Shown here piece after piece: positions 1 through 64,000 of a stretch of 64,000 bases of DNA (position 1 is the first letter of the stretch; each line of letters begins with the position of its first letter). Both the position numbers and the translations under genes were made by a program. The DNA comes from Paenibacillus harenae DSM 16969 (GTDB lineage Bacteria; Bacillota; Bacilli; Paenibacillales; Paenibacillaceae), in NCBI RefSeq assembly GCF_000422465.1, contig NZ_KE383842.1, forward strand, positions 1,571,845 to 1,635,844, in the 5' to 3' direction. The notes beneath the pieces are model-generated. The model did not search any database, was not told the origin of the DNA, and saw nothing but the letters and a program-made list of their open reading frames with translations.

Positions 1-812
1 AAGCCTTTCAGCTCGCGCGGCACAACCGTATACGCGCAGCGTACGCCGGTAAAGCCGGCTGTCTTGGAGAAGCTGCGGAATTCAATCGCCACTTCGCGGG
101 CGCCTTCGATTTCGTAGATGCTGTGCGGCACATCCTCTTCTTGGATGAACGCTTCATACGCCGAATCGTACAAAATAATGCAGTTGTTTGCTCTTGCGTA
201 ATCCACCCATACCTTCAGCTCTTCCTTCGTCAGCGTCATCCCGGTCGGGTTGTTCGGGTAGCACAAGTAAATAATATCCACCTTGCGGTCAGGCAAGCTC
301 GGCTTGAAATTATTTTCCGACGTGCATTCCAGGTAAGCGATATTCTCGTAGCGCTTTGTATCTTGATTGTATTTACCGGAACGGCCGGCCATTACATTCG
401 TATCCACATAAACCGGGTAAACCGGATCTTGCACCGCAACGATGCTGTTCTCGCTGAATATCTCTTGGATGTTGCCGACGTCGCATTTCGATCCGTCGCT
501 TACGAAAACTTCGTTCGAAGCGATCTCGATGCCGCGTGCTTTATAGTCATTTTCGATAATCGCTTGAATTAAGAAATCATAGCCCTGCTCCGGGCCGTAA
601 CCGCGGAAAGAACCGGGGGAAGCGAGCTCGTCCACCGCGCTGTGCATTGCGTTCAAAACGGCGTCCGGCAAACCGCGCGTTACATCGCCGATCCCGAGGC
701 TGATAATTTCAGCATTCGGATTTTCTTGAATAAACTTCGTGCGGCGCTTCGCAATTTCAGAAAATAAGTAGCTGCCCTGCAGCTCCAAATAATTTTGATT
801 AATAGCCGTCAT
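1..812 (-). CDS. dapL: LL-diaminopimelate aminotransferase (5' part; runs off the left edge)
   Basis: A PLP-dependent aminotransferase that converts tetrahydrodipicolinate directly to LL-2,6-diaminopimelate, the short DapL route to lysine and meso-DAP. About 270 N-terminal residues are visible. They include [13 protein letters not shown] near residues 46-58, the CYPNNPTG substrate-loop motif, and [10 protein letters not shown] with the PLP Schiff-base lysine at about residue 250. Family members are about 410 residues, so the last third lies outside the window. The ATG at 812 follows an AGGATAGGTGA ribosome site. The gene is alone on its visible side; the neighbouring rluD ends 111 bp upstream. 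Its product suits MurE in this window, which has the meso-DAP signature. The call is firm; only the C-terminus is unseen. Confidence 0.93.
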
Positions 813-923
813 TTAGATGTCACCTATCCTTAATTCTTCATAATTTTCTACCGTTAATGTTTAGAATATCGTACTTCCCGCTTCGAAATAATGAATAAAG
901 TGGTGAAAAGTTTGCACTATTTA

Positions 924-1862
924 CTACCTTAACCGCAAGCTGTTCAGCACATGCTCGAAATCGGCCGGCAGCGGCACCTCGAATTGAAGCCTTTCACCGC
1001 TTCGTGGGTGAGTAAAGCCAAGCGCCGCCGCATGCAAAGCTTGTCCGTCCAAGGCAACGGTCTTATTCCGCCCATACACGGGATCGCCGGCAAGCGGATG
1101 CCCGATATACTTCATGTGAACGCGAATTTGGTGGGTGCGGCCGGTCTCCAGCTGCAATTCCACAACCGTGTAGTCGCCTAGACGCTCCATGACGACAAAG
1201 TGGGTTACCGCATGCCTGCTGTTGCGCTCCGTTACCGTATACATCTTGCGGTCATTCGTATCGCGGCCGATCGGGGCGTCGACGGTGCCTTGATCATGAG
1301 GCAAATTACCGTGTACAAGAGCAATATATTTTCGGGTGACGGAATGCTCCTTCAATTGCTCCGCAAGCGAAATATGGGCAAGATCGTTTTTGGCCGCCAT
1401 CAAAAGCCCCGTCGTGTCCTTATCGATCCGATGAACGATACCCGGACGGATCATGCCGTTAATGCCCGACAAATCCTTGCAATGATGCATCAATGCATTC
1501 ACTAAAGTGCCGGATGAATGGCCGGGTGCCGGATGAACGACCATTCCGCGCGGCTTATTCACGACGATAAGGTCCGAATCCTCATAGAGGATCTCGAGCG
1601 GTATCGCCTCAGGCATAATCGCCGCATCCTCCGGTTCCGGAATTTGAAGCAAAACACGGTTATCGGCCGCAACCTTGTAATTGGCTTTAGCCGGCTTGCC
1701 GTCAACCTCTACGGCGCCTGCCCTAATCCATTCCTGCACCTGCGTACGCGATACGGCGGCATCGTCCAAGCTGTCAGTTATATATTTATCCAACCGTTCG
1801 CCGGATTGCTCCGCGCCTACTGTCCACTCCAATGCGTCTTCATTAAACGGGCTGCTGTTCAT
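924..1862 (-). CDS. rluD: RluD/YlyB-type 23S rRNA pseudouridine synthase
   Basis: A pseudouridine synthase of the RluA/RluD family, expected to act on large-subunit rRNA in the cytoplasm; the exact uridines cannot be read from the sequence. The 312-residue protein has an S4 RNA-binding domain (about residues 20-75). The catalytic domain has the family motif HRIDKDTTG, with catalytic Asp147, and the later GRTHQIRVH motif. It overlaps lspA by 20 bp, the same lspA-ylyB pairing as in Bacillus subtilis, so the two are probably cotranslated. In B. subtilis the next gene is pyrR; here it is dapL, so synteny breaks at this point. The ATG at 1862 has a weak AAGGAA-type ribosome site about 10 nt upstream. 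Confidence 0.93.
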   Translation of the reverse strand: MNSSPFNEDALEWTVGAEQSGERLDKYITDSLDDAAVSRTQVQEWIRAGAVEVDGKPAKANYKVAADNRVLLQIPEPEDAAIMPEAIPLEILYEDSDLIVVNKPRGMVVHPAPGHSSGTLVNALMHHCKDLSGINGMIRPGIVHRIDKDTTGLLMAAKNDLAHISLAEQLKEHSVTRKYIALVHGNLPHDQGTVDAPIGRDTNDRKMYTVTERNSRHAVTHFVVMERLGDYTVVELQLETGRTHQIRVHMKYIGHPLAGDPVYGRNKTVALDGQALHAAALGFTHPRSGERLQFEVPLPADFEHVLNSLRLR

Positions 1863-2364
1863 GATTGTTAGATTCCTTGTCCTCTCCGTTATCCATCGTT
1901 TTCTTCTCGTCCCTGGCAGCTAGCAGCGTATCGATTAAAATAAGCGCAACGCCGCAAACGATCGCGGAATCCGCCACGTTAAAAATCGGGAACTGGTAGC
2001 TTCCAAAATTAAATTGGAGAAAATCGACTACTTCGCCGAAACGGGCGCGGTCCAGGAAATTGCCGATTGCTCCTCCAAGCACTAAGCCGAGTCCAATCAA
2101 CAGCCAAGGCTTGGCCGTCTTGCGAACGACTTGAATATACCAGATGATGCCGGTCAGGATAACGATCGTAATAATGATGAAAAACAACCGCTGCCCTTGC
2201 AAAATGCCGAATGCGGCTCCGCTGTTGCGATGCGAGGTAATGAGAAAGAAATTGCCGATTACACTGATTTGTTCGCCCAGCTCTAACTGCGTTGCGATAA
2301 TTTTTTTCGTTACATAATCAAGAATAAACACGAGTAAAGCGATCCCGTAATAATAGTAACGCAT
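1843..2364 (-). CDS. lspA: Lipoprotein signal peptidase (signal peptidase II)
   Basis: The membrane aspartyl protease that removes signal peptides from prolipoproteins after diacylglyceryl transfer. The protein has 173 residues and four predicted membrane segments. Both catalytic aspartates sit in recognisable motifs: GNFLDRARFGEVVDF (Asp114) and FNVADSAI (Asp132). The C-terminal tail after residue 150 is hydrophilic and acidic, somewhat longer than in many LspA proteins. The ATG at 2364 follows TAGGAGTGATAGG. The gene overlaps rluD downstream and is divergent from the yteA-like gene. A possible extended -10 (TGATACAAT) lies about 45 bp upstream without a good -35. Substrates in this window would include the DUF4349 and YlaJ-like lipoproteins. 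Confidence 0.95.
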   Translation of the reverse strand: MRYYYYGIALLVFILDYVTKKIIATQLELGEQISVIGNFFLITSHRNSGAAFGILQGQRLFFIIITIVILTGIIWYIQVVRKTAKPWLLIGLGLVLGGAIGNFLDRARFGEVVDFLQFNFGSYQFPIFNVADSAIVCGVALILIDTLLAARDEKKTMDNGEDKESNNHEQQPV

Positions 2365-2537
2365 CCTATCACTCCTAAGTGCACTCCAATTTTATCATGT
2401 TATTTGATTGTATCATATCGTACGGAATAAGAGCCAGCGCTTGCCACTTTCCCTTCCATAGAAGTCCATACTGAAAAAGGCCGCTGTGGCAAAAGCTAAT
2501 AAGGCAATTTTATTATCGAAAGGACGGTGTGCTCCGC

Positions 2538-3269
2538 ATGACAACGATGAACGGCTCTCAGCTTCAATTGCTTCGGGACCGATTGCTGAACGATCAGCAT
2601 GATATCGAACGGCGGCTTGCGGAAAACGAACATTACGGACTTGCAAGCTCCCTTCGGGATGATACGGGCGAGCTGTCCCCCATTGATAATCACCCTGGCG
2701 ATACGGCAACGGAGCTCTATGAGCGTGAGAAGGACATTGCTCTTCTCGAGCAGGAGGATCTTCAATTAAGCCGGATCGATGCCGCGCTTGAAGCGATGAA
2801 TAACGGAACATACGGCATTTGCAAAGCCTGCGGCGAGGCGATTCCGTTCGAGCGTCTCGAAGCCGTTCCCGACACGCTTTACTGCATCGAGCATTCGCCC
2901 AGGCAGCAAATATCGCGCGACCGTCCGGCAGAGGAATCGCTGCTTAATCCGCCTTTCGGCAGAAGCAGTATGGATCAGCAAAGCTCCTACAACGGATTTG
3001 ACGGAGAGGATGCCTGGCAAATCGTTGAGCAGTGGGGCAATGCAGACTCTCCGGCGTTATCCGAAAACAGGGAAGTCACCGATTATAATCATATGAGCAT
3101 CGAATACGATGAGAATGACGGATTTGTCGAGCCGATCGAAAGCTTTGTCGCCACGGATATTACCGGACGCCATGTCTCCGTTATCCGAAACAGGGAATAC
3201 AATCGTTATATGCAAAGCGGCGAAGGCGATCACGGCCTCGAATATGAAGAACTTTACGATAACAAGTAG
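2538..3269 (+). CDS. yteA: YteA-like TraR/DksA zinc-finger protein
   Basis: A 243-residue member of the TraR/DksA C4 zinc-finger family, resembling Bacillus YteA, which is seen in spore formers and whose role is unsettled. The N-terminal third is helical and charged. The zinc-binding segment at about residues 95-120 reads CKACGEAIPFERLEA followed by YCIEH, so the second metal pair is Cys/His-like rather than CxxC. The C-terminal half is acidic and low in known motifs. I prefer the ATG at 2538, 13 nt after AAAGGA, over an in-frame GTG at 2529, which would sit only 2 nt from the ribosome site. The gene stops one base before the convergent DUF5665 gene ends, so the two 3' ends abut. Confidence 0.85.
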   Translation: MTTMNGSQLQLLRDRLLNDQHDIERRLAENEHYGLASSLRDDTGELSPIDNHPGDTATELYEREKDIALLEQEDLQLSRIDAALEAMNNGTYGICKACGEAIPFERLEAVPDTLYCIEHSPRQQISRDRPAEESLLNPPFGRSSMDQQSSYNGFDGEDAWQIVEQWGNADSPALSENREVTDYNHMSIEYDENDGFVEPIESFVATDITGRHVSVIRNREYNRYMQSGEGDHGLEYEELYDNK

Positions 3270-3608
3270 CTAGTATGTTTTTCCTTCAAGCTGAATTTGT
3301 ACAATCCGGACGATATCGGCGATGTAGTCCCCGATAATCGGTAAGTTAAGCGCTCCTAATATGCGCAGCACATATAGGATGGTAGCGGCAAAAAAAGTGA
3401 AGCCGATCGCGATACCGATGCCCCGCGCCGTTCCGGCAAGCAAGTTTTTCCAAATAAGCGTCCATGGCTTATTAAGCAGCCTCACATAATCGGCGATCTG
3501 GGTACGTTCCATATCCTTCGCGATTCCTTGAAGCCGCAGATCAAGCTTGCTTAAGGATGAATGCAATTCCTGTAAATTTTTCGGTTGATCCGGATGATTA
3601 GGTTTCAT
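3270..3608 (-). CDS. DUF5665 small membrane protein
   Basis: A 112-residue protein of the DUF5665 family, common in Bacillales and of unknown function. The N-terminal 60 residues are hydrophilic and partly coiled (LQELHSSLSKLDLRLQGIAK). A single membrane segment follows, around IGIAIGFTFFAATILYVL, and a short amphipathic tail. The ATG at 3608 lies 8 nt after GGAAAGGGG; two upstream in-frame starts (TTG at 3632, ATG at 3617) sit on or before that ribosome site and are less likely. The gene lies just past the ileS terminator hairpin on the same strand, so it may be read partly by readthrough from ileS. No promoter of its own is obvious. Confidence 0.8.
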   Translation of the reverse strand: MKPNHPDQPKNLQELHSSLSKLDLRLQGIAKDMERTQIADYVRLLNKPWTLIWKNLLAGTARGIGIAIGFTFFAATILYVLRILGALNLPIIGDYIADIVRIVQIQLEGKTY

Positions 3609-3632
3609 ATGAGGCATCCCCTTTCCAAACAA

Positions 3633-3714
3633 TAAAACGAGGTCAGCCTGCCGGCAGCTGCGTCAAGCGGGCATGCTTTTGCTTGGCTGTCAGCTGCCTG
3701 CGGGCGGCCTCGTT
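3633..3714 (-). terminator. Terminator-like hairpin after ileS
   Basis: Arms at 3636-3660 and 3691-3714 (AACGAGG...GGCAGCTG against CAGCTGCC...CCTCGTT) pair over about 24 bp with few mismatches and a 30-nt loop. On the minus strand the stem is followed by TTTTATTG. It lies between the ileS stop and the DUF5665 start. Confidence 0.75.
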
Positions 3715-3745
3715 CATGTTTGACCATTCCCTCTATACTATATCC

Positions 3746-6700
3746 TTATCCGCGAATGTAAATCCCTATTCCTTTATCTCCGAGCATAACCCTTTCCATT
3801 TGCGGCGCGGTCTCATAAGTTACCGTTTGAACCAGCACGTTCTCATGCAGCACCTCGGCAAATGCGTCGAGCGCCGCCCTTAGTTCCGAATCGACATCGA
3901 GCACCAGGTCAATCCGTTTCTCGATCGGCAGATCCCGTTTTTTGCGCGTGTCTTGAACGGCGCGGATCACTTCGCGCACCCAGCCCTCTTGCTCAAGCTC
4001 GGGGGTAATATCCGTATTGAGCGCAACCGTAATTCCATTGCCGGATGCGGAAGCGAAACCGGACTTCGCCTGCTTCTCGATCAGCAGTTCATCAACCGAT
4101 ACGGCCAGCTGTTCCCCTTCGGCGCTTGTAAAATCAAAGCTGCCGCCGTTAACGATAGCGCGCGTCCGTTCAGCGGTTAAAGCTTTTAGCTCCGCTTGGA
4201 TCGGACCTACATTTCTACCGTACTTCTTCCCGGCAATCTTTAGATTCAGCTTCAATGTGAAATCCACGAAGCCGCTGTCCGAATTTTGTACGGAGATCGC
4301 TTTTACATTGATCTCATCCTTGACGATCTCCTCATAATCCGCAATATTGAATTCGCGGTCAAGCGATACGATAAGCTCTGACAATGGCTGACGCGTCTTG
4401 ATCCCCGTCTCGTTACGCACGTTGCGCGCCAGCTCGACGATTTGCTTCGCGCTTTCCATATCTCGTTCCAGCATCTCGTCGATCAGAGCGTTGTCCGCCT
4501 GCGGATAATCCGCCAGATGCACGCTGCTTTCCCCGCCCAGATTGCGGTGCACGTCATCGGCAAGCAGCGGCGCATATGGAGCGATGAGCCGCGACAGCGT
4601 AAGCAGCACGCCTCGAAGCGTCTGGTAGGCCGCTATTTTATCCCCGGAAAGCCCGCTGCCCCAGAAGCGGTCGCGGGAACGGCGGATGTACCAGTTGCTG
4701 AGCTCGTCAACGAAATTCTCGATCGATTTCGCCGGATTCAGGAAATCATTCGTATCGAGACCTTTGGTCACAGCGTTGATCAAGCTGTTCAGTCTTGAAA
4801 TAATCCAGCGGTCGAGCTTGTTATCCGAATTGCTTTCAGGATGGGCGAGATAGTCAAAGCCGTCAATCGATGCATATAGAGCGTAGAAAGCATGCGTATT
4901 GACGATTGTGTCAATGACCTTCGACTTCGCTTCCCCTACGATACCGCGCGAGAAACGTTTGCTGTTCCAAGGCGCGCTGTCCGCAAGAAGCGCCCAGCGG
5001 AAAGCGTCCGTTCCGTATTCATTAATGATCTCCCATGGATCGATGACATTCCCTTTCGACTTGGACATTTTCTGGCCGTTCTCATCCAAAATATGACCCG
5101 TCGAAATAACGGCTTTGTACGGCGCTTTGCCGTTATAAAGCGTGGAAACCGCCAGCAGGCTGTAGAACCAGCCGCGCGTCTGGTCGATCCCTTCGCAGAT
5201 AATATCCGCCGGATACTGCTCCGCGAATTGGTCGCCGTTCTCGAACGGATGATGATGCTGCGCGAACGGCATAGAGCCGCTGTCGAACCAGACGTCGATC
5301 ACTTCAGGCGTGCGGGTCATAACCGCTCCTTCGGCGAACGGCGATTTCAGCTTGATACCGTCCACATACGGCTTGTGAAGCTCGATATCCTCCGGAACGT
5401 CTCCTACCGCCATGGCGCGGAGATCCGCAATGCTGCCCGGCGAATATTCTTTGCCGGTCGCTTCGCACACCCATACGTTAAGCGGCGTTCCCCAGTAACG
5501 ATTGCGGCTGATATTCCAGTCCACCAGGTCCTCCAGGAACTTTCCGAAGCGGCCCTCGCGGATATGGCCGGGATACCAGTCCACGCCGTTATTATTGGCG
5601 ATCAATTGATCCTTGACGGCAGTCGTCTTGATGAACCAGCTTTCCATCGCATAATAAATGAGCGGCGTTTTGCATCGCCAGCAGAACGGGTAGCTGTGCT
5701 CATAACGCTCCTTGGAATAAAGCAAGCCGCGCTCGCTCAGCATCTTCACGATGTCGATGTCCAGCTCTGCGTCTTTGACGAACCGACCGGCGAAATCCGT
5801 TACTTCTGCGGTGTAACGCCCTGCCAGGTCAACGACGTTCAGCATGCCGATACCGTTCTCGCGCGATACGCGATAGTCGTCCTCGCCGTGTGCCGGAGCG
5901 ATATGCACGATTCCTGTACCGCTCGCGTCGCTGACGAAATCGCCTGCAATGACGATGTGGCCTTTCTCAACCTGTACGTAACGGAACGGCGGTAAGTAGC
6001 TGCGTCCGACCAGCTCCGAGCCTTTCAAGACGGACAGAACTTCATAGTCTTCCTTCAGCACGTTCTCCGCCAGCGCCTCGGCCACAATGAATACTTCGCC
6101 GTTCTTGGAAGCACGGACATAATTCAGCTCCGGGTTCACGGCAAGCGCCACATTCGCAGGAAGCGTCCACGGCGTAGTCGTCCATGCCAGGATGGATTCA
6201 CCCGAATCGCTCAGCTTGAACTTCACGGTTGCGCTTAGATCCTTGACATCTTCATAGCCCTGGGCAACCTCATGCGAGCTAAGGGTTGTCTGGCAATCCG
6301 GGCAATAAGGACTTACACGGTGACCGCGGTACAGCAGTCCTTTGCCGTGAATCGTCGATAAAATATGCCATACGCTTTCGATATAAGAGTTCTTCAGCGT
6401 AATATACGGATTGTCCAGGTCTGTCCAGTAAGCGATAGCTTCGGTCAATTCGCGCCATTGCTTCTCATACTCGAACACGCTGTCCTTACACTTCTTCACG
6501 AACTTCTCGACGCCGTACTCCTCGATTTCCTGCTTGCCCGAGATGCCAAGCTGCTTCTCGACGCCAAGCTCAACCGGCAGGCCGTGCGTATCCCAGCCGG
6601 CTTTGCGGACGACGCGATAGCCGGCCATCGTCTTATAACGGCAAATAAAATCCTTAATTACGCGGCCGAGGACGTGACCGATATGCGGCGCCCCGTTAGC

Positions 6701-6844
6701 GGTCGGCGGTCCTTCATAGAATACGAAATTCGGTTTGCCTTCACGATTCGTAATCGACTTTTTGAACGTATCCTCTGTTTTCCATTGCTCCAATACACGC
6801 AGCTCACGGCTGCGGGCGCGTTCCTTCACGTCTACGCGTTGCAT
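3746..6844 (-). CDS. ileS: Isoleucyl-tRNA synthetase, type 2 (eukaryote-like) form
   Basis: Charges tRNA-Ile with isoleucine. The class I signatures are present: HIGH at residues 54-57 inside YEGPPTANGAPHIGH, and KMSKS at 592-596, with GWDTHGLPVE between them. At 1032 residues, with YEGPPTANG rather than the DGPPYANG of type 1 enzymes, it belongs to the IleS2 group; B. subtilis has a 921-residue IleS1 at the same locus next to divIVA. IleS2 enzymes are known for low mupirocin sensitivity. The hyper-resistant forms have an altered HIGH motif, which is canonical here. The ATG at 6844 follows AGGAGG by 9 nt. An in-frame extension of 40 codons upstream translates the T-box leader and is not real. 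Expression is governed by that T-box. Confidence 0.96.
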   Translation of the reverse strand: MQRVDVKERARSRELRVLEQWKTEDTFKKSITNREGKPNFVFYEGPPTANGAPHIGHVLGRVIKDFICRYKTMAGYRVVRKAGWDTHGLPVELGVEKQLGISGKQEIEEYGVEKFVKKCKDSVFEYEKQWRELTEAIAYWTDLDNPYITLKNSYIESVWHILSTIHGKGLLYRGHRVSPYCPDCQTTLSSHEVAQGYEDVKDLSATVKFKLSDSGESILAWTTTPWTLPANVALAVNPELNYVRASKNGEVFIVAEALAENVLKEDYEVLSVLKGSELVGRSYLPPFRYVQVEKGHIVIAGDFVSDASGTGIVHIAPAHGEDDYRVSRENGIGMLNVVDLAGRYTAEVTDFAGRFVKDAELDIDIVKMLSERGLLYSKERYEHSYPFCWRCKTPLIYYAMESWFIKTTAVKDQLIANNNGVDWYPGHIREGRFGKFLEDLVDWNISRNRYWGTPLNVWVCEATGKEYSPGSIADLRAMAVGDVPEDIELHKPYVDGIKLKSPFAEGAVMTRTPEVIDVWFDSGSMPFAQHHHPFENGDQFAEQYPADIICEGIDQTRGWFYSLLAVSTLYNGKAPYKAVISTGHILDENGQKMSKSKGNVIDPWEIINEYGTDAFRWALLADSAPWNSKRFSRGIVGEAKSKVIDTIVNTHAFYALYASIDGFDYLAHPESNSDNKLDRWIISRLNSLINAVTKGLDTNDFLNPAKSIENFVDELSNWYIRRSRDRFWGSGLSGDKIAAYQTLRGVLLTLSRLIAPYAPLLADDVHRNLGGESSVHLADYPQADNALIDEMLERDMESAKQIVELARNVRNETGIKTRQPLSELIVSLDREFNIADYEEIVKDEINVKAISVQNSDSGFVDFTLKLNLKIAGKKYGRNVGPIQAELKALTAERTRAIVNGGSFDFTSAEGEQLAVSVDELLIEKQAKSGFASASGNGITVALNTDITPELEQEGWVREVIRAVQDTRKKRDLPIEKRIDLVLDVDSELRAALDAFAEVLHENVLVQTVTYETAPQMERVMLGDKGIGIYIRG

Positions 6845-6863
6845 TGCTTCAGCCTCCTGTTTG

Positions 6864-7190
6864 TAAAACAAAAATAAAGCCTCATCCCTATGAGAAGGGA
6901 CGAGGCTTAGTCGCGTTACCACCCTTGTTCCGCGCGCTTGCAATGACATGGCAAGCTTGTGCATGCAGACGCTTAAATCAAGCCCTGCCTATCGCGGCAC
7001 CTTAGTCGCGAGCCAAACAGCTCGCGTTCCCTGTAACGGGGGACATCCGTCAGCGCTTATTGCCGCATTCGCAGGTTCGGCGCCGCTTCTCGGAGAGGAT
7101 ATTCCGCAATGGCACACACGCCGGGCTTTCAGCAATCGCCGGCTCTCTGGGGAGTGGTCCAAGAACGTACTTGTTCTCGTCAACGAAGTT
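6864..7190 (-). promoter_or_regulatory. T-box leader, isoleucine-specific, upstream of ileS
   Basis: Read on the minus strand, the leader shows a Stem I with an AGTA turn (GAACAAGTACGTTC) and apical elements (GATTGCTGAAAGCC). The specifier loop GGAATATCCTC has the Ile codon ATC at 7098-7100. The T-box core AAGGGTGGTAACGCG lies at 6912-6926, followed by an intrinsic terminator. Uncharged tRNA-Ile would pair with the specifier and the core and prevent termination, raising ileS expression on isoleucine shortage. The element identity is clear; exact ends are approximate. Confidence 0.95.
6865..6908 (-). terminator. T-box-controlled terminator before ileS
   Basis: The stem AAGCCTCGTCCC / GGGATGAGGCTT (6876-6908) is followed on the minus strand by TTTATTTTTGTTTT. 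Its 5' arm overlaps the T-box antiterminator, as in known T-box leaders. Confidence 0.92.
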
Positions 7191-7214
7191 TCAATTATCA
7201 CTTGATTACTATTA

Positions 7215-7244
7215 GTTATAGCTTAAATACGGGCTATATGTCAA
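7215..7244 (-). promoter_or_regulatory. Sigma-A promoter of the T-box-ileS unit
   Basis: Consensus -35 TTGACA (7239-7244), 18-bp spacer and -10 TATAAC (7215-7220). Predicted start of transcription is near 7207, just before the T-box Stem I. Confidence 0.85.
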
Positions 7245-7269
7245 ATAGCGATTCGCCCATTTGCTAAAG

Positions 7270-7773
7270 CTACCCGCGCTGCAGCTCGATCTCCGATATT
7301 CTCGATTGCTGCTGCGGCTCCAGCGTCTCCCATCCGTCCGCGCTAAGCAGTTCAAGCTGCGCTTCCACCAATGTGCGGAATCTTGCACGGTAAACCGAAG
7401 CTTGCTTCTTAAGCTCCTCCACTTCAAGCGAAACCTTACGCGATTTGGCGAGCGAGTCATTAATGATACGGTCGGCGTTTTTCTCCGATTCCTTGATAAT
7501 GAGCTGCGCTTCCTTCTTCGCGTTGTTTTTCACTTCATCCGCCGCTTCCTGCGCAACGATGATCGTCTTGCTGAGCGTTTCTTCAATATTCGTAAAATGA
7601 TTCAATCGTTCCTGCAAATTCAGCACTTGATTTTGCAGTTCTTTATTTTCACGAATGAGCGATTCGTAATCCTTGATGACTTGATCGAGAAATTCGTTAA
7701 CTTCATCCTCGTCATAACCGCGCAATCTCCGGCCAAACTCTTTGTTATGTATGTCCAATGGCGATAACGGCAT
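7270..7773 (-). CDS. divIVA: DivIVA cell-division/polarity protein
   Basis: A coiled-coil scaffold that binds curved membrane at poles and septa and recruits partners for septum placement and, in spore formers, chromosome anchoring. The first ~60 residues carry the family's membrane-binding domain (PLSPLDIHNKEF, then RGYDEDEVNEFLDQV). The rest is continuous coiled coil rich in E, K and Q. Length is 167 residues, usual for Bacillales. The ATG at 7773 follows AGAGGAGGTGCGCC; the longer GTG start at 7803 lacks a ribosome site. It closes the ylm cluster (ylmH, yggT, sepF upstream), the same order as in B. subtilis. I see no clear hairpin terminator between it and the ileS promoter. Confidence 0.95.
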   Translation of the reverse strand: MPLSPLDIHNKEFGRRLRGYDEDEVNEFLDQVIKDYESLIRENKELQNQVLNLQERLNHFTNIEETLSKTIIVAQEAADEVKNNAKKEAQLIIKESEKNADRIINDSLAKSRKVSLEVEELKKQASVYRARFRTLVEAQLELLSADGWETLEPQQQSRISEIELQRG

Positions 7774-7870
7774 TGGCGCACCTCCTCTGGGTATTTGTGA
7801 CACTGCTTACCGGATCACATGAGTTTTATGAGAAAACATTCGACAACCACACAAAAAATCCTGCATTCCA

Positions 7871-8656
7871 TTAAATAAATTTGCCAATTCTGACTCGAAT
7901 CCTGCCTTTTTTTGTCACGCCGTCAACTTCAATCACTTTGAATCGACCAAGCCCTTTGAAAGAGACGACATCTCCCGAGCGGAGCGGCGAGGAGGGATCC
8001 TCTTCCGCTTTCCAGTTCACTCGGCAGCGTCCGGCTCGAATCGGATCAACGATTTTGGACCGGCTCACCCGGTAGACGTCGCTTGCGATTCCGTCCAGAC
8101 GCAAAGAGGCGACGGACAGGCTCATTTCCTCCAGCTTTGGAATGATGGTCAGAAGCTCCGTGAGCGGAATGACGTCGGTCATGACATTCACCCGATGTAC
8201 CTGCCTCAGGTGGATATTTAAATAATCGGCAATTTCATCCGTAACAATGATATGACAGAATTGACCATGGACATGAATGTCTCCGATCCGGTCGCGCTTA
8301 ATGCCAAGACCGAGCAGGGCGCCAAGAAAATCGCCATGATCCAGCTCCAGCCGGGCTTGTCCCGGCCCGCCGTGAACCGCAAGCACCGAAATGCCTGCGT
8401 CCTCGCTGTCCAAATCCCGGTAATCCGGCCCGATCATGGCCCGCTGACGTTCCGCCTGCGGATACCCGCCGTCAAAGCGCACAATGACGTCGGGATTGCG
8501 ATTGGCGAGCATGGTCACCATTTGCGCTTGCCTCGGGTCTAAAAAATCGGTCCGCTTCAGCTCGTGCTGCTGTGCGGACCGCTCTATCCATTCCAATGCC
8601 CGATCCACGAAAGGTTTTTCTTCGGGGTGGAAATGATCATATATGCCTTGTTTCAT
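7871..8656 (-). CDS. ylmH: YlmH, S4-domain RNA-binding protein
   Basis: A 261-residue YlmH-family protein. The N-terminal part (to about residue 80) and a central alpha/beta domain precede a C-terminal S4 RNA-binding fold (about residues 180-255) with the typical RLDGIASDVYRVSRSKI and GDVVSFKGLGRF elements. B. subtilis YlmH is a paralogue of RqcP, and recent work links it to ribosome-associated quality control; earlier work tied the locus to division. It sits between yggT and divIVA, as in other Bacillales. The ATG at 8656 follows AAAGGAATGAAG. The family call is firm; the role here rests on homologues. Confidence 0.9.
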   Translation of the reverse strand: MKQGIYDHFHPEEKPFVDRALEWIERSAQQHELKRTDFLDPRQAQMVTMLANRNPDVIVRFDGGYPQAERQRAMIGPDYRDLDSEDAGISVLAVHGGPGQARLELDHGDFLGALLGLGIKRDRIGDIHVHGQFCHIIVTDEIADYLNIHLRQVHRVNVMTDVIPLTELLTIIPKLEEMSLSVASLRLDGIASDVYRVSRSKIVDPIRAGRCRVNWKAEEDPSSPLRSGDVVSFKGLGRFKVIEVDGVTKKGRIRVRIGKFI

Positions 8657-8687
8657 ACGTCTTCATTCCTTTAAACAAAGAAGTCCA

Positions 8688-8957
8688 TCACTTCACAAAG
8701 AAACCTATTACCGCGATTAATCCATACGCTATGAAGCGCAGCGCGAATACGGCCAATATCGGCGATAGATCAAGCATCCCGCCGATCGGTGGGATAAATC
8801 TTCTAAAGATACCTAAGTACGGTTCAACGAGCTTGCCTAAAAACACCCCGATAAAGCTTTCACGGGCGTTAGGCAGCCAAGAAAGCAGCACATAACCGAT
8901 AATCATAAAGGTGTAAATATTTTGTAACGTCATAACTGCGTAAGTTACTTTATCCAT
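8688..8957 (-). CDS. YggT-family membrane protein (YlmG-like)
   Basis: An 89-residue integral membrane protein of the YggT family with two hydrophobic segments. The first, near the N-terminus, contains IYTFMIIGYVLLSWLP; the second lies at the C-terminus. The hallmark loop contains EPYLGIFRRFIPPIGG and DLSPILA. Relatives are implicated in membrane organisation and, in plastids, in nucleoid and division-related placement; a molecular role in Bacillales is not established. The gene lies 10 bp after sepF and 31 bp before ylmH and is clearly part of the same transcription unit. Confidence 0.9.
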   Translation of the reverse strand: MDKVTYAVMTLQNIYTFMIIGYVLLSWLPNARESFIGVFLGKLVEPYLGIFRRFIPPIGGMLDLSPILAVFALRFIAYGLIAVIGFFVK

Positions 8958-8967
8958 TATCTCAAGG

Positions 8968-9417
8968 TCACCTCATTTTGTTGTATTCAATATCCTCCGC
9001 CAGCATTTCCGTAATGGCACCTTGAATTTCTACCGTATCCGGCGTGCATAGAAAAATATTAGGACCAAGCTTAGAGATGCTGCCGTTTAAAGCGTACACC
9101 GTACCGCTGAGGAAATCAACAACCCGAACGGCCAAGTCCGTCCGGACTCTCTGCAAATTCACGATAACCGCACGGCGCGAACGCAAATGGTCGGCAATCT
9201 CCTGCGCTTCGTCATAAGAACGGGGCTCGCTTAGGACCACCCGGACATTTTTCTGTGAATGAATGCTGACGACGTTATTGCTCTTCGTATTTTTACGTGT
9301 TTCAAACGGAGAGGTTTCAGGTTCTTGATCATCCTGCTGGACGACTCTTTCACGTTCAACGACTTCCTCTTCATCCTGCAGGCCAAGGAAATTCATAAAT
9401 CGGTTCATGACGCTCAT
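8968..9417 (-). CDS. sepF: SepF, septum-forming Z-ring anchor
   Basis: SepF binds the FtsZ C-terminal peptide, polymerises into rings and helps tether the Z-ring. The 149-residue protein begins with a short amphipathic membrane-binding helix ([13 protein letters not shown]). An acidic, Gln-rich linker follows, then the compact SepF domain (about residues 55-140) with [20 protein letters not shown] and [16 protein letters not shown]. The ATG at 9417 follows AGAGGAGGATTAAGAC. The stop of ylmE is 3 bp upstream, so translation is likely coupled. It acts with FtsA and FtsZ, encoded 5 kb away. Confidence 0.96.
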
Positions 9418-9420
9418 GTC

Positions 9421-10137
9421 TTAATCCTCCTCTTTCCCTACTAGTATCGTGCCTAAACGTATCCATGTCGCTCCTTCTTCAATCGCAACCTCGAAGTCAT
9501 TCGACATTCCCATGGATAGATGGGTAATTGTTCCCATAGCCTCAGATCGGCGGTTCAGCTTGTCCCGCAGCTCGCGCAGCGCTTTGAAGACCGGTCTTGT
9601 TTGTTCCGGCTCGGCTTCGTACGGCGCCATTGTCATGAGTCCGACCGGCTTGATGAATCTATAAGATCGCAGCTGGCTTACGAAATCGAATAACTGCTCC
9701 GGGGCTAGGCCTTGCTTCGAATTTTCCCCGGATACATTTACTTGAATAAAACACGGAACAACTATATCGAGCTGCGATGCCCGTTTATTGATCGCTTCCG
9801 CAAGCGACAGCCTGTCCAAAGAATGAATGTATGTAAACTTGCCGATGACGTCCTTAGCTTTGTTCGATTGCAAGGAGCCGATAAAATGCCAAACCGGCTG
9901 TCCCTCTTCGGCCTGCCCGCTGCCGCTGATCGCATTCCATTTGACCTGCGCATCCTGCCATCTGTTTTCTCCTAGATGATGCAGGCCCCGGTCCAGCGCT
10001 TCTCTAGTTGTAGCAAGCGATACATACTTGGTCACAGCTATAATCTGTATTTCATCTCTGTTTCTTCCTGACCGCTCGCAGGCTTGCCTTATGCGCTCTT
10101 CAACATGCAGTAATCTATGCTCTAATGTTGTCGACAT
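9421..10137 (-). CDS. ylmE: YggS/YlmE-family PLP-binding protein
   Basis: A single-domain PLP-binding protein (PROSC/YggS family) involved in pyridoxal phosphate homeostasis; no catalysed reaction is established for the family. The 238-residue TIM-barrel protein carries the PLP lysine at residue 37 in IIAVTKYVS, plus the conserved HFIGSLQSNKAKDV and GLMTMAP segments. The final segment SMGMSNDFEVAIEEGATWIRLG is typical. It starts at an ATG (10137) behind GAGAGGTGAACA and lies 3 bp after ylmD and 3 bp before sepF, a tight operon as in B. subtilis. Confidence 0.93.
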   Translation of the reverse strand: MSTTLEHRLLHVEERIRQACERSGRNRDEIQIIAVTKYVSLATTREALDRGLHHLGENRWQDAQVKWNAISGSGQAEEGQPVWHFIGSLQSNKAKDVIGKFTYIHSLDRLSLAEAINKRASQLDIVVPCFIQVNVSGENSKQGLAPEQLFDFVSQLRSYRFIKPVGLMTMAPYEAEPEQTRPVFKALRELRDKLNRRSEAMGTITHLSMGMSNDFEVAIEEGATWIRLGTILVGKEED

Positions 10138-10140
10138 TGT

Positions 10141-10992
10141 TCACCTCTCCAAGATGCCGATCCAGCTGGCCATCCGGCCGGTCGGGCCGCCTTCCTTACG
10201 GTGGGAGAAAAACAAATCCCGCCTGCAGCCAGTGCACCACTCTGTCAATTCGATATGGATCGGCAAAATTCCTGCTTTTATCATAATCTGTCGGTTTATT
10301 TCTTTCAAGTTTAAGTTTCCTTTGCCGTTTTCATGCATGCGGAGCAAATAATCTGCATCGGTCTCGCGCAGAGGAAGGTTTTCAAGCAGCTGATTGACCT
10401 GCGAGATTACGGCGCCGTCCACCTCATAGCAGCACGAACCGATGGAAGGTCCGATTGCGGCGGCCATCTCCTCCGGACGCGATCCAAACGCCTCTTCCAT
10501 CGCATGGATGGTTTCCAGCGCAATTTGCTGAACCGTGCCCTTCCAGCCTGCATGCGCCAGCGCGACTGCATGATGCTTCGAATCATAGAAGTAAAGCGGC
10601 ACGCAATCCGCGTAATAAGAGGCAAGCAGTACCCCAGGTTCATTCGTAATAAGGGCGTCACAGCCGCGGATCACGTCAGCATGAGCTCCTCTTCCTTTGC
10701 CTCGTTCTTCTCTCATAACACGATGTACCCGGTTGCCATGAACCTGTTCGGCGCAGGTCCACGCCTCAAACGGCCAATTTAGAGCTTCCGCGACGAGCTT
10801 CCGATTTCTAATAACAGCTTCATCGCGATCGCCGACATGCAGACCCATATTTAAAGAAGCCCAAGGCGCTTCGCTTATTCCTCCATCCCTGCCCGTAAAG
10901 CCGGCGGTCAAGCGTTCATAGCGCTGATTCCAGCCGGACAACAAAAAAAGCGAAGGTCCCTTCGCCGTTTGAATATGGTTAAACACTTCCAT
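10141..10992 (-). CDS. ylmD: YlmD/YfiH-family multicopper-like nucleoside enzyme
   Basis: Member of the YfiH/YlmD (LACC1-related) family, annotated as polyphenol oxidase and shown in relatives to act on purine nucleosides. The 283-residue protein shows the conserved metal-site and catalytic motifs: EQVHGN (His85), YADC (Cys130), HAGWKGT (His147) and GPSIGSCCYEV. I take the ATG at 10992, preceded by AAAGGCGGATG. An upstream GTG at 11049 has no good ribosome site. It lies between ylmC and ylmE in the division-linked ylm operon; the reason for that link is unknown. Confidence 0.9.
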   Translation of the reverse strand: MEVFNHIQTAKGPSLFLLSGWNQRYERLTAGFTGRDGGISEAPWASLNMGLHVGDRDEAVIRNRKLVAEALNWPFEAWTCAEQVHGNRVHRVMREERGKGRGAHADVIRGCDALITNEPGVLLASYYADCVPLYFYDSKHHAVALAHAGWKGTVQQIALETIHAMEEAFGSRPEEMAAAIGPSIGSCCYEVDGAVISQVNQLLENLPLRETDADYLLRMHENGKGNLNLKEINRQIMIKAGILPIHIELTEWCTGCRRDLFFSHRKEGGPTGRMASWIGILER

Positions 10993-11073
10993 TTGAACAT
11001 CCGCCTTTATAAAGGTTTTCGCTGTAAACCACGCATCGCAAGCGTTCACGCAGTTAGACTTTAGTTTATCTCG

Positions 11074-11355
11074 TTATGAGCGAGCGTGCAAATCATCTTC
11101 TTCCGAACGAATCGCTTTGGGTTCATCCATTCTTACGAGCACAACATCCGCTCCGATCTTCACGATATTTCTCCATGGAATGACGACCTCCGTCCCTCCG
11201 CTGCCGAACATCCCCAGAAATTTCGTGTACTGCGGGATTACGATGGAATCAATGCGGCCTTGTCTCAGATCAAGCTCCAGATCCGTAATTTGGCCGAGCT
11301 TCTTGCCGTCTACAATATTGATGACGTCCTTCGTTTGAAAATCGGAAATCTTCAT
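11074..11355 (-). CDS. ylmC: YlmC/YmxH-family PRC-barrel sporulation protein
   Basis: A 93-residue PRC-barrel protein of the YlmC/YmxH family, which is restricted to spore formers. The barrel covers nearly the whole protein: ISDFQTKDVINIVDGKKLGQ, then DLELDLRQGRIDSIVIP, then GGTEVVIPWRNIVKIGADVVLV. The ATG at 11355 follows a run of eight Gs. The gene heads the ylm set and lies after the sigG terminator. A weak sigma-E-like arrangement (TCATATA, about 14 bp, AATACGG) is seen around 11395-11420; I give it little weight. Function is unknown; expression during sporulation is expected from relatives. Confidence 0.88.
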   Translation of the reverse strand: MKISDFQTKDVINIVDGKKLGQITDLELDLRQGRIDSIVIPQYTKFLGMFGSGGTEVVIPWRNIVKIGADVVLVRMDEPKAIRSEEDDLHARS

Positions 11356-11495
11356 CAGCCGCCCCCCCCATTCCTATTAAGAATTCGTCCGTATTGCTGT
11401 TTATATAACTATATGAGCAAATCGCCTAAAATGTCCTCATCGCCGCGAAAAATGATCTGACTTTCGGCCGAGCGCGAGCCTCGTTCGGTTTATCT

Positions 11496-11527
11496 AAGCG
11501 AAAACGCTTATTGGCGTCCTTGTCAAA
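11496..11527 (+). repeat. Dispersed intergenic repeat, copy A
   Basis: The core AAACGCTTATTGGCGTCCTT matches, with a few changes, the two units at 59554-59596 and 59652-59694. It lies between the sigG terminator and ylmC, outside any gene. It contains a small potential hairpin (ACGC..GGCGT). Confidence 0.6.
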
Positions 11528-11528
11528 T

Positions 11529-11562
11529 TTAAAAAGACGGTGCCGCGAGGCACCGTCTTTTA
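11529..11562 (-). terminator. sigG terminator
   Basis: A perfect 13-bp stem AAAAGACGGTGCC / GGCACCGTCTTTT with a 4-nt loop, at 11532-11561. It overlaps the sigG stop codon and is followed on the minus strand by TTTAAATTT. Copy A of the dispersed repeat lies just beyond. Confidence 0.93.
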
Positions 11563-12342
11563 CGTTTTTACATGCTTTTGCATTTGTTGGATGGCCGACT
11601 TCTCCAGCCGTGACACTTGAGCCTGCGAGATGCCGATTTCATCGGCGACCTCCATTTGGGTTTTGCCTTCAAAAAATCGCATCGACAAAATCATTTTTTC
11701 ACGGTCGTTCAGCTTGTGCATCGCTTCCCGCAGCGCAATTTCTTCAATCCACGACACATCCTTGTTCCGGTCGTCGCTAATTTGATCCATCACATAAATC
11801 GGGTCGCCGCCGTCATGATAGATCGGTTCGAACAAGGATACGGGATCCTGGATCGCGTCAAGGGCAAAAACGACGTCTTCCTTTGGCACATTGAGCGCTT
11901 CCGATATTTCAAATATCGTCGGTTCGCGCGAATTTCTGTTGGTTAAGCTGTCTCTCACCTGAAGCGCCTTATAAGCGATATCCCTCAGGCTCCTCGATAC
12001 GCGTATCGGATTGTTGTCTCGCAAGTAACGGCGTATTTCTCCGATAATCATCGGTACGGCATAGGTGGAAAATTTGACGTTTTGTCCAAGGTCGAAATTA
12101 TCTATCGCCTTCATAAGACCGATGCAGCCGACTTGAAATAAGTCGTCCACAAACTCTCCCCTATTGTTAAACCGTTGTATAACGCTAAGAACAAGCCGTA
12201 AATTGCCGTTTACTAATTTCTCTCTTGCTGCCCACTCGTTGCGGGTTTGCAATGCCGTAAATAATTCCCTCATTTCGGCATTCGTTAGGACAGGCAGTTT
12301 CGCGGTATCCACTCCACAGATCTCGACTTTATTTCGGGTCAA
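11560..12342 (-). CDS. sigG: Sporulation sigma factor sigma-G
   Basis: Late forespore sigma factor. The 260-residue protein has region 2 (NGNLRLVLSVIQRFNNRGE, DLFQVGCIGLMKAIDNFD, KFSTYAVPMIIGEIRRYLRD) and region 4 with a helix-turn-helix (TQMEVADEIGISQAQVSRLE). It is nearly identical in layout to B. subtilis SigG, also 260 residues, which starts xxRNKVEICGVDT. I therefore take the TTG at 12342, 8 nt after GGGAGG; the upstream in-frame ATG at 12426 would add 28 residues absent from the family. The 104-bp gap to sigE holds a GAATA..GGAGATAATG arrangement loosely like a sigma-F promoter. In relatives both sigma-F and readthrough from spoIIG operate. Confidence 0.97.
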   Translation of the reverse strand: MTRNKVEICGVDTAKLPVLTNAEMRELFTALQTRNEWAAREKLVNGNLRLVLSVIQRFNNRGEFVDDLFQVGCIGLMKAIDNFDLGQNVKFSTYAVPMIIGEIRRYLRDNNPIRVSRSLRDIAYKALQVRDSLTNRNSREPTIFEISEALNVPKEDVVFALDAIQDPVSLFEPIYHDGGDPIYVMDQISDDRNKDVSWIEEIALREAMHKLNDREKMILSMRFFEGKTQMEVADEIGISQAQVSRLEKSAIQQMQKHVKT

Positions 12343-12446
12343 CGTGATTACCTCCCAAGGAGAAACATTAATGTACATTATCTCCTCAGCAGGTCTTTTT
12401 ATTCCTGCAACGACATCGTTCGACATCCGCCAGTTTATGCCGCAAA

Positions 12447-13169
12447 CTAGACCATTTTATTAAATTCCTTACGCAAACGCTTAATAATTCGCTTCTCCAA
12501 GCGGGAAATATACGATTGCGAAATGCCCAGAAGGTCTGCGACATCCTTCTGCGTTTTTTCCTCGCCGTCGGCTAGTCCGAACCGCAGCTCCATAATAATA
12601 CGCTCCCGCTCGGACAGTTTATCCAGCGCCTTATGGAGCAGCTTTCGGTCGACCTGCTCCTCGATATTGCGGTAAATGGTGTCGTTCTCCGTTCCGAGCA
12701 CATCTGACAGCAACAGCTCGTTGCCGTCCCAATCGATATTGAGCGGTTCATCGAATGAGACTTCCGTTCTTGTCTTGCTGTTGCGGCGCAGATACATCAA
12801 TATTTCATTCTCGATGCAGCGCGAGGCATAAGTCGCGAGCTTAATCTTTTTCTCCGGATCAAACGTATTTACGGCCTTGATCAATCCGATCGCGCCGATC
12901 GATACAAGATCCTCGATATGAATGCCGGTGTTCTCAAACTTCCGGGCAATATAGACGACGAGCCTTAAATTTCGTTCGATAAGCATCGCTCGGATCGCCG
13001 TATCGCCGGAAGGGAGCTTCTCCAGCAAATATTCTTCTTCCTCGCGGGTTAATGGAGGCGGGAGCGCTTCGCTGCCGCCGATATAATAAATCTCTTCGCT
13101 TTTTAGCCCGAATAAAAATAAAATTCGATAATAATATAACTGAAGGATCAATTTATACTTGACGAGCAT
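12447..13169 (-). CDS. sigE: Sporulation sigma factor sigma-E (pro-form)
   Basis: Early mother-cell sigma factor, made as an inactive precursor and cleaved by SpoIIGA. The 240-residue protein has an N-terminal pro-region rich in Leu/Tyr ([37 protein letters not shown] lies across residues 2-38 and anchors the membrane). Region 2 ([22 protein letters not shown]) and region 4 with [20 protein letters not shown] follow, ending in [11 protein letters not shown] exactly as in B. subtilis. I choose the ATG at 13169, 10 nt after GGAGG; an ATG 9 nt upstream is one base from the ribosome site. It follows spoIIGA by 35 bp in the spoIIG operon. Confidence 0.96.
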
Positions 13170-13204
13170 CTGGCCCATCCCTCCTTGATTGTATATGCAT
13201 TCGT

Positions 13205-14128
13205 TCACGCTTGCTGTTGTACCATTGACGGATGGATAATCGCTCGATATGCCCCATCAGACGTTAGCTTTCCGCCATCAAGTCCGATAAGGACTTTTCG
13301 CGTTTCATAAACTCGACCTTCCTGCGTAATTTCAACCGAATCCGGTTTAAGCGCAAGCATAAACTGCGAACCCCGGTTAACGCCTCTAAAGGGCACGAGC
13401 CGCAACCTGTCTTGCCAAATAAAAGTCTGATCATCCATTCCCGCTACAAGACGATCCACTTGTGCGTCGCGTATGCTGTTCAACCACGATTCGGGCAGAT
13501 CCTCCTGCCATAAAGCGGCTTCCATCACCATGACCGGCGTTCGCGTGAGCGGATCATACAATTGATTGCCGGTATCGATCAGCCCCGTGCAGGTATGAAT
13601 TCTTTCACCGATCGTAATTTTCACTTCTGCCAGATGTGTGCGCACCAGCTCCCGTTCTCTTTTTTGCGTCAATACGGTACGGTATATATACAGCCCGATA
13701 CAAAACGCAGCAATGAAATAAAACAATCCCATCTTGAGTTCTACCCTCATGCTGCCATTCACGAACGAAATCGTCCTCCATACTTCCCCGGAGCCTTGCA
13801 TAAATAAATAATAAAGCCCTAACACAGCGCCGGCAGCGACAAAGTTAACTGCGTAAAACGCTCCGATATTTCGCACAAAATGTTGGATCGACGAAAATCC
13901 GAACGCAATCCAGACCATAAATAACGATATGGCTACTTTCACGGCTAAGGTAAACAAAAAAGAAAGTTGCGGAAATAGCATCAGAACGACATAACAGGCT
14001 CCGACAGCAGAAGCCAATAACACCCGCCATGGACGCGGCTTTAAATGACGGGCCCATGCCGAAGTTAATAGAATCGCACCGTCAACGAGAAGCTCTCGCA
14101 AAAACATAACATCCACATATACAGCCAC
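13205..14128 (-). CDS. spoIIGA: SpoIIGA, sigma-E processing aspartic protease
   Basis: Membrane protease that cleaves pro-sigma-E at the sporulation septum after a signal from SpoIIR. The N-terminal half has five hydrophobic segments (residues about 3-150). The C-terminal half is a soluble aspartic-protease-like domain with [14 protein letters not shown]. Its Asp185 corresponds to the catalytic Asp183 of B. subtilis. The start is taken at the GTG at 14128, 5 nt after AGGAAGGTGA, giving 307 residues; the ATG at 14176 adds a tail with no family match. Upstream lies a candidate Spo0A-dependent promoter. Confidence 0.93.
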
Positions 14129-14196
14129 TTCGGTCACCTTCCTGCCACTGTCGGTTAACGGGTCTGCAGCAGGCACCCGGGAGAACGATTGAGACT

Positions 14197-14229
14197 AGTA
14201 TATTAAAATCCTATTTCAAAGTCTGTCTA
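14197..14229 (-). promoter_or_regulatory. Candidate spoIIG promoter with long spacer
   Basis: A -10 TATACT (14197-14202) and a -35-like TAGACA (14224-14229) are separated by 21 bp. B. subtilis spoIIG also has an over-long (22-bp) spacer and needs Spo0A~P. Predicted start is near 14190, about 60 bp before the spoIIGA GTG. Confidence 0.5.
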
Positions 14230-14241
14230 TTCATGACGGCT

Positions 14242-14264
14242 TGACGCATCTTTTTTTGTCGAGT
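14242..14264 (+). promoter_or_regulatory. Two Spo0A-box-like heptamers upstream of spoIIG
   Basis: TGACGCA (14242-14248) and TGTCGAG (14258-14264) each match the 0A box TGNCGAA at 6 of 7 positions. They lie on the same strand 16 bp apart and 13 bp beyond the candidate -35. Position fits activation by Spo0A~P; both sites are imperfect. Confidence 0.4.
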
Positions 14265-14335
14265 GATTGTATAAAAACCGTCAAACTTACCTCACTGCGT
14301 AAAGGAATTCCATTTAGAATTTGATGTAAATTAGG

Positions 14336-14349
14336 ACTATACGTATAGT
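14336..14349. promoter_or_regulatory. Perfect 14-bp palindrome in the spoIIGA-ftsZ gap
   Basis: ACTATACGTATAGT is its own reverse complement. It lies mid-way in the ~400-bp non-coding stretch 14129-14577. Apart from this, the spoIIG promoter region and the ftsZ terminator, I see no gene in that stretch. Confidence 0.4.
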
Positions 14350-14523
14350 TAAAAGACGTATTGCAATGCTGACTTTTTTGTTATCCGGCGAAAGCGGTAA
14401 TTTCGGTATTGGGGAGATTAGAAGTTTTTGTCAGTTCACGCGGTTTATGACAATTATTTAGCAGTTGGTTCATAGAATAAACAGGCGGGCGAGCGAAGCC
14501 TGATACGCTTAATAAGTGAAAAT

Positions 14524-14566
14524 CAAAAAAATCCCGCCAATTCCGGGATGTCCGGCATGGCGGGAT
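14524..14566 (-). terminator. ftsZ terminator
   Basis: The stem ATCCCGCCA / TGGCGGGAT (14531-14539 and 14558-14566) is followed by seven Ts on the minus strand, directly after the ftsZ stop. It marks the end of the dcw cluster. Confidence 0.93.
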
Positions 14567-14577
14567 CGGTCTGCATA

Positions 14578-15699
14578 TTAACGGTCGCTCCGCGGTCGAT
14601 TACGGAGAAACGCGGGAATTTCCAGTTGATCGCTGGATGTGTTATTGGCGCCGAACGGCTTAACTGCCGGATTGTTGCCGGTATGTCTTGAATCTGCCGA
14701 ATCAGCTTGCTGCTGTTGAGGTGCGCGGCGTACCGGGGCAGGCGCTTTGTGTTCAAAACCGGTCGCGATAACGGTAACTTTGATTTCATCCTTCAAATCC
14801 TCGTCAATAATGGCACCGAAGATCATGTTCACATCCGGATCGGAAGCCGAAATGACGATTTCAGCAGCTTCATTCACTTCATAGAGCGAAAGATTGCTGC
14901 CGCCTGTAATATTCATGATGACGCCCCGCGCGCCGTCGATAGACGTTTCAAGCAGCGGGCTCATAATCGCTTTTCTTGCCGCTTCCGCAGCGCGGTTCTC
15001 TCCGGTAGCGATGCCGATACCCATAAGCGCGGATCCGCGTTCGGTCATAATGGTCTTCACGTCGGCAAAGTCCAAGTTGATTAGTCCCGGAACGGCGATA
15101 AGGTCGGAAATACCTTGCACGGCTTGACGGAGCACGTTGTCCGCCTCACGGAACGCTTCCAGCATAGGCGTCTTCTTGTCAACGATTTCAAGCAAACGAT
15201 CGTTCGGAATGACAATCAGCGTGTCCACCTTTTCCTTGAGCGCTTCGATTCCAAGCTCAGCTTGTCCGGAACGTTTGCGGCCTTCGAAAGTAAACGGACG
15301 CGTTACGACACCGACAGTGAGCGCGCCGCATTCGCGTGCGATCTCTGCGATTACCGGAGCCGCTCCTGTACCCGTGCCTCCGCCCATCCCGGCGGTTACG
15401 AACACCATGTCAGCGCCTTTAAGCTGATTCGCAATCACTTCGCGCGATTCTTCGGCTGCTTTGCCGCCTACCTCCGGATTAGCGCCTGCGCCTAGACCTC
15501 GGGTCAGCTTATCGCCGATTTGCAGCTTATGCTCTGACTTGGCCAGATGCAGCGCTTGAGCATCGGTATTGACCGTTATAAATTCTACGCCTTTCACACC
15601 ATTTTCAATCATCCGGTTCACGGCATTGCTGCCGCCTCCGCCTACACCTATTACTTTAATTTGAGCAAGTGATTCAAGCTCAAAGTCGAATTCCAACAT
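14578..15699 (-). CDS. ftsZ: FtsZ, tubulin-like division GTPase
   Basis: Forms the cytokinetic Z-ring. The 373-residue protein has [17 protein letters not shown] at the N-terminus and the tubulin signature GGGTGTG at residues 106-112. The T7 region [14 protein letters not shown] follows, then a Pro/Gln-rich linker (about 315-350). The conserved C-terminal peptide [13 protein letters not shown] is the docking site for FtsA and SepF. The ATG at 15699 follows a GGGGGAAAATGAAAG ribosome site. It lies 116 bp after ftsA and ends at a strong terminator, so it is the last gene of the dcw unit. Confidence 0.98.
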
Positions 15700-15815
15700 C
15701 TTTCATTTTCCCCCAGTCAAGCGTAAACCGCTGCAACCGGCAACAAAGCGGCTGGCAGCGTTCCGCGGTGAAATATAAGCATCGCGTTGAGGTGAAACTT
15801 ATATTATCTCAAATT

Positions 15816-17057
15816 TTAAATAAATTCATTAAACATGCTTTTAATCCGCTCGAACATACCGGGTTTAGCTGAAGGTGCTGGACTTGCTTTGCGGCTTGCC
15901 GTTTTCTTCACTGCTCCGGCTCCACGAGCCCCCATATATTTCGAAACATACTGAATCATGCCGACGCCGCTGCTGTAAGCAGGATCTCTAACCCCGATGT
16001 AATCCGGGAGCGCAATTCTTACCGAGGACTCCAGCTCTGCCTGGGCCAAAGCAAGGGTTCCCGGCATCGATACGGTGCCGCCTGTCAGCACAAAACCGTT
16101 CACCTTATCACCGTATCCGAGAACGCGGACTTCCTGACGGATCAGATGGAAGATTTCCTGCATCCGCGGCTCGATAATGCTTGCCAGATCCAATTGCGAG
16201 AATTCCTTCTCCACGTTGCTTCCCATGCGGGTTACTTTAAACTTCACATCTTCGGCAGCGTCAGGAACATTCGAACAACCGTATTTGAGCTTGATTTTCT
16301 CCGCTTGCTCGCTTTGCGTGCGCAGACCGTACGCAATATCGTTCGTCACATACTCGCCGCCGATCGGCAGCGTAGAAGTGGCTGCCAGTCCGCCTTGATC
16401 ATAAATAGCGATCGTACATGAGCCGGCGCCGATGTCAACCAGCACGGTGCCCATCGACTTCTCGTCCTTGGTTAGCGACATGACCCCGGAAGCCAGAGAT
16501 AACAAGATGACGCCGGATATTCGAAGTCCAGCTTTCTCCACACAGCGCATAAGATTATGTATCGCCGTCTTCGTGCCTGTCACGATGGTCGCCTCAACCT
16601 CGAGACGAACGCCGATCATCCCGCGCGGATCGGAAATCCCTTCAAGGCCGTCCACTAAATATTGCTTCGGAACCAGATTGATAATTTCACGCTCAGGTGG
16701 AAGCGCGACTACTTTTGCCGCCTGCAATACGCGTTCAATGTCTTCCTCTCCGATTTCACGATCCTCGTTGGATACTGCAACGACGCCACGATTAGTCTGC
16801 AGCGCAATATGATTGCCCTGAATTCCTACATAAACGTCTGATATTTGAATGCCAACCATACGTTCCGCATGCTCAATCGCGTTGCGGATCGATTGCACGG
16901 TTTGGTCAATATCTACAATAGCACCTTTGCGAATACCCTCCGAGTCGGCAGATCCAACTCCAATAATATTAATGGCTCCATTATTCATTTCGCCAATAAT
17001 AGCACGAACTTTGGATGTACCGATGTCCAAACTGACGATGATGTCATTGCTGCTCAA
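15816..17057 (-). CDS. ftsA: FtsA, actin-like Z-ring anchor
   Basis: An actin-fold ATPase that tethers FtsZ to the membrane. The N-terminal phosphate-binding strand IIVSLDIGTSKVRAIIGEM is followed by the 1C domain, the second phosphate loop GTVLVDIGAGSCTIAIYDQG and the adenosine-binding GFVLTGG. The C-terminus PGMFERIKSMFNEFI is the amphipathic membrane-targeting helix. I take the TTG at 17057, 7 nt after CGGAGGTG, giving 413 residues. An in-frame ATG at 17108 would add 17 residues upstream of the ribosome site. A sigma-H-like promoter lies 65-91 bp upstream. Confidence 0.96.
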   Translation of the reverse strand: MSSNDIIVSLDIGTSKVRAIIGEMNNGAINIIGVGSADSEGIRKGAIVDIDQTVQSIRNAIEHAERMVGIQISDVYVGIQGNHIALQTNRGVVAVSNEDREIGEEDIERVLQAAKVVALPPEREIINLVPKQYLVDGLEGISDPRGMIGVRLEVEATIVTGTKTAIHNLMRCVEKAGLRISGVILLSLASGVMSLTKDEKSMGTVLVDIGAGSCTIAIYDQGGLAATSTLPIGGEYVTNDIAYGLRTQSEQAEKIKLKYGCSNVPDAAEDVKFKVTRMGSNVEKEFSQLDLASIIEPRMQEIFHLIRQEVRVLGYGDKVNGFVLTGGTVSMPGTLALAQAELESSVRIALPDYIGVRDPAYSSGVGMIQYVSKYMGARGAGAVKKTASRKASPAPSAKPGMFERIKSMFNEFI

Positions 17058-17121
17058 CTCGCGGCACCTCCGTTTCAAATAAAGATTTGATATATTGCAC
17101 TTGCCCAAGGTCTTTGTACAT

Positions 17122-17148
17122 ATTCAACGCCTTTAATATTTTCCCTCT
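17122..17148 (-). promoter_or_regulatory. Sigma-H-like promoter of ftsAZ
   Basis: AGAGGGAAA (17140-17148) matches the sigma-H -35 RnAGGAwWW at 8 of 9. GTTGAAT (17122-17128) matches the -10 RnnGAAT fully, with an 11-bp spacer. B. subtilis ftsAZ also has a sigma-H promoter, used at entry into sporulation. Confidence 0.6.
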
Positions 17149-17280
17149 TTTTTCAACAAAATTTTCATTATTTTTTCGTATCGTGTCGAGCTCCGTCCCT
17201 TGCTGAGCCTTCATTTTTCTCATGTTTTTCAGAACTGCCGATAATAAATGCGATAACTAAAATTCTACCATTCTTTCAAG

Positions 17281-18051
17281 CTATTGAGTAGTCTCTTTTT
17301 GCTCCGCATCCATATTTTCTGGAGATTCCGGCTGGAACGGAACATAGGTGTCGGCAAGGAGCATCGTAATCTTTCCAGGCTCCTGGGTTTCAATGACGGC
17401 ATTCAGCGCTTCGATCTTGTCAGGCAAGACGGATACGGCTGTAATAACCTCAAACTTTGTCCTTGTAAACATGACGATCCGGTCCGGATAAGCTTTTGAC
17501 GGAAAAGGAATGATCTCGGACAGGTCCGAAAGCTGTTTTGCGGGGATTTTGCCAAGCTGCGTCGTCAACTCCGCCTTAATCGGATCATCCGGAGACCAAC
17601 CGGAAAGCACAGGCTTGTCTACCAGCAGCAGTTGATCGTTGCTTGCGCTTACGCTTGTGCCGTTCGACAATAGCGCAGTCATCTCTCCTTGATCTGACAA
17701 CTCGAAAGCGACGACCGGAAATTCTTCCACCGCAATTTTGAATACGCCTGGAAAAACCTTCGTCACCTTTGCCTGGTTCACTTGCGGCAGCGTCTTAATA
17801 TTTTCTTCGATCGTTCCGGAAGAGGTGCCGAAAAAAGCGTCCCCGACAGCAACGGCGGCTGCTTGTCCGATTTCCTCCTTGGTGGCGAATCTCGTTCCAT
17901 CGATTTGAATTTCCGAAATTTTGCTAATCGAAGAATTAAAGAATAAAACGGCCAGTAGAGCAATAAATAATAGAAAGAGTATAATGATCAGCTTTCGGCT
18001 TCCCGTTCGCTTTCGGCCAGGTTCTTTTAATACAGGCATCTGAGCGCTCAT
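17281..18051 (-). CDS. ftsQ: FtsQ/DivIB divisome protein
   Basis: Bitopic divisome protein linking early and late division proteins. The 256-residue protein has a cytoplasmic basic N-terminus (KEPGRKRTGSRK) and one membrane segment at about residues 24-44 (LIIILFLLFIALLAVLFF). A POTRA domain starts at ISEIQIDGTRFATKEEIGQ, and a beta domain extends to about residue 230. The C-terminal tail is acidic. The ATG at 18051 follows AAGGGACGAGTT. It is 124 bp after murA and 223 bp before ftsA; B. subtilis has ylxW, ylxX and sbp in the latter gap, and none is seen here. Confidence 0.9.
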   Translation of the reverse strand: MSAQMPVLKEPGRKRTGSRKLIIILFLLFIALLAVLFFNSSISKISEIQIDGTRFATKEEIGQAAAVAVGDAFFGTSSGTIEENIKTLPQVNQAKVTKVFPGVFKIAVEEFPVVAFELSDQGEMTALLSNGTSVSASNDQLLLVDKPVLSGWSPDDPIKAELTTQLGKIPAKQLSDLSEIIPFPSKAYPDRIVMFTRTKFEVITAVSVLPDKIEALNAVIETQEPGKITMLLADTYVPFQPESPENMDAEQKETTQ

Positions 18052-18175
18052 AACTCGTCCCTTCCTTTACCAAAAAACATCCGGCGTTCCCCTTCGGAAA
18101 GATCGTCTCAGCTTACAAAGTAAGGCTAAGCGAGGGAAGCCGGTAGTTTCTATCTTGCTGCTCATTTGCATATCA

Positions 18176-19444
18176 TTAATTATTAGGCACCGGCGAGTAT
18201 CGCGAAATACGCGCTCCAAGCCTCGATAACATGGTTTCGATTTTGTCGTAGCCCCGATCGATATGATGAATTTGCTCAACGACCGTCTTTCCTTGCGCGG
18301 CCAGTCCGGCAATAACAAGCGCGGCGCCTGCCCGCAGATCGGTCGCTTCGACCGTAGCTCCATAGAGACGAGGCACGCCGCGAATGAAAGCGGCATTCAT
18401 ATCCACGCGAATATCGGCCCCCATCCGGATCAGTTCATCCACATGCTTCAACCGGCCTTCGAAAATCGTTTCTTTCAGTACGCTCACTCCGTCGGCGAGC
18501 GTAAGCAGCACCATGAGTTGCGATTGCAAATCCGTAGGGAAAGCGGGGTACGGAGACGTTACGATCCTCTCGACCGCCTTAGGTCTGGCGGCGCTGCCGA
18601 CTTTAATTATATCACCGTCGATGACAATTTGAACACCTGCACGGCGCAGAACGTGAATTAGGGAGGTTAAGTGCGCAGGTTGCGTATTTTGGAGGGTTAC
18701 TTGACCGCGCGTCGCGGCAGCGGCTACCATAATCGTCCCTGCTACGATCCGGTCCGGAATCACCTTGTAACGACATGGCGTTAACGACTGTACCCCTTCT
18801 ATCGTTATGGTATCCGTTCCGGCGCCCATAATCTTCGCGCCCATCGTAATCAGAAAACGCTGCAAATCTTGAATTTCCGGTTCGCGTGCGGCATTGCTGA
18901 TCGTCGTCCGTCCCTCGGCCAGAGCAGCGGCCATCATAATGTTCTCCGTTGCGCCGACGCTCGGGAAGCTTAAATGAATATCGGCTCCGGTCAGTTTATC
19001 CGCGCGGCATATGATCCGGTTACCCAATTCCTCTATTTCCGCGCCAAGCGCTTGCAGTCCCTGCAGGTGAAGATCGATCTTACGTTCGCCGATTGCGCAA
19101 CCGCCCGGCTGATAAACTTGCGTTTCGCCAAACCTGGCTAATAACGGCCCCATTAGAAAAATAGAAGAACGCATCTGTCTCATTAACGATTCCGGCACAT
19201 GGGAAGTATGTGCGGTTTCTGTATCCAGCACAACCGTGCCTCCCGTATGCTCGGCGCGGCATCCTAGTTCGCGCAAAATGTTCAGCATGACATCGATATC
19301 AAGCAAATCAGGCACATGATCGATCGTAATGGTGCCTTCGGCCAGCAGACTGGCAGCCAGTATCGGCAAAGCGGCATTTTTCGCTCCTTGGATAACTATG
19401 GTTCCTGAGAGTGGTTTCCCGCCTTCAATCACCAATTTGTCCAA
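18176..19444 (-). CDS. murA: UDP-GlcNAc 1-carboxyvinyltransferase (MurA)
   Basis: Transfers enolpyruvate from PEP to UDP-GlcNAc, the first committed step to peptidoglycan precursors. The 422-residue protein has the EPSP-synthase fold with GAKNAALPILAASLL near residue 20. The catalytic loop PGGCAIGERKIDLH has Cys116, the residue fosfomycin alkylates, so the enzyme is expected to be fosfomycin-sensitive. The C-terminal RAGAALVIAGLAAQGKTVV motif is also conserved. The ATG at 19444 follows CGGAGGTGATAC. It sits 15 bp after murB. Firmicutes often have two MurA paralogues; only one is in the window. Confidence 0.97.
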   Translation of the reverse strand: MDKLVIEGGKPLSGTIVIQGAKNAALPILAASLLAEGTITIDHVPDLLDIDVMLNILRELGCRAEHTGGTVVLDTETAHTSHVPESLMRQMRSSIFLMGPLLARFGETQVYQPGGCAIGERKIDLHLQGLQALGAEIEELGNRIICRADKLTGADIHLSFPSVGATENIMMAAALAEGRTTISNAAREPEIQDLQRFLITMGAKIMGAGTDTITIEGVQSLTPCRYKVIPDRIVAGTIMVAAAATRGQVTLQNTQPAHLTSLIHVLRRAGVQIVIDGDIIKVGSAARPKAVERIVTSPYPAFPTDLQSQLMVLLTLADGVSVLKETIFEGRLKHVDELIRMGADIRVDMNAAFIRGVPRLYGATVEATDLRAGAALVIAGLAAQGKTVVEQIHHIDRGYDKIETMLSRLGARISRYSPVPNN

Positions 19445-19459
19445 TGTATCACCTCCGAA

Positions 19460-20365
19460 TTACCGCTCGCCCACCACCAATACTTCCGGTACCAGCAGGA
19501 TGCCGAAGCGATCCTGCACAGTGCTTCGAATATGAGCGATGAGGGCGAGAACGTCTTCAGCTGTCGCTTGCCCGGTGTTTACAATAAAATTGGCATGCTG
19601 CTCGGAAACCTGCGCGCCGCCGCGGCGTACGCCTTTAAGCCCCGCCTCTTGAATAAGCCGGGCGGCATGATCGTTCGGAGGATTACGGAATACGCTGCCC
19701 GCGCTTGGAAGCTGCAGCGGCTGCGTCTTTCGTCTCCTATCCTTATGAGAGGCCATTGCGGCTGCTATTTCCTTCCGGTCACCCTCCGCAAGCTCAAAGG
19801 TCGCCTCCACGACGACTCCCTTTTGATCCTGCAACACGGAATGCCGGTATGAAAACCGCATATCGTCCTTTTCATAGCGAACCAATTCTCCTGTTTCCAG
19901 TACAATCTCAGCTGACTTAAAAATACGTGACACATCCGATCCGTGCGCACCGGCGTTCATATAGACGGCGCCGCCTACCGTACCTGGAATTCCCCCCGCG
20001 AATTCAAGTCCGGTCAGCCCTTCCTTCCCCGCCATAACCGATAGCTTAATGAACGAATAAGAAGCGCCGGCGACCGCTAGCGAGCCTTCGAAACGCACAT
20101 AATCTAATCCCTTGTGCGGCTTCATTACAACTCCGCGAATCCCTTTGTCACTCACCAGCATATTGGAGCCCCGGCCCAAATTAGTCCAAGCAATCCCGTG
20201 CTTGCGGAACAAGCGGACAGCTAAGGCTAATTCTTCTTTGCCTGCGGGGAGGATAAGGATGTCGGCAGGTCCGCCGATTTTCCATGTCGTATAGTTCGAG
20301 AGCGGTTCATTGTACAATATTTCGCCTATGCCGGCTTGTTCCAATTCCGCTTTAAATGCATCCAT
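19460..20365 (-). CDS. murB: UDP-N-acetylenolpyruvoylglucosamine reductase (MurB)
   Basis: FAD/NADPH enzyme that reduces the enolpyruvyl group to lactate, giving UDP-MurNAc. The 301-residue protein shows the FAD-binding segments NYTTWKIGGPADI, NLGRGSNMLVSDKGIRG and GIPGTVGGAVYMNAGAHG. The reductase motif QPLQLPSAGSVFRNP contains the proton-donor serine, and the C-terminal LVPEVLVVGER has the catalytic glutamate. Length matches the type II MurB of B. subtilis (303). The ATG at 20365 follows AAGGAGGATTCAACGAG; an open frame continues 61 codons upstream but has no ribosome site and no family match. The 292 bp upstream are empty where murG is expected. Confidence 0.96.
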   Translation of the reverse strand: MDAFKAELEQAGIGEILYNEPLSNYTTWKIGGPADILILPAGKEELALAVRLFRKHGIAWTNLGRGSNMLVSDKGIRGVVMKPHKGLDYVRFEGSLAVAGASYSFIKLSVMAGKEGLTGLEFAGGIPGTVGGAVYMNAGAHGSDVSRIFKSAEIVLETGELVRYEKDDMRFSYRHSVLQDQKGVVVEATFELAEGDRKEIAAAMASHKDRRRKTQPLQLPSAGSVFRNPPNDHAARLIQEAGLKGVRRGGAQVSEQHANFIVNTGQATAEDVLALIAHIRSTVQDRFGILLVPEVLVVGER

Positions 20366-20657
20366 CTCGTTGAATCCTCCTTCGGAACTAGCAATGGGGA
20401 TGAGTATCGAACGATTCGCAAATGCCGGATCGGGCAGCACGGGAGCCGCGCGGCCGGACATTTCAGCTGCAACAACCGCCTTTCGGGCGACGGTCACGAA
20501 TATAGAGTATCTTATGCCCATGTAGGCTCTTGTGTGACAATGGCCCATACGCCGCGATCCGCGTTCAATCGCACTCTCATCCTGTTTCAGTCAGGGAGCT
20601 CTCAGGGTTGTCTTTCTCCCCCGGGAACCGCCCCGTTTCATTCCTATGAATAATTTC

Positions 20658-21755
20658 TCATCTTGAATATCGTGAAATATTAAGTAATATGCCAAGCGCC
20701 GTCAACAACAGCGTCAGTGATGATCCGCCGTAGCTGACGAGCGGCAGCGTTATCCCCGTAACAGGCATCATCCCGATGACAACACCGACATTTATAAGAA
20801 CCTGTACGCCGACAATGCCGGTTATGCCTACAGCCAGCAAGCTGCCGAACGTATCGGGAGCCGCGATTGCCGCGCGCACGCCGCGCCATACGACGATCAA
20901 GAATAATAAGATCAGTGACGTTCCGCCGATGAAGCCAAGCTCTTCCGCCAGGATCGAGAAAATAAAGTCCGTTTGCGGCTCGGGCAGGTAGCTGTATTTT
21001 TGCCGGCTCATGCCGAGTCCGAGACCGACCAAGCCGCCCGGCCCGATCGCGAACAAGGATTGAATAATTTGGTAGCCCCCGCCAAGCGGATCGGCCCAGG
21101 GATCAAGAAAATTGGTGATCCGCTTCAGCCGGTAAGGCGCCGCAATAATCAGCCCGACAAAACCTGCAACCCCGATCATCGCTAAACCGCCCAGGTGAGT
21201 CAGTCTGGCGCCCGCCGTGAAAATAAGCAGCAGCGACGCTCCCACCATGACCGCTCCCGTTCCCAAGTCCGGCTGAAGCATAATGAGTCCGAAGGCTAGT
21301 CCGACCAAGCCGAGCGGCGGCATGAGCCCTTTCGTGAAGTGGGTAATCGTCTGCTGCTTCTCGGATAGCCACTTCGCCAGAAACAGAATCATGGCCAGCT
21401 TCATGAACTCGGAAGGCTGAATGCCGAAGGAGCTGATGCCGAGCCAGCTGCGAGCGCCGCCGCGGACGACGCCGACGCCGGGAATAAGCACGAGCACAAG
21501 CAGCCCGAAGCAGACGAGCAGCGCGATCGGAGCCCATTTCTTCCAGGTCGTGTAGTGCGTATTCATCGTAAAAATTAATGCGCCGATGCCTAAGGCGGCA
21601 AATAGCGCCTGACGCTTCACAAAATAGAATCGGTCTCCGTGCTCATGAAAAGCAAGGACAGCGCTTGCGCTGTACACCATAATTAATCCGATTGCAAGAA
21701 TCAGCCCTATTGCGGCAAGCATCCAAATATCCGGGGCAGAACGCGCTTTGGCCAT
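20658..21755 (-). CDS. spoVE: SpoVE/FtsW-family SEDS lipid II polymerase
   Basis: SEDS-family glycosyltransferase that polymerises lipid II together with a class B PBP. In the dcw cluster of spore formers this gene is SpoVE, needed for spore cortex, and pairs with SpoVD. The 365-residue protein has ten hydrophobic segments and the family motifs GIQPSEFMKLAMILFLA, MLQPDLGTG, YQIIQSLFAIGPGGLVGLGLG and the C-terminal LPLVSYGGSS. The ATG at 21755 follows AAGAGGTGTGTTCGCT. It lies 46 bp after murD. FtsW and SpoVE cannot be fully separated by sequence alone; position favours SpoVE. Confidence 0.92.
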   Translation of the reverse strand: MAKARSAPDIWMLAAIGLILAIGLIMVYSASAVLAFHEHGDRFYFVKRQALFAALGIGALIFTMNTHYTTWKKWAPIALLVCFGLLVLVLIPGVGVVRGGARSWLGISSFGIQPSEFMKLAMILFLAKWLSEKQQTITHFTKGLMPPLGLVGLAFGLIMLQPDLGTGAVMVGASLLLIFTAGARLTHLGGLAMIGVAGFVGLIIAAPYRLKRITNFLDPWADPLGGGYQIIQSLFAIGPGGLVGLGLGMSRQKYSYLPEPQTDFIFSILAEELGFIGGTSLILLFLIVVWRGVRAAIAAPDTFGSLLAVGITGIVGVQVLINVGVVIGMMPVTGITLPLVSYGGSSLTLLLTALGILLNISRYSR

Positions 21756-21801
21756 AGCGAACACACCTCTTAGCATGGGAAAGTAGGGACATGCCCCCTA
21801 C

Positions 21802-23232
21802 TTACAAGGTATGCGCCGAATCCTTAAAAATGCGCCCTCTCTGCTCATAGGTAGCAAACATATCCCAGCTGGCGCACGCCGGCGACAGCAGGACGATGTC
21901 GCCGGGCTCCGCCATGGCCGCGGCTTGCTTCACCGCTTGCCGGAGGACGGATTCGGCGTCCTCACTAGGTTCGGCGATTTCCACTCTCGCTAAACCTGCG
22001 AGCTTGGCCGCGCGGGACAGCTTCTCCCGTGTCTCGCCAAACGCAACGAGCCCCTTCAGGCGGTCGCGGAATAGCGGAACGAGCTCCATGTAATCCGAGC
22101 CTCGGTCAAGTCCTCCAGCCACAAGTACGATCGGAGCGGCGAGCGAACGCACCGCCATCTTCGTCGCCGCAGGATTCGTCGCTTTGGAATCGTTATAATA
22201 TTTCACGCCGTTCACCTCGCGAACGAACTCCAGCCGGTGCTCGACGCCTTTAAACTGCTTCAGAGGCTCTATAAGCTGCTCCGGCGGCACTCCCGCCGCC
22301 AAGCATGCCGCGACGGCAGCCAGCGCGTTAGCGGCATTGTGGCGCCCTGGAATACCGAGCTCGTCTACCGGCAATATCGCCGTTTCGGATCCGTCAGCCT
22401 GACGGAACATAATTTGCCTAACCGTATGCCCCCCCTTATCCTCCGGGTCCAATGGAAACGGGGGATCTATGTAGACGCCTGTCTCCAATCGCTCATACAG
22501 GGAGAACGGGAGAAGCTCCGCTGCGAGCAGCGCGGATAATGCCCGGCATTCCGGATCATCCCAGTTGATCACGGCCGTGTCCTCCGGCGTCTGGTTATCG
22601 AACAGCTTCGCTTTGGAATTGACGTAGTCATCCATATCGCCATGGTAATCAAGATGCGTCTCCGCAATGTTCAACAGCAGCGCAATGCGGGGACGAAATG
22701 CATCCGTTCCCTTCAGCTGGAAGCTGCTCAGCTCGGCAACGATCCATTGATCCTCCGCCGCTTCGAGCGCCGCCTCACAGAGCGGGCGTCCGATATTGCC
22801 GGCCACAATCGGCTTCATGCCGGCAGATTCCAGCAGCTCGCCGATCCAGGTAGTCGTTGTCGTTTTTCCATTGGAGCCCGTGATGCCGATGATCGGCGCA
22901 GGCGAGAGCCAATAGGCAACCTCCACCTCCGTAATGACCTCAACGCCGATCGCTTCGGCTTGCGCCACTGGCGGCGCCGAATATGGAATGCCCGGATTTT
23001 TGACTAACAATGCCGTATCCTCCGTAATCAGATCATCCGGATGATAACCGCATAGCACAGAAATGCCCAAAGCAGTGAGTTCATCCGCTTCGGGGCATAA
23101 TTCGCGTTCTTTCTTGTCGTTCACGAAGACGTCGGCGCCTAATTGATGAAATACTTTCGCAACGCTGACCCCGCTTCTGGCCAAGCCTAATACGACTACT
23201 CGGCTGCCTTGATAAGTTGCCGGATGGTTCAT
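21802..23232 (-). CDS. murD: UDP-MurNAc-L-Ala:D-Glu ligase (MurD)
   Basis: ATP-dependent ligase adding D-glutamate to UDP-MurNAc-L-alanine. The 476-residue protein has a Rossmann-like N-terminal domain (VVVLGLARSGVSVAKVF) and a central ATPase with the P-loop [12 protein letters not shown] at about residues 116-127. The Mur-ligase motifs NIAETHLDYHG, PGRHNAANALAA and GVEHRLEFV follow, then YNDSKATNPAAT in the C-terminal domain. The ATG at 23232 follows GAAGGGACTGTCAGTT. An 80-bp gap from mraY contains a strong hairpin without a T-run. Confidence 0.97.
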   Translation of the reverse strand: MNHPATYQGSRVVVLGLARSGVSVAKVFHQLGADVFVNDKKERELCPEADELTALGISVLCGYHPDDLITEDTALLVKNPGIPYSAPPVAQAEAIGVEVITEVEVAYWLSPAPIIGITGSNGKTTTTTWIGELLESAGMKPIVAGNIGRPLCEAALEAAEDQWIVAELSSFQLKGTDAFRPRIALLLNIAETHLDYHGDMDDYVNSKAKLFDNQTPEDTAVINWDDPECRALSALLAAELLPFSLYERLETGVYIDPPFPLDPEDKGGHTVRQIMFRQADGSETAILPVDELGIPGRHNAANALAAVAACLAAGVPPEQLIEPLKQFKGVEHRLEFVREVNGVKYYNDSKATNPAATKMAVRSLAAPIVLVAGGLDRGSDYMELVPLFRDRLKGLVAFGETREKLSRAAKLAGLARVEIAEPSEDAESVLRQAVKQAAAMAEPGDIVLLSPACASWDMFATYEQRGRIFKDSAHTL

Positions 23233-23262
23233 AACTGACAGTCCCTTCTATGGATACATGAA

Positions 23263-23287
23263 ACGGCTCCGCTTATGCGGAAGCCGT
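23263..23287. other. Hairpin in the mraY-murD gap
   Basis: ACGGCT-CCGC TTAT GCGG-AAGCCGT forms a compact stem-loop 31 bp before the murD ATG, with no following T-run. It could slow or process the long dcw transcript or stabilise the murD end; no function is shown. Confidence 0.45.
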
Positions 23288-23312
23288 CTGCTCGACTTGC
23301 ATTTGGACAAGC

Positions 23313-24269
23313 TTAAATGACAAACATCAGACCGGCAGCCGCCAGAACAAGTCCGACGAGCCAGAACACCGTCACGACCTTCCACTCCGACCAGCCGATC
23401 AATTCAAAATGGTGGTGAATCGGACTCATCTTGAAAATCCGCTTGCCGCGCAGTTTGAAGGACGTTACCTGCAAAATGACCGACAGCATCTCAAGCACGA
23501 AAACGCCCCCGATAATAATGAGCAGCAGCTCGGTCTTCGTCAGGATAGCCACTGCCGCAATACCGCCGCCGATGCCAAGCGAGCCCATATCTCCCATGAA
23601 CACCTTGGCCGGATGGGCGTTGAATACAAGAAAGCCGAGCACGGCGCCGACCATTGCGGCGGAGAAAACCGCGGATTCATGGGCCGAGGTCTGCAGCGCC
23701 ACGATCGTGAACGCGCCGAACGCGATCGCGCTGGTGCCGGCAAGCAGGCCGTCGAGCCCGTCCGTGAAATTAACCGAATTGCTCGCGGCGAACATGATAA
23801 TGACTACTAACGGATAATAAAACCAACCCAGATCCATGCCCCAGCTTGTACCGGGAACTGTAATTTCCGTGCTGTGGTTCATATTATACAGCATAGCGCA
23901 GACCAGAATCGAAAAGAGCAGCTGTCCGAACAGCTTCTGCCTGGCCGTCAGGCCAAGCGACCGCTTGAATACGATTTTAATATAATCATCCAGAAAGCCG
24001 ACAAGCCCAAAGCCCAGAGATGCCGTAAGGAGCACCCAAAATTCGGCCGTTTTATCGGAAAATTTCAAGAAGGCGATCATGAGCGCGAACATAATGATAA
24101 TACCGCCCATCGTCGGCGTTCCGCTCTTTTTCAAATGGCTTTGCGGGCCTTCCGTACGGATCTGCTGACCAAACTTTAAACGCCGGAGCAGCGGAATGAA
24201 CAATGGCACCATCAAAACCGCCAGCAAAAACGAAGCTCCGATCGAAAATAAAATGACCATCATGTCCAT
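23313..24269 (-). CDS. mraY: Phospho-MurNAc-pentapeptide translocase (MraY)
   Basis: Integral membrane enzyme that joins phospho-MurNAc-pentapeptide to undecaprenyl phosphate, making lipid I. The 318-residue protein has ten hydrophobic segments, [11 protein letters not shown] in the first cytoplasmic loop and FLDDYIKI in the next. The Mg-binding [12 protein letters not shown] and [12 protein letters not shown] motifs follow, with [17 protein letters not shown] near the C-terminus. The ATG at 24269 follows AGGTGGGGTGACGTT. The stop of murF lies 4 bp upstream, so translation is likely coupled. Confidence 0.98.
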
Positions 24270-24273
24270 AACG

Positions 24274-25686
24274 TCACCCCACCTCTAAAGCTTGGACAAT
24301 CTGTTCCATCCGCATGCCGCGCGAACCTTTGATCAGCACAATGTCCTCCGGCCGCAGCTCGGCGCGAAGCCGCTGCGCTAGCTTTTCCTTATCGTCAAAA
24401 TGGATGACGGCTTCCGAAGCCGAGCTTGGAAACCGCGAGCCCGCACCCTTTGCGGTATGTACCGACAAAGGTCCGTAGGTAAACACGGCATCGGCCTTTG
24501 ACGGCGTAATATATGCGCCGACATCGAAATGCAGCTCCTGTTCTTCGGGTCCCAGCTCCAGCATATCGCCAAGCACAATCCATTTGCGGCGGTAGCCGTC
24601 TAATTGTTCGACAAGATCGACAGCCGCCTTTACCGCGGTTGGGTTCGCATTGTATGCGTCATTGAGAATCATTGCCCCGTTAAAGGCGCGAACCGGTTGA
24701 ATCCGCATGCCCGTAAGCTTCATGCCGCCAAGTCCTTCAACGATCTTCGCGGCGGGAACGCCGAAGAATCGTCCGACGGCTATCGCTGCCAGCGCATTGC
24801 TTACGTTATGCCGGCCGGGAACCGGAATGCGGACGGTACCCATCCCGCTCGGCGTGCCGTTATACAGCGTCGTAAACGACGACGCCTCCGGTCCGATCGT
24901 AATATCGGCAGCCGACCATTCGTTACGCTCGCTTAATCCGAACGTCCGGCGAACGATGCCTGCGGGAAGAACGGCCCGGTGAAGCTCCGACTCCAGCAGG
25001 GGCTCATCGCCGTTGTACAGCAGCAGCCCGTCCTCGCTTAAGCCCTGGGCAATCTCAAGCTTCGCCTTCGCAATTCCCGCTCGGGAGCCGAGGTGCAGCA
25101 AATGAGCATCCCCGACGTTCGTGATGATCGCGGCGTCGGGCTGAGCGATTTTCGTCAGAAGCTCAATCTCGCCGAATCCGCTCATGCCCATCTCCAGTAC
25201 CGCAACCTCCGTCTCCTCGTCCAGCCCGAGAACCGTAAGCGGCAATCCGATATGGTTATTCAGATTGCCTTCCGTTTTACGCACCCGATAAGTCGTGCCG
25301 AGGATGGCGGCCGTCATATCCTTGGTCGTCGTTTTGCCGTTGCTTCCCGTAATGCCGACCACGCGGACGACGAGCTCGCTGCGGTAAGCCGAAGCGAGAC
25401 GCTGGAGCGCGGCCAGCGTATCTCCCACGATAAGCAGCGGAACATCCGCGAGTCCCTCCGGCACTTCGCGCCCCTTCTGCCACAGCGCAGCCGCCGCTCC
25501 GTTCTGAACAGCCTGCTCCAAATAATCATGGCCGTCGAAACGCTCGCCGGCCAGAGGCACGAACAACCGACCCGCCCCTGCCTGCCGCGAGTCGGTCGTC
25601 ACACCCGATATTAGAAGCTCAGGATCGCTTCCATTCCATTTAGCGCCGCTCATTTCGGCTATTTGCTTGATCGTACGTTTAATCAA
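24274..25686 (-). CDS. murF: UDP-MurNAc-tripeptide:D-Ala-D-Ala ligase (MurF)
   Basis: ATP-dependent ligase adding D-Ala-D-Ala to complete the pentapeptide precursor. The 470-residue protein has the N-terminal substrate domain with [26 protein letters not shown] split around residues 28-53. The P-loop [13 protein letters not shown] is at about 111-123, with [13 protein letters not shown] and [13 protein letters not shown] further on. It starts with TTG (25686), overlapping the murE stop by 4 nt (TTGA), with AAGGGGA about 9 nt upstream. B. subtilis has murF elsewhere with ddl; here it is inserted between murE and mraY, as in many other bacteria. Confidence 0.96.
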
Positions 25687-27170
25687 TGTATGATTCCCCT
25701 TATCGCTTCTTTCGCAACTATTCGATCGTCGAACGGATGCTTGATGCCGTTTATGTCTTGGTAGGTTTCATGACCTTTCCCCGCAATCAATACTACATCG
25801 CCCGGGCTTGCCATTTCAACCGCTTTTTGAATTGCGGCCTTGCGGTCGGCGATTAACTCGTATTTTTCATGGTTAATATTGCTATTTATCAGTCCCGCTT
25901 CGATATCCTTCATAATGCGTTCCGGCTCTTCCGTGCGCGGATTATCGGAGGTAATAATCATATGCTCGGCATGCGCCGCCGCTATGGCTCCCATTAACGG
26001 ACGTTTGGTCCGGTCACGGTCGCCGCCACAGCCGAATACGCAAATAATCCGTTTCTCGGCGAACTCCCTTACCGCTCTCAGCACGTTATCGAGTCCATCC
26101 GGCGTGTGAGCATAGTCGACAATAACGGCAAAGTCTTGTCCGGCATGGACCGCCTCAACGCGTCCGGGCACGCCGGGAATAGAGCTTAGGCTGGAGGTTA
26201 TCGCTTCAAGCTCTACCCCTTCAATTAGTACTGCGCTCATGGCCGCTAATGCATTATAAACATTAAACTTGCCGGCCATCTGGAGCGTAACGTCCGCATC
26301 GCCCCGGAACGTGCTGACGCGAAAGGTTGTTCCCTTCGCCGTTATACGGATATTCGACGCGCGGACATCGGCGGGATGATCGATGCCATAGGTTACGACA
26401 TCGGCGGCTGTAAGTTCTGCGTACGCAGCGGCGACTTCATCATCCGCGTTAAGTACAGCGTATGAACGCTCGGTTTCCTTCGCTTTATATGCATTGCCTA
26501 AACGGGAGAAGAACAACCCTTTCGCCGCCGCGTACCGGCTCATCGTTTCATGATAATCCAGATGATCCTGGGATAAATTCGTAAATACGGCCGTCCGGAA
26601 GCGGCAGCCCTTCACCCGGCCCTGCTCCAGCGCATGCGAGGAAACCTCCATGGCGCAGTATTCGGTGCCGGCGTCGCGCATGCGGCTCAAATACTGCTGC
26701 AATTGCAGCGTCTGCGGCGTCGTGCTTGACATCGGGAAGGACAGCCCCGCATACCGCAGCTCGATCGTGCCGATGACGCCGGTCGCCCTATTCTGATCGT
26801 TTAGGATTTGCTCGATTAAATAAGTCGTTGTCGTTTTTCCGTTCGTGCCGGTAACGCCGATCAGCTTGACGTCCTGGCTGGGATAGCCGTAAAAATGATT
26901 TGCGACAACGGCCATGGCCAGCCTCGCGTCCCGTACGATGAGCTGCGGAATGTTTACCTCTTGCTCTCTCTCCGCTATGATGGCGGCCGCGCCGGCTGCT
27001 GCCGCTTCCTGTGCAAATAAGTGCCCGTCTACCCGGTGTCCCCTCAAACAAATAAACAATTGGCCTGCCTGGATGGTTCTTGAATCATTCCCGATTCCGG
27101 TCAATTCCGTCTCCCCATCGCCAACGAGCCGCGACGTTATAAGCAGCTTAGCAACTTCCTTCAATCGCAT
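25683..27170 (-). CDS. murE: UDP-MurNAc-L-Ala-D-Glu:meso-DAP ligase (MurE)
   Basis: ATP-dependent ligase adding the third residue of the stem peptide. The 495-residue protein has the P-loop GVTGTNGKTTTTYL at about residues 105-118 and MEVSSHALEQGRVKG. In the C-terminal domain the signature DNPR (SDNPRTEEPERI) marks meso-diaminopimelate specificity rather than lysine. This fits the dapL gene at the window's left end. The ATG at 27170 follows AGAGGGGTTGTAGCAG. A possible promoter (TTAACG, 18 bp, TATAGT) lies in the gap before it, so murE and the genes after it may also be transcribed separately from spoVD. Confidence 0.97.
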   Translation of the reverse strand: MRLKEVAKLLITSRLVGDGETELTGIGNDSRTIQAGQLFICLRGHRVDGHLFAQEAAAAGAAAIIAEREQEVNIPQLIVRDARLAMAVVANHFYGYPSQDVKLIGVTGTNGKTTTTYLIEQILNDQNRATGVIGTIELRYAGLSFPMSSTTPQTLQLQQYLSRMRDAGTEYCAMEVSSHALEQGRVKGCRFRTAVFTNLSQDHLDYHETMSRYAAAKGLFFSRLGNAYKAKETERSYAVLNADDEVAAAYAELTAADVVTYGIDHPADVRASNIRITAKGTTFRVSTFRGDADVTLQMAGKFNVYNALAAMSAVLIEGVELEAITSSLSSIPGVPGRVEAVHAGQDFAVIVDYAHTPDGLDNVLRAVREFAEKRIICVFGCGGDRDRTKRPLMGAIAAAHAEHMIITSDNPRTEEPERIMKDIEAGLINSNINHEKYELIADRKAAIQKAVEMASPGDVVLIAGKGHETYQDINGIKHPFDDRIVAKEAIRGIIH

Positions 27171-27205
27171 CTGCTACAACCCCTCTCTTAAGCGCTAACG
27201 GTTTT

Positions 27206-27235
27206 ACTATATGCCGTCAGCTGCGCTCTCGTTAA
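27206..27235 (-). promoter_or_regulatory. Possible promoter before murE
   Basis: -35-like TTAACG (27230-27235), 18-bp spacer, -10 TATAGT (27206-27211), ending about 35 bp before the murE ATG. The -35 matches 4 of 6 positions. Confidence 0.35.
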
Positions 27236-27247
27236 CTACAATTATAG

Positions 27248-29188
27248 TCAGTGGGAGTGGGATATATTATCGTCTTCGCCCAAATAGATGCGGATGGTGG
27301 AGCCGCGGTCAACTCTCGTGCCCGCTGCGGGCGCTTGGCGAATGACCGTTTTGCCGGAACCTGCCGTTGTCAAATTGAAATTCATATTCAAGTCTTCATA
27401 GATTTCCGCTACCGTCTTGCCGACCAGATTCGGAACCGTTACAATCGGAATTTCCCCGTATGTGTATTCCCTCTCGATTTGCTTCTCGCGCGGCGGAACT
27501 TCCAGGATAGAGAGCGCATCCTCCATGATGTTGTGGACGATCGGCGCGGCGACGACGCCGCCGAACTGGATGCCCTGCGGGTTATCAACCGCTACGTACA
27601 CGACGATCTGCGGATCATCTGCCGGCGCGAAGCCGATAAACGATACAATATGTTCATTCGGAGAGTAGCGTCCGTTTATGACCTTCTGCGCCGTTCCTGT
27701 CTTGCCGCCGACGCGATAACCGTCGATAAACGCGTTTTTCCCCGTGCCTTGAGCGACGACGCTTTCGAGCGCCTCCCGCACCTCCTTGGACGTTTCCTCC
27801 GAGATGACACGGCGCACCGCTTCAGGTTCAACCGTCTCCACAATTGCGCCCGTTTCGGGGTTAATCCATTCCTTTGCGACATGAGGCTTGTATAGCGTGC
27901 CGCCGTTAATGGCTGCGGAGACGGCCGTAATTTGCTGGATCGGCGTTACCGAGACGCCTTGGCCGAAGGCGGTTGTCGCCAGCTCGACCGGTCCGACCTG
28001 GCTGAGCTTGAACAGAATGCCGTTCTCTTCGCCGCCGATATCGATTCCGGTCTTCGTGCCGAAGCCAAAATTTTTAATGTACTCGAACAGCTTAACTTTC
28101 CCTAACCGGTTGCCTAACGTGACGAAGCCCGGGTTGCAGGAGTTCTCGACGACCTCCAGGAAGGTTTGGCTGCCATGGCCGCCTTTCTTCCAGCAGCGCA
28201 GCTTGGCGCCGCCGACTTCGATGAAGCCGGGATCGAAGAAACGTTCATTTTTCAAATCGACCTTATTTTCCTCCAAAGCGGCTGCCAGCGTTATAATCTT
28301 GAAGGTCGATCCGGGCTCGTACGTCATCCAAATCGGAAGATTGCGGTTATAAACCTCCGAAGGCACCTCGCGGTACTTATCCGGCTCGTAAGTAGGACGG
28401 CTCGACATGCCCAGAATTTCTCCATTGTTCGGATCCATCGCAATCGCGATCGCGCCGTCCGGCAGCAGTCTCGCCATTGCCTGGTCAAGCTCCCGCTCGA
28501 TGACGGTTTGGATGTCCTTGTCGATCGTCAGCTTCATGGTGAGGCCGTCCTTCGGCTCGACATAGGTATCAGAAGAATTGGGCATCGTACGCCCCGCGGC
28601 ATCCGACAAGAACGATACGCTTCCGCCAATTCCGCTTAGCAAGGAATCGTATTTGGCTTCTACTCCCGTTAAGCCCTGATTATCAATGCCCGTAAAGCCC
28701 AGCACATGCGCGGCGAGACTGCCGTACGGATAAAAACGCTTATTGTCCTCGGCGACCACAACCCCCAGCAGCCCAAGCTGACGGATTTGCTCCGCCTTAT
28801 CGATCGTAATTTTCCGGCCGCCCGGACCCAGCTTTACGATCATTTCCTTGCTTTTGATTTTTTTGAGAATCGTCTCCTGCGACATGTCGAGCAGGGGCGC
28901 CAGCGCCGCGGCCGTCGCTTGATGATCCTTTATTTGAACCGGAATCGCATAGACCGTAGGTGCGCTCACGTTATAGGCAAGCTGCACCCCGTTGCGGTCG
29001 ACGATTTCCCCCCGTTTTGCAACATAAGGAATATTCCGCCTCCAGGAGTCCTCCGCCCTGCCGGCCAGCTCCTCGCCCTGCCAGAGCTGCACATAAGCAA
29101 GCCGGAAGCACAAGGCCATAAACGATACTCCGGCCAAAATAAGAATTATAAATAAACGGCGCCTGACTGTCACATTGGATACCTTCAT
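27248..29188 (-). CDS. spoVD: SpoVD, sporulation class B penicillin-binding protein
   Basis: Transpeptidase for spore cortex synthesis, partner of SpoVE. The 646-residue protein has one N-terminal membrane anchor (about residues 11-31) and the PBP dimer domain (RGEIVDRNGVQLAYN). The transpeptidase nucleophile is in STFK (Ser294-Lys297), followed by SCNPGF (SxN) and KTGTAQ (KTG). A single C-terminal PASTA domain starts around VTVPNLVGKTVAEIYEDL. The ATG at 29188 follows GAGGAGGAGCAAGTA; the open frame extends 30 codons further without family similarity. It lies 135 bp after pbpB. SpoVD rather than PBP2B is chosen by position and the single PASTA domain. Confidence 0.93.
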   Translation of the reverse strand: MKVSNVTVRRRLFIILILAGVSFMALCFRLAYVQLWQGEELAGRAEDSWRRNIPYVAKRGEIVDRNGVQLAYNVSAPTVYAIPVQIKDHQATAAALAPLLDMSQETILKKIKSKEMIVKLGPGGRKITIDKAEQIRQLGLLGVVVAEDNKRFYPYGSLAAHVLGFTGIDNQGLTGVEAKYDSLLSGIGGSVSFLSDAAGRTMPNSSDTYVEPKDGLTMKLTIDKDIQTVIERELDQAMARLLPDGAIAIAMDPNNGEILGMSSRPTYEPDKYREVPSEVYNRNLPIWMTYEPGSTFKIITLAAALEENKVDLKNERFFDPGFIEVGGAKLRCWKKGGHGSQTFLEVVENSCNPGFVTLGNRLGKVKLFEYIKNFGFGTKTGIDIGGEENGILFKLSQVGPVELATTAFGQGVSVTPIQQITAVSAAINGGTLYKPHVAKEWINPETGAIVETVEPEAVRRVISEETSKEVREALESVVAQGTGKNAFIDGYRVGGKTGTAQKVINGRYSPNEHIVSFIGFAPADDPQIVVYVAVDNPQGIQFGGVVAAPIVHNIMEDALSILEVPPREKQIEREYTYGEIPIVTVPNLVGKTVAEIYEDLNMNFNLTTAGSGKTVIRQAPAAGTRVDRGSTIRIYLGEDDNISHSH

Positions 29189-29323
29189 TACTTGCTCCTC
29201 CTCCGCATGACTGGTTCGCGTGGAGCGTACGCTTACGCTCATTCCCAGCCTATTCGGGACAAGCGGAGGATAGAACAAGCTTTAGTGACTCTTGCCTTAC
29301 TCGGCAGACACGACTTCAGTGCG

Positions 29324-31597
29324 CTACCCTTCCGCCTCGTCGTCAGCGGAATCGTCTGTGTTATTTTCACCGGCAGCTTCCGTATTGTCTTCCGCCGTAC
29401 TGCCGTCAGCCGACGGATCGGCTTCGCCTCCGGCGCCCTCCGATTCCGTAACCGCACCGAGCGGCGGAGCGAGAACGACCTTTAAAACCTTCACATGGTT
29501 TAACGTTTCTTCCTTCTGGGAGACGACAAAGCCTTGTCCTTCCGGAATAAGACGGATGCCGACCAATGACGCGATCTCGAGGGCGTCCCTCAGCGAGACG
29601 CCCGTCAAGTCCGGAATCACCAGCTTATCCCTCTGCTCCGTAATTAAGTAAATGCGCTGCGTCGGATGAATCGCCGATCCTGCGGCCGGGATTTGCTGCA
29701 ACACGGTCGCCCCGTTGCCAACCATTTCGCAATTAATCGCCAATGCCGCCAGCTCCGCCTTTGCTTGAGCGACCTTTAGCTTCGAAAGATCTGGAACCTC
29801 TACGGTCGCTTCCTTCTTACCGGAATCAGGAACGGTTTCCCGGCTAGGCGGCACGCCCATTTTGCGCAGGCTCTTCAGCACGATCTGCTTGAAAGCCGGC
29901 GCGGCAACTTTACCGCCGCCCACCAATGGATCATTCGGCTCGTCAACGACGACGTAGACAACGATCTTCGGATCTTCGACAGGCGCATATCCGATGAAGG
30001 ATACAACAAATTTATCGGCCGAGTATTTGCCGTTTACAACCTTTTGCGCCGTTCCCGTTTTGCCTGCTACGCGGTAACCTTCAATGTACGCGTTTTTACC
30101 GGTACCCTTATCCTGGTCGGATACGACCTGCTCCAAATATTCGCCGACTTTTTTCGAGGTTTCCTCGGAGATGACTCTGCGAATGACCTTCGGCTCGATT
30201 TCCGTTGTCGTTTTCGTTATCGGATCCGTCACTTTCTTCACGATCTGAGGCTGAAGCAGCTCTCCGCCGTTCGCCACAGCCGCTACGGCAGCCACCTGCT
30301 GGATCGGCGTCACCAATACGTTGCCTTGACCGAACGTCGCTCTGGCAACGTCACTCGGATATTGAAGATTAATCACGCCTGCCAGTTCATTGCTAAGCGA
30401 AATGCCTGTCTTCTGGCCGAATCCGAATTTAGAGAAATAATCGCGGAGCTTATCCGCGCCTATCCGCTCATAACCCAGCTTAACGAAGGCAACGTTGCTC
30501 GAATGCTTCAGCCCGTCCAGGAACGAGATCGTCCCCCAGCCATCGCGTTTGATATCGTTGATCGGCTTTGGTATTCCCTGAAGCTTAATGCTCCCCGATT
30601 TGAACATCTCGTCCGGATTGAACACGCCTTCCTCCACCGCAGCCGCGAGAGTAGCGATTTTGAACGTGGAGCCCGGCTCGTACAACGATTTGATCGCATG
30701 ATTATAAAAATTCGCATAAGGGCTCTTCCAAAATTCATTCGGATTAAAGGTCGGCACATTCGCCATGGCCAATATTTCCATCGTATTCGGATCGGCCGCA
30801 ATAATCGTCGCGCTCTTCGGATTATATTCCTTCACGATCTGTTGCAGCGCTTCCTCTACGTAATATTGAATGTCACTGTCAATGGTGAGCTCGATGTCCT
30901 GGCCGTTCTCGGCCGGCTGAAAATCAACCTCGCCTTCGGCCAGCTGGACTCTTTTGCCGTCCTTCTCATATTTGATCCAACCGTCCACGCCTCTGAGCTG
31001 CTCGTCATAGAACGCTTCAATGCCGCTCAGGGCCTTGCCCTCTTTGTCCAAATATCCGACCAGCTGCGAGGCCAGCGTATTTCTCGTATAATAACGTTTC
31101 AAGCTCTCCGTCAAATAAATGCCGACATCAGATAATTCCTTTTCTTTCGATAATTGTTCGCGGAATTCTTTGATTTGATCGGCAAGCGATTTATCGATTC
31201 CCCAGCCGCCTTCGCGCATTTCCCTATTGCTGTAATATTTCCCTTCCGCATTTTTCGCCGTTACAAGCTTGCGCAGCTCCTCCTTCGGCTTACCCAAAAT
31301 CTTATTCAGCCCGTCCACAATCTCATCCTCGATATCCGCGTCATGGATTACCCGGGGATTGACCGCGATATTATAAGCGATCGTGTCCATCGCGAGTATA
31401 TTCCCGTTCCGGTCCGTAATCGAACCCCGCTTGGCGGACAGCACCTCGGCCGCGGACCAGCGTTCCTTCGCTTCTCCATACCAGAATGCGCCCTGCACAA
31501 CCTGCACAAAGTAGATTCTACTGATTAAAATGAGAAAAAGGAGGGTCATTACCCCTCCAAACAACAATGTCCGTAATCTGATTCGTTTAATCATCAT
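29324..31597 (-). CDS. pbpB: PbpB (PBP2B), essential septal transpeptidase
   Basis: Class B PBP that cross-links septal peptidoglycan with FtsW. The 757-residue protein has an N-terminal anchor (about residues 10-33) and a dimer domain (KRGSITDRNGNILAMD). The nucleophile is in STFK (Ser310-Lys313), followed by SSNVAF and KTGTAQ. Two C-terminal PASTA-like repeats start at VEVPDLSKLKVAQAKAEL and LVIPDLTGVSLRDALEIA. The last ~45 residues are acidic and low in complexity (Glu, Asp, Ala, Gly), an unusual tail. It starts at the ATG at 31597 (a second ATG follows directly), behind AGGGTGA, 8 bp after ftsL. Confidence 0.95.
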   Translation of the reverse strand: MMIKRIRLRTLLFGGVMTLLFLILISRIYFVQVVQGAFWYGEAKERWSAAEVLSAKRGSITDRNGNILAMDTIAYNIAVNPRVIHDADIEDEIVDGLNKILGKPKEELRKLVTAKNAEGKYYSNREMREGGWGIDKSLADQIKEFREQLSKEKELSDVGIYLTESLKRYYTRNTLASQLVGYLDKEGKALSGIEAFYDEQLRGVDGWIKYEKDGKRVQLAEGEVDFQPAENGQDIELTIDSDIQYYVEEALQQIVKEYNPKSATIIAADPNTMEILAMANVPTFNPNEFWKSPYANFYNHAIKSLYEPGSTFKIATLAAAVEEGVFNPDEMFKSGSIKLQGIPKPINDIKRDGWGTISFLDGLKHSSNVAFVKLGYERIGADKLRDYFSKFGFGQKTGISLSNELAGVINLQYPSDVARATFGQGNVLVTPIQQVAAVAAVANGGELLQPQIVKKVTDPITKTTTEIEPKVIRRVISEETSKKVGEYLEQVVSDQDKGTGKNAYIEGYRVAGKTGTAQKVVNGKYSADKFVVSFIGYAPVEDPKIVVYVVVDEPNDPLVGGGKVAAPAFKQIVLKSLRKMGVPPSRETVPDSGKKEATVEVPDLSKLKVAQAKAELAALAINCEMVGNGATVLQQIPAAGSAIHPTQRIYLITEQRDKLVIPDLTGVSLRDALEIASLVGIRLIPEGQGFVVSQKEETLNHVKVLKVVLAPPLGAVTESEGAGGEADPSADGSTAEDNTEAAGENNTDDSADDEAEG

Positions 31598-31605
31598 TAT
31601 TCACC

Positions 31606-32007
31606 CTATTCGTCCGATGCCGATTTCGTCTCTTTATTGCCGGTCATCACGGTGATTCCGCCGTCCAGCGAGCTGACCATACCATGCGATTCCGCCAGCC
31701 TGCGGATCCGTTCCGGGTCGCTGAGCATTTCGACCTGCTTCTTCAAATCTTCCATCTCAACCGTCATCGTCTGATAGTCGCTGTTAAGCTTCTTGATCTC
31801 AACGTTCATGTCATAGATTTGAGCATAGCGGAAAATAATGACGCCGGCAACTGCAACGCAAACAAGCACCGTGAACATGTACAATAGCTTCTCCTGTACC
31901 GGAATCGATTTGCGGGTGACGACGACTTTCTTCGTTTCCTTAACTACCGTTTGCTGGTTTTGCTTACGCTTCGGCTGCAGCGCCAAATTGCCATTAATGT
32001 ACGCCAA
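31606..32007 (-). CDS. ftsL: FtsL, bitopic divisome protein
   Basis: Small membrane protein that forms a complex with FtsQ/DivIB and DivIC and activates septal synthesis. The 133-residue protein has a basic cytoplasmic N-terminus (about 40 residues) and one membrane segment around LLYMFTVLVCVAVAGVIIF. An extracellular leucine-zipper-like coiled coil (IKKLNSDYQTMTVEMEDLKKQ region) leads to the conserved RIRRLAESHGM. The position between rsmH and pbpB is diagnostic. The ATG at 32007 follows AAAGGGGGATTTGAATT; the next gene starts 8 bp downstream. Confidence 0.92.
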   Translation of the reverse strand: MAYINGNLALQPKRKQNQQTVVKETKKVVVTRKSIPVQEKLLYMFTVLVCVAVAGVIIFRYAQIYDMNVEIKKLNSDYQTMTVEMEDLKKQVEMLSDPERIRRLAESHGMVSSLDGGITVMTGNKETKSASDE

Positions 32008-32020
32008 TTCAAATCCCCCT

Positions 32021-32971
32021 TTACAATTTTTCAGCTATTCGAAGTTTGGCCGATCTTGCGCGCGGATTGAGCTCAAGCTCTTCCTCGCTTGGCAATATCG
32101 GTTTCCGATTAATTAATTTTATTGTGCCGCTGTTCCCGCAGACGCATAACGGAAAATCCGGCGGACAAGTGCATTTCTCTACGAACTTCGCAAAAATTTG
32201 CTTGCATATGCGGTCTTCTAGCGAATGGAACGTAATGACGGAAGCTCTGCCGCCCGGTTTCAAGCATCGTACGGTCTGTTCGAGCGCTTCCTCTTCGGCC
32301 CCCAGCTCGTCATTGACGGCAATGCGGAGGGCTTGAAAGGAACGCTTCGCCGGATGCGGGCCCGTACGCCTTGTCGCCGCCGGTATCGACAGCTTGATCA
32401 GCTCCGCCAGCTCGCCTGTTTTTTCAATCGGCGCCTTTTCCCGCGCTTTCACAATGTTGCGGGCAATTGAACGGGCAAACTTCTCTTCGCCGTACCGGTC
32501 CAAAATTCGGGAGATTTCACGTTCCTCCCACGTATTAACGATTTCGTGCGCCGTCAAGTCTCCCTCCCGGTCCATCCGCATATCGAGCGGCGCATCGTGA
32601 TTGTAGCTGAAGCCGCGCTCCGCTTCGTCCAGCTGCGGACTGGAGACGCCAAGATCGAACAGGATTCCGTCTACTTGAGGCACTCCGTCATTCATCGGGA
32701 CGCCGCAGCCTCTCAGCTCCTGCTCCAAATCGCGAAAATTGCTGCGTACCAGCGTCACTTTATCCATATAAGGGGCAAGCCGCTTGCGAGCGTTATCCAG
32801 CGCCCAGTCATCCTGGTCGAATGCGATTAAGCGGCCTCCCTCGCCCAGGCGGGATGCAATCAGCTCGCTGTGACCCGCTCCTCCAAGCGTACAATCGACA
32901 TAGACTCCGTCCGGCTTAACAGCCAAACCGTCAACCGCCTCTTCCAAAAGCACTGTAATATGCTGAAACAC
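32021..32971 (-). CDS. rsmH: 16S rRNA (cytosine-N4) methyltransferase RsmH
   Basis: SAM-dependent enzyme that methylates C1402 (E. coli numbering) of 16S rRNA at N4. The 316-residue protein has [13 protein letters not shown] near the start, the SAM-binding [36 protein letters not shown] and the catalytic-domain [12 protein letters not shown]. The C-terminal [15 protein letters not shown] is typical. It follows mraZ by 30 bp and precedes ftsL by 13 bp, the standard mraZ-rsmH-ftsL order. Confidence 0.97.
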
Positions 32972-33001
32972 GCTTCAGCCCTCCCGTTCTTGTTGTCAAT
33001 T

Positions 33002-33439
33002 CTAGAAGTTAAAATCGAAATCGACGAGCTTCTCCGCGATTTCGTTAAAGGCTTGCTCGGACTGCTCGTAATAGCCGTCCCATGTTTGCTTGCTCCAAAT
33101 TTCCACCCGTCCGGACACGCCAAGCACCATGCATTCCTTATCCAGCTTCGCATATTCGCGAAGATGGCTGGGTATGTTTACCCTTCCCTGTTTGTCCAGC
33201 TCACATTCGGTTGCGCCGGAGAAGAAGAAGCGGGTAAAGGCGCGGGCATCCGATTTCATAAGCGGCAGCGACTTGAGTTTCTGCTCCAGCACGCTCCACT
33301 CGCTCATCGGGTAGACGAATAAACAATTGTCCAAACCGCGGGTTGCAATAAATGAGGTCCCAAGCGATTCGCGGAATTTCGAAGGAATAATAATGCGGCC
33401 TTTCTCATCAATGCTATGTTGATATTCACCCATAAACAT
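33002..33439 (-). CDS. mraZ: MraZ transcriptional regulator
   Basis: AbrB-fold DNA-binding protein that forms rings and represses its own dcw operon by binding tandem TGGGN repeats. The 145-residue protein begins [20 protein letters not shown] and has two DxKGR-type SpoVT/AbrB motifs ([14 protein letters not shown] and [14 protein letters not shown]). I take the ATG at 33439 by match to B. subtilis MraZ; the frame is open 18 codons further upstream across the operator. Three perfectly spaced target repeats lie 24-53 bp upstream of the start. Confidence 0.95.
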
Positions 33440-33441
33440 GA

Positions 33442-33492
33442 GTTCGCCCCACCCCTTCCCCCTATGCCACCACTTTGCCCCACTTTTCCCCA
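33442..33492 (-). promoter_or_regulatory. MraZ operator: tandem TGGGN-type repeats at 10-bp spacing
   Basis: On the minus strand TGGGGAAAAG (33483-33492), TGGGGCAAAG (33473-33482) and TGGTGGCATA (33463-33472) follow one another without gaps. A further TGGGGCGAAC (33442-33451) is 21 bp on. The period of 10 bp and the TGGGN core match the known MraZ target in other bacteria. I cannot place the -10/-35 with confidence. Confidence 0.8.
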
Positions 33493-33515
33493 CCTAGATA
33501 CAGTAGTTCGCCACC

Positions 33516-33550
33516 TAAAATAAAAATCCTGCTCTGAGAGCAGGATTTTT
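33516..33550 (-). terminator. Terminator after the DUF4349 gene
   Basis: The stem AAAAATCCTGC / GCAGGATTTTT (33522-33532, 33540-33550) is followed on the minus strand by TATTTTAGG. It insulates the mraZ operator region from the upstream gene. Confidence 0.9.
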
Positions 33551-33575
33551 CAAAAATAATTCATCCTATTAATGA

Positions 33576-34586
33576 TTATGGCGAAGGCGGCTGCTGTTCG
33601 TCTTCGGATTTTGCAGCACTTGGTTTATTCACACGCTTCCAGCGGCGTTTCAGCCATACCGCCGGCACGGCGATAACCGCAAGGACAACCAATACCGGCA
33701 GCGCTCCCGCCGCGACGACAAGCAGCAGCTTTACCCCTTCCCACACCGCTTTCGCGCTTCCGGACAACGCTTCCGACAAGCGGGTTCCCAAATTCGGATC
33801 CCCCTCGCCTACTTGCACGATCGATTGATCCGTCTGGTACATGCGCAGCTCCACGGTGGAGAAGGCAACGTTGTTATCTAAATATCGGATTCTACCTTTG
33901 ATCCGTTCAATATCCTCCTGCACGGTGCCGAGCTGCTGCGAGAACTTCAACAAATCGTCGGCTTTCACCGCTTGATCCATCATGCTTAGCAGCCGCTCTT
34001 CCACCAGCTGTCTGGCTTTCAGCCTGGACGCCAGATCAACGTATTCCTCAGATACATCCTTGCCCGCGATTTTCCGTTCGAAGCTGCGGTGCTTGATTTG
34101 CTCCACCCGGTCAATGAAGGACATGAACCCGGCTGCGGGCACCTTGATCGTGTAGCTCGAACCGATCTCGCCGTCATGTCTCGTATCCTGAAATTGCAAA
34201 ATGTAGCCGCCGCTTAGCTGAATCGCGTTGCGAAGCGACGCGGCTGCAGTCGTTAATTCATCTACCTGCATGTTCAACGACGCCGAATAAATGACTTTTT
34301 GATTATACCCGTCCGTAACGGGCAGCGTGTCCGAAGCAAAACCACCGCCCGATGCCGTTTCAGCTCCTGTTTCTTTACCATTAGCAAAGGCATCGCCAAG
34401 CGCCTCCGATTCCCCGGGCGAGTCGTTTTTCGCAGCTCCCGCTTCTTGTGACAGTGCAGCGCCGTTACCGGCCGCACTCTCCGATTTAGCCGCCGAATCT
34501 TCATTGCTCGCCGAACAGCCTGCCAGCAAACCGGTGACAAGAATAACGATTGCCCATAGATACATCCTTTTTTTGTGTTTATACAA
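33576..34586 (-). CDS. DUF4349 lipoprotein
   Basis: A secreted lipoprotein with a signal peptide and lipobox (LLAGC, acylated Cys at about residue 24). A low-complexity Ser/Ala/Glu linker runs to about residue 95. The DUF4349 domain (about 95-300) begins QKVIYSASLNMQVDELTTAAASL and has a predicted coiled-coil middle. A C-terminal membrane segment (LLLVVAAGALPVLVVLAVIAVPAV) and a basic tail end it. The protein is therefore tethered at both ends. Function of the family is unknown; relatives are often called anti-sigma-like, without proof. The TTG at 34586, 6-7 nt after AAGGGGGG, is the best start. It is monocistronic with a strong terminator. Confidence 0.82.
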   Translation of the reverse strand: MYKHKKRMYLWAIVILVTGLLAGCSASNEDSAAKSESAAGNGAALSQEAGAAKNDSPGESEALGDAFANGKETGAETASGGGFASDTLPVTDGYNQKVIYSASLNMQVDELTTAAASLRNAIQLSGGYILQFQDTRHDGEIGSSYTIKVPAAGFMSFIDRVEQIKHRSFERKIAGKDVSEEYVDLASRLKARQLVEERLLSMMDQAVKADDLLKFSQQLGTVQEDIERIKGRIRYLDNNVAFSTVELRMYQTDQSIVQVGEGDPNLGTRLSEALSGSAKAVWEGVKLLLVVAAGALPVLVVLAVIAVPAVWLKRRWKRVNKPSAAKSEDEQQPPSP

Positions 34587-34673
34587 GGATATCCCCCCTT
34601 ATTATTTCCCTCTCAGACGTTGATGGGCAATAAAAGGTTACAGGATCGTTCGTGATGTATCATTTCTTTGCCC

Positions 34674-34702
34674 AACAAAAAAACCGCGATCGCTCGCGGT
34701 TT
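34674..34702 (-). terminator. ahcY terminator
   Basis: The stem AAACCGCGA / TCGCGGTTT (34681-34702) is followed by TTTTTTTGTTG on the minus strand. Confidence 0.9.
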
Positions 34703-34727
34703 TCTTCCGTATTGCCCCTGCAACCCG

Positions 34728-35993
34728 TTATTCGGCTTCTTTCCAGCTGTCCAAGTAAGCGATCTGCTCATCCGTCAGCTTATCGATGCCGAAGCCAAGC
34801 GACTCCAGCTTCAATCTGGCCACCCGCTCATCCAGCTCGTACGGCACGTTAACGACCTTGTGACCGATCTGTTGATAATGCTCATTCACGTACTTTAACG
34901 CAACTGCCTGCAGCGCGAACGTCATATCCATAATTTCCGCAGGATGCCCGTCGCCGGCCGCCAGATTAACCAGACGGCCTTCCGCCAACAGGTAGATGCT
35001 GCGTCCGTCCTTCAGCTTATACTCTTCAATGTTGCGGCGAACGGTACGAACGCTATCGGACAATGCCGCGAGCTCCAACTTGTTCGCCTCCACATCGAAG
35101 TGGCCTGCATTGGAAATGATCGCGCCGTTCTTCATGACCGCATAGTGCTCGCCGCGGATCACGTCGCGATTGCCCGTAACCGTCACGAAGAATTCTCCCG
35201 CTTTGGCCGCTTCGATCATAGGCATAACCGCAAAGCCGTCCATGTAGGCTTCAACCGCTTTGATCGCGTCGATCTCCGTGACAATGACATTGGCGCCAAG
35301 ACCCTTCGCGCGCATCGCCACCCCTTTGCCGCACCAGCCGTAGCCGACGACGACAACCGTTTTGCCGGCAACCACCAGGTTTGTTGTGCGGTTAATGCCG
35401 TCCCATACCGATTGGCCCGTTCCGTAACGGTTATCGAATAAATGCTTGCAATAGGCGTCGTTGACGGCGACCATCGGATAACGAAGCGAACCGTCCTTCT
35501 CCATGGCTTTCAGGCGGATAATGCCGGTCGTCGTCTCCTCCGCGCCCCCGCGCAGATTTTCCCCGAACTCCGGATGTTCCGAGTGCAGTATAGTCGCCAG
35601 GTCTCCGCCGTCGTCAATAATCAGATCCGGCTTCCACTCAAGCGCTTTAATGTTAAGCTCCTTAAACTCCTTCGGGCTCGGATTATATTTCGCGAACACC
35701 GTAATGCCGTCCTCTACCAGCGCGGCGCATACATCGTCCTGCGTGGATAACGGATTGCTGCCGGTAATCGTCACTTCCGCGCCGCCGGCCTTCACCACTT
35801 TAGCCAGATACGCCGTTTTGGCCTCCAAATGAAGCGCAATCGTAACCTTTAGCCCTTTGAACGGCTGTTCCTTCTCAAATTGCTCGCGTATCGTATTCAA
35901 TACCGGCATATGAGCCTGTACCCAATCGATTTTCAAACGTCCTTCAGGCGCCAACGATAAATCGGCGATGATGCTTTTCTCTGCTGTACTCAT
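34728..35993 (-). CDS. ahcY: Adenosylhomocysteinase (SAH hydrolase)
   Basis: NAD-dependent enzyme that splits S-adenosylhomocysteine into adenosine and homocysteine. The 421-residue protein has LHLEAKTAYL and SNPLSTQDDV in the substrate domain, then the NAD Rossmann motif VVVVGYGWCGKGVAMRAKGL. The C-terminal part contains NAGHFDVEANKLEL and GDGHPAEIMDMTFALQ. Some Bacillales, B. subtilis among them, use Pfs plus LuxS instead, so this marks a different methyl-cycle choice. The ATG at 35993 follows CAGGAGGGATTCAGTACG; an in-frame upstream start at 36032 is unneeded. It lies 50 bp after bshC and may be cotranscribed with it. Confidence 0.96.
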   Translation of the reverse strand: MSTAEKSIIADLSLAPEGRLKIDWVQAHMPVLNTIREQFEKEQPFKGLKVTIALHLEAKTAYLAKVVKAGGAEVTITGSNPLSTQDDVCAALVEDGITVFAKYNPSPKEFKELNIKALEWKPDLIIDDGGDLATILHSEHPEFGENLRGGAEETTTGIIRLKAMEKDGSLRYPMVAVNDAYCKHLFDNRYGTGQSVWDGINRTTNLVVAGKTVVVVGYGWCGKGVAMRAKGLGANVIVTEIDAIKAVEAYMDGFAVMPMIEAAKAGEFFVTVTGNRDVIRGEHYAVMKNGAIISNAGHFDVEANKLELAALSDSVRTVRRNIEEYKLKDGRSIYLLAEGRLVNLAAGDGHPAEIMDMTFALQAVALKYVNEHYQQIGHKVVNVPYELDERVARLKLESLGFGIDKLTDEQIAYLDSWKEAE

Positions 35994-36043
35994 CGTACTG
36001 AATCCCTCCTGGATAAAATATTTTGCATCCATGCCGTGCCGAT

Positions 36044-37684
36044 TTATAAATAAACGATCTGGTGTCCGCCAGTGCGGCTATAAGGGGCTTCAAGCAATTT
36101 TCCTACCCATGCCGTTTGATATCGATTCCAGTACGATGCCATATTCAATACGCGCTCCTGCGGCTTTCCAAGCGGCTTCAAAGCAAGCTGAATGCGGTCG
36201 AACTGCCTTGTCGCGGCTTCGAACTGCTTATTGAAGGCATCTACGGTCTTCGATCCCATATAATTGATCTGCTCCACGATTTTTTGCAGATTCGTATCTC
36301 CAAGCTTGGACAGCCCCGGCTGGATGCTTGCCGCCAGCGTCAGAAGCGGTTTATACAGCTCCTCGAAGGATGCCCTCGCTTCGTCAAACCGCTGTTCGAT
36401 GGACAAGCCGTCCTGCTCCTTCAGCCAACCTGCTTTGCGCTCCTCGAAACGGGTCATCACATCCTCGAAGGACAGCTCGTATTTATCCATATTTTTGGCG
36501 ATTGTCCCTTCCACGAGCGTATAGGACATACGGGGCACGATAATCGGCATCTCCATCCCCATCACGCGGAAAGCCTCCCCCGTCAACGCCCAATACGCGA
36601 TCTCGCCGGGACCTAAGACTGTCGCGAGCACCGGAAACAAATAGTCCTGCATGATCGGCCTGGTCAGCACGTTATTGCTAAGCAGCAGCGGCTGCTCATC
36701 CGCGATCTGCAGCAGCTGGCCGGCCGAAAGCTCGAATTGGCCTTTGCGGTCCTGATACATGCCGTTCCGCTTGTGCAGCAGCGTTCGTTCATTCCCGTTC
36801 TCCGTCCGGAACAGGAACAAATTCGCGCTTCCCGGCGTAACATCCGCCTGAAGCGTGTAGCCAAGCCGCTTAATCTCTTCAGCCGACGAGGTATAGGCCC
36901 TTTCCAGCTCATCGTTACGCTCAATCATGGAACGGAACATCGGGGCTTCCAAGCGGCGGACATTCTCGTCATCCGCGTCAATCAGGACCAGGCCCTGTTC
37001 GCCGAACAATCGGCTCAAGATCATGGCGAACATATCCGATAAGGAATTCGCTTTCTGAGCCATCCCGCTTAATTCCTCAAGCAGCGCCGGCTTAAATTCG
37101 GAGTGCGGAAGCGCTTGTTCCAGCTCGCTCAGCAATTGCTCCCATGTCCCTGTCGCGATAGCCGTCCGGCTGACCGATGTCCGCGATCCTTCAGGGCGCG
37201 CCGCCGCAAGCTTGCGGAGCTCCTGCTCCGCCGTAACGACATAAGCGTGATTCGCTTCGTCCCAGTCATGATCCTCGCCCGCAACCCAGAACACGGGAAC
37301 GACCGGTCTCCCGAGCTGTTCAGCGGCTGAATTGGCTGCTCCGATAATGGAGACGGCTTTATGTATGACAAGCAGCGGCCCGGTCCATAAGCCGGCTTGC
37401 TGACCGCCGACGACGACTGGCGCTCCTTCCGCAATCGCCGAAATGTTCGAGAAAGTCTCTGGCGAAGCGCCTGCTTTCTCATTATATATGCGCAGCACGT
37501 CCGCTGCCTCTGCGGCGCTTGCCCTGACAGCCCCGCTTCTATCTAAACGCTCTAACCGTCTTTCCCAGTCCTTCTCGGCCCCGGCATAATAACCGTATAA
37601 TGAATCGATACGGCTGTCTGTCCGGTGGATATACGCCTCTGTCAAAGGCTGGGCGCCCGGCATTGAATAGGTTTCCGTTCTCAT
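36044..37684 (-). CDS. bshC: BshC, putative cysteine ligase of bacillithiol synthesis
   Basis: Last enzyme of bacillithiol biosynthesis, adding cysteine to GlcN-malate. The 546-residue protein is close to B. subtilis BshC (539). It has VVVGGQQAGLWTGPLLVIHKA, PVVPVFWVAGEDHDWDEANH (the metal/nucleotide-site region) and a long coiled-coil C-terminal part. The C-terminal RTGGHQIVYL is typical. The ATG at 37684 lies 14 nt after GGGAGG, a longer spacing than usual; the upstream open frame (27 codons) has no family match. A good promoter lies 71-100 bp upstream. Presence implies a bacillithiol-using organism. Confidence 0.94.
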   Translation of the reverse strand: MRTETYSMPGAQPLTEAYIHRTDSRIDSLYGYYAGAEKDWERRLERLDRSGAVRASAAEAADVLRIYNEKAGASPETFSNISAIAEGAPVVVGGQQAGLWTGPLLVIHKAVSIIGAANSAAEQLGRPVVPVFWVAGEDHDWDEANHAYVVTAEQELRKLAAARPEGSRTSVSRTAIATGTWEQLLSELEQALPHSEFKPALLEELSGMAQKANSLSDMFAMILSRLFGEQGLVLIDADDENVRRLEAPMFRSMIERNDELERAYTSSAEEIKRLGYTLQADVTPGSANLFLFRTENGNERTLLHKRNGMYQDRKGQFELSAGQLLQIADEQPLLLSNNVLTRPIMQDYLFPVLATVLGPGEIAYWALTGEAFRVMGMEMPIIVPRMSYTLVEGTIAKNMDKYELSFEDVMTRFEERKAGWLKEQDGLSIEQRFDEARASFEELYKPLLTLAASIQPGLSKLGDTNLQKIVEQINYMGSKTVDAFNKQFEAATRQFDRIQLALKPLGKPQERVLNMASYWNRYQTAWVGKLLEAPYSRTGGHQIVYL

Positions 37685-37754
37685 AGCGCAGCCAGCAACC
37701 TCCCGCTTCCCAGTCGCACCAAGCGACTCTATATGAATTAATCTTACCCTCGTC

Positions 37755-37784
37755 ATTGTACACAAAGGGAAAGGCAGCCGTCAA
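37755..37784 (-). promoter_or_regulatory. bshC promoter
   Basis: -35 TTGACG (37779-37784), 18-bp spacer, -10 TACAAT (37755-37760). The -35 partly overlaps the T-run of the upstream terminator, a compact arrangement. Confidence 0.7.
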
Positions 37785-37815
37785 AACAAAAACACCTCCA
37801 ATCCGGTAGAGGTGT
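37783..37815 (-). terminator. Terminator after the DUF3397 gene
   Basis: The stem ACACCTC / GAGGTGT (37792-37798, 37809-37815) with a 10-nt loop is followed by TTTTTGTTTTG on the minus strand. Confidence 0.88.
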
Positions 37816-37828
37816 CTGCTTGGCGGCG

Positions 37829-38236
37829 CTAGGCACCCGATGCGAAAATCTTCATGCCGATTGCGATGATCATAAACACAATATAAAGAAAGCTCATCGA
37901 AAAAAAACTGAGTCTCCAAACCGCGCGAAAAATCTTTTTGGCATCAACGCTTCCGCGTTTGCGAAACTGCGCATTCCCGATCAATCCGCCGCCCAATATC
38001 ATGAACAGCAGGATGCCGTATAAACCGAAATGACTGCCGAATATATTGTCAAACAAGACAGCCACGCAGCCGATGAGCAGCGCAGTCGTAATATCCATGG
38101 CCAAGTGGAACGCTTTCTTGCGGTCCTGGACGATCGCTCCGTAGCCATACCAGATGACGGCGAAAGGAATGACGGGAAGCACGGCTAAGTAAGCGTATAA
38201 ATATTTAATGCTTTCCCAGATGGTCTCCAAGATCAT
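37829..38236 (-). CDS. DUF3397 membrane protein
   Basis: A 135-residue integral membrane protein of the DUF3397 family, found in Bacillales, function unknown. Four hydrophobic segments are visible: around LYAYLAVLPVIPFAVIWYG, ITTALLIGCVAVLF, LYGILLFMILGGGLIG and SFLYIVFMIIAIGMKIF. A QFRKRGSVDAKKIFRAVWRL cytoplasmic stretch before the last helix is conserved in the family. It overlaps the end of panE by 32 bp and ends at a strong terminator, so the pair forms a two-gene unit. Relatives in other Bacillales also lie beside panE-like or mraZ/bshC genes. Confidence 0.85.
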   Translation of the reverse strand: MILETIWESIKYLYAYLAVLPVIPFAVIWYGYGAIVQDRKKAFHLAMDITTALLIGCVAVLFDNIFGSHFGLYGILLFMILGGGLIGNAQFRKRGSVDAKKIFRAVWRLSFFSMSFLYIVFMIIAIGMKIFASGA

Positions 38237-39242
38237 TCACTCCTTTCGTGTTCGGACTCTTATGCAGCGCATGAATGAAAGCGGTAACCGCTTGATTCAG
38301 CGGGACTTGAAGCGCCAGGCTTCGGGCCATCGCAATAATGCCGCCGTTAATCGCATCAATTTCCGTCTTTCTTCCTGCTCTAACGTCGCCCAGCATGGAG
38401 GACACATTCCCGCTCGTCTTCCCGCACACATCCAGGATGAGCTTCCAGCCGTCTTCATCTGCAGCTATGCCCGATTGCCTGAGAACATTAGCCGTTTCTT
38501 CATACAACGCCTTCATAAGCGTCCTGCGGGCCGGATGGGCGGGCAGCTCCCCGTTGGTAACGTCAAACAGCGCAGTGAGCGGATTAATTACCGCATTTAT
38601 TAACAGCTTGTTATAAATACGATCTTCCATGTCATTCGACAAAAAGGAGGTAAATCCTGCCGATTGCAGCGTAGGAATCAACATTTTTTGCAAGCTTTCG
38701 TTCAATTCTTCCGGTTTGCTCCCGTTTCCGTCTTGTCCCCCCCAATGACCCAGCCATAGCTGTCCCGTTCCGGTATGTTCGACTGTCCTTGCATCTAACC
38801 GTCTGGCCCCTTCGGTCGTAACTGCGGCAATGACGGGGATAGCGTCCAAGCAGACTTGAATGCGCTCCAAATGACCGATTCCGTTTTGCAGACAGACGAC
38901 CCCCTTGGCGCTTTCGGCCCCCTTCCCCGCCAAAGCCTTTATTTGATCCAGTAATCGATCGTTCAAATCCGTCTGTTTCACCGTCAGCAGGATAAAGCGG
39001 ACTGCAGCATTCGTTCCTCTTTCCTCCGGATGACGCCTTGCGGCAGCATGTTCAACCCAATTACCCTTAACGGGGACGACTCGTTCGCCGCCGTCCAACG
39101 CCTGCAATCTAATGCCTTGAGCCTTAAGCTCTGCCGCTTGCTCCCGGCTTCTCGTCCAAACCGTCACATCCGCTCCCGCCTGCGCCAGCCTGCCGCCAAA
39201 CAGCAATCCGAGCGAACCGCCGCCGATTACATCGAATATCAC
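38205..39242 (-). CDS. panE: 2-dehydropantoate 2-reductase (PanE/ApbA family)
   Basis: NADPH-dependent ketopantoate reductase for pantothenate and CoA synthesis. The 345-residue protein has the N-terminal GGGSLGLLFGGRL nucleotide loop (residues 8-20) and VVCLQNGIGHLERI. The catalytic lysine region is NKLLINAVINPLTALFDVTNGEL, and the C-terminal domain has GRKTEIDAINGGI. Some paralogues of this family act on other substrates, so exact chemistry is not certain. Start is GTG (39242) after AGAGAGGGGTACGAC. A moderate promoter lies about 80-110 bp upstream. Confidence 0.88.
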   Translation of the reverse strand: MIFDVIGGGSLGLLFGGRLAQAGADVTVWTRSREQAAELKAQGIRLQALDGGERVVPVKGNWVEHAAARRHPEERGTNAAVRFILLTVKQTDLNDRLLDQIKALAGKGAESAKGVVCLQNGIGHLERIQVCLDAIPVIAAVTTEGARRLDARTVEHTGTGQLWLGHWGGQDGNGSKPEELNESLQKMLIPTLQSAGFTSFLSNDMEDRIYNKLLINAVINPLTALFDVTNGELPAHPARRTLMKALYEETANVLRQSGIAADEDGWKLILDVCGKTSGNVSSMLGDVRAGRKTEIDAINGGIIAMARSLALQVPLNQAVTAFIHALHKSPNTKGVNDLGDHLGKH

Positions 39243-39323
39243 GTCGTACCCCTCTCTTTAAGGCTTTCGCTTTCTATCGAGTTATCGTGTTTCCTCATTG
39301 TTCCATTGGCCGTTATTGCACCC

Positions 39324-39353
39324 ATCGTATCAAATAGGCCGAAAATATTGCAA
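39324..39353 (-). promoter_or_regulatory. Possible panE promoter with extended -10
   Basis: TTGCAA (39348-39353), 18-bp spacer, TACGAT (39324-39329) preceded by TGA (extended -10). Each hexamer matches 4 of 6. Confidence 0.4.
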
Positions 39354-39385
39354 CTTCCATAATGCCGGTCTTCTAACGGTTAAAT

Positions 39386-39432
39386 AACAATAAGCGAGGC
39401 GCACCGGTCACCGGTGCGCCTCGCTTATTGTT
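39386..39432 (-). terminator. Long hairpin terminator between rsfA and panE
   Basis: A 22-bp perfect stem AACAATAAGCG...CACCGG / CCGGTG...CGCTTATTGTT with a 3-nt loop. The T-run on the minus strand is weak (ATTTAA), but AT-rich stem ends help in both directions. Confidence 0.75.
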
Positions 39433-39441
39433 CATAATAAC

Positions 39442-40092
39442 TTATTCAATACGTTCCAAATTGCCGTTCGCATCCATTTTGAATCTTGGCTTCGCTTCCT
39501 CGTCATTCGTTAACACGGTTAATCTTCTCGCGCGATCCATAATTTGAATCAATGTCTTATAGTCGTCATTGACTGCGCGATAATCCGTTTGTACATTGTT
39601 TACTTCCTTAGACAATCTCTCATTCTGCTCACGCAATCGATATAGCTCTTCCTCTTTGTCTTTCAGATCCTTCTCGAACAGCTTTATCTGTCTGGTTAAA
39701 TCCTGATAAGTTGTTTTCCATCCCCGCAGAAAACGAATAACCGCGTCAATGGAAATACCTTCCTCGATCGAGCCGGCGTCCTGCCTAAATCCGCGTTCAT
39801 CCGTTTCAAATACGCCAATCGATGAAACTTGCGGCGTTGCGACAACCGTTTGTTTTTTCAAGTAATTGCGTTTTTGACGCTGTTGCTTGGCGATCTGAAT
39901 CGCATCCTCATACCGTTTGCGGACGCAGCTATTCCAGCGGAAACCGCACGCTGCGGATGTTCTTCCGATTCGTTCCCCTACTTCTTCAAATGCGGCAAGC
40001 TGTGTACTGCCTTCTCTAATATGGCGCAGCGTAACCTCGGCGAGAATTAAATCGTCGTCCGGACTCCACGCATCTTGTCTGACTGCTGTCAT
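39442..40092 (-). CDS. rsfA: RsfA-family prespore transcriptional regulator
   Basis: A Myb/SANT-like DNA-binding protein that, in B. subtilis, adjusts sigma-F-dependent genes in the forespore. The 216-residue protein starts MTAVRQDAWSPDDDLILAEV, followed by GSTQLAAFEEVGERIGRTSAACGFRWNS, the DNA-binding domain nearly invariant in the family. A basic linker and a C-terminal coiled coil (about residues 130-195) follow. The ATG at 40092 lies after TAGGAGGTTTTCGTTGC; the open frame reaches 55 codons further but without similarity. A weak sigma-F/G-like promoter is listed separately. Confidence 0.92.
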   Translation of the reverse strand: MTAVRQDAWSPDDDLILAEVTLRHIREGSTQLAAFEEVGERIGRTSAACGFRWNSCVRKRYEDAIQIAKQQRQKRNYLKKQTVVATPQVSSIGVFETDERGFRQDAGSIEEGISIDAVIRFLRGWKTTYQDLTRQIKLFEKDLKDKEEELYRLREQNERLSKEVNNVQTDYRAVNDDYKTLIQIMDRARRLTVLTNDEEAKPRFKMDANGNLERIE

Positions 40093-40174
40093 GCAACGAA
40101 AACCTCCTAACGTAAAGGCGCTTACTTTATCTCTATGCCCTTGGTAGAGTTCATAGAATCTATTGGATACTAAT

Positions 40175-40204
40175 TTGTATAACCATTTTTTCTCGGACTC
40201 ATAC
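40175..40204 (-). promoter_or_regulatory. Weak sigma-F/sigma-G-like promoter before rsfA
   Basis: GTATG (40200-40204), 18-bp spacer, TATACAA (40175-40181) resembles GHATR-N18-CATWMTA at most positions. rsfA relatives are forespore-expressed, which supports but does not prove it. Confidence 0.35.
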
Positions 40205-40286
40205 ATGTTAGGTCTGATATTCGCGCAAACTACATGAAGGAACCGCTTCGCAGACAAAAAGTTTGCGATTTCGTCACCGATGACAG

Positions 40287-40315
40287 TTTACACTTTTTTC
40301 TTCAAACGTTATAAT
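40287..40315 (+). promoter_or_regulatory. Sigma-A promoter of the DUF2626 gene
   Basis: TTTACA (40287-40292), 17-bp spacer, perfect TATAAT (40310-40315). Predicted start near 40322, 37 bp before the ATG. Confidence 0.85.
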
Positions 40316-40358
40316 GATCATTAGAAAATCGGGTCGCAAGCGAAAGGGGGATGTTATC

Positions 40359-40595
40359 ATGGCGCGCATGTATCGGGTACTCGGCTTTTGGACCCTGGTA
40401 ATCGGACTAATGGCTTTCGCAGGCCACATGACGGAATTTGCGCTCTTGTTTTTCGCGCAGGCCGTTGCTTTCGTATTTCTGGGCTACTTGAATTTCTCCG
40501 AGAGAACCTACATAGTTATGTTCTGGGGATATATGGTCCTTTCATTCGTAGGCTTTACGTATTGGTCGGTCTTCAAAATGGACTTGCCTTTCTAG
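40359..40595 (+). CDS. DUF2626 small membrane protein (YqgY-like)
   Basis: A 78-residue protein of the DUF2626 family, conserved across Bacillales and of unknown role. It begins MARMYRVLGFWTLVIG, and the YRVLGFW signature is typical. Three hydrophobic segments fill nearly the entire protein (LVIGLMAFAGHM, ALLFFAQAVAFVFLGYL, YIVMFWGYMVLSFVGFTYW), with LNFSERTY between the second and third. The ATG at 40359 follows AAAGGGGGATGTTATC; an in-frame ATG at 40314 falls inside the -10 box and cannot be used. It is flanked by its own strong promoter and a bidirectional terminator. Confidence 0.9.
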   Translation: MARMYRVLGFWTLVIGLMAFAGHMTEFALLFFAQAVAFVFLGYLNFSERTYIVMFWGYMVLSFVGFTYWSVFKMDLPF

Positions 40596-40617
40596 AAGTT
40601 CGTTCGTTCAAGTACAC

Positions 40618-40657
40618 AAAAAACGGTGTCCCTCGTGCAGAGTGGACGCCGTTTTTT
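40618..40657. terminator. Bidirectional terminator between DUF2626 and midA-like genes
   Basis: The stem AAAAAACGGTGTCC / GGACGCCGTTTTTT has one G-T pair and T-runs on both strands, placed between two convergent genes. Confidence 0.92.
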
Positions 40658-40669
40658 TATGACAAGATA

Positions 40670-41836
40670 TTATAAGCTGTTATCCTTTTCCAAAACCATC
40701 ACTTTAAACGCCTCGCTCATCTGATCGCTGAGCAGAAGCTGCCTGACCGCTCTATTCGTTCGCGCCGCTTCGCCGAACGGGTCTGAGCCGTTATGGTTTT
40801 GAAGCATTTCGAGAACCCCGTTGTCCATTAAAAATTGCTTCTGGCTCGAATAGCTGACCATTCTCCACCCGCTCTCCGCCGCAGTCTGTTGAATAAACGT
40901 AAACGGCACATGCGAGGTGATATCCTGCCTGCCAATCCTCTCATAAGGGCTGTCGCTTGCCTGATGCCGCCAGTAGCACATCAGCGTGCCCAGCATCCGG
41001 TGCTCGGCCGTATATTCAGCGGCTTCATGCCCGTAATCAATCAAGACCAGACGTCCCTTAGTCATCCTCTTCGCAAGCTTCTCCAGGAAATCGGCCGCTT
41101 CGGCGTGCACCTCCGTTTTCTGGCCTTCGATTAACCGGATTCCGTCCCGCTCCAGCCAACCGCCGATTCTAGGTTCCGTAAGCGGCATAAACACCTCGTA
41201 CAGCCCTCGCTCTACATCGCCCGCGACTCCAAGCTCGACCAGCTCGCCGTTCAAGCGCTGAATCCGATGCACCGGGAATGCGTCGAACAGCTCGTTAGCC
41301 AATATTATCGACGGATGCCCGAGCCAATCCGCTGACCAGGCTTCTTCCGATGAGACGATGACCGGAGATGGAAGTAACGCTTCGCTCTTGAAGCTCTCCC
41401 GGGCTGCAGCCGCATGCTTCGGATGGTCCTCGATGAGTACGGGAAGAAATCGCTCATTCCAATTACCGCTCAGCCTGCTGCCTGCGGCGGCGATTTGTGC
41501 CGAGAGCCTGCCCGTTCCGGCCCCCCATTCAATCAGTTGAAGCGGATTCCACCCCTCAGGTGCAGCTTGGACAAATTCATTCAAATATCGGGCTAATACC
41601 TCCGCTAATATGCGTCCGATCCCCGAGCTTGTATAGAAGTCGCCGGCTTTGCCGATGCGGATGACCCCCGTGCGGTAATAACCGTATTCCGGGTGATACA
41701 GGCAGTCGCTCATATATTCCCGGAAGGAGACGCAACGCTCCGTATGCTTGACGCCCTGCGCATCGAAGCGCCAGCCGGCCGCCGGCGATGCCGCAATTCG
41801 CATGGAAATGAAAGCTGCAAGCGCGTTATCCTTCAT
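40670..41836 (-). CDS. MidA-family SAM-dependent methyltransferase
   Basis: A class I SAM methyltransferase of the MidA/NDUFAF7 (DUF185) family, which methylates a protein arginine of complex I in eukaryotes; the bacterial substrate is unknown. The 388-residue protein has FREYMSDCLYHPEYGYY near the start and GDFYTSSGIGRILAEVL. The SAM loop is LQLIEWGAGTGRLSAQIA, with IILANELFDAFPVHR and LVLIDYGHEAAEY following. The ATG at 41836 is 7 nt after AAAAGGATGA; a TTG at 41857 lies on the ribosome site. It is monocistronic and convergent with DUF2626. Confidence 0.88.
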   Translation of the reverse strand: MKDNALAAFISMRIAASPAAGWRFDAQGVKHTERCVSFREYMSDCLYHPEYGYYRTGVIRIGKAGDFYTSSGIGRILAEVLARYLNEFVQAAPEGWNPLQLIEWGAGTGRLSAQIAAAGSRLSGNWNERFLPVLIEDHPKHAAAARESFKSEALLPSPVIVSSEEAWSADWLGHPSIILANELFDAFPVHRIQRLNGELVELGVAGDVERGLYEVFMPLTEPRIGGWLERDGIRLIEGQKTEVHAEAADFLEKLAKRMTKGRLVLIDYGHEAAEYTAEHRMLGTLMCYWRHQASDSPYERIGRQDITSHVPFTFIQQTAAESGWRMVSYSSQKQFLMDNGVLEMLQNHNGSDPFGEAARTNRAVRQLLLSDQMSEAFKVMVLEKDNSL

Positions 41837-41911
41837 GATGAGTTCATCCTTTTCCAAATGTAAGATATAATAGATTTCATTGCCGCATAAAATGAATGCT
41901 GAGGAGGGAGG

Positions 41912-43015
41912 ATGCCATTGGTCGAAACCGCCAAGCGTAACCGCATCGTCAAAAAAGCCGCTGCTCTGCTGCTCGCTTTGTTACTTATCCTTCGGCTTCC
42001 CGCAGCAGCCGAACCTCAGCCGGAAGAAGACGATTTGCATGCGCTGCTCGAGAAAAGCTTGTCCGTCGTAGAGATCGACAAGGAAATCGTTCGCATACAA
42101 GAGCAGAAAAACCAGCTCGCTGCCAGAATGGAAGATGCCGACCGGCAGTTAAGACTGCAGGAGCGGCAAATTTCGGACAAGCAGGATGAAGCCGGTAGCG
42201 TCCTGCGCGCTTATTATATGGGTGAACGGGATTTTTTGTTATCTGCGTTAATTTCTTTTGACTCCTTGCCCGACCTGTTTCAAATGCTGGATTATGTGGA
42301 GCTTTTATTTTCGCATGACAAGCATACCTTGAAAGCGTACGTCGAGCAATACAGAAAAGTGAAAGACGGCTACAAGCAGCTTGAGTCGCGTCGGCAGGAG
42401 CTTACCCTTATCGAACAACAGCTGCAGACGCAGCGGGAACGTGTATTATTGCTTGAACAGCAGCTTGACGAGCAGTTGGCCGGTCGCTCCGATGCGGATA
42501 AGCTGCGGCTACTCATGAAAGAGCTTACCTCCTTCTGGGAATCCGTAGGGATCGACGAGGTGAAGCAATATTTTCAAGCGCTGTCGAAAGCGATGCAGAA
42601 GCTCCCTAGCTGGATACAGGACAATAAGCAGCTGCTGCAGATTGATGGATTTCAATATACGATAACCGTACCCGAGAATGACATCAATGTATTTTTGCAG
42701 GAGCAAAATGAAATTTTCAAGCATTTCTCCTTCGAATTTTCCGAAGGCGCGGTTATGGCCCAAGGACAGCGCGACAATATGGAAATCCGGATCACCGGCC
42801 ATTATACGATTGTAAATGAACCGAAAAACGCCATCCTATTTCATGTAGACGAGCTTATATTTAATGGATTTACCTTGCCGGACACGACTCGCCAAGCGCT
42901 CGAGAGGGAATTTGATCTGGGCTTCTATCCCGATTTGATCGTCTCGTTCCTGAAAGCGAAGTCCGTGGAGATGAAGGACGGCAAGCTCGTTATCGAGCTT
43001 AGCCTTAAGCTGTAA
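41912..43015 (+). CDS. Secreted coiled-coil protein, PcsB/EnvC-like N-terminus, no hydrolase domain
   Basis: A 367-residue protein I cannot assign to a named gene. Residues ~14-33 are a signal peptide or anchor (KKAAALLLALLLILRLPAAA). Residues ~40-200 form a long coiled coil resembling the N-terminal domain of PcsB/CwlO/EnvC-type proteins. That includes a VLRAYYMGERDFLLSAL..FQMLDYVELLFSHD hinge, which in relatives contacts FtsEX. No NlpC/P60, M23 or CHAP motif follows. Instead the last ~150 residues (GFQYTITVPENDINVF to LVIELSLKL) look like a beta-rich, possibly LmeA/DUF2993-like fold; that is inference. The start may be ATG 41912 (4 nt from AGGAGG) or TTG 41918 (10 nt). It is monocistronic, ending at a convergent terminator. 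Confidence 0.75.
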   Translation: MPLVETAKRNRIVKKAAALLLALLLILRLPAAAEPQPEEDDLHALLEKSLSVVEIDKEIVRIQEQKNQLAARMEDADRQLRLQERQISDKQDEAGSVLRAYYMGERDFLLSALISFDSLPDLFQMLDYVELLFSHDKHTLKAYVEQYRKVKDGYKQLESRRQELTLIEQQLQTQRERVLLLEQQLDEQLAGRSDADKLRLLMKELTSFWESVGIDEVKQYFQALSKAMQKLPSWIQDNKQLLQIDGFQYTITVPENDINVFLQEQNEIFKHFSFEFSEGAVMAQGQRDNMEIRITGHYTIVNEPKNAILFHVDELIFNGFTLPDTTRQALEREFDLGFYPDLIVSFLKAKSVEMKDGKLVIELSLKL

Positions 43016-43018
43016 ACG

Positions 43019-43060
43019 AAGAAGAGACTGCCGGTTTTTATCCTGAAGCAGTCTCTTCTT
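43019..43060. terminator. Convergent terminator hairpin
   Basis: The stem AAGAAGAGACTGC / GCAGTCTCTTCTT (43019-43031, 43048-43060) lies between two convergent genes. T-runs are modest. Confidence 0.8.
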
Positions 43061-43063
43061 GCG

Positions 43064-44353
43064 TCACGGGCTCTGAAGCAGTGCCTGAACAAAGGCGTCG
43101 ATTTGAAATCCGTCTTGGGAGAAGTTCCTCCACGCGCTTTCCCGGAACTGCCATTTCTCGGGCCAAAGCGGATCAGGGAACGGAATATGATCGGCGGGCT
43201 GATTCGTATTCAGTACCGTTTCCCACCAGGCGGGCGGGGTATGCGATTGCTCCGTTTGGATGCTGCCGTTTAAAGCATATAACGAGGCGCTCGCAGGCAG
43301 TTTCGCGAACCGGTCATAATTTTTCTGCTGATTTTGAATTCCCGTCATCTCCTGAATCCACAGAATCGCTTCCTCCTCCGCCAATGTTGAGGAAGACATA
43401 ACGTAGCTGTGACCGTTCAACCACGGAAAAGGGATATGATTCCGGTCAATCATCAGCATATCTTGCACGCCTTTCGAGAATTTCTCGAACGTCTCCCATG
43501 GCAAGACCGCAGCAAGCAGCTTGTTTGCAAGAAACGCTTCATTCAATTCCGCCGATGATTCCGCGTTAATCCGGCTGACATGGCTGCCCATCGACTGAAT
43601 CCATTTCAGCTGGTTAATTTGCGCTTCATTGAACTTGAATAAGTTAATGAGACCGGCTGGGTCGGTTTGAAAGTTTGCAAGCCATACGAGCTGCTGCCGC
43701 AGATCACCGGCGCTCCAATTCAAGATACGCGTCTCCGCATTTATTTCAATCAGCTTGGCCGCTGCTTCCTGATAAGACGGCCAGTCGCCCGGCGGAGCCT
43801 TAAGCCCTGCTTGCGACAGCAGCGCGCCGTTCCAGACCACCAGGTAAGGATTCACATCCTTCGGCACTCCCCACAAGTAGCCGTTCCATTTCAACGGATC
43901 CAGCAGCCCCGCCAATTGGTCGGTGAGCGTATCCCCCGACATGGCGTTATCCGCGGATTGCAAATACCCCCGTACCGCGAAAGGCCTTACCCAGCTGTTA
44001 TCAAGCAGCATAATATCTGCAGCCTCTCCCCGCTGGCTGTCCAGCTTCCAGGACTCATATGCCTTATCCACCGCAGGTTCATTATTGAGCGTTACTTGAA
44101 TATAGGGAAATTTCAACATGAAATTTTGATTTAGTTCTGATAGCTCCCTGTATTGATCCGGCGGCAAGGAAACGTTTACATGAATCTCCGACCTTTGCTC
44201 TATGACGAGCTCGCCGCTTGCCGGCTGATCGGCTGATTGGCCGTCCGTCTTGCCAATGCTCGCCGTATTCGCATTGCGGGAAAATTGTATAAGCAGCAAA
44301 GCTGCCAGCAGCAGAGCTCCAATGATGAGCGGCGCATATTTTCGGGGAGACAC
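43064..44353 (-). CDS. Family 1 extracellular solute-binding protein, membrane-anchored
   Basis: A 429-residue ABC-type solute-binding protein (sugar-binding family). The N-terminus YAPLIIGALLLAALLLIQF is a membrane segment with no cysteine of a lipobox, so it is likely an uncleaved anchor or plain signal peptide. The body has FMLKFPYIQVTLNN, the hinge-side ADIMLLDNSWVRPFAVRGYLQ and WNGYLWGVPKDVNPYLVVWN, typical of the family. No permease or ATPase gene is nearby, so its partner is unknown; it may serve as a sensor. I take GTG 44353 after AAAGGAAG. Ligand cannot be told. Confidence 0.8.
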   Translation of the reverse strand: MSPRKYAPLIIGALLLAALLLIQFSRNANTASIGKTDGQSADQPASGELVIEQRSEIHVNVSLPPDQYRELSELNQNFMLKFPYIQVTLNNEPAVDKAYESWKLDSQRGEAADIMLLDNSWVRPFAVRGYLQSADNAMSGDTLTDQLAGLLDPLKWNGYLWGVPKDVNPYLVVWNGALLSQAGLKAPPGDWPSYQEAAAKLIEINAETRILNWSAGDLRQQLVWLANFQTDPAGLINLFKFNEAQINQLKWIQSMGSHVSRINAESSAELNEAFLANKLLAAVLPWETFEKFSKGVQDMLMIDRNHIPFPWLNGHSYVMSSSTLAEEEAILWIQEMTGIQNQQKNYDRFAKLPASASLYALNGSIQTEQSHTPPAWWETVLNTNQPADHIPFPDPLWPEKWQFRESAWRNFSQDGFQIDAFVQALLQSP

Positions 44354-44471
44354 GGCATTCTTCCTTTCGTCCAAAAGACCTACTACACACAGGATAGCAA
44401 TATTTCCATTCATTGTCCAAATGAACTTCTGCAAGCAGCAGCGACTATCGGCATCCTTGCCAAGAACACAT

Positions 44472-44500
44472 AAAAAAATCCCCCTTGAAGGACAAGGGAG
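44472..44500 (-). terminator. Terminator after the PIN-PhoH gene
   Basis: The stem TCCCTTG / CAAGGGGGA (44479-44500) is followed by seven Ts on the minus strand. Confidence 0.85.
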
Positions 44501-44521
44501 ACGAATAACTGAAGCTTTCTC

Positions 44522-45853
44522 TTACAGCAGATCGGCGGCGAGTTGTGCCAGCTTGGAGCGTTCGCCTTTCTCAAGCGTCATATGACCGCTTATTCCTTCC
44601 CCTTTAAACCGCTCTACGATATGCGTCAGTCCGTTGCTTATGGAATCGAGATACGGATGATCAATTTGCTCCGGATCGCCCATCAGCACGATTTTGCTGC
44701 CTTCGCCGACGCGCGAGACGATCGTCTTGACCTCATGCTTCGTCAGGTTCTGCGCTTCGTCGATAATGATAAATTGTCCCGGAATCGATCTTCCGCGGAT
44801 GTAGGTCAGCGCCTCAACCTGAATGCTCCCCATCCCCATCAGTATTTTGTCGATGTCGCCCGATTTCTTCGTATCGAACAAATATTCGAGATTATCATAA
44901 ATCGGCTGCATCCATGGGCGCAGCTTTTCTTCCTTCTCGCCCGGCAAATATCCGATATCTTTCCCCATTGGAACGACGGGCCTCGCGATAAGAAGCTTCT
45001 TATACTTATGCTCATCCTCCGTTTTGAGAAGGCCTGCAGCGAGCGCCAGAAGCGTCTTGCCCGTTCCGGCTTTGCCCGTTAAGGTGACGAGCGGGATATC
45101 ATCGTTGAGGAGCAGCTCAAGCGCCATACGCTGCTGCGCGTTGCGCGCCGTAATCCCCCAGATCGGATCATTGCTGAGAAACAGAGGCTCAAGCCTTACG
45201 CCGTCCAGGCTAACCTTAAGCAGCGCAGACTTTGACGTTCCCATTTCATCGCGAAGGATCACGAATTCATTCGAATTTAGCCGTGTGGACAAATGCAAAT
45301 TATTGACAGTCAGAAACCGGTACGTATAAAATTCGTCGATAACGGCCGGATGAACATACAACGTCATATAACCTGCATAAAAATCCGACGATACCACGAC
45401 TTGATCCGATAAATAATCCTGTGCTTGTAGACCGAGCACGTCAGCTTTTATTCTTACAAGAACATCCTTGCTGACAAGAACGATGCTGCGCTTCTCCTCT
45501 TCATTCTCCTGCTCTATATGATAATTCAGCGCTACCGCCAATATCCGATTATCATTGGACATGTCGCCAAACATCTCTTGCACGCGCATGAAGCTGCGAT
45601 GATTTAACTCAACCTTGAGCAAGCCTCCGCCCGGAAGCTCGATCCCTTCGTGCAAATGCCCTTTTTCTCTCATCTTGTCAAGCAGACGTGATACCGAACG
45701 CGCATTTCGTCCCAATTCATCCGCCAATCTTTTCTTTGAATCAATTTCCTCCAACACGACAGCGGGAATTATGACCTCATTATCATCGAAAGCAAAAATC
45801 GCTTGCGGATCATGAAGCAGCACATTAGTATCGAGCACGAATATTTTTTTCAT
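44522..45853 (-). CDS. PIN-PhoH ATPase (YlaK/PhoH2-like)
   Basis: A two-domain protein. An N-terminal PIN RNase domain (VLDTNVLLHDP with Asp8, VLEEIDSKKR, and a later acidic NDNRILAVAL) precedes a C-terminal PhoH ATPase. The ATPase has the Walker A TGKAGTGKTLLALA near residue 260 and the Walker B FIIIDEAQNLTKHE. Relatives (PhoH2) act as RNA helicase/RNase, and B. subtilis YlaK belongs here. The 443-residue length is usual. The ATG at 45853 follows GGGAGGGTTCTC. It is divergent from the YlaJ-like gene, keeping part of the typA-ylaH-ylaJ-ylaK neighbourhood of B. subtilis in rearranged form. Confidence 0.92.
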   Translation of the reverse strand: MKKIFVLDTNVLLHDPQAIFAFDDNEVIIPAVVLEEIDSKKRLADELGRNARSVSRLLDKMREKGHLHEGIELPGGGLLKVELNHRSFMRVQEMFGDMSNDNRILAVALNYHIEQENEEEKRSIVLVSKDVLVRIKADVLGLQAQDYLSDQVVVSSDFYAGYMTLYVHPAVIDEFYTYRFLTVNNLHLSTRLNSNEFVILRDEMGTSKSALLKVSLDGVRLEPLFLSNDPIWGITARNAQQRMALELLLNDDIPLVTLTGKAGTGKTLLALAAGLLKTEDEHKYKKLLIARPVVPMGKDIGYLPGEKEEKLRPWMQPIYDNLEYLFDTKKSGDIDKILMGMGSIQVEALTYIRGRSIPGQFIIIDEAQNLTKHEVKTIVSRVGEGSKIVLMGDPEQIDHPYLDSISNGLTHIVERFKGEGISGHMTLEKGERSKLAQLAADLL

Positions 45854-45969
45854 GAGAACCCTCCCGGCGTTGGATAATCATTAGAATACATACATAACCC
45901 TGCTAAACTGCGGTTACACTATGGCGGACAAGCAATGTACTTATTTTCAACGAAAAAGAGGTGGCTAAC

Positions 45970-46515
45970 ATGCGCATGCATAAATGGCTGGCGTCAATCC
46001 TTATTTTATTGTTTGCTGCGACTGGCTGCACTACCGTTGCACGGAATGACACATCACCCTCTCCGCAAAATAATGGCAACGTAAGAGCTCAGCAAACCGA
46101 ACCCCGCAAAAAAGAAATTCAAAATTCGGAGCAGGTTGCGGTACATCTGGAGCAGTTGGCCAGAGGAATTAACGGCGTTACGAACGCTCATTGCGTCGTA
46201 TTCGGAAATACGGCCATAGTGGGCATCGATGTAGACGCCAAAATGGAACGATCAAGAGTCGGCACCATTAAATACTCCGTTGCCGAGGCATTCCGCAAAG
46301 ACCCGTACGGCGTGGATGCGCTTGTCACAGCTGACATAGATCTGGCCCAGCGGCTGAATGAGATTGGCGCCGATATTAGGCGCGGAAGGCCAATCGCCGG
46401 CTTTGCTGAAGAAATGGCGGATATTATAGGCCGGCTCGTTCCGCAGCTGCCGCGCGATATTATGCCGCAGGAGCCCGAGCAGCAGGATGCTCCAAAGCTA
46501 AATAAAAAATTGTGA
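45970..46515 (+). CDS. YhcN/YlaJ-family sporulation lipoprotein
   Basis: A 181-residue lipoprotein with a signal peptide and lipobox FAATGC (acylated Cys20), then the YhcN/YlaJ domain (about residues 50-150). Typical segments are AVHLEQLARGINGVTNAHCVVFGNTAIVGIDVD, given here in part, and DPYGVDALVTADIDLAQRL. The C-terminus is Pro/Gln-rich. Relatives are spore-membrane proteins that influence germination or outgrowth. By position next to the PIN-PhoH gene it corresponds to ylaJ. The ATG at 45970 follows AAAGAGGTGG; a GTG at 45961 lies in the ribosome site. Confidence 0.88.
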   Translation: MRMHKWLASILILLFAATGCTTVARNDTSPSPQNNGNVRAQQTEPRKKEIQNSEQVAVHLEQLARGINGVTNAHCVVFGNTAIVGIDVDAKMERSRVGTIKYSVAEAFRKDPYGVDALVTADIDLAQRLNEIGADIRRGRPIAGFAEEMADIIGRLVPQLPRDIMPQEPEQQDAPKLNKKL

Positions 46516-46573
46516 TTGTTCGCATCGGCAGTCGTTTAAATATAAAGAAATCGTAAACAGCCCCGAAAGACAC

Positions 46574-46606
46574 AAAGAGCCTAGTGAGTTTATCACCAGG
46601 CTCTTT
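46574..46606. terminator. 14-bp hairpin between YlaJ-like and LCP genes
   Basis: AAAGAGCCTAGTGA / TCACCAGGCTCTTT with a 5-nt loop pairs over 14 bp with one G-T. It can end the YlaJ-like gene on + and the short unit on the minus strand (TTTGTGTCTTTC follows). Confidence 0.75.
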
Positions 46607-46651
46607 CACAGCGGCGGAAACTTGTACACATGTACAGTCCGCTGCTTTCTT

Positions 46652-46708
46652 CTATGTTATTTTCCATTTGGACGGAGCTTGCTGTTACGGATTCGGTCAT
46701 TCCACATG
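46652..46708 (-). CDS. Candidate very small ORF in its own transcription unit
   Basis: An 18-codon frame MWNDRIRNSKAPSKWKIT (net positive) begins 2 nt after AAGGAGG. An alternative 14-codon frame, ATG at 46701 (MTESVTAKLRPNGK, to 46657), has the better 9-nt spacing. The strength of the ribosome site, a promoter 40 bp upstream and a hairpin downstream suggest a real transcript, coding or not. I do not recognise the peptide. Confidence 0.3.
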
Positions 46709-46749
46709 ACCTCCTTCTGAACAGAATTCAAAATGGCCTCTGTAGCATC

Positions 46750-46778
46750 ATTATATCCATAATATTAGAGATCGTCTA
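46750..46778 (-). promoter_or_regulatory. Promoter of the short unit after the LCP gene
   Basis: TAGACG (46773-46778), 17-bp spacer, perfect TATAAT (46750-46755), located just past the LCP stop codon. Predicted start near 46743. The 266-bp gap otherwise holds the small ORF and the hairpin. Confidence 0.5.
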
Positions 46779-46781
46779 TGG

Positions 46782-47822
46782 TTATTCAGCCATATTTGCC
46801 TGAAGCGCCGCCCGCGCTTCATCTAGCTTCGTTTCGTCCAGATATACGTACGGGCTTCTCCAGCTTCCCTCCAGCGGTATAAATGTAATATCACTGCGGC
46901 TCATCCCGAAATATATCTTCATCATGCTAGTGATTTCACCCTTTGGCATATCCATCGTCAAATTGTTGCCGACCGCTTCAATGACGTTGCCGATCTTCGG
47001 AGCTGCGCCGAGCGATTTCATCTTATCCGTTAAAGCGCCGATGACTTCGCTTTGCCGTCTGTTCCGGTCGAAGTCGCTCGACATGTTCTTGCCGTCGTTC
47101 GATTTGCGGTAACGGACAAAATCAAGCGCCTGGTCGCCGTTTAGCTTTTGGAAGCCCTTCTGCAGATCAATATTCGTCCCGTCCTGCGAATCGGTATATT
47201 TCATCCGCATATCGACATCCACTTCAACGCCGCCAAGCGCATCGACTACATCGGCGAAGCCTTGGAAGTTGATGACCGCCGCATACTTTACCTCAATGCC
47301 GAACAGCTTGCTCATCACCGTCCGCACTTCCTGCTTCGCATCGGCATAAGCCGCTTCCTTCTCCAAGCCGTTCTTCAGCGCCATGCTATAGAAGTCGGCG
47401 TAGAAGCTGTTGGCTTTACGCTCCCTATAACCCTCGACGTCTATCTTTGAATCCCGCGGGATGGAAACAACCGTAGCGGTCTTCGTATTCGGTTTAAATG
47501 CGGCAACCATAATAACATCCGTATTCAAGCCGCCGCCATGGGATCGGGAATCAAGACCCATCAGCACAAGCGCGACCGGCTTATCCTTTACGGATTCGCC
47601 TGCCGGTATGACGACCGTATCGTTGTCTACGCCAATGGTCTCGACCGCGTCATCTATCTTTAACACCAGGTAAGCGAGAATGCCAGCCGTAATAAGTAAA
47701 AGGCCAAATATGGTAAAGAAAAACATTTTCAGAAACGAACGTTTTTTTCGCGGCTTTTGCTTTTTCTGCTTCGGCGTTTGACGGCCCCCCGATCTTGGAG
47801 GCAATGCTGATCCTTGACTCAT
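46782..47822 (-). CDS. LytR-CpsA-Psr (LCP) family protein
   Basis: LCP phosphotransferase, expected to attach wall teichoic acid or another glycopolymer to peptidoglycan on the outer membrane face. The 346-residue protein has a basic cytoplasmic N-terminus (QKKQKPRKKRSFLK) and one membrane segment (about residues 33-55, MFFFTIFGLLLITAGILAYL). The LCP domain has LVLMGLDSRSHGGGLNTDVIM, VSIPRDSKIDVEGY, GGVEVDVD and DFVRYRKSNDGKNMSSDFDRN with the pyrophosphate-binding arginines. The ATG at 47822 follows AAGGTGGAACTT. It is 17 bp after the 90-residue protein gene and likely cotranscribed with ylaH. Confidence 0.92.
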   Translation of the reverse strand: MSQGSALPPRSGGRQTPKQKKQKPRKKRSFLKMFFFTIFGLLLITAGILAYLVLKIDDAVETIGVDNDTVVIPAGESVKDKPVALVLMGLDSRSHGGGLNTDVIMVAAFKPNTKTATVVSIPRDSKIDVEGYRERKANSFYADFYSMALKNGLEKEAAYADAKQEVRTVMSKLFGIEVKYAAVINFQGFADVVDALGGVEVDVDMRMKYTDSQDGTNIDLQKGFQKLNGDQALDFVRYRKSNDGKNMSSDFDRNRRQSEVIGALTDKMKSLGAAPKIGNVIEAVGNNLTMDMPKGEITSMMKIYFGMSRSDITFIPLEGSWRSPYVYLDETKLDEARAALQANMAE

Positions 47823-47839
47823 AAGTTCCACCTTCAAGC

Positions 47840-48112
47840 TCAGTTGTATTTGGGATTCGCTTCAATATCCGCGAGAAGCTGCTCGGCCGATTCCCGCGGG
47901 AACAGCTGCAGCTTCGGGCGTCCATCCTTCACATATTTCACATGGATCATCGTCTCATCCGTCTTCGCGATCGCAAAGTCTCCAAGCCCGTGATCCTCCG
48001 TCAATATTTGCTCGAAAAATTGGGCCGTATCAAGCGCCGCTTGATCATCGGGACGGGCAGCCGCAACCAGCTTGATCTGAAGCCAGTTGAACAAAGCGTC
48101 TTCGAGCCTCAT
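47840..48112 (-). CDS. Conserved-looking small protein, unknown
   Basis: A 90-residue soluble protein I do not recognise. It is predicted to be alpha/beta: helix (LEDALFNWLQIKLVAAARP), helix (DTAQFFEQILTEDHGL), two strands (DFAIAKTDETMIHVKYVK, RPKLQLFPRE) and a C-terminal helix (AEQLLADIEANPKYN). The length, charge pattern and tight operon position support a real gene. Its start overlaps the ylaH stop by 4 nt (ATGA), and the LCP gene begins 17 bp after its end. In B. subtilis ylaI, a zinc protein, occupies this place, but no cysteines are present here. Confidence 0.7.
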   Translation of the reverse strand: MRLEDALFNWLQIKLVAAARPDDQAALDTAQFFEQILTEDHGLGDFAIAKTDETMIHVKYVKDGRPKLQLFPRESAEQLLADIEANPKYN

Positions 48113-48420
48113 TTCCCCGATTCCGCTTTCTGCGCCGCCGGATCTGCCGATTTATTCCCTTTCCACTTGTCGTACAATTGACGGCCGCGAAGCATCAGCA
48201 TCATAATTACCGCCACCCCCATGCATTGAATAATCGGCAGCTTATCGACCTGCAATATCATGAGAATAAACGATCCGAAAGCAATCAGGATATAGACAAC
48301 AATTTCTTTTAATAACGGCAGCTTCTGCTGAGCGCGAAACACTTTATTGAATATGTAGATCGTAAAGCCCAGTATCAGCAAATAAGAGACCAGCTTATGA
48401 TCACTTAGCCATGCTTGCAT
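48109..48420 (-). CDS. ylaH: YlaH-like small membrane protein
   Basis: A 103-residue YlaH-family protein of unknown function. Three hydrophobic segments are seen: LVSYLLILGFTIYIFNKVF, LLKEIVVYILIAFGSFILMIL and MGVAVIMMLML. A charged C-terminal tail (YDKWKGNKSADPAAQKAE) follows. The ATG at 48420 follows GGGAGGTACGCTGC; upstream in-frame codons add 17 residues without a ribosome site. It is located directly after typA, as in B. subtilis (typA/ylaG then ylaH), which supports the assignment. Confidence 0.82.
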   Translation of the reverse strand: MQAWLSDHKLVSYLLILGFTIYIFNKVFRAQQKLPLLKEIVVYILIAFGSFILMILQVDKLPIIQCMGVAVIMMLMLRGRQLYDKWKGNKSADPAAQKAESGK

Positions 48421-48498
48421 GCAGCGTACCTCCCTTTTGTAAATAGAACGCAAGGCTTTGCGCTGCCGCAAAGCCTTACGTTCGTCTTAAATCGTTTG

Positions 48499-50340
48499 TT
48501 ACACGCCGGCTTGAGCGGTTTTACGATGCTTCTCGGCACGCTCGCGCTCGCTTTTGTTCAATATTTTTTTGCGAAGACGAATCGACTTTGGCGTAATCTC
48601 GCAGTATTCATCATCGTTCAAATACTCAAGCGCTTGCTCCAGGGAGAACAGGCGGGGACTCTTCAAAGTAACGGTATCGTCTTTGCCTGCTGAACGGATA
48701 TTATTCAACTGCTTCACTTTACAGATGTTAACGATAATATCGTTCTCGCGCGTATGCTCGCCGACGATCATGCCCTCGTAAATTTCAGTACCCGGCTCCA
48801 GGAATTGAATGCCGCGGTCTTCTACGCCCATCATGCCGTAGAACGTTGACGTACCGTTCTCGCTCGCAACCAGCACGCCTTGATGACGGCCTCCGACATT
48901 AGAGCCCGCAAGCGGTCCGTAGCTGTCAAACGCATTGTTCATGATGCCGTAACCGCGCGTCATCGTCAGGAATTGCGTACGGTATCCGATCAAGCCGCGA
49001 GCCGGAATAATGAATTCCAGGCGCACTTGGCCGTTTCCGTTGTTAATCATGTTGACCATTTCCGCTTTGCGTGTACCGAGACTTTCCATGACCGCTCCCA
49101 TGCTTTCTTCCGGAAGGTCGATAAGCAAGCGCTCGTAAGGTTCTTTCTTCTGCCCGTCAATTTCCTTAATTATGACTTCAGGTTTCGACACTTGAAGCTC
49201 GAAGCCTTCGCGGCGCATGTTCTCGATCAGAATTCCAAGGTGAAGCTCTCCGCGGCCGGATACGATAAAAGCGTCCGGGCTGTCCGTTTCATCGACGCGA
49301 AGCGCCACATCCGTCTCAAGCTCTTTGAACAGGCGCTCGCGAAGCTTACGGGAAGTTACCCATTTGCCTTCACGACCCGCAAACGGACTGTTGTTCACAA
49401 GGAATGTCATTTGCAGCGTCGGCTCATCGATTTTGAGAACCGGCAATGCTTCAGGCTTCTGGGGATCGGCGATCGTCTCTCCGATATTAATCTCGCGAAT
49501 ACCGGCAACCGCTACGATATCGCCTGCGCCGGCTTCTTCAATTTCAATCCGCTTCAAGCCTTGGAAACCGAACAACTTCTCGATACGGGCTTGCTTCACA
49601 GCGCCTTCGCGGGTCATGACGGCAACCGTCTGGCCTTGGCGAATGATTCCGCGGTTAACGCGGCCGATGGCGATGCGGCCCAAGTACTCATTATAGTCAA
49701 GCAGCGTAACCAGATATTGAAGCGGCTGATTCACGTCCTCGGTGGGCGACGGGATATGGCTGACAATCGTTTCATACATCGCTTCCATGTTCTCGTCCTG
49801 TTTGTCCGGATCCAGACTGGAAGTACCCATGAGCGCCGAGGCGAAAACGACAGGGAATTCAAGCTGGTCGTCATCGGCTCCGAGCTCGATGAACAGATCG
49901 AGCACCTCGTCCACAACTTCCGACGGCCGGGCGTTCGGACGGTCGATTTTGTTGACGACTACGATCGGCGTAAGCTTGGACTCAAGCGCCTTGCGAAGCA
50001 CGAATTTCGTTTGCGGCATGCAGCCCTCGAACGCATCAACGACCAGGAGCACGCCGTCGACCATCTTCATGATCCGCTCTACCTCGCCGCCGAAGTCGGC
50101 ATGTCCGGGCGTATCCACGATGTTGATCAAATAATCCTTGTAATTAATCGCCGTGTTTTTGGCCAAAATCGTAATTCCGCGTTCCCGTTCAATATCGTTC
50201 GAGTCCATCGCGCGCTCTTGTACCGCCTCATGCTCGCGAAACGTTCCGGATTGTTGAAGCAATTTGTCGACCAATGTTGTTTTGCCGTGGTCAACGTGGG
50301 CAATAATGGCGATATTCCGTAATTTCTCTCTTGCTTGCAT
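48499..50340 (-). CDS. typA: TypA/BipA ribosome-associated GTPase
   Basis: Translational GTPase related to EF-G that helps 50S assembly and growth under stress such as cold. The 613-residue protein has G1 AHVDHGKTT (residues 14-22), G3 DTPGHADFGGEVER and G4 VVNKIDRPNARP. Beta-barrel domain II and the EF-G-like III/V domains follow. The C-terminal BipA-specific domain has GRHQGVLVASENGTSTFYG and RSAGKDDTVTLKSPRLFSLE. The ATG at 50340 follows GGAGTGGATTACTAGTT. Its stop is 78 bp before ylaH, so one long unit typA-ylaH-(90 aa)-LCP is likely. Confidence 0.97.
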   Translation of the reverse strand: MQAREKLRNIAIIAHVDHGKTTLVDKLLQQSGTFREHEAVQERAMDSNDIERERGITILAKNTAINYKDYLINIVDTPGHADFGGEVERIMKMVDGVLLVVDAFEGCMPQTKFVLRKALESKLTPIVVVNKIDRPNARPSEVVDEVLDLFIELGADDDQLEFPVVFASALMGTSSLDPDKQDENMEAMYETIVSHIPSPTEDVNQPLQYLVTLLDYNEYLGRIAIGRVNRGIIRQGQTVAVMTREGAVKQARIEKLFGFQGLKRIEIEEAGAGDIVAVAGIREINIGETIADPQKPEALPVLKIDEPTLQMTFLVNNSPFAGREGKWVTSRKLRERLFKELETDVALRVDETDSPDAFIVSGRGELHLGILIENMRREGFELQVSKPEVIIKEIDGQKKEPYERLLIDLPEESMGAVMESLGTRKAEMVNMINNGNGQVRLEFIIPARGLIGYRTQFLTMTRGYGIMNNAFDSYGPLAGSNVGGRHQGVLVASENGTSTFYGMMGVEDRGIQFLEPGTEIYEGMIVGEHTRENDIIVNICKVKQLNNIRSAGKDDTVTLKSPRLFSLEQALEYLNDDEYCEITPKSIRLRKKILNKSERERAEKHRKTAQAGV

Positions 50341-50381
50341 AACTAGTAATCCACTCCAATTGTTTTTTATTTATAGATTTT

Positions 50382-50864
50382 CTACCAACGTCTGCGTCTG
50401 CCCAGCATCATCCAGGCGCCTGCTGCTATGAGCGCTATGGCAATCGCATATATCCCCCAGCTCCACAAAAATGGAAGAATGATAAACACGGCAGATGCGG
50501 CAGCAAGCGCAATCGAAGCCGTGAGCACAACTCGCGTTCTGGATGAACCGAACAAATAATATTCGTAAAGGCCCGCAGATACTCCGAAAATAAACAGCGG
50601 CCACAAATATTTCAAGCTATCCCATCCAAATAGGTTACAAACGATAAACAGCAAGGCATGGACGATAAGCATTCCGCCCGGGACAAGGACAACTGCCGGA
50701 ACCAGCCTGCCGAAATAAAGCACATGCAGCAATAAACCGGGAATCAGGACGAGCAGCGGCCAGAAGATAGCCCCCAAGAAGCTGAACACACCTAACTTGC
50801 CAAGCAAAATAACGACCCCGGCTAACAGCAAAATGATTCCAGCGGAATATTTGTTATTAGACAT
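50382..50864 (-). CDS. LiaF/DUF5668-like membrane protein
   Basis: A 160-residue integral membrane protein with about six hydrophobic segments. The start GIILLLAGVVILLGKLGVF and WPLLVLIPGLLL resemble the LiaI/LiaF-type (DUF5668) transmembrane region. The same motif recurs later (LKYLWPLFIFGVSAGLYEYYLF), so the protein may be a tandem of two such units. It ends in RRRRW. No soluble LiaF domain follows. In Bacillales such proteins are tied to envelope stress sensing, but here there is no kinase next to it. The ATG at 50864 follows AAGGAGCGGAAGCGCGC. It lies just ahead of typA, 41 bp apart. Confidence 0.75.
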   Translation of the reverse strand: MSNNKYSAGIILLLAGVVILLGKLGVFSFLGAIFWPLLVLIPGLLLHVLYFGRLVPAVVLVPGGMLIVHALLFIVCNLFGWDSLKYLWPLFIFGVSAGLYEYYLFGSSRTRVVLTASIALAAASAVFIILPFLWSWGIYAIAIALIAAGAWMMLGRRRRW

Positions 50865-50981
50865 GCGCGCTTCCGCTCCTTACAACGCCTATCGCATATT
50901 TCAACGAAAGACGACAGTTTTTATCTATACTAGTTTAATGGAACTGAACCAAAAATACCAGTACGAAGCATGAGTTTGCGC

Positions 50982-51018
50982 AAAAAAAACCGCTCCGCTA
51001 TATTTTGCGTGAACGGTT
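50982..51018 (-). terminator. Terminator of the leftward terC gene
   Basis: The stem AACCGTTCACGC / GCGGAGCGGTT (50988-51018), with one bulge, is followed by TTTTTTTT on the minus strand. Confidence 0.85.
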
Positions 51019-51034
51019 CGTATCCTAAACAGCG

Positions 51035-51694
51035 TCAAGCCGGCTTTCTTTTTATGATCGCCAGCGCAATGACAAGAGGCACAGACAGCAGCGGTATCGC
51101 CTCCGCCAGCGTCTTCGAGCTGTGAAATAACAGCTTGTCCAGGCCGGGATCGTTCATGAGCATTTCTCCTGCGGCGTAGGCAAGCAGCGCAGCCCCGATA
51201 TACGATAATGCAGGAAACCTCTGCAGCAGGCTGCCGAGCAGATGGCTCCCCCAAATGATCATCGGGATGCTAAGCGCGATTCCGAGCAGGATAAGGACGA
51301 TGTCTCCTTCCGCGACCGCGGCGATCGCAAGCACGTTATCCAGACTCATGACGAAATCGGCTACGACGATCGTCCAGATGGCCTGGCCGATCGTTTGCGC
51401 CTTTTTCACCGATTGCCGCCCCGAATGTCCGCCCGCGTCCGCAAGCAGCTTGACCGCAATATAAAATAGCAGCAGCGCTCCGATTGCTTGCAAATACGGA
51501 ACCTGCAGCAGCGATATCGCCGCGACCGTAAGCGCGCAGCGGAGCGCAACCGCCGCAAGCGCCCCCCACCACACGGCTTTCTTGCGCTGCTCCCGCGGCA
51601 AATGACTGCTGGCCATCGCAATGACGATTGCGTTATCTCCGCTCAGCAGTACATTAATTAAAATAATTTGGATAAAAATAATGACGCTGTCCAT
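51035..51694 (-). CDS. TerC-family membrane protein (YjbE type), copy 1
   Basis: A 219-residue TerC-family protein with seven hydrophobic segments and the family's paired acidic motifs NVLLSGDNAIVIAMA and VMSLDNVLAIAAVAEGD. Members take part in Mn2+ handling, including metalation of exported proteins, and in tellurite resistance. It ends in a short basic tail. The ATG at 51694 follows a run of seven Gs. It is divergent from a second TerC gene across 140 bp. I find no yybP-ykoY manganese riboswitch there. Confidence 0.9.
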   Translation of the reverse strand: MDSVIIFIQIILINVLLSGDNAIVIAMASSHLPREQRKKAVWWGALAAVALRCALTVAAISLLQVPYLQAIGALLLFYIAVKLLADAGGHSGRQSVKKAQTIGQAIWTIVVADFVMSLDNVLAIAAVAEGDIVLILLGIALSIPMIIWGSHLLGSLLQRFPALSYIGAALLAYAAGEMLMNDPGLDKLLFHSSKTLAEAIPLLSVPLVIALAIIKRKPA

Positions 51695-51834
51695 GATGCA
51701 TCCCCCCCTCTAATCAGCTGTATGAACAAGCTGTGGGGAATATGTCCAAAAAAAAAATTGAATCCTTCTTCCCGAAGGCTCGTATTTATTGTAGACTTCA
51801 AGAAGTGCTTGTTTAGAGAGGAGGGAAACATCTA

Positions 51835-52530
51835 ATGGATTTATTCTCGGCTGAGTTTTTCACCGCTCTGTTGACTATCGTTTTCATCGACCTCATTCTG
51901 GCTGGAGACAACGCCATTGTCATAGGGCTGGCAGCTCGCAATCTGCCGAAGGAACAACAGAAGAAAGCTGTTATTTGGGGTACGGTAGGTGCAGTCGGTA
52001 TCCGGATCATCGCTACGCTGCTTGTTGTTCAGCTTCTAAATGTGCCGTGGCTTAATCTGGTAGGAGGTCTATTGCTTATATGGATAGCCTACAAATTGCT
52101 GGTTCAGGATGATTCGCATGACAACGTGAAAGCCGGCAATACGCTGTGGCAATCGATTCGCACCATTATTATCGCGGATGCGGCAATGGGCATCGATAAT
52201 GTCATTGCGGTAGCAGGCGCAGCGCATAACAACATGGTGCTTGTCATTCTTGGTCTCATTATCAGCGTACCGATCGTTGTATGGGGAAGCACCCTGTTCA
52301 TCAAGATCATCAACCGCTTTGAATGGATCGTTTATGTCGGATCGGCTGTTCTTGCCTATACGGCTGCTAAGATGATTACGCATGAGAAATCATTCAAAGA
52401 GTTTTTTGAGACGAACCCGGTAATCTATTGGTCTTTTGTCGTGGTTGCCATTATCCTTACGATTGCAGCCGGTTGGTTTACCAACTCGCGCAGGCAGGCG
52501 GCAAGGCAAAAAAGCAGCGAATCCCACTAA
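51835..52530 (+). CDS. TerC-family membrane protein (YjbE type), copy 2
   Basis: A 231-residue paralogue of the divergent gene at 51035-51694. It has DLILAGDNAIVIGLAARNLPKEQQ and AAMGIDNVIAVAGAA, the acidic pairs of the TerC family, and seven hydrophobic segments. Its C-terminal tail is basic and Ser-rich (NSRRQAARQKSSESH). The ATG at 51835 follows GAGAGGAGGGAAACATCT. The 5' arm of the terminator lies inside the last codons. Likely role is Mn2+ efflux or metalation, by family. Confidence 0.9.
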   Translation: MDLFSAEFFTALLTIVFIDLILAGDNAIVIGLAARNLPKEQQKKAVIWGTVGAVGIRIIATLLVVQLLNVPWLNLVGGLLLIWIAYKLLVQDDSHDNVKAGNTLWQSIRTIIIADAAMGIDNVIAVAGAAHNNMVLVILGLIISVPIVVWGSTLFIKIINRFEWIVYVGSAVLAYTAAKMITHEKSFKEFFETNPVIYWSFVVVAIILTIAAGWFTNSRRQAARQKSSESH

Positions 52531-52549
52531 CGGGATTCCTGCTTTTTTT
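52510..52549. terminator. Bidirectional terminator overlapping the terC copy 2 stop
   Basis: The stem AAAAGCAG-C-GAATCCC / GGGATTC-CTGCTTTT spans the TAA at 52528-52530. T-runs on both strands also serve the convergent thiI gene. Confidence 0.92.
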
Positions 52550-52555
52550 CTTCGG

Positions 52556-53776
52556 CTAAAACCAGCTGTCTTCCCCCGCTGATTGTACGGCCGTCTGACT
52601 AGCCGCTGACAGCATCAGCTCCTCCGTACCTTCGACGGCCGCCGCTATCAGCTCATCATAACCAAGCATTTGCTTCTCCGCCTTCATAACGATATTGAGG
52701 TTGGGATTCGTGCTCGGCGACTTCGGCAAAAACAAGGTGCAGCAATCCTCATAAGGAAGGATAGACGTTTCGAACGTTCCGATCCGCACGGCCACGTCAA
52801 TGATCTCCTGCTTGTCCATCATAATTAAAGGCTTGAGAAGCGGCAGCCCGGTTGCCCTTCCGATTACGTTCATGCTGGCCAGCGTCTGGCTAGCTACTTG
52901 TCCCAGGCTCTCGCCCGTGACGATTCCGCCCGCGCCGCTACGCTGCGCAAGCTGCTCCGTGATTCGAAGCATCGCCCTGCGCATAAGCGTAATAATCAGG
53001 TTATCGTTCTTCGACTGGGCAATCTTTGTCTGGAGATCCGTGAAAGGCACGAGATGCAGCTTGATCGGCTCACCGCTGTAATAAGAAAGCCGCTTCGCCA
53101 GCTCAATCACCTTGTCTTTCGCTTTGTCGCTTGTGAACGGATAGCTGTGGAAATGCACGGCCTCCAGCTCCAATCCTTTGCGCAGCGCCATCCACCCCGC
53201 TACCGGACTGTCGATGCCGCCCGAAAGCAGCAGCAGCGCTTTCCCGTTAGAGCCGTAAGGAAAGCCGCCGGCTGCCGTTATGACCTCGTAATAGAGATAG
53301 ACCGCTTCCTCCTGGATATCTACGCGCAGTTCCACGTCGGGCTTCTTCACGTCTACTTTGAGTTCAGGCATGGAACGCAGCACGTAACCCCCGACCAGAT
53401 GGTTCATCTCCTGCGAGGTGTGCGGGTATGCCTTCCAGGCGCGCTTGGCATTCACTTTAAAGGTGGCGGGCTTATCCGGGATAGACTGCATCAGGGCTGC
53501 GGCCGCGGCTTGTATTTTCTCCAGCTCCAGCTCCGTGCTCATGACGGGGCTGACTGAAATAATGCCGAACAAATCCTTCAGCCGGTCCGCCACTGGTTCA
53601 TAGGGCAGCCCGTTCAGCTTCACGTATAATCGCCCATATGACTTAAAGTACGTAACCGGTCCAAATCCGATTAGCGCTTGCTTGACCTGATCGATCATCC
53701 GCTTCTCGAATCGGTTCCGGTTTCGCCCTTTCATCGTTAAATCGCCGTAACGCAATACAATTTGATCATAAAGCAA
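52556..53776 (-). CDS. thiI: tRNA 4-thiouridine synthase ThiI (without rhodanese domain)
   Basis: Adenylates U8 of tRNA and inserts sulfur to make s4U; in many bacteria it also feeds thiamine thiazole synthesis. The 406-residue protein has an NFLD/THUMP region (residues 1-165) and a PP-loop pyrophosphatase domain with SGGIDS at 185-190. A C-terminal rhodanese domain, as in E. coli, is absent, so sulfur must come straight from a cysteine desulfurase, the adjacent nifZ. The start is TTG (53776), matching the MxYDxIxxRYG family start, with AGAGGAGAT about 11 nt upstream inside the nifZ end. Confidence 0.93.
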   Translation of the reverse strand: MLYDQIVLRYGDLTMKGRNRNRFEKRMIDQVKQALIGFGPVTYFKSYGRLYVKLNGLPYEPVADRLKDLFGIISVSPVMSTELELEKIQAAAAALMQSIPDKPATFKVNAKRAWKAYPHTSQEMNHLVGGYVLRSMPELKVDVKKPDVELRVDIQEEAVYLYYEVITAAGGFPYGSNGKALLLLSGGIDSPVAGWMALRKGLELEAVHFHSYPFTSDKAKDKVIELAKRLSYYSGEPIKLHLVPFTDLQTKIAQSKNDNLIITLMRRAMLRITEQLAQRSGAGGIVTGESLGQVASQTLASMNVIGRATGLPLLKPLIMMDKQEIIDVAVRIGTFETSILPYEDCCTLFLPKSPSTNPNLNIVMKAEKQMLGYDELIAAAVEGTEELMLSAASQTAVQSAGEDSWF

Positions 53777-53778
53777 GG

Positions 53779-54927
53779 TTAGGTCAATCTCCTCTCAAGC
53801 GGCTTTAATTGCCCGACAATGCGGCGAAGAGCAGCGCCCAGCTCCGCGATATCCCGCTCCTGATGCTCGTCGCCGAAGCTGATCCGAATGCCGCCCGACG
53901 CCTGTTCGAGGCTGGCGCCAATGGCAAGCAGGACGCGGCTTGGCTTATTGTCCTTCGATGAGCAAGCCGATTTCGTTGATGCCATTATACCATGCTGCTC
54001 CAGCATGTGGATGACAACCTCCGGTTTCATGCCGGGATAGGAGAAGTGAAGGATGTGCGCGGCCGAGGGCTCTCCGCCGTTCACCTTCAGCTCCGGAATT
54101 TCCGCGATGATTCCGATCAGCTGCCGCTTTAGCCCGAGCATTCGCCGCTGCCGCTCCTCCATCGATTCCATCGACATGCGCAGCGCCTTCGCTGATGCGA
54201 CGATGCCGGGAACATTTTGCGTGCCGGCCCGGTATCCGAACTCCTGCGTTCCGCCGGTAAACAGCGGATGCAGCGACAAGCCGTCGCGCATATACAGGTA
54301 ACCGACGCCCTTCGGTCCGCGAAGCTTATGCGCCGAGCCGGACAACAGGTCAATCCCCCACTCCTCAATCTGCAAGGGCAGCTTGCCTATGCTTTGTACC
54401 GCATCGACATGGAATATCACTTTCGGCAGCCGCTTCAGAAGACTGCCGATTTGGCCAATCGGCTGCACGGAACCGATCTCATTATTGACATGCATAATGC
54501 TGACGAGGATGGTCTCGTCCGTAAGAGCCTTCTCTACCTGCTCCGGGGTGACATGGCCGGATTCACTGACCGGCAAATAAGTTACGCGGAAGCCTTCCTG
54601 CTCCAGTTGGGCAAATGCTTCGTATACCGAAGCGTGCTCGATTTGCGTTGTGATGAGATGCCGTCCCCTGCCGGCATACTGCCTCGCCGCGCCTTTAATC
54701 GCCAGATTGTTCGATTCCGTCCCGCCCCCCGTAAAAATCCAGGAGCCGGCTTTGGTTTGTAACTGGCTTGCGATTACCGCGCGCGACCGCTCAATCAGTT
54801 TGTCAGCGGCTGTACCCGCAAGGTGGAGCGATGACGGATTCGCATATTCCGAACGCATCACTTCCATCATCGTCTGCACGACCTCGTCGTAAGGCGGCGT
54901 TGAAGCGCAGTGGTCAAAATATAACAT
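53779..54927 (-). CDS. nifZ: NifZ/IscS-like cysteine desulfurase for s4U
   Basis: PLP-dependent cysteine desulfurase that supplies persulfide sulfur to ThiI. The 382-residue protein has MLYFDHCASTPP at the start, the PLP lysine in SGSAHKLRGPKG (Lys201) and the catalytic loop STKSACSSKD with Cys322. Its genes pair with thiI in B. subtilis (nifZ-thiI), where NifZ alone is enough for s4U formation. The ATG at 54927 follows AAAAGGGGGATACTACGGAT. The thiI start lies 3 bp after its stop, so translation is coupled. Confidence 0.94.
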   Translation of the reverse strand: MLYFDHCASTPPYDEVVQTMMEVMRSEYANPSSLHLAGTAADKLIERSRAVIASQLQTKAGSWIFTGGGTESNNLAIKGAARQYAGRGRHLITTQIEHASVYEAFAQLEQEGFRVTYLPVSESGHVTPEQVEKALTDETILVSIMHVNNEIGSVQPIGQIGSLLKRLPKVIFHVDAVQSIGKLPLQIEEWGIDLLSGSAHKLRGPKGVGYLYMRDGLSLHPLFTGGTQEFGYRAGTQNVPGIVASAKALRMSMESMEERQRRMLGLKRQLIGIIAEIPELKVNGGEPSAAHILHFSYPGMKPEVVIHMLEQHGIMASTKSACSSKDNKPSRVLLAIGASLEQASGGIRISFGDEHQERDIAELGAALRRIVGQLKPLERRLT

Positions 54928-54947
54928 ATCCGTAGTATCCCCCTTTT

Positions 54948-55010
54948 CAAAAAGAAAAAGATCAGCGACCGCCTCTGCAAAAAAGCGCAGAAAATCAGGA
55001 TCGTGATCTT
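54948..55010 (-). terminator. Branched terminator after the transglycosylase gene
   Basis: Outer stem AAGATCA / TGATCTT (54958-54964, 55004-55010) encloses inner pairs including TCTGC/GCAGA. It is followed on the minus strand by TTTTCTTTTTG. Confidence 0.65.
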
Positions 55011-55023
55011 GTTGCCGCTTTTG

Positions 55024-55701
55024 TTATCTAACTTGCAATACCTTAGCGACATAACGCTGCGTCTCTTCCGGCAGCGCTTCTAGATTTGCTGTCAGCTGCT
55101 CATTCGTCCGGATTCCCGCGCGGTCGACGCGTCCCGGTCCGGCGTTGTAAGCTGCCAGAGCAACCTGCTCATTACCGTTATATTTCCGAAGAAGGATGGA
55201 TAAGTACTTCGTGCCGCCGTCAATGTTCTGCGCAGGATCAAATGAATCCGTAACGCCAAGCCCTCTCGCCGTTCCGTCCATCAGCTGCATCAGGCCCTTC
55301 GCTCCGGCGCCGGATACGGCATCCGCCCGAAAGTCCGATTCGGTCTGGATGACCGCCTGTATGAGACCGGCATCCACGCCGTATTTCGCTGAAGCCTCTT
55401 CAATCAGGGTATCGTATTCGCTTGGGCTTCGTTCTGCCGCTTCACTGCCGCCTATGTACGAAACGTTCGTTAATCCGTTCAGAGACGACAGCTGCGCCAG
55501 CGCGTCCGCGGGTACGACGGATACGGAAGAATGGCCGCCTAATAAGCCGGAAGACATATATTGAGACAATAAAGTATCGAATAAGGAAGCGGAGCCGTCG
55601 CCGGCAGACGCATTCAACGGGTTGGCAGCGGATTGCATATTGGCGCCTGGCGCCAGCTGGAGCTGAAGCAATGTTTTTAAAATACGCGGATCGATACTCA
55701 T
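55024..55701 (-). CDS. SLT-domain lytic transglycosylase (CwlQ/YjbJ-like)
   Basis: Cleaves glycan strands of peptidoglycan. The 225-residue protein has a Ser/Ala-rich N-terminal half and a C-terminal SLT (goose-lysozyme-like) domain from about residue 95. The catalytic Glu121 is in AVIQTESDF, followed by GAKGLMQLMDGTARGLGV, GGTKYLSILL and AYNAGPGRV. No signal peptide or membrane segment is visible at MSIDPRILKTLLQLQLAPGA, so export is unexplained; B. subtilis CwlQ (YjbJ) is the nearest relative I can name. The ATG at 55701 follows CCGGGAGGAAATC. It is monocistronic. Confidence 0.88.
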   Translation of the reverse strand: MSIDPRILKTLLQLQLAPGANMQSAANPLNASAGDGSASLFDTLLSQYMSSGLLGGHSSVSVVPADALAQLSSLNGLTNVSYIGGSEAAERSPSEYDTLIEEASAKYGVDAGLIQAVIQTESDFRADAVSGAGAKGLMQLMDGTARGLGVTDSFDPAQNIDGGTKYLSILLRKYNGNEQVALAAYNAGPGRVDRAGIRTNEQLTANLEALPEETQRYVAKVLQVR

Positions 55702-55845
55702 GATTTCCTCCCGGCCTGATTGCGATGAAAATAAGAATTCGAGATCAAAATAAACGTTCTATTATCTATATCGGTTCTTATTGTACATGTTTTTAGCCCA
55801 AACAGCCAGCCTGTCTGATCGACCGAAGCCAGCCTATAAGAAAAT

Positions 55846-55886
55846 ATTAAAAAGCGAATCATGCCTGCAATGAGGAATGATCCGCT
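55846..55886 (-). terminator. Terminator of the nitroreductase gene
   Basis: The stem AGCGGATCAT / ATGATTCGCT (55853-55862, 55877-55886) with one G-T pair is followed by TTTTTAATATTTTC on the minus strand. Confidence 0.85.
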
Positions 55887-55914
55887 CTTTATAAGCAAAG
55901 CTTCTAAGATCGCA

Positions 55915-56517
55915 TTATTTATAAACTTTCACGCGCTCCTCAAGCGGTTTAAAATCCTTCTCGCCCGGCTCTGCCGTCGGCTTGCCGAATGGCATTTGCG
56001 CAACCATCTGCCAGGAATCAGGAATGGACCAGGCTGCTTTGACCTCTTCGTCAATAAGCGGGTTGTAGTGCTGAAGCGTAGCCCCGAGGCCCTCGGCCTC
56101 AAGCGCTGTCCAGATGACGAATTGGTGCATGCCTGACGTATGCTGCGACCAAATCGGGAAGTTCTGCGCGTAGGACGGGAAGCTTTGCATCAATCCGTCG
56201 ACGACATCCTTATCTTCGAAAAACAAAACGGTGCCGTAGCCGGCTTTAAAAGCGTTCATTTTCTGCTCCGTCGACTCGAATTGGTCGGCGGGCACGATTT
56301 TACGAAGAGTTCCCGTTGTCAGGTCCCAGAGCTTGTTATGGTTCTCGCCAAGCAGCACGACGACTCTCGTGCTTTGCGAATTAAAGGAAGACGGCGTATG
56401 CTTAACGGCCTCCTGGACGATTTCTACGATTTTGTCATCGGAAATGACGGCTTCCTTGCTGATCCCATAGATCGAGCGTCTGTTTTTTACTGCCTCCAAA
56501 AAGGGTTGGGATGTCAT
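55915..56517 (-). CDS. Nitroreductase-family flavoprotein (YdgI/YodC-like)
   Basis: FMN-dependent NAD(P)H oxidoreductase of the nitroreductase family, 200 residues, usually a homodimer. Visible motifs are the FMN-phosphate segment FLEAVKNRRSIYGISKEAVI at the N-terminus, HTPSSFNSQSTRVVVL and GLGATLQHYNPLIDEEV in the C-terminal half. Physiological substrates of such proteins are rarely known; quinones and nitroaromatics are typical in vitro. The ATG at 56517 follows AAAGGAGAGGCAGGAG. It is transcribed from a near-consensus promoter in a very AT-rich leader and ends at its own terminator. Confidence 0.9.
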   Translation of the reverse strand: MTSQPFLEAVKNRRSIYGISKEAVISDDKIVEIVQEAVKHTPSSFNSQSTRVVVLLGENHNKLWDLTTGTLRKIVPADQFESTEQKMNAFKAGYGTVLFFEDKDVVDGLMQSFPSYAQNFPIWSQHTSGMHQFVIWTALEAEGLGATLQHYNPLIDEEVKAAWSIPDSWQMVAQMPFGKPTAEPGEKDFKPLEERVKVYK

Positions 56518-56564
56518 TGATTCTCCTGCCTCTCCTTTAATATATTACTTAATTTAATATAGTT

Positions 56565-56593
56565 ACTATAATATTTATATAAAACAATGTCAA
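56565..56593 (-). promoter_or_regulatory. Strong promoter of the nitroreductase gene
   Basis: TTGACA (56588-56593), 17-bp spacer, TATAGT (56565-56570). The leader between it and the ATG contains the palindrome TAATATATTA (56538-56547), a possible operator. Confidence 0.85.
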
Positions 56594-56617
56594 GAGCACG
56601 GAATCATTATTCCCCAT

Positions 56618-57304
56618 CTAATCGTAAATATGCCCGATCAGTTTGACAGCTCCCAACAGCAGCATGCAAATGCCGAAAGCGACCAGCTCAAGCTGCAAGA
56701 GATACCATGGCCAGGGTGCCAGAAAATCCAGCAGTGAAGCCGTGGACGGCTTGCGCGCAAGAAACATGAAGTTCGTCGTTCCTGTAACGATATTTGTAAT
56801 GGCGGCAGGAACGGCCAGCACGTGCAGCCAAAGCATCGCGCTCAGCACGGAACGATAAGTCGGGCGGTAACGTTCAACGGCCATTAAGAACAAGGCTGCG
56901 CCAATGATTCCGATGTGGGCGATAAAAAAATGAAAATACCGGAATTGGGGAAAGCTTACATCTAAATTCGGCGTGAGAATCGCTTGCAGCGCGCCCATGC
57001 TGCCAAGAAAAAACACAAGACCGTACAGCCGTTTATGATTCGTCATCAACGTGAGCGCCGACAGCAGGACCATCAGGCTGCACAGCTGGAACGGCAATGA
57101 AGCAACCTCCCAGTTGCGATCTAGTACATAAGAGAGCTGGAGCGAAGCCTCGGAGCAAAGCAGCAGAGCCGCCAGACTGATCCGCGTAATTTTGTTCGCC
57201 TTTGGCTGCCGAAGCCTCTTCCGGAGCAAGAGAATACCTGTAAATACAAGCAAAGCGGCTGCCAATGCCGATAAGTGCGCCGCCGAGAAAAGTTCAAAAT
57301 CCAC
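56618..57304 (-). CDS. TIGR02206/YwaF-type membrane protein
   Basis: A 228-residue integral membrane protein with seven hydrophobic segments, of the TIGR02206 family (B. subtilis YwaF). Typical features are DFELFSAAHLSALAAALLVF at the N-terminus, a LPFQLCSL motif in the middle, and the FRYFHFFIAHIGIIGAALF histidine-rich helix. Function is unknown. I take the GTG at 57304, 5 nt after GGGGGAG; a TTG at 57361 would add 19 polar residues. It lies 76 bp after the response regulator, separated by that gene's terminator. Confidence 0.82.
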   Translation of the reverse strand: MDFELFSAAHLSALAAALLVFTGILLLRKRLRQPKANKITRISLAALLLCSEASLQLSYVLDRNWEVASLPFQLCSLMVLLSALTLMTNHKRLYGLVFFLGSMGALQAILTPNLDVSFPQFRYFHFFIAHIGIIGAALFLMAVERYRPTYRSVLSAMLWLHVLAVPAAITNIVTGTTNFMFLARKPSTASLLDFLAPWPWYLLQLELVAFGICMLLLGAVKLIGHIYD

Positions 57305-57361
57305 GTCTTCTCCCCCTTTCCATCCCGCTGTCTCTATTTCAATTTTGTTAAATTGCGGCAA

Positions 57362-57393
57362 AAAAAAATAGTACCAACTTTACTTGGTACTAT
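57362..57393 (-). terminator. Terminator overlapping the response regulator stop
   Basis: The stem ATAGTACCAA / TTGGTACTAT (57369-57378, 57384-57393) contains the TAA at 57380-57382 and is followed by a run of Ts on the minus strand. Confidence 0.93.
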
Positions 57394-58078
57394 CATTGTC
57401 ATTCTGCTTTTGAAATAAGCCCATTTCCTTCGCTTTATTTGCCGCTTCGCGGGAGCCCGGGAGATTCAGCTTTTTTAATATATGATTCACGTGATTTTTG
57501 ACGGTGCGAATGGAAACGACCAGCTTATCGGCAATTTGCGGCTGCGTATAGCCTTGGTCGATCAAGTCGAGGAGCTGCAGCTCGGAAGGCGTAATGAGGT
57601 CATGCAGCTTCTTCGCTTCAAACTCCCGCTCCAGCTGCTTCAGCCGGCGGAATTCCTCCCGCATCCGTTCCGCGACCGCCGCGTTAATCGGCGACTGCTT
57701 GCGATACGCGGATCGAACAGCCGCCGGCAGCGCTTCAAAGTCGGATTTGATCTGGTAATCGATCGCGCCCGCCTGAAACGACCGGAAGATGAGCTCCTTC
57801 TCTTCCATCGACGTCAGCATGATCACGCGGGAGCCGGTAGCGGAGGCAGCCTCCTCGGCGAGCATAACCCCTTCCGGCCGGCCGTCCAGCATGATGTCCA
57901 TCAGAATGACGTCCGCCGGCAGCGGCGCATGCTGGTCATCCGATAAAGCCAATCGTACAATCTCCGCCCGGTCTGCTGTCCATACGACCTCCATATCTTG
58001 TTCCTTATTTAAGTATGCGACAAGGCCGCGCAGCCAGTCGGGATCATCCTCGACGATCCATACCCGAATTTTAGACAT
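57380..58078 (-). CDS. NarL/LuxR-type response regulator
   Basis: Two-component response regulator, 232 residues. The receiver domain has the acidic pocket VEDDPDW (11-12) and phosphoacceptor Asp61 in ILMDIMLDG. The switch Thr/Ser (MLTSMEEKE) and Lys (YQIKSD) are also present. A helical linker (about 130-160) precedes a LuxR-type helix-turn-helix, LITPSELQLLDLIDQGYTQPQIADKLV, split here across residues 165-195. It overlaps the kinase gene by 8 nt and is the second gene of the pair. Targets are unknown; the next gene downstream, a YwaF-type membrane protein, is separated by a terminator. Confidence 0.93.
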   Translation of the reverse strand: MSKIRVWIVEDDPDWLRGLVAYLNKEQDMEVVWTADRAEIVRLALSDDQHAPLPADVILMDIMLDGRPEGVMLAEEAASATGSRVIMLTSMEEKELIFRSFQAGAIDYQIKSDFEALPAAVRSAYRKQSPINAAVAERMREEFRRLKQLEREFEAKKLHDLITPSELQLLDLIDQGYTQPQIADKLVVSIRTVKNHVNHILKKLNLPGSREAANKAKEMGLFQKQNDNDSTK

Positions 58079-59474
58079 TGACCTTGCTCCCTTCTCTGCG
58101 GTTAATGCGGTTCCTCACAGCATGAACTTTTTTCTTCGGAAATGTCATGTAAACGGAAGTGCCGGATCCCGGTTTGCTGCGGAGCATAAGCATCCCTCTA
58201 TGCTTACGCATGACATGGTACGCATACGGCAGACCAAGGCCAAAATTCGCGCTGCTGCCGCTCTTGGTCGTATAGAACGGCTCGAGCACCTTCGCCGTCT
58301 CCTTCTTGCTCATGCCCGGCCCCGAATCCCGAATCTCTATGACCAACTCCCGCTTCGTTTCGGTTAGATGAATGTACAGCTCGCCGCGGCCCTGCATCGC
58401 TTCGATCGCGTTCGATACAAGATTTCCGAGCGCTTCGCTGATTTGCGCGGGATCGATCAGACAGGTCCAGCCTTCAACAAGCCCGCAGCGCAGCTTCACA
58501 TGCTCAAGCACAGGCTCATAAGCCTTCAGCGTCTGCCGAATAAGCTCGGACAGATCGACGGCCTCGGCCCGCAGCTCCAGATCCTCCGTACGCCGGTGCA
58601 CCCGCTGCAGCATATCCTGCATATGGCGGGTAGCGTGTAATACCGTCTCTATGTCGGCTAACAGCTCCCGTTGATTGGTCTCGACCGCATAAGCCCTGAT
58701 TTTCTCCGAGAATAGACGCATTTTGCCGGCGTCATTCTTGATGGCATGATTCAGGATCGCCGTGCCTGACGTAACAGCCCGCAGCGTCGTATCGAATCGG
58801 CGGCGATCGACCAAGATGCGGACGCCCATGAAGCCGTAAGTAAATAAACCGACCACGAATACCGTTACGCCAAGCCCCACAATCCAAGTATTATAGACCC
58901 ACATCCGCAGATGGCCGAAGCTGGGCAGGACGTAATTCATCACCATACTGAACATAACCGGCGGCAATACGGCTGAACAAACGATCCAATGCGTACGGGA
59001 AAAGGAAGCATACAATTGACGCTTCAGCAGCACCTGCACCGTGCCGTACAAGATATAAGGAACAGCCCACCAGACGACGACACGGAACGTGATCGGATAG
59101 ATCTCGTTGTATGGAGGGGTAAAGATCAAGCAGCCGATAATGGGAACGAGCAGCAGAAGAGGAATGAGCTGCCCCTGCCGCTCAGATAATCGGACGGGCC
59201 GATAGGCGATCGCAAACAATACGAAAGCATAAGGCAAACCATAATATGAAAATACGGAAGCGGCCGCCTGCAAGCGGTATAGCAGCTGCTGGGCCACTTC
59301 ATTCATGCCTGCATCCGCCGCGGCCGGCAGAATGTATTGATCAAGGACGGCCGCCAGCGCTCCTGCTCCTCCGCTGAAAGCAACGGCACCGAGCCATCGG
59401 TTAACGGCGGCTCTCCGGTCCGAAAACCAGACGATGGCCGCGATCGTCCATAGTGCGATTAGTACGAACAGCAT
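58071..59474 (-). CDS. Seven-helix sensor histidine kinase
   Basis: Membrane sensor kinase, 467 residues. Residues 1-220 contain seven or so hydrophobic segments with short loops, a 7TM-like input module. The dimerisation domain has an unusual H-box, AILNHAIKNDAGKMRLF, with the likely phosphoacceptor His243. The ATPase domain has the N-box ALGNLVSNAIEAM, the G1 box DSGPGMSKKE and the G2 box GLGLPYAYHVMRKHRG. The ATG at 59474 follows AAGGAGACGTCAT. The ligand is unknown. The gene order kinase-regulator with an 8-nt overlap shows a dedicated pair. Confidence 0.92.
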   Translation of the reverse strand: MLFVLIALWTIAAIVWFSDRRAAVNRWLGAVAFSGGAGALAAVLDQYILPAAADAGMNEVAQQLLYRLQAAASVFSYYGLPYAFVLFAIAYRPVRLSERQGQLIPLLLLVPIIGCLIFTPPYNEIYPITFRVVVWWAVPYILYGTVQVLLKRQLYASFSRTHWIVCSAVLPPVMFSMVMNYVLPSFGHLRMWVYNTWIVGLGVTVFVVGLFTYGFMGVRILVDRRRFDTTLRAVTSGTAILNHAIKNDAGKMRLFSEKIRAYAVETNQRELLADIETVLHATRHMQDMLQRVHRRTEDLELRAEAVDLSELIRQTLKAYEPVLEHVKLRCGLVEGWTCLIDPAQISEALGNLVSNAIEAMQGRGELYIHLTETKRELVIEIRDSGPGMSKKETAKVLEPFYTTKSGSSANFGLGLPYAYHVMRKHRGMLMLRSKPGSGTSVYMTFPKKKVHAVRNRINRREGSKVNV

Positions 59475-59553
59475 ATGACGTCTCCTTAGATGTACGATGG
59501 TTAGAACTTCTCAACGTTCATTTCGGCATTTTACCCGTTTATCCCTCTTTTTT

Positions 59554-59596
59554 GAGCAGAAACTCCTATTGGCGCCCATGTCAAAGGACGCAACCG
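59554..59596 (+). repeat. Dispersed intergenic repeat, copy B
   Basis: A 43-bp unit that shares 33 of 43 positions with copy C (59652-59694) and 25 of 32 with copy A (11496-11527). Common core: GCAGAAAC-CCTAT-GGCG-CC. It ends in GGACGCAACCG, as does copy C. Confidence 0.65.
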
Positions 59597-59606
59597 TTTC
59601 GCGGAA

Positions 59607-59650
59607 AATTCTAAGCACATCTATGTATGAAACTTACATTTCTTAGAATT
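59607..59650. repeat. Inverted repeat between copies B and C
   Basis: Arms AATTCTAAG (59607-59615) and CTTAGAATT (59642-59650), perfect over 9 bp, enclose a 26-bp AT-rich loop. The 280-bp gap 59475-59753 holds this, the two repeat units and the chemoreceptor terminator, with no gene. Confidence 0.6.
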
Positions 59651-59651
59651 C

Positions 59652-59694
59652 GGGCAGAAACGCCTATCGGCGTCCTTGCGGGTGGACGCAACCG
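59652..59694 (+). repeat. Dispersed intergenic repeat, copy C
   Basis: A 43-bp unit, direct repeat of copy B at a distance of 98 bp. It contains GGCGTCC..GGACGC, able to form a small hairpin. Confidence 0.65.
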
Positions 59695-59710
59695 CCTGCC
59701 AACATAAAGC

Positions 59711-59740
59711 AACCGCCCGGTCAAACCGCCGGACGGTTGA
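59711..59740 (-). terminator. Hairpin after the chemoreceptor gene
   Basis: The stem CAACCGTCCGG / CCGGGCGGTTG (11 bp with one G-T) is followed on the minus strand by CTTTATG, a weak T-run. Confidence 0.65.
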
Positions 59741-59753
59741 AATGATGAATGTA

Positions 59754-61508
59754 CTATACCTTAAATACGGACGCGCTTTCCTTCAGTTCTTTCGACGATA
59801 ACGTCAGCTGTTCGGCCAGCGAGCGCAACTCATCGGAGATGTCATATTGCTTGCCGGACAGCCCGCTCATTAGTTCCATTTTACCGTTAACGTCGGAAGA
59901 AGTCTGAAGCAGCTTATCGACGGCGGAAACGATATGCGTCATCCCCTTCGTAATCTCGCTGATGGCGGTAGAAATCTCGCTTACCTGATCTGACAGCACC
60001 GAGCTTTGGGACTCAAGGGTTTGGAAGGTCGCGCTTGCCGTTTCCGAAGCTTGGCGCGTCGAATGGATGACATTCGAGAAGCTTCCGATTGTCCGGCTGC
60101 TAGCTTCCACATCGCCCTGGATCAACATCAGCTCTTTCGTAATTTGCTTGGAAATGGTGTCCGTCTGGCTGGAAAGCTTACGGATTTCATCCGCTACTAC
60201 GGCAAAGCCGCGGCCGTGCTCTCCCGCTCTTGCCGATTCGATTGAAGCATTGAGCGACAAAAGGTTAGTCTGCGTGTTCAAATCTTGAATGCCTGCCAGA
60301 AACTTCGATACATTGCCGTAACGGTCGTTCATCGTTTCGAACACTTCCGTCAGCTTGGCAAATTGATGGGCGGTTTCGTTCACCATCCGAACGACGCCCG
60401 CCATATGCTCCGAGCCGTTCCGGGAGGAATTCTTCATATGTTGCATATCAGTATTAATGTATTCGCTTGAAGCCGCGATTTCCTGCGAACTTGCCGAAAT
60501 TTGCTCCGTAACCGCAGAGATCGACGATGCATCGTCGTACTGGGACAGCAGCACCTGTCTGCCAAGATCGACCTGCCCCCTTACTTCCTCCGACGCCTGG
60601 CGGTTGCTGCCGATCATCGCATCCATATTCCGGGATACATGCAGAACGGTCTCGCTGACCGCCAAGGTGGATTTAATCGTGTCGCGAAGATTATTCCCCA
60701 TATCGGCCAACGCCAGGTCGATCTGTCCGAACTCATCCGAACGGGCCAGACGCTCTTGGCTTGTAAAATCATTCCCGCCATACGCGTTGATTCGTCTTGT
60801 AATGCCGGCAAGTCCCGTCTTGATCGACTGCGTGACGCCAAAAATCATTAAGGCCGGAAGGACGGCTAACAGGATTACGTTAATGAGCACGATGACATTG
60901 GCACTTGTAACGCTGTGATTCAGATCTTCCCTCGAGACGTTCGAATCCCCGGTCAAACGACTATCGATCGTTTCGTTCGCAAAACTTAGAATGATCGTAT
61001 ATGTACTAATTAAAGTCGATACCCGCTGCGATTTCTCTTCGGCACGCAGACCGTCCACATCCGTATCCGTCCTGATCAGGTTATCGAGCGCAAGCCGGAT
61101 CACGTTAACCTGGTTAGCATACAGCGGCCCGTCTTCCTCAGCAGGATATTTCCGATCCAATACGAGCATTTGCTTTTCCAGCTCATCGATTTGCGGCGGA
61201 AGCGTTCTAATCTCTTCCATAATGGCTTCCGCATCGCTCTCGCCGTTCTCGATCGCATCCACCATCCGCAGGATTGAATTCAGAATGACATTCGAAATCT
61301 CACGATAATTTCGTTCAATATTCGTCAACTCCTGCGTGTCTTTCACCGCCTTGGCGACCGACAGATTTTGCACATAAATGAAAATACCTGCACCCACATT
61401 GAAAATCGTAATAATCGCTGTAATCACAAGCAATCTCGTCGTAATCTTTCTCATGTTCATCTTCTTCATGAGGCCAACCATTTTCTCCAAACCAAACTTC
61501 TGAACCAC
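59754..61508 (-). CDS. Methyl-accepting chemotaxis protein under c-di-GMP riboswitch control
   Basis: A transmembrane chemoreceptor, 584 residues. A basic N-terminus precedes TM1 (about residues 24-46) and a ~160-residue extracellular, mostly helical sensor domain (four-helix-bundle type). TM2 (about 205-228, [20 protein letters not shown]) is followed by a HAMP-like segment and the coiled-coil signalling domain. Its tip [20 protein letters not shown] is the CheA/CheW-binding hairpin. The GTG at 61508 follows GAGGAGAG. No che or flagellar gene is nearby. The 5' leader carries a c-di-GMP-I riboswitch and terminator, so the gene responds to the sessile/motile second messenger. Confidence 0.94.
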
Positions 61509-61532
61509 AATTTCTCTCTCCTCTGTTTTCTG

Positions 61533-61573
61533 AAAAAAACAAAAAAGCTATCCAGCCACAGGAGGCGGACAGC
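61533..61573 (-). terminator. Riboswitch-linked terminator before the chemoreceptor
   Basis: The stem GCTGTCCG / TGGATAGC (61566-61573, 61547-61554) is followed by TTTTTTGTTTTTTTC on the minus strand, 25 bp before the GTG. It is the likely expression platform of the aptamer just upstream. Confidence 0.85.
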
Positions 61574-61584
61574 ATTAAACCGTT

Positions 61585-61680
61585 CAAAACCTTCCGGCGG
61601 TCTGGCAGCCATAGCAGTAACACCTTAGGCCCATAACTTTGCGTCCTTTCCTTTCGGAAAGTTTGCCTTTTCCAGTATGT
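61585..61680 (-). promoter_or_regulatory. Cyclic di-GMP-I riboswitch (GEMM-I)
   Basis: On the minus strand, in order: GGCAAAC (61661-61667), a GAAA tetraloop in CCGAAAGG, GGACGCAAAG (61637-61646), GGCCTAA (61625-61631) and ATGGCTGCCAG (61602-61612). These are the conserved elements of the GEMM-I aptamer, including the tetraloop and its receptor. The aptamer ends just before the terminator at 61533-61573. Ends are approximate. Confidence 0.93.
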
Positions 61681-61748
61681 CTATATTTCGTATGATCCAA
61701 TTAAGTATAGGATATTTCAACCATTTTGTATACCCCTTAAGCCCTATA

Positions 61749-62519
61749 TCAATCAGGAATTAGAAATAAAGTCGCATTGCAGTAACGCCTGGCGAGCGAA
61801 TGGAAATAGGACGTTTGAATCGAAATGACGGCAACTAATAAAATATTGCGAACCGCTTCCCGCTGCCTGGCCGTTAAATTAGGCAGCATGCCGGCAAATT
61901 GATCGGCAGCTGACCGGAGGACTTGCTCGGTTAACAATTCCTGATGCGGGTTTCCCTTCAGATGCCCGGTTATATCAAGCAGCTGGTCGTTATTCGCATC
62001 CAGCTCTTCGAACATGCTCGTGTAAGAGGCGTATAGTCCAATAGGTCCGACAAGGTCATCCGAATCGTCCTCGGGCTTATTGAATACGATATCAAATAAC
62101 CTGCGAATGGATTCGAAATCAAGATTCGATTTTAAATCGTCTATAATGAACAGTAGCGCTGCCTGGTTAAGCGAATATTTCTTTCCTGCCTTCGGGCTTT
62201 CGAAGAAAGGCTTGAAATCCCGCTTTACCCAGTTTTGCATCGAGGTGATCGAGAGATTGGAATATTCAATCAGCTGTCCGAGCGTTGCGATTTCATGCAG
62301 AGAAAAACCTTTCAGCTCGCTTCCTTTGATCAGCTTCTCAATGATAGGGGGCAGCGTCGTTGATAAAAAGGCGGGAAGAACCTCGCCCTTATCCGCATCG
62401 GTTTTATGCGTGTTGTTCCATGCGGATTGCAGAACTTGAATCGGCTTCTTATCGGATTTTCCGGCAAGCGCCAGCAGCAAGTACGCCATTTCTTTTCGAG
62501 TGAGCGTAAAGGATTCCAT
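61749..62519 (-). CDS. DUF1836 protein with MerR-like DNA-binding region
   Basis: A 256-residue protein of the DUF1836 family, found in Firmicutes and of unknown function. The first 70 residues are helical. Residues ~70-130 carry a winged-helix/MerR-like region, FSLHEIATLGQLIEYSNLSI and then QNWVKRDFKPFF..KKYSLNQAALLFIIDDL, as expected for a DNA-binding protein. The C-terminal half is all-helical and may bind a ligand or form dimers. The ATG at 62519 follows AGGAGGAACGGCG. A promoter with a perfect inverted repeat right after its -10 suggests the protein represses its own gene. Confidence 0.85.
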   Translation of the reverse strand: MESFTLTRKEMAYLLLALAGKSDKKPIQVLQSAWNNTHKTDADKGEVLPAFLSTTLPPIIEKLIKGSELKGFSLHEIATLGQLIEYSNLSITSMQNWVKRDFKPFFESPKAGKKYSLNQAALLFIIDDLKSNLDFESIRRLFDIVFNKPEDDSDDLVGPIGLYASYTSMFEELDANNDQLLDITGHLKGNPHQELLTEQVLRSAADQFAGMLPNLTARQREAVRNILLVAVISIQTSYFHSLARRYCNATLFLIPD

Positions 62520-62545
62520 CGCCGTTCCTCCTCGCCATAGCGTTC

Positions 62546-62561
62546 GAGTTCACATGAACTC
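62546..62561. promoter_or_regulatory. Inverted-repeat operator at the DUF1836 start site
   Basis: GAGTTCA-CA-TGAACTC: perfect 7-bp arms, 2-bp centre. It directly follows the -10 box (62562-62567) and covers the predicted transcription start. Confidence 0.6.
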
Positions 62562-62590
62562 ATCATATGCCCGAGAATGAAGCTTGTAAA
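62562..62590 (-). promoter_or_regulatory. DUF1836 gene promoter
   Basis: TTTACA (62585-62590), 17-bp spacer, TATGAT (62562-62567). Confidence 0.75.
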
Positions 62591-62677
62591 GGCTCGAAAA
62601 TCGATGATAATGAGCTTTTCCATCTCCATAAATCGTTTTTAAAGCGCCAAAAAGGCCGTTATCGTTGCATACGGCGT

Positions 62678-62707
62678 TTGTCATAGCAGGCTATTTTTCG
62701 TTATAGT
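62678..62707 (+). promoter_or_regulatory. Promoter of the CNNM/CorC gene
   Basis: TTGTCA (62678-62683), 18-bp spacer, TATAGT (62702-62707), predicted start near 62714, about 45 bp before the ATG. Confidence 0.7.
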
Positions 62708-62758
62708 AGATCATAAGCATAAAAAAATTTATATAAAAAAGGGTAGTGAGAATCGAAA

Positions 62759-64000
62759 ATGGGTATAGGATTCAATTTATTCATGATTGCTCTTCTAATT
62801 TTATTAACTGCTTTTTTCGTTGCTACGGAGTTTGCCATCATCAGACTTCGCTCCAGCCGGATCGATCAGTTAGTGCTAGAAGGCCGGAAGAACGCGCTTG
62901 CCGTTCAACGGGTTACGAGCAATCTGGATGCCTACTTGTCAGCCTGCCAATTAGGTATAACGATTACAGCGCTTGGGCTTGGCTGGCTGGGAGAACCAAC
63001 AGTTGAAAAAATGCTTTTACCCTTATTTGAACGAATGGAATTAAACAGTGACATCAGTCATATTTTATCCTTTTTAATCGCATTTATTTCAGTAACATTT
63101 CTTCATGTCGTCGTCGGCGAGCTTGCGCCAAAAACGTGGGCGATCCAGAAGGCGGAGTTTATCAGCTTCTTAACGGCGAAACCGATCATTTTTTTCCATA
63201 TGATTATGTATCCGTTCATTTGGCTTCTCAACGGTTCGGCGAACGGACTCGTTCGTTTGTTCGGCTTAAAGCCGGCTACCGATCATGAAGAAGCGCACTC
63301 GGAGGAAGAAATTCAAATTATTCTGAACGAAAGCTTCCAAAGCGGTAAAATTAATAACACCGAATATGGATACGTAAGCCGCATCTTCGCGTTTGACGAG
63401 CTGCTGGCCAAAGAAATAATGGTGCCCCGCACCGATATGATCTGCTTATACACGAACAAATCACTGCAGGAAAACATGGCAATCATTCGAAAAGAGCAGT
63501 ATACCCGTTTCCCTGTCGCCTTGGAAAGCAAGGACAATATCGTCGGAATGATTAATACGAAGCAGTTATTTCTGGAGTATGAAACCGATCGTGAATTAGA
63601 GTTCAAGAAGCTTGTTCATCCCGTACTTAGCGTTTCTGAGGTAACGCCGGTTAAGATGCTTCTTAAGCGCATGCAGCAGGAGCGCGTCCATATCGCCATC
63701 CTGGTGGATGAGTACGGCGGAACATCGGGCCTCATTACGATCGAAGATATATTAGAGGAAATCGTCGGCGAAATTCGTGACGAATTCGATGCGGACGAAC
63801 GGAAGGAAATCGAACAGCTCGCAGACAACTGCTATCTGCTGGACGGCAAAGTGTCGTTGAACGAGCTTAGCGATCTGACCGGCACAAACTTCGAGGATGA
63901 AGATGTGGATACGGTCGGCGGCTGGCTATACAGCCAGGTATCGGATCCGAAGCCGGGCAAGGAGCATGATTTCGAGCAATTTAAATTTATTATCCGCGAA
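62759..64000 (+). CDS. CNNM/CorC (hemolysin C-like) transporter, 5' part
   Basis: Membrane protein of the CNNM/CorC family (YhdP/YrkA/MpfA-like), linked to Mg2+ export or homeostasis. 414 residues are visible and the frame runs off the right edge. Residues 1-200 form the DUF21/CNNM membrane domain (TAFFVATEFAIIRLRSSRI, ITITALGLGWLGEP, VVVGELAPKTWAIQ). A CBS pair follows at about 215-335 (VPRTDMICLY, AILVDEYGGTSGLITIEDIL). The CorC C-terminal domain begins around 350. The ATG at 62759 follows AGGGTAGTGAG. The family is ~430-450 residues, so little is missing. Confidence 0.92.
   Translation, partial: MGIGFNLFMIALLILLTAFFVATEFAIIRLRSSRIDQLVLEGRKNALAVQRVTSNLDAYLSACQLGITITALGLGWLGEPTVEKMLLPLFERMELNSDISHILSFLIAFISVTFLHVVVGELAPKTWAIQKAEFISFLTAKPIIFFHMIMYPFIWLLNGSANGLVRLFGLKPATDHEEAHSEEEIQIILNESFQSGKINNTEYGYVSRIFAFDELLAKEIMVPRTDMICLYTNKSLQENMAIIRKEQYTRFPVALESKDNIVGMINTKQLFLEYETDRELEFKKLVHPVLSVSEVTPVKMLLKRMQQERVHIAILVDEYGGTSGLITIEDILEEIVGEIRDEFDADERKEIEQLADNCYLLDGKVSLNELSDLTGTNFEDEDVDTVGGWLYSQVSDPKPGKEHDFEQFKFIIRE

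Follow-up and report, generated by a model that had tools for sequence, protein, structure and literature searches.

The leader of a methyl-accepting chemotaxis protein (MCP) gene in Paenibacillus harenae DSM 16969 carries a c-di-GMP-I (GEMM-I) aptamer followed by an intrinsic terminator, and we consider it probable that this leader works as a transcriptional OFF switch. The assignment of direction is based on topology and on comparison of orthologous leaders; the topological argument is good, whereas folding of the related leaders gives a mixed picture. All features described below for the window (the whole stretch of 64 000 nucleotides that was analysed) are on its minus strand.

In the mechanism we propose, at low c-di-GMP the aptamer would release its 3′ strand (61605-61590), which, as the polymerase advances, would pair with the loop and the 3′ arm of the terminator; the linker would meanwhile occupy the terminator 5′ arm, and with the terminator blocked the MCP mRNA would be transcribed. 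With c-di-GMP abundant, the ligand-bound aptamer would retain its 3′ strand, the terminator would form and transcription would stop at the U-tract. Motile cells (low c-di-GMP) would in this way produce the chemoreceptor, and sessile cells would stop producing it.

Aptamer, leader and chemoreceptor gene

When the whole window was searched with covariance models, c-di-GMP-I-GGC (RF03167) was placed at 61676-61592 with 65.6 bits (gathering score 59, E-value 2.9e-13, model positions 1-80 of 80). A whole-genome scan gave 76 bits for RF01051 at the same place (cut-off 35); which of the two models comes out ahead depends on the E-value (7.5e-15 vs 1.0e-14, the latter in the whole-genome scan). Both Rfam families are thus matched at full length and above their cut-offs, with no difference found. 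The leader is well conserved but unremarkable within this established class of riboswitches, and binding of c-di-GMP is predicted.

Within the aptamer (61592-61676), the ligand pocket GGC is located at 61665-61667, with both G invariant in 29/29 leaders (alignment A2); we take these bases to be G20/G21/C22 in Vc2 numbering. The P2 hairpin with its GAAA tetraloop (61646-61661) was delineated from the covariance alignment. The apical part of P3 (61609-61629), recognized in the sequence, has the form CCTAAG ... TATGG, presumably a tetraloop-receptor-like motif.

Covariation in orthologous leaders extends to the helices of both aptamer and terminator. In the covariation test, made with 28 distinct leaders and 500 shuffles, 97.2% of 836 cells were paired (93.8 in shuffles; reached by 0/500), eight pairs changed on both sides (4.2 in shuffles; eight reached by 2/500), cells changed on both sides numbered 36 (8.8 in shuffles), and the covariation score was 0.205 (0.138 in shuffles; reached by 0/500). 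The count of pair types in the 28 leaders was not above that of shuffles (22 vs 21.6, 282/500). Slid registers, used as a control, left 25-54% of cells paired. For helices 1-4 (P1, P2 with its GNRA loop, and P3) the fraction of paired cells was 97.6 to 98.4%, and for the terminator (helix 5) 95.3%. Both-side changes in helices 1-4 were found in six pairs, all from P2 and P3 and none from P1; in P2 (helix 3) four of the six pairs changed on both sides.

Upstream of the aptamer, a -35-like hexamer TATACA (61727-61732) stands 17 nt from a -10-like hexamer TATACT (61704-61709). This pair (61732-61704) resembles a sigma-A promoter, from which we infer a transcription start near 61697. By eye, -35-like hexamers at the same spacing could be seen in most orthologous leaders (unrecognised in G038), as could -10 hexamers of the forms TATACT, TATAAT or TAAACT. 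A sigma-D (motility) promoter was also looked for by eye upstream of the leader and gave no convincing match, while the sigma-A-like pair with its 17-nt spacing fits.

The 3′ end of the aptamer, including the P1 3′ strand, is formed by the strand CCAGACCGCCGGAAGG (61590-61605, strand A), for which antiterminator pairing is predicted. It is followed by a linker (61574-61589), whose 3′ part is able to pair with the terminator 5′ arm, by the terminator stem-loop (61547-61573; -15.6 kcal/mol folded alone) and by a U-tract (61533-61546) interrupted by one G. A Shine-Dalgarno-like AGAGGAGAG at 61516-61524 was assigned by eye in the alignment. In one orthologous leader (G048, locus L085) the terminator stem looks broken, with a local fold of -1.8 kcal/mol; aptamer and MCP are kept there.

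The tail TTTTTCAG (61530-61537) could base-pair with CTGGAAAA, the 5′ strand of the aptamer, to which it is complementary. The CAG that closes the U-tract is kept in 26/29 leaders (altered in G025, G012 and G024), and the mean number of predicted pairs in the tail helix was 5.1 vs 0.8 for shuffled tails, with higher values in 18/29 leaders; in the window's own leader, in the construct used, tail pairing was not raised (0.2 vs 0.3 shuffled). We rejected the tail helix as an antiterminator because the tail is transcribed past the expected termination point.

The MCP gene (59754-61508, 584 aa) starts with a GTG at 61508 that by eye aligns with the position where close orthologues have their ATG; its product matches the MCPsignal domain PF00015 with 110.6 bits over 34.6 (E-value 1e-31). 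The preliminary description had read 61533-61680 as a GEMM-I RNA with an intrinsic terminator in front of a chemoreceptor gene; this reading is borne out by Rfam scores above cut-off and by the PF00015 match of the frame that the GTG opens. The range given there takes in aptamer, terminator and U-tract.

In the N-terminal 320 aa of the window MCP, Pfam HAMP gave no match at E-value ≤1; it matched 9/13 rows of alignment A1 (best 0.00088). A model of these 320 aa built from 13 sequences (pLDDT 65.3) has long helices at 22-88, 103-120, 130-146 and 156-243, and is compatible with a helical-bundle sensor. The structure of the whole MCP predicted from a single sequence (pLDDT 49) was set aside. The gene is flanked upstream by a DUF1836 gene and then a CNNM/CBS transporter gene, and downstream by genes of a histidine kinase, a response regulator, a TMEM164-family protein and a nitroreductase. 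A T-box leader (RF00230, 97.7 bits vs cut-off 93) is situated far from the aptamer, at 6893-7192 (-); these two are the sole Rfam matches in the window above gathering score.

Direction of control

The aptamer (to 61592) and the terminator (from 61573) share no base, so that both are able to coexist, as in the Cd1 riboswitch. Cd1, an OFF switch, is described as having an aptamer and a terminator that coexist and an antiterminator formed by strands T, A and H, while in the ON switch pilM the terminator needs the aptamer 3′ strand A (PMC9262584). A pilM-like arrangement was rejected for the window, where the terminator includes no aptamer strand. In the predicted competing fold, the terminator loop together with the 3′ arm (61552-61565) is taken up by 61605-61590, and linker bases 61582-61579 pair with the terminator 5′ arm (61570-61573); as modelled, this is the Cd1 scheme. 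The outermost pairs of the predicted antiterminator reach the U-tract (61610-61606 with 61550-61546), so the antiterminator might itself act as a terminator.

Equilibrium folding takes no account of ligand, tertiary contacts or kinetics; by this method, the terminator probability in the window was 0.995 with the aptamer forced and 0.007 unforced. The preliminary description could not settle the direction by eye and named structure prediction of bound and free forms as a check. The comparison does give a switch in the window; it does not give one in 17/28 leaders, where the terminator forms in both states. With the aptamer forced, the probability was ≥0.80 in 28/29 leaders, the exception being G048; among those 28, the unforced value was <0.15 in nine (G025 included), 0.3-0.4 in two and ≥0.63 in 17, giving a fold switch in 11/28. 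The unforced value exceeded the forced one in none of the 29 leaders, a result that is partly built in, there being no base common to the two elements.

As the antiterminator register differs between lineages, we used permutation of lineages, which rests on six of them, instead of column-wise covariation. The outcome was modest: pairing of the 3′ strand with the terminator apex averaged -13.6 within the own lineage vs -12.0 permuted, and 11/720 permutations, the true one included, were as good. Pairing with the own lineage was clearest in lineages B and D and moderate in A, where the apex scored -16.4 with the lineage C strand vs -16.7 with its own; for lineage C (seven genomes) and for G013 the permutation test gave no support. 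The pairing stood out weakly from that of letter-shuffled strands: 24/200 shuffles matched the antiterminator pairing of the window. Six of the 29 leaders (G040, G034, G002, G012, G047 and G024) were at least two standard deviations below their own shuffles, and in 6/29 the pairing lay above the shuffle mean.

An ON switch, in which bound c-di-GMP would keep the terminator from forming and abundant c-di-GMP would mean production of the receptor, seems unlikely to us, though it has a published parallel. The Bc1 riboswitch located before mcpE in the Bacillus cereus group is reported to have turned on transcription of a reporter in B. subtilis, and its terminators to have been unfolded with c-di-GMP in SHAPE experiments (PMC11218506). 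The reported ON behaviour in the reporter, together with unchanged McpE in the host, is the strongest published reason for caution on the direction here. Against an ON switch stand the terminator made without any aptamer strand, the absence of any leader (0/29) in which forcing the aptamer lowers the terminator probability, and the leader of G025, with its decayed aptamer: it keeps the terminator and an open MCP frame, and an ON switch would silence this gene.

It is also improbable that the terminator serves mainly as a constitutive attenuator and as the terminator of the upstream gene, with little effect of the ligand in vivo. Such a role would agree with the dominance of the terminator in both states in the 17/28 leaders, with the account that Bc1 hardly altered McpE in its host (PMC11218506), and with two genomes, G003 and G046, which keep the terminator behind DUF1836 with promoter and aptamer gone and the MCP absent or a short remnant. 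Yet 28/29 leaders have kept the aptamer, with helices that are conserved and covary, and the 14/29 units situated away from DUF1836 keep the aptamer and, G048 excepted, the terminator.

cGAMP variants of these RNAs are marked by an A at pocket base 20, and here this base is G, not A, in 29/29 leaders. The ligand is hardly expected to be another cyclic dinucleotide (such as 3′,3′-cGAMP) in place of c-di-GMP: cGAMP-sensing variants are reported among GEMM-I RNAs (PMC7266159) and the GGC sub-family has its own name in Rfam, but RF01051 scores 76 bits at the aptamer and the genome encodes GGDEF and EAL domains.

Conservation and loss of the aptamer-MCP unit

A close MCP homologue (E-value ≤1e-100) was found in 29/51 genomes of the genus, and 28 of these 29 have an aptamer scoring above the Rfam cut-off directly upstream, G025 being the exception; by eye, the order aptamer-linker-terminator is recognisable in all 29 leaders. 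The MCP-riboswitch unit adjoins the DUF1836 gene in 15/29 genomes and is located elsewhere in 14/29, which indicates that the association of riboswitch with MCP holds across different genomic surroundings. At 12 of the 14 loci not beside DUF1836, tRNA genes are nearby. Relatives of the MCP N-terminal part were found at 21 named loci, all in Paenibacillus records except two labelled Bacillus sp.

Beyond the genus, a profile search with an MCP threshold of 1e-40 covered the family, represented by 295 genomes taken from a larger group. We found the MCP in 32 of the 295 genomes, eight of the 32 being outside the genus. A c-di-GMP-I aptamer was present upstream in 3/3 homologues of genus g10 and absent upstream in 5/5 more distant homologues (g2, g13, g14).

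In 17 genomes a DUF1836 gene occurs without an MCP at 1e-100. We examined five such loci (L038, L045, L050, L053 and L055) and observed no Rfam aptamer (0/5) within 1500 bases on each side. According to our own leader model, the terminator persists right behind DUF1836 in G003 and G046; of these two, G046 keeps the short MCP remnant. These solo terminators are located at L038 1452-1521 (-) and at L050 2256-2331 (+), the latter with the remnant.

The leader of G025 (P. sinopodophylli; L075 3288-3423 (-)) gave no GEMM-I match at E-values up to 10. This genome keeps the open MCP frame, the promoter and the terminator; our own leader model, built with G025 included, still aligns to the leader, in which pocket, tetraloop and P3 are decayed or rewritten. 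In comparison with its near relative G008, the aptamer differs at 22/73 positions and the antiterminator strand plus linker at 0/30 (Fisher p 0.0003); differences amounted to 1/28 in the terminator, 15/100 in the promoter region, and 159/600 and 177/900 in the MCP gene. When G008 was compared with G000, G030, G031, G017 and G032, 8 to 11 of 31-33 positions differed in the linker part and 14 to 20 of 71 in the aptamer; in these five comparisons, the linker part changes at about the pace of the aptamer or faster. Recent recombination could be the source of the stretch identical in G025 and G008.

A switch that is ON in its ligand-free state would keep working without an aptamer, so the pattern in G025 is what one would expect for a switch stuck ON; with a ligand-free state that is OFF, loss of the aptamer would silence the gene. 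One could speculate that the G025 leader is a natural ex-riboswitch, either locked ON or descended to answer another signal, but we regard this reading as very doubtful. If true, it would offer a direct view of a riboswitch losing or changing its ligand with the expression platform kept.

Other c-di-GMP loci and known systems

The whole-genome scan (6.97 Mb) found six c-di-GMP-I aptamers, and domain searches found 10 MCPsignal, 11 GGDEF, 6 EAL and two CheW-domain matches; enzymes of c-di-GMP metabolism are therefore present in the genome. The five aptamers other than that of the window precede genes of a CheX-family phosphatase, a pyridoxal-dependent decarboxylase, a transglutaminase, a VWA/TIG protein and a protein without Pfam match.

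A second MCP gene (574 aa) begins within the last 20 bases of the decarboxylase gene (L155 4396-2711 and 2730-1006 (-)), so this second receptor is probably co-transcribed behind the decarboxylase aptamer. With a c-di-GMP-I aptamer and a terminator in front of the pair (L155 1006-4593 (-), contig C8), the two genes likely constitute an operon under c-di-GMP control, and at least two of the ten MCPsignal loci are probably behind c-di-GMP-I aptamers. The aptamer of the cheX homologue is located at L001 1444-1585 (-), also on C8; by eye, the P1 3′ strand CCGAAATG of this leader is perfectly complementary to CATTTCGG within the terminator apex, which looks like the antiterminator design in its plainest form.

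The preliminary description had inferred that c-di-GMP sets expression of a single receptor, independent of any che operon. Separation from the che operon is upheld, as both CheW-domain matches are at C1:1367051-1367879, about 264 kb from the MCP. The restriction to a single receptor finds no support: aptamers also precede the cheX homologue and the decarboxylase gene that overlaps the second MCP gene, and control of chemotaxis by c-di-GMP-I RNAs is therefore not confined to one receptor.

The aptamer in front of the transglutaminase gene (L004 1502-1613 (+), contig C14) is near an SSU rRNA gene. By eye, no terminator was seen there, and a Shine-Dalgarno-like stretch directly follows P1. Many relatives have a pair of aptamers roughly 125-160 nt apart.

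While general understanding of c-di-GMP-I riboswitches is unchanged by the case of the window, it adds a conserved, lineage-wide example of c-di-GMP most likely governing how much of a chemoreceptor, and not of flagella, is made. Together with the cheX homologue and the second MCP operon behind aptamers, it suggests that the composition of the chemotaxis array may be tuned by the sessile/motile signal. The 29 leaders with their one natural aptamer loss, joined by two terminator-only loci, form a handy set for studying the evolution of OFF expression platforms.

Among the open-licence PMC papers listed, none stood out as dealing with an MCP riboswitch of Paenibacillus. A c-di-GMP-I riboswitch before an MCP gene is already known from Bc1-mcpE, where, as described in PMC11218506 for 155 genomes of the B. 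cereus group, Bc1 stands in front of mcpE in 98.7%, is ON in the B. subtilis reporter and leaves McpE unchanged in the host. The two systems are alike in having a c-di-GMP-I aptamer, intrinsic termination, a downstream MCP gene and a promoter and 5′ UTR of their own. They differ in that Bc1 is reported with two terminators 28 bp apart and as an ON switch with combined effects on transcription and translation (PMC11218506), whereas the leader in the window has one terminator, belongs to another genus and is predicted to be OFF. The similarity to Cd1, the riboswitch of flgB in Clostridioides difficile, is in the platform, as both have an aptamer and a terminator that can coexist and an antiterminator (predicted for the window) made of the aptamer 3′ strand and terminator strands (PMC9262584), and in the motility-related target (PMC11477304). 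Unlike the window leader, with its chemoreceptor gene and predicted direction, Cd1 controls a flagellar operon and its direction is reported as measured.
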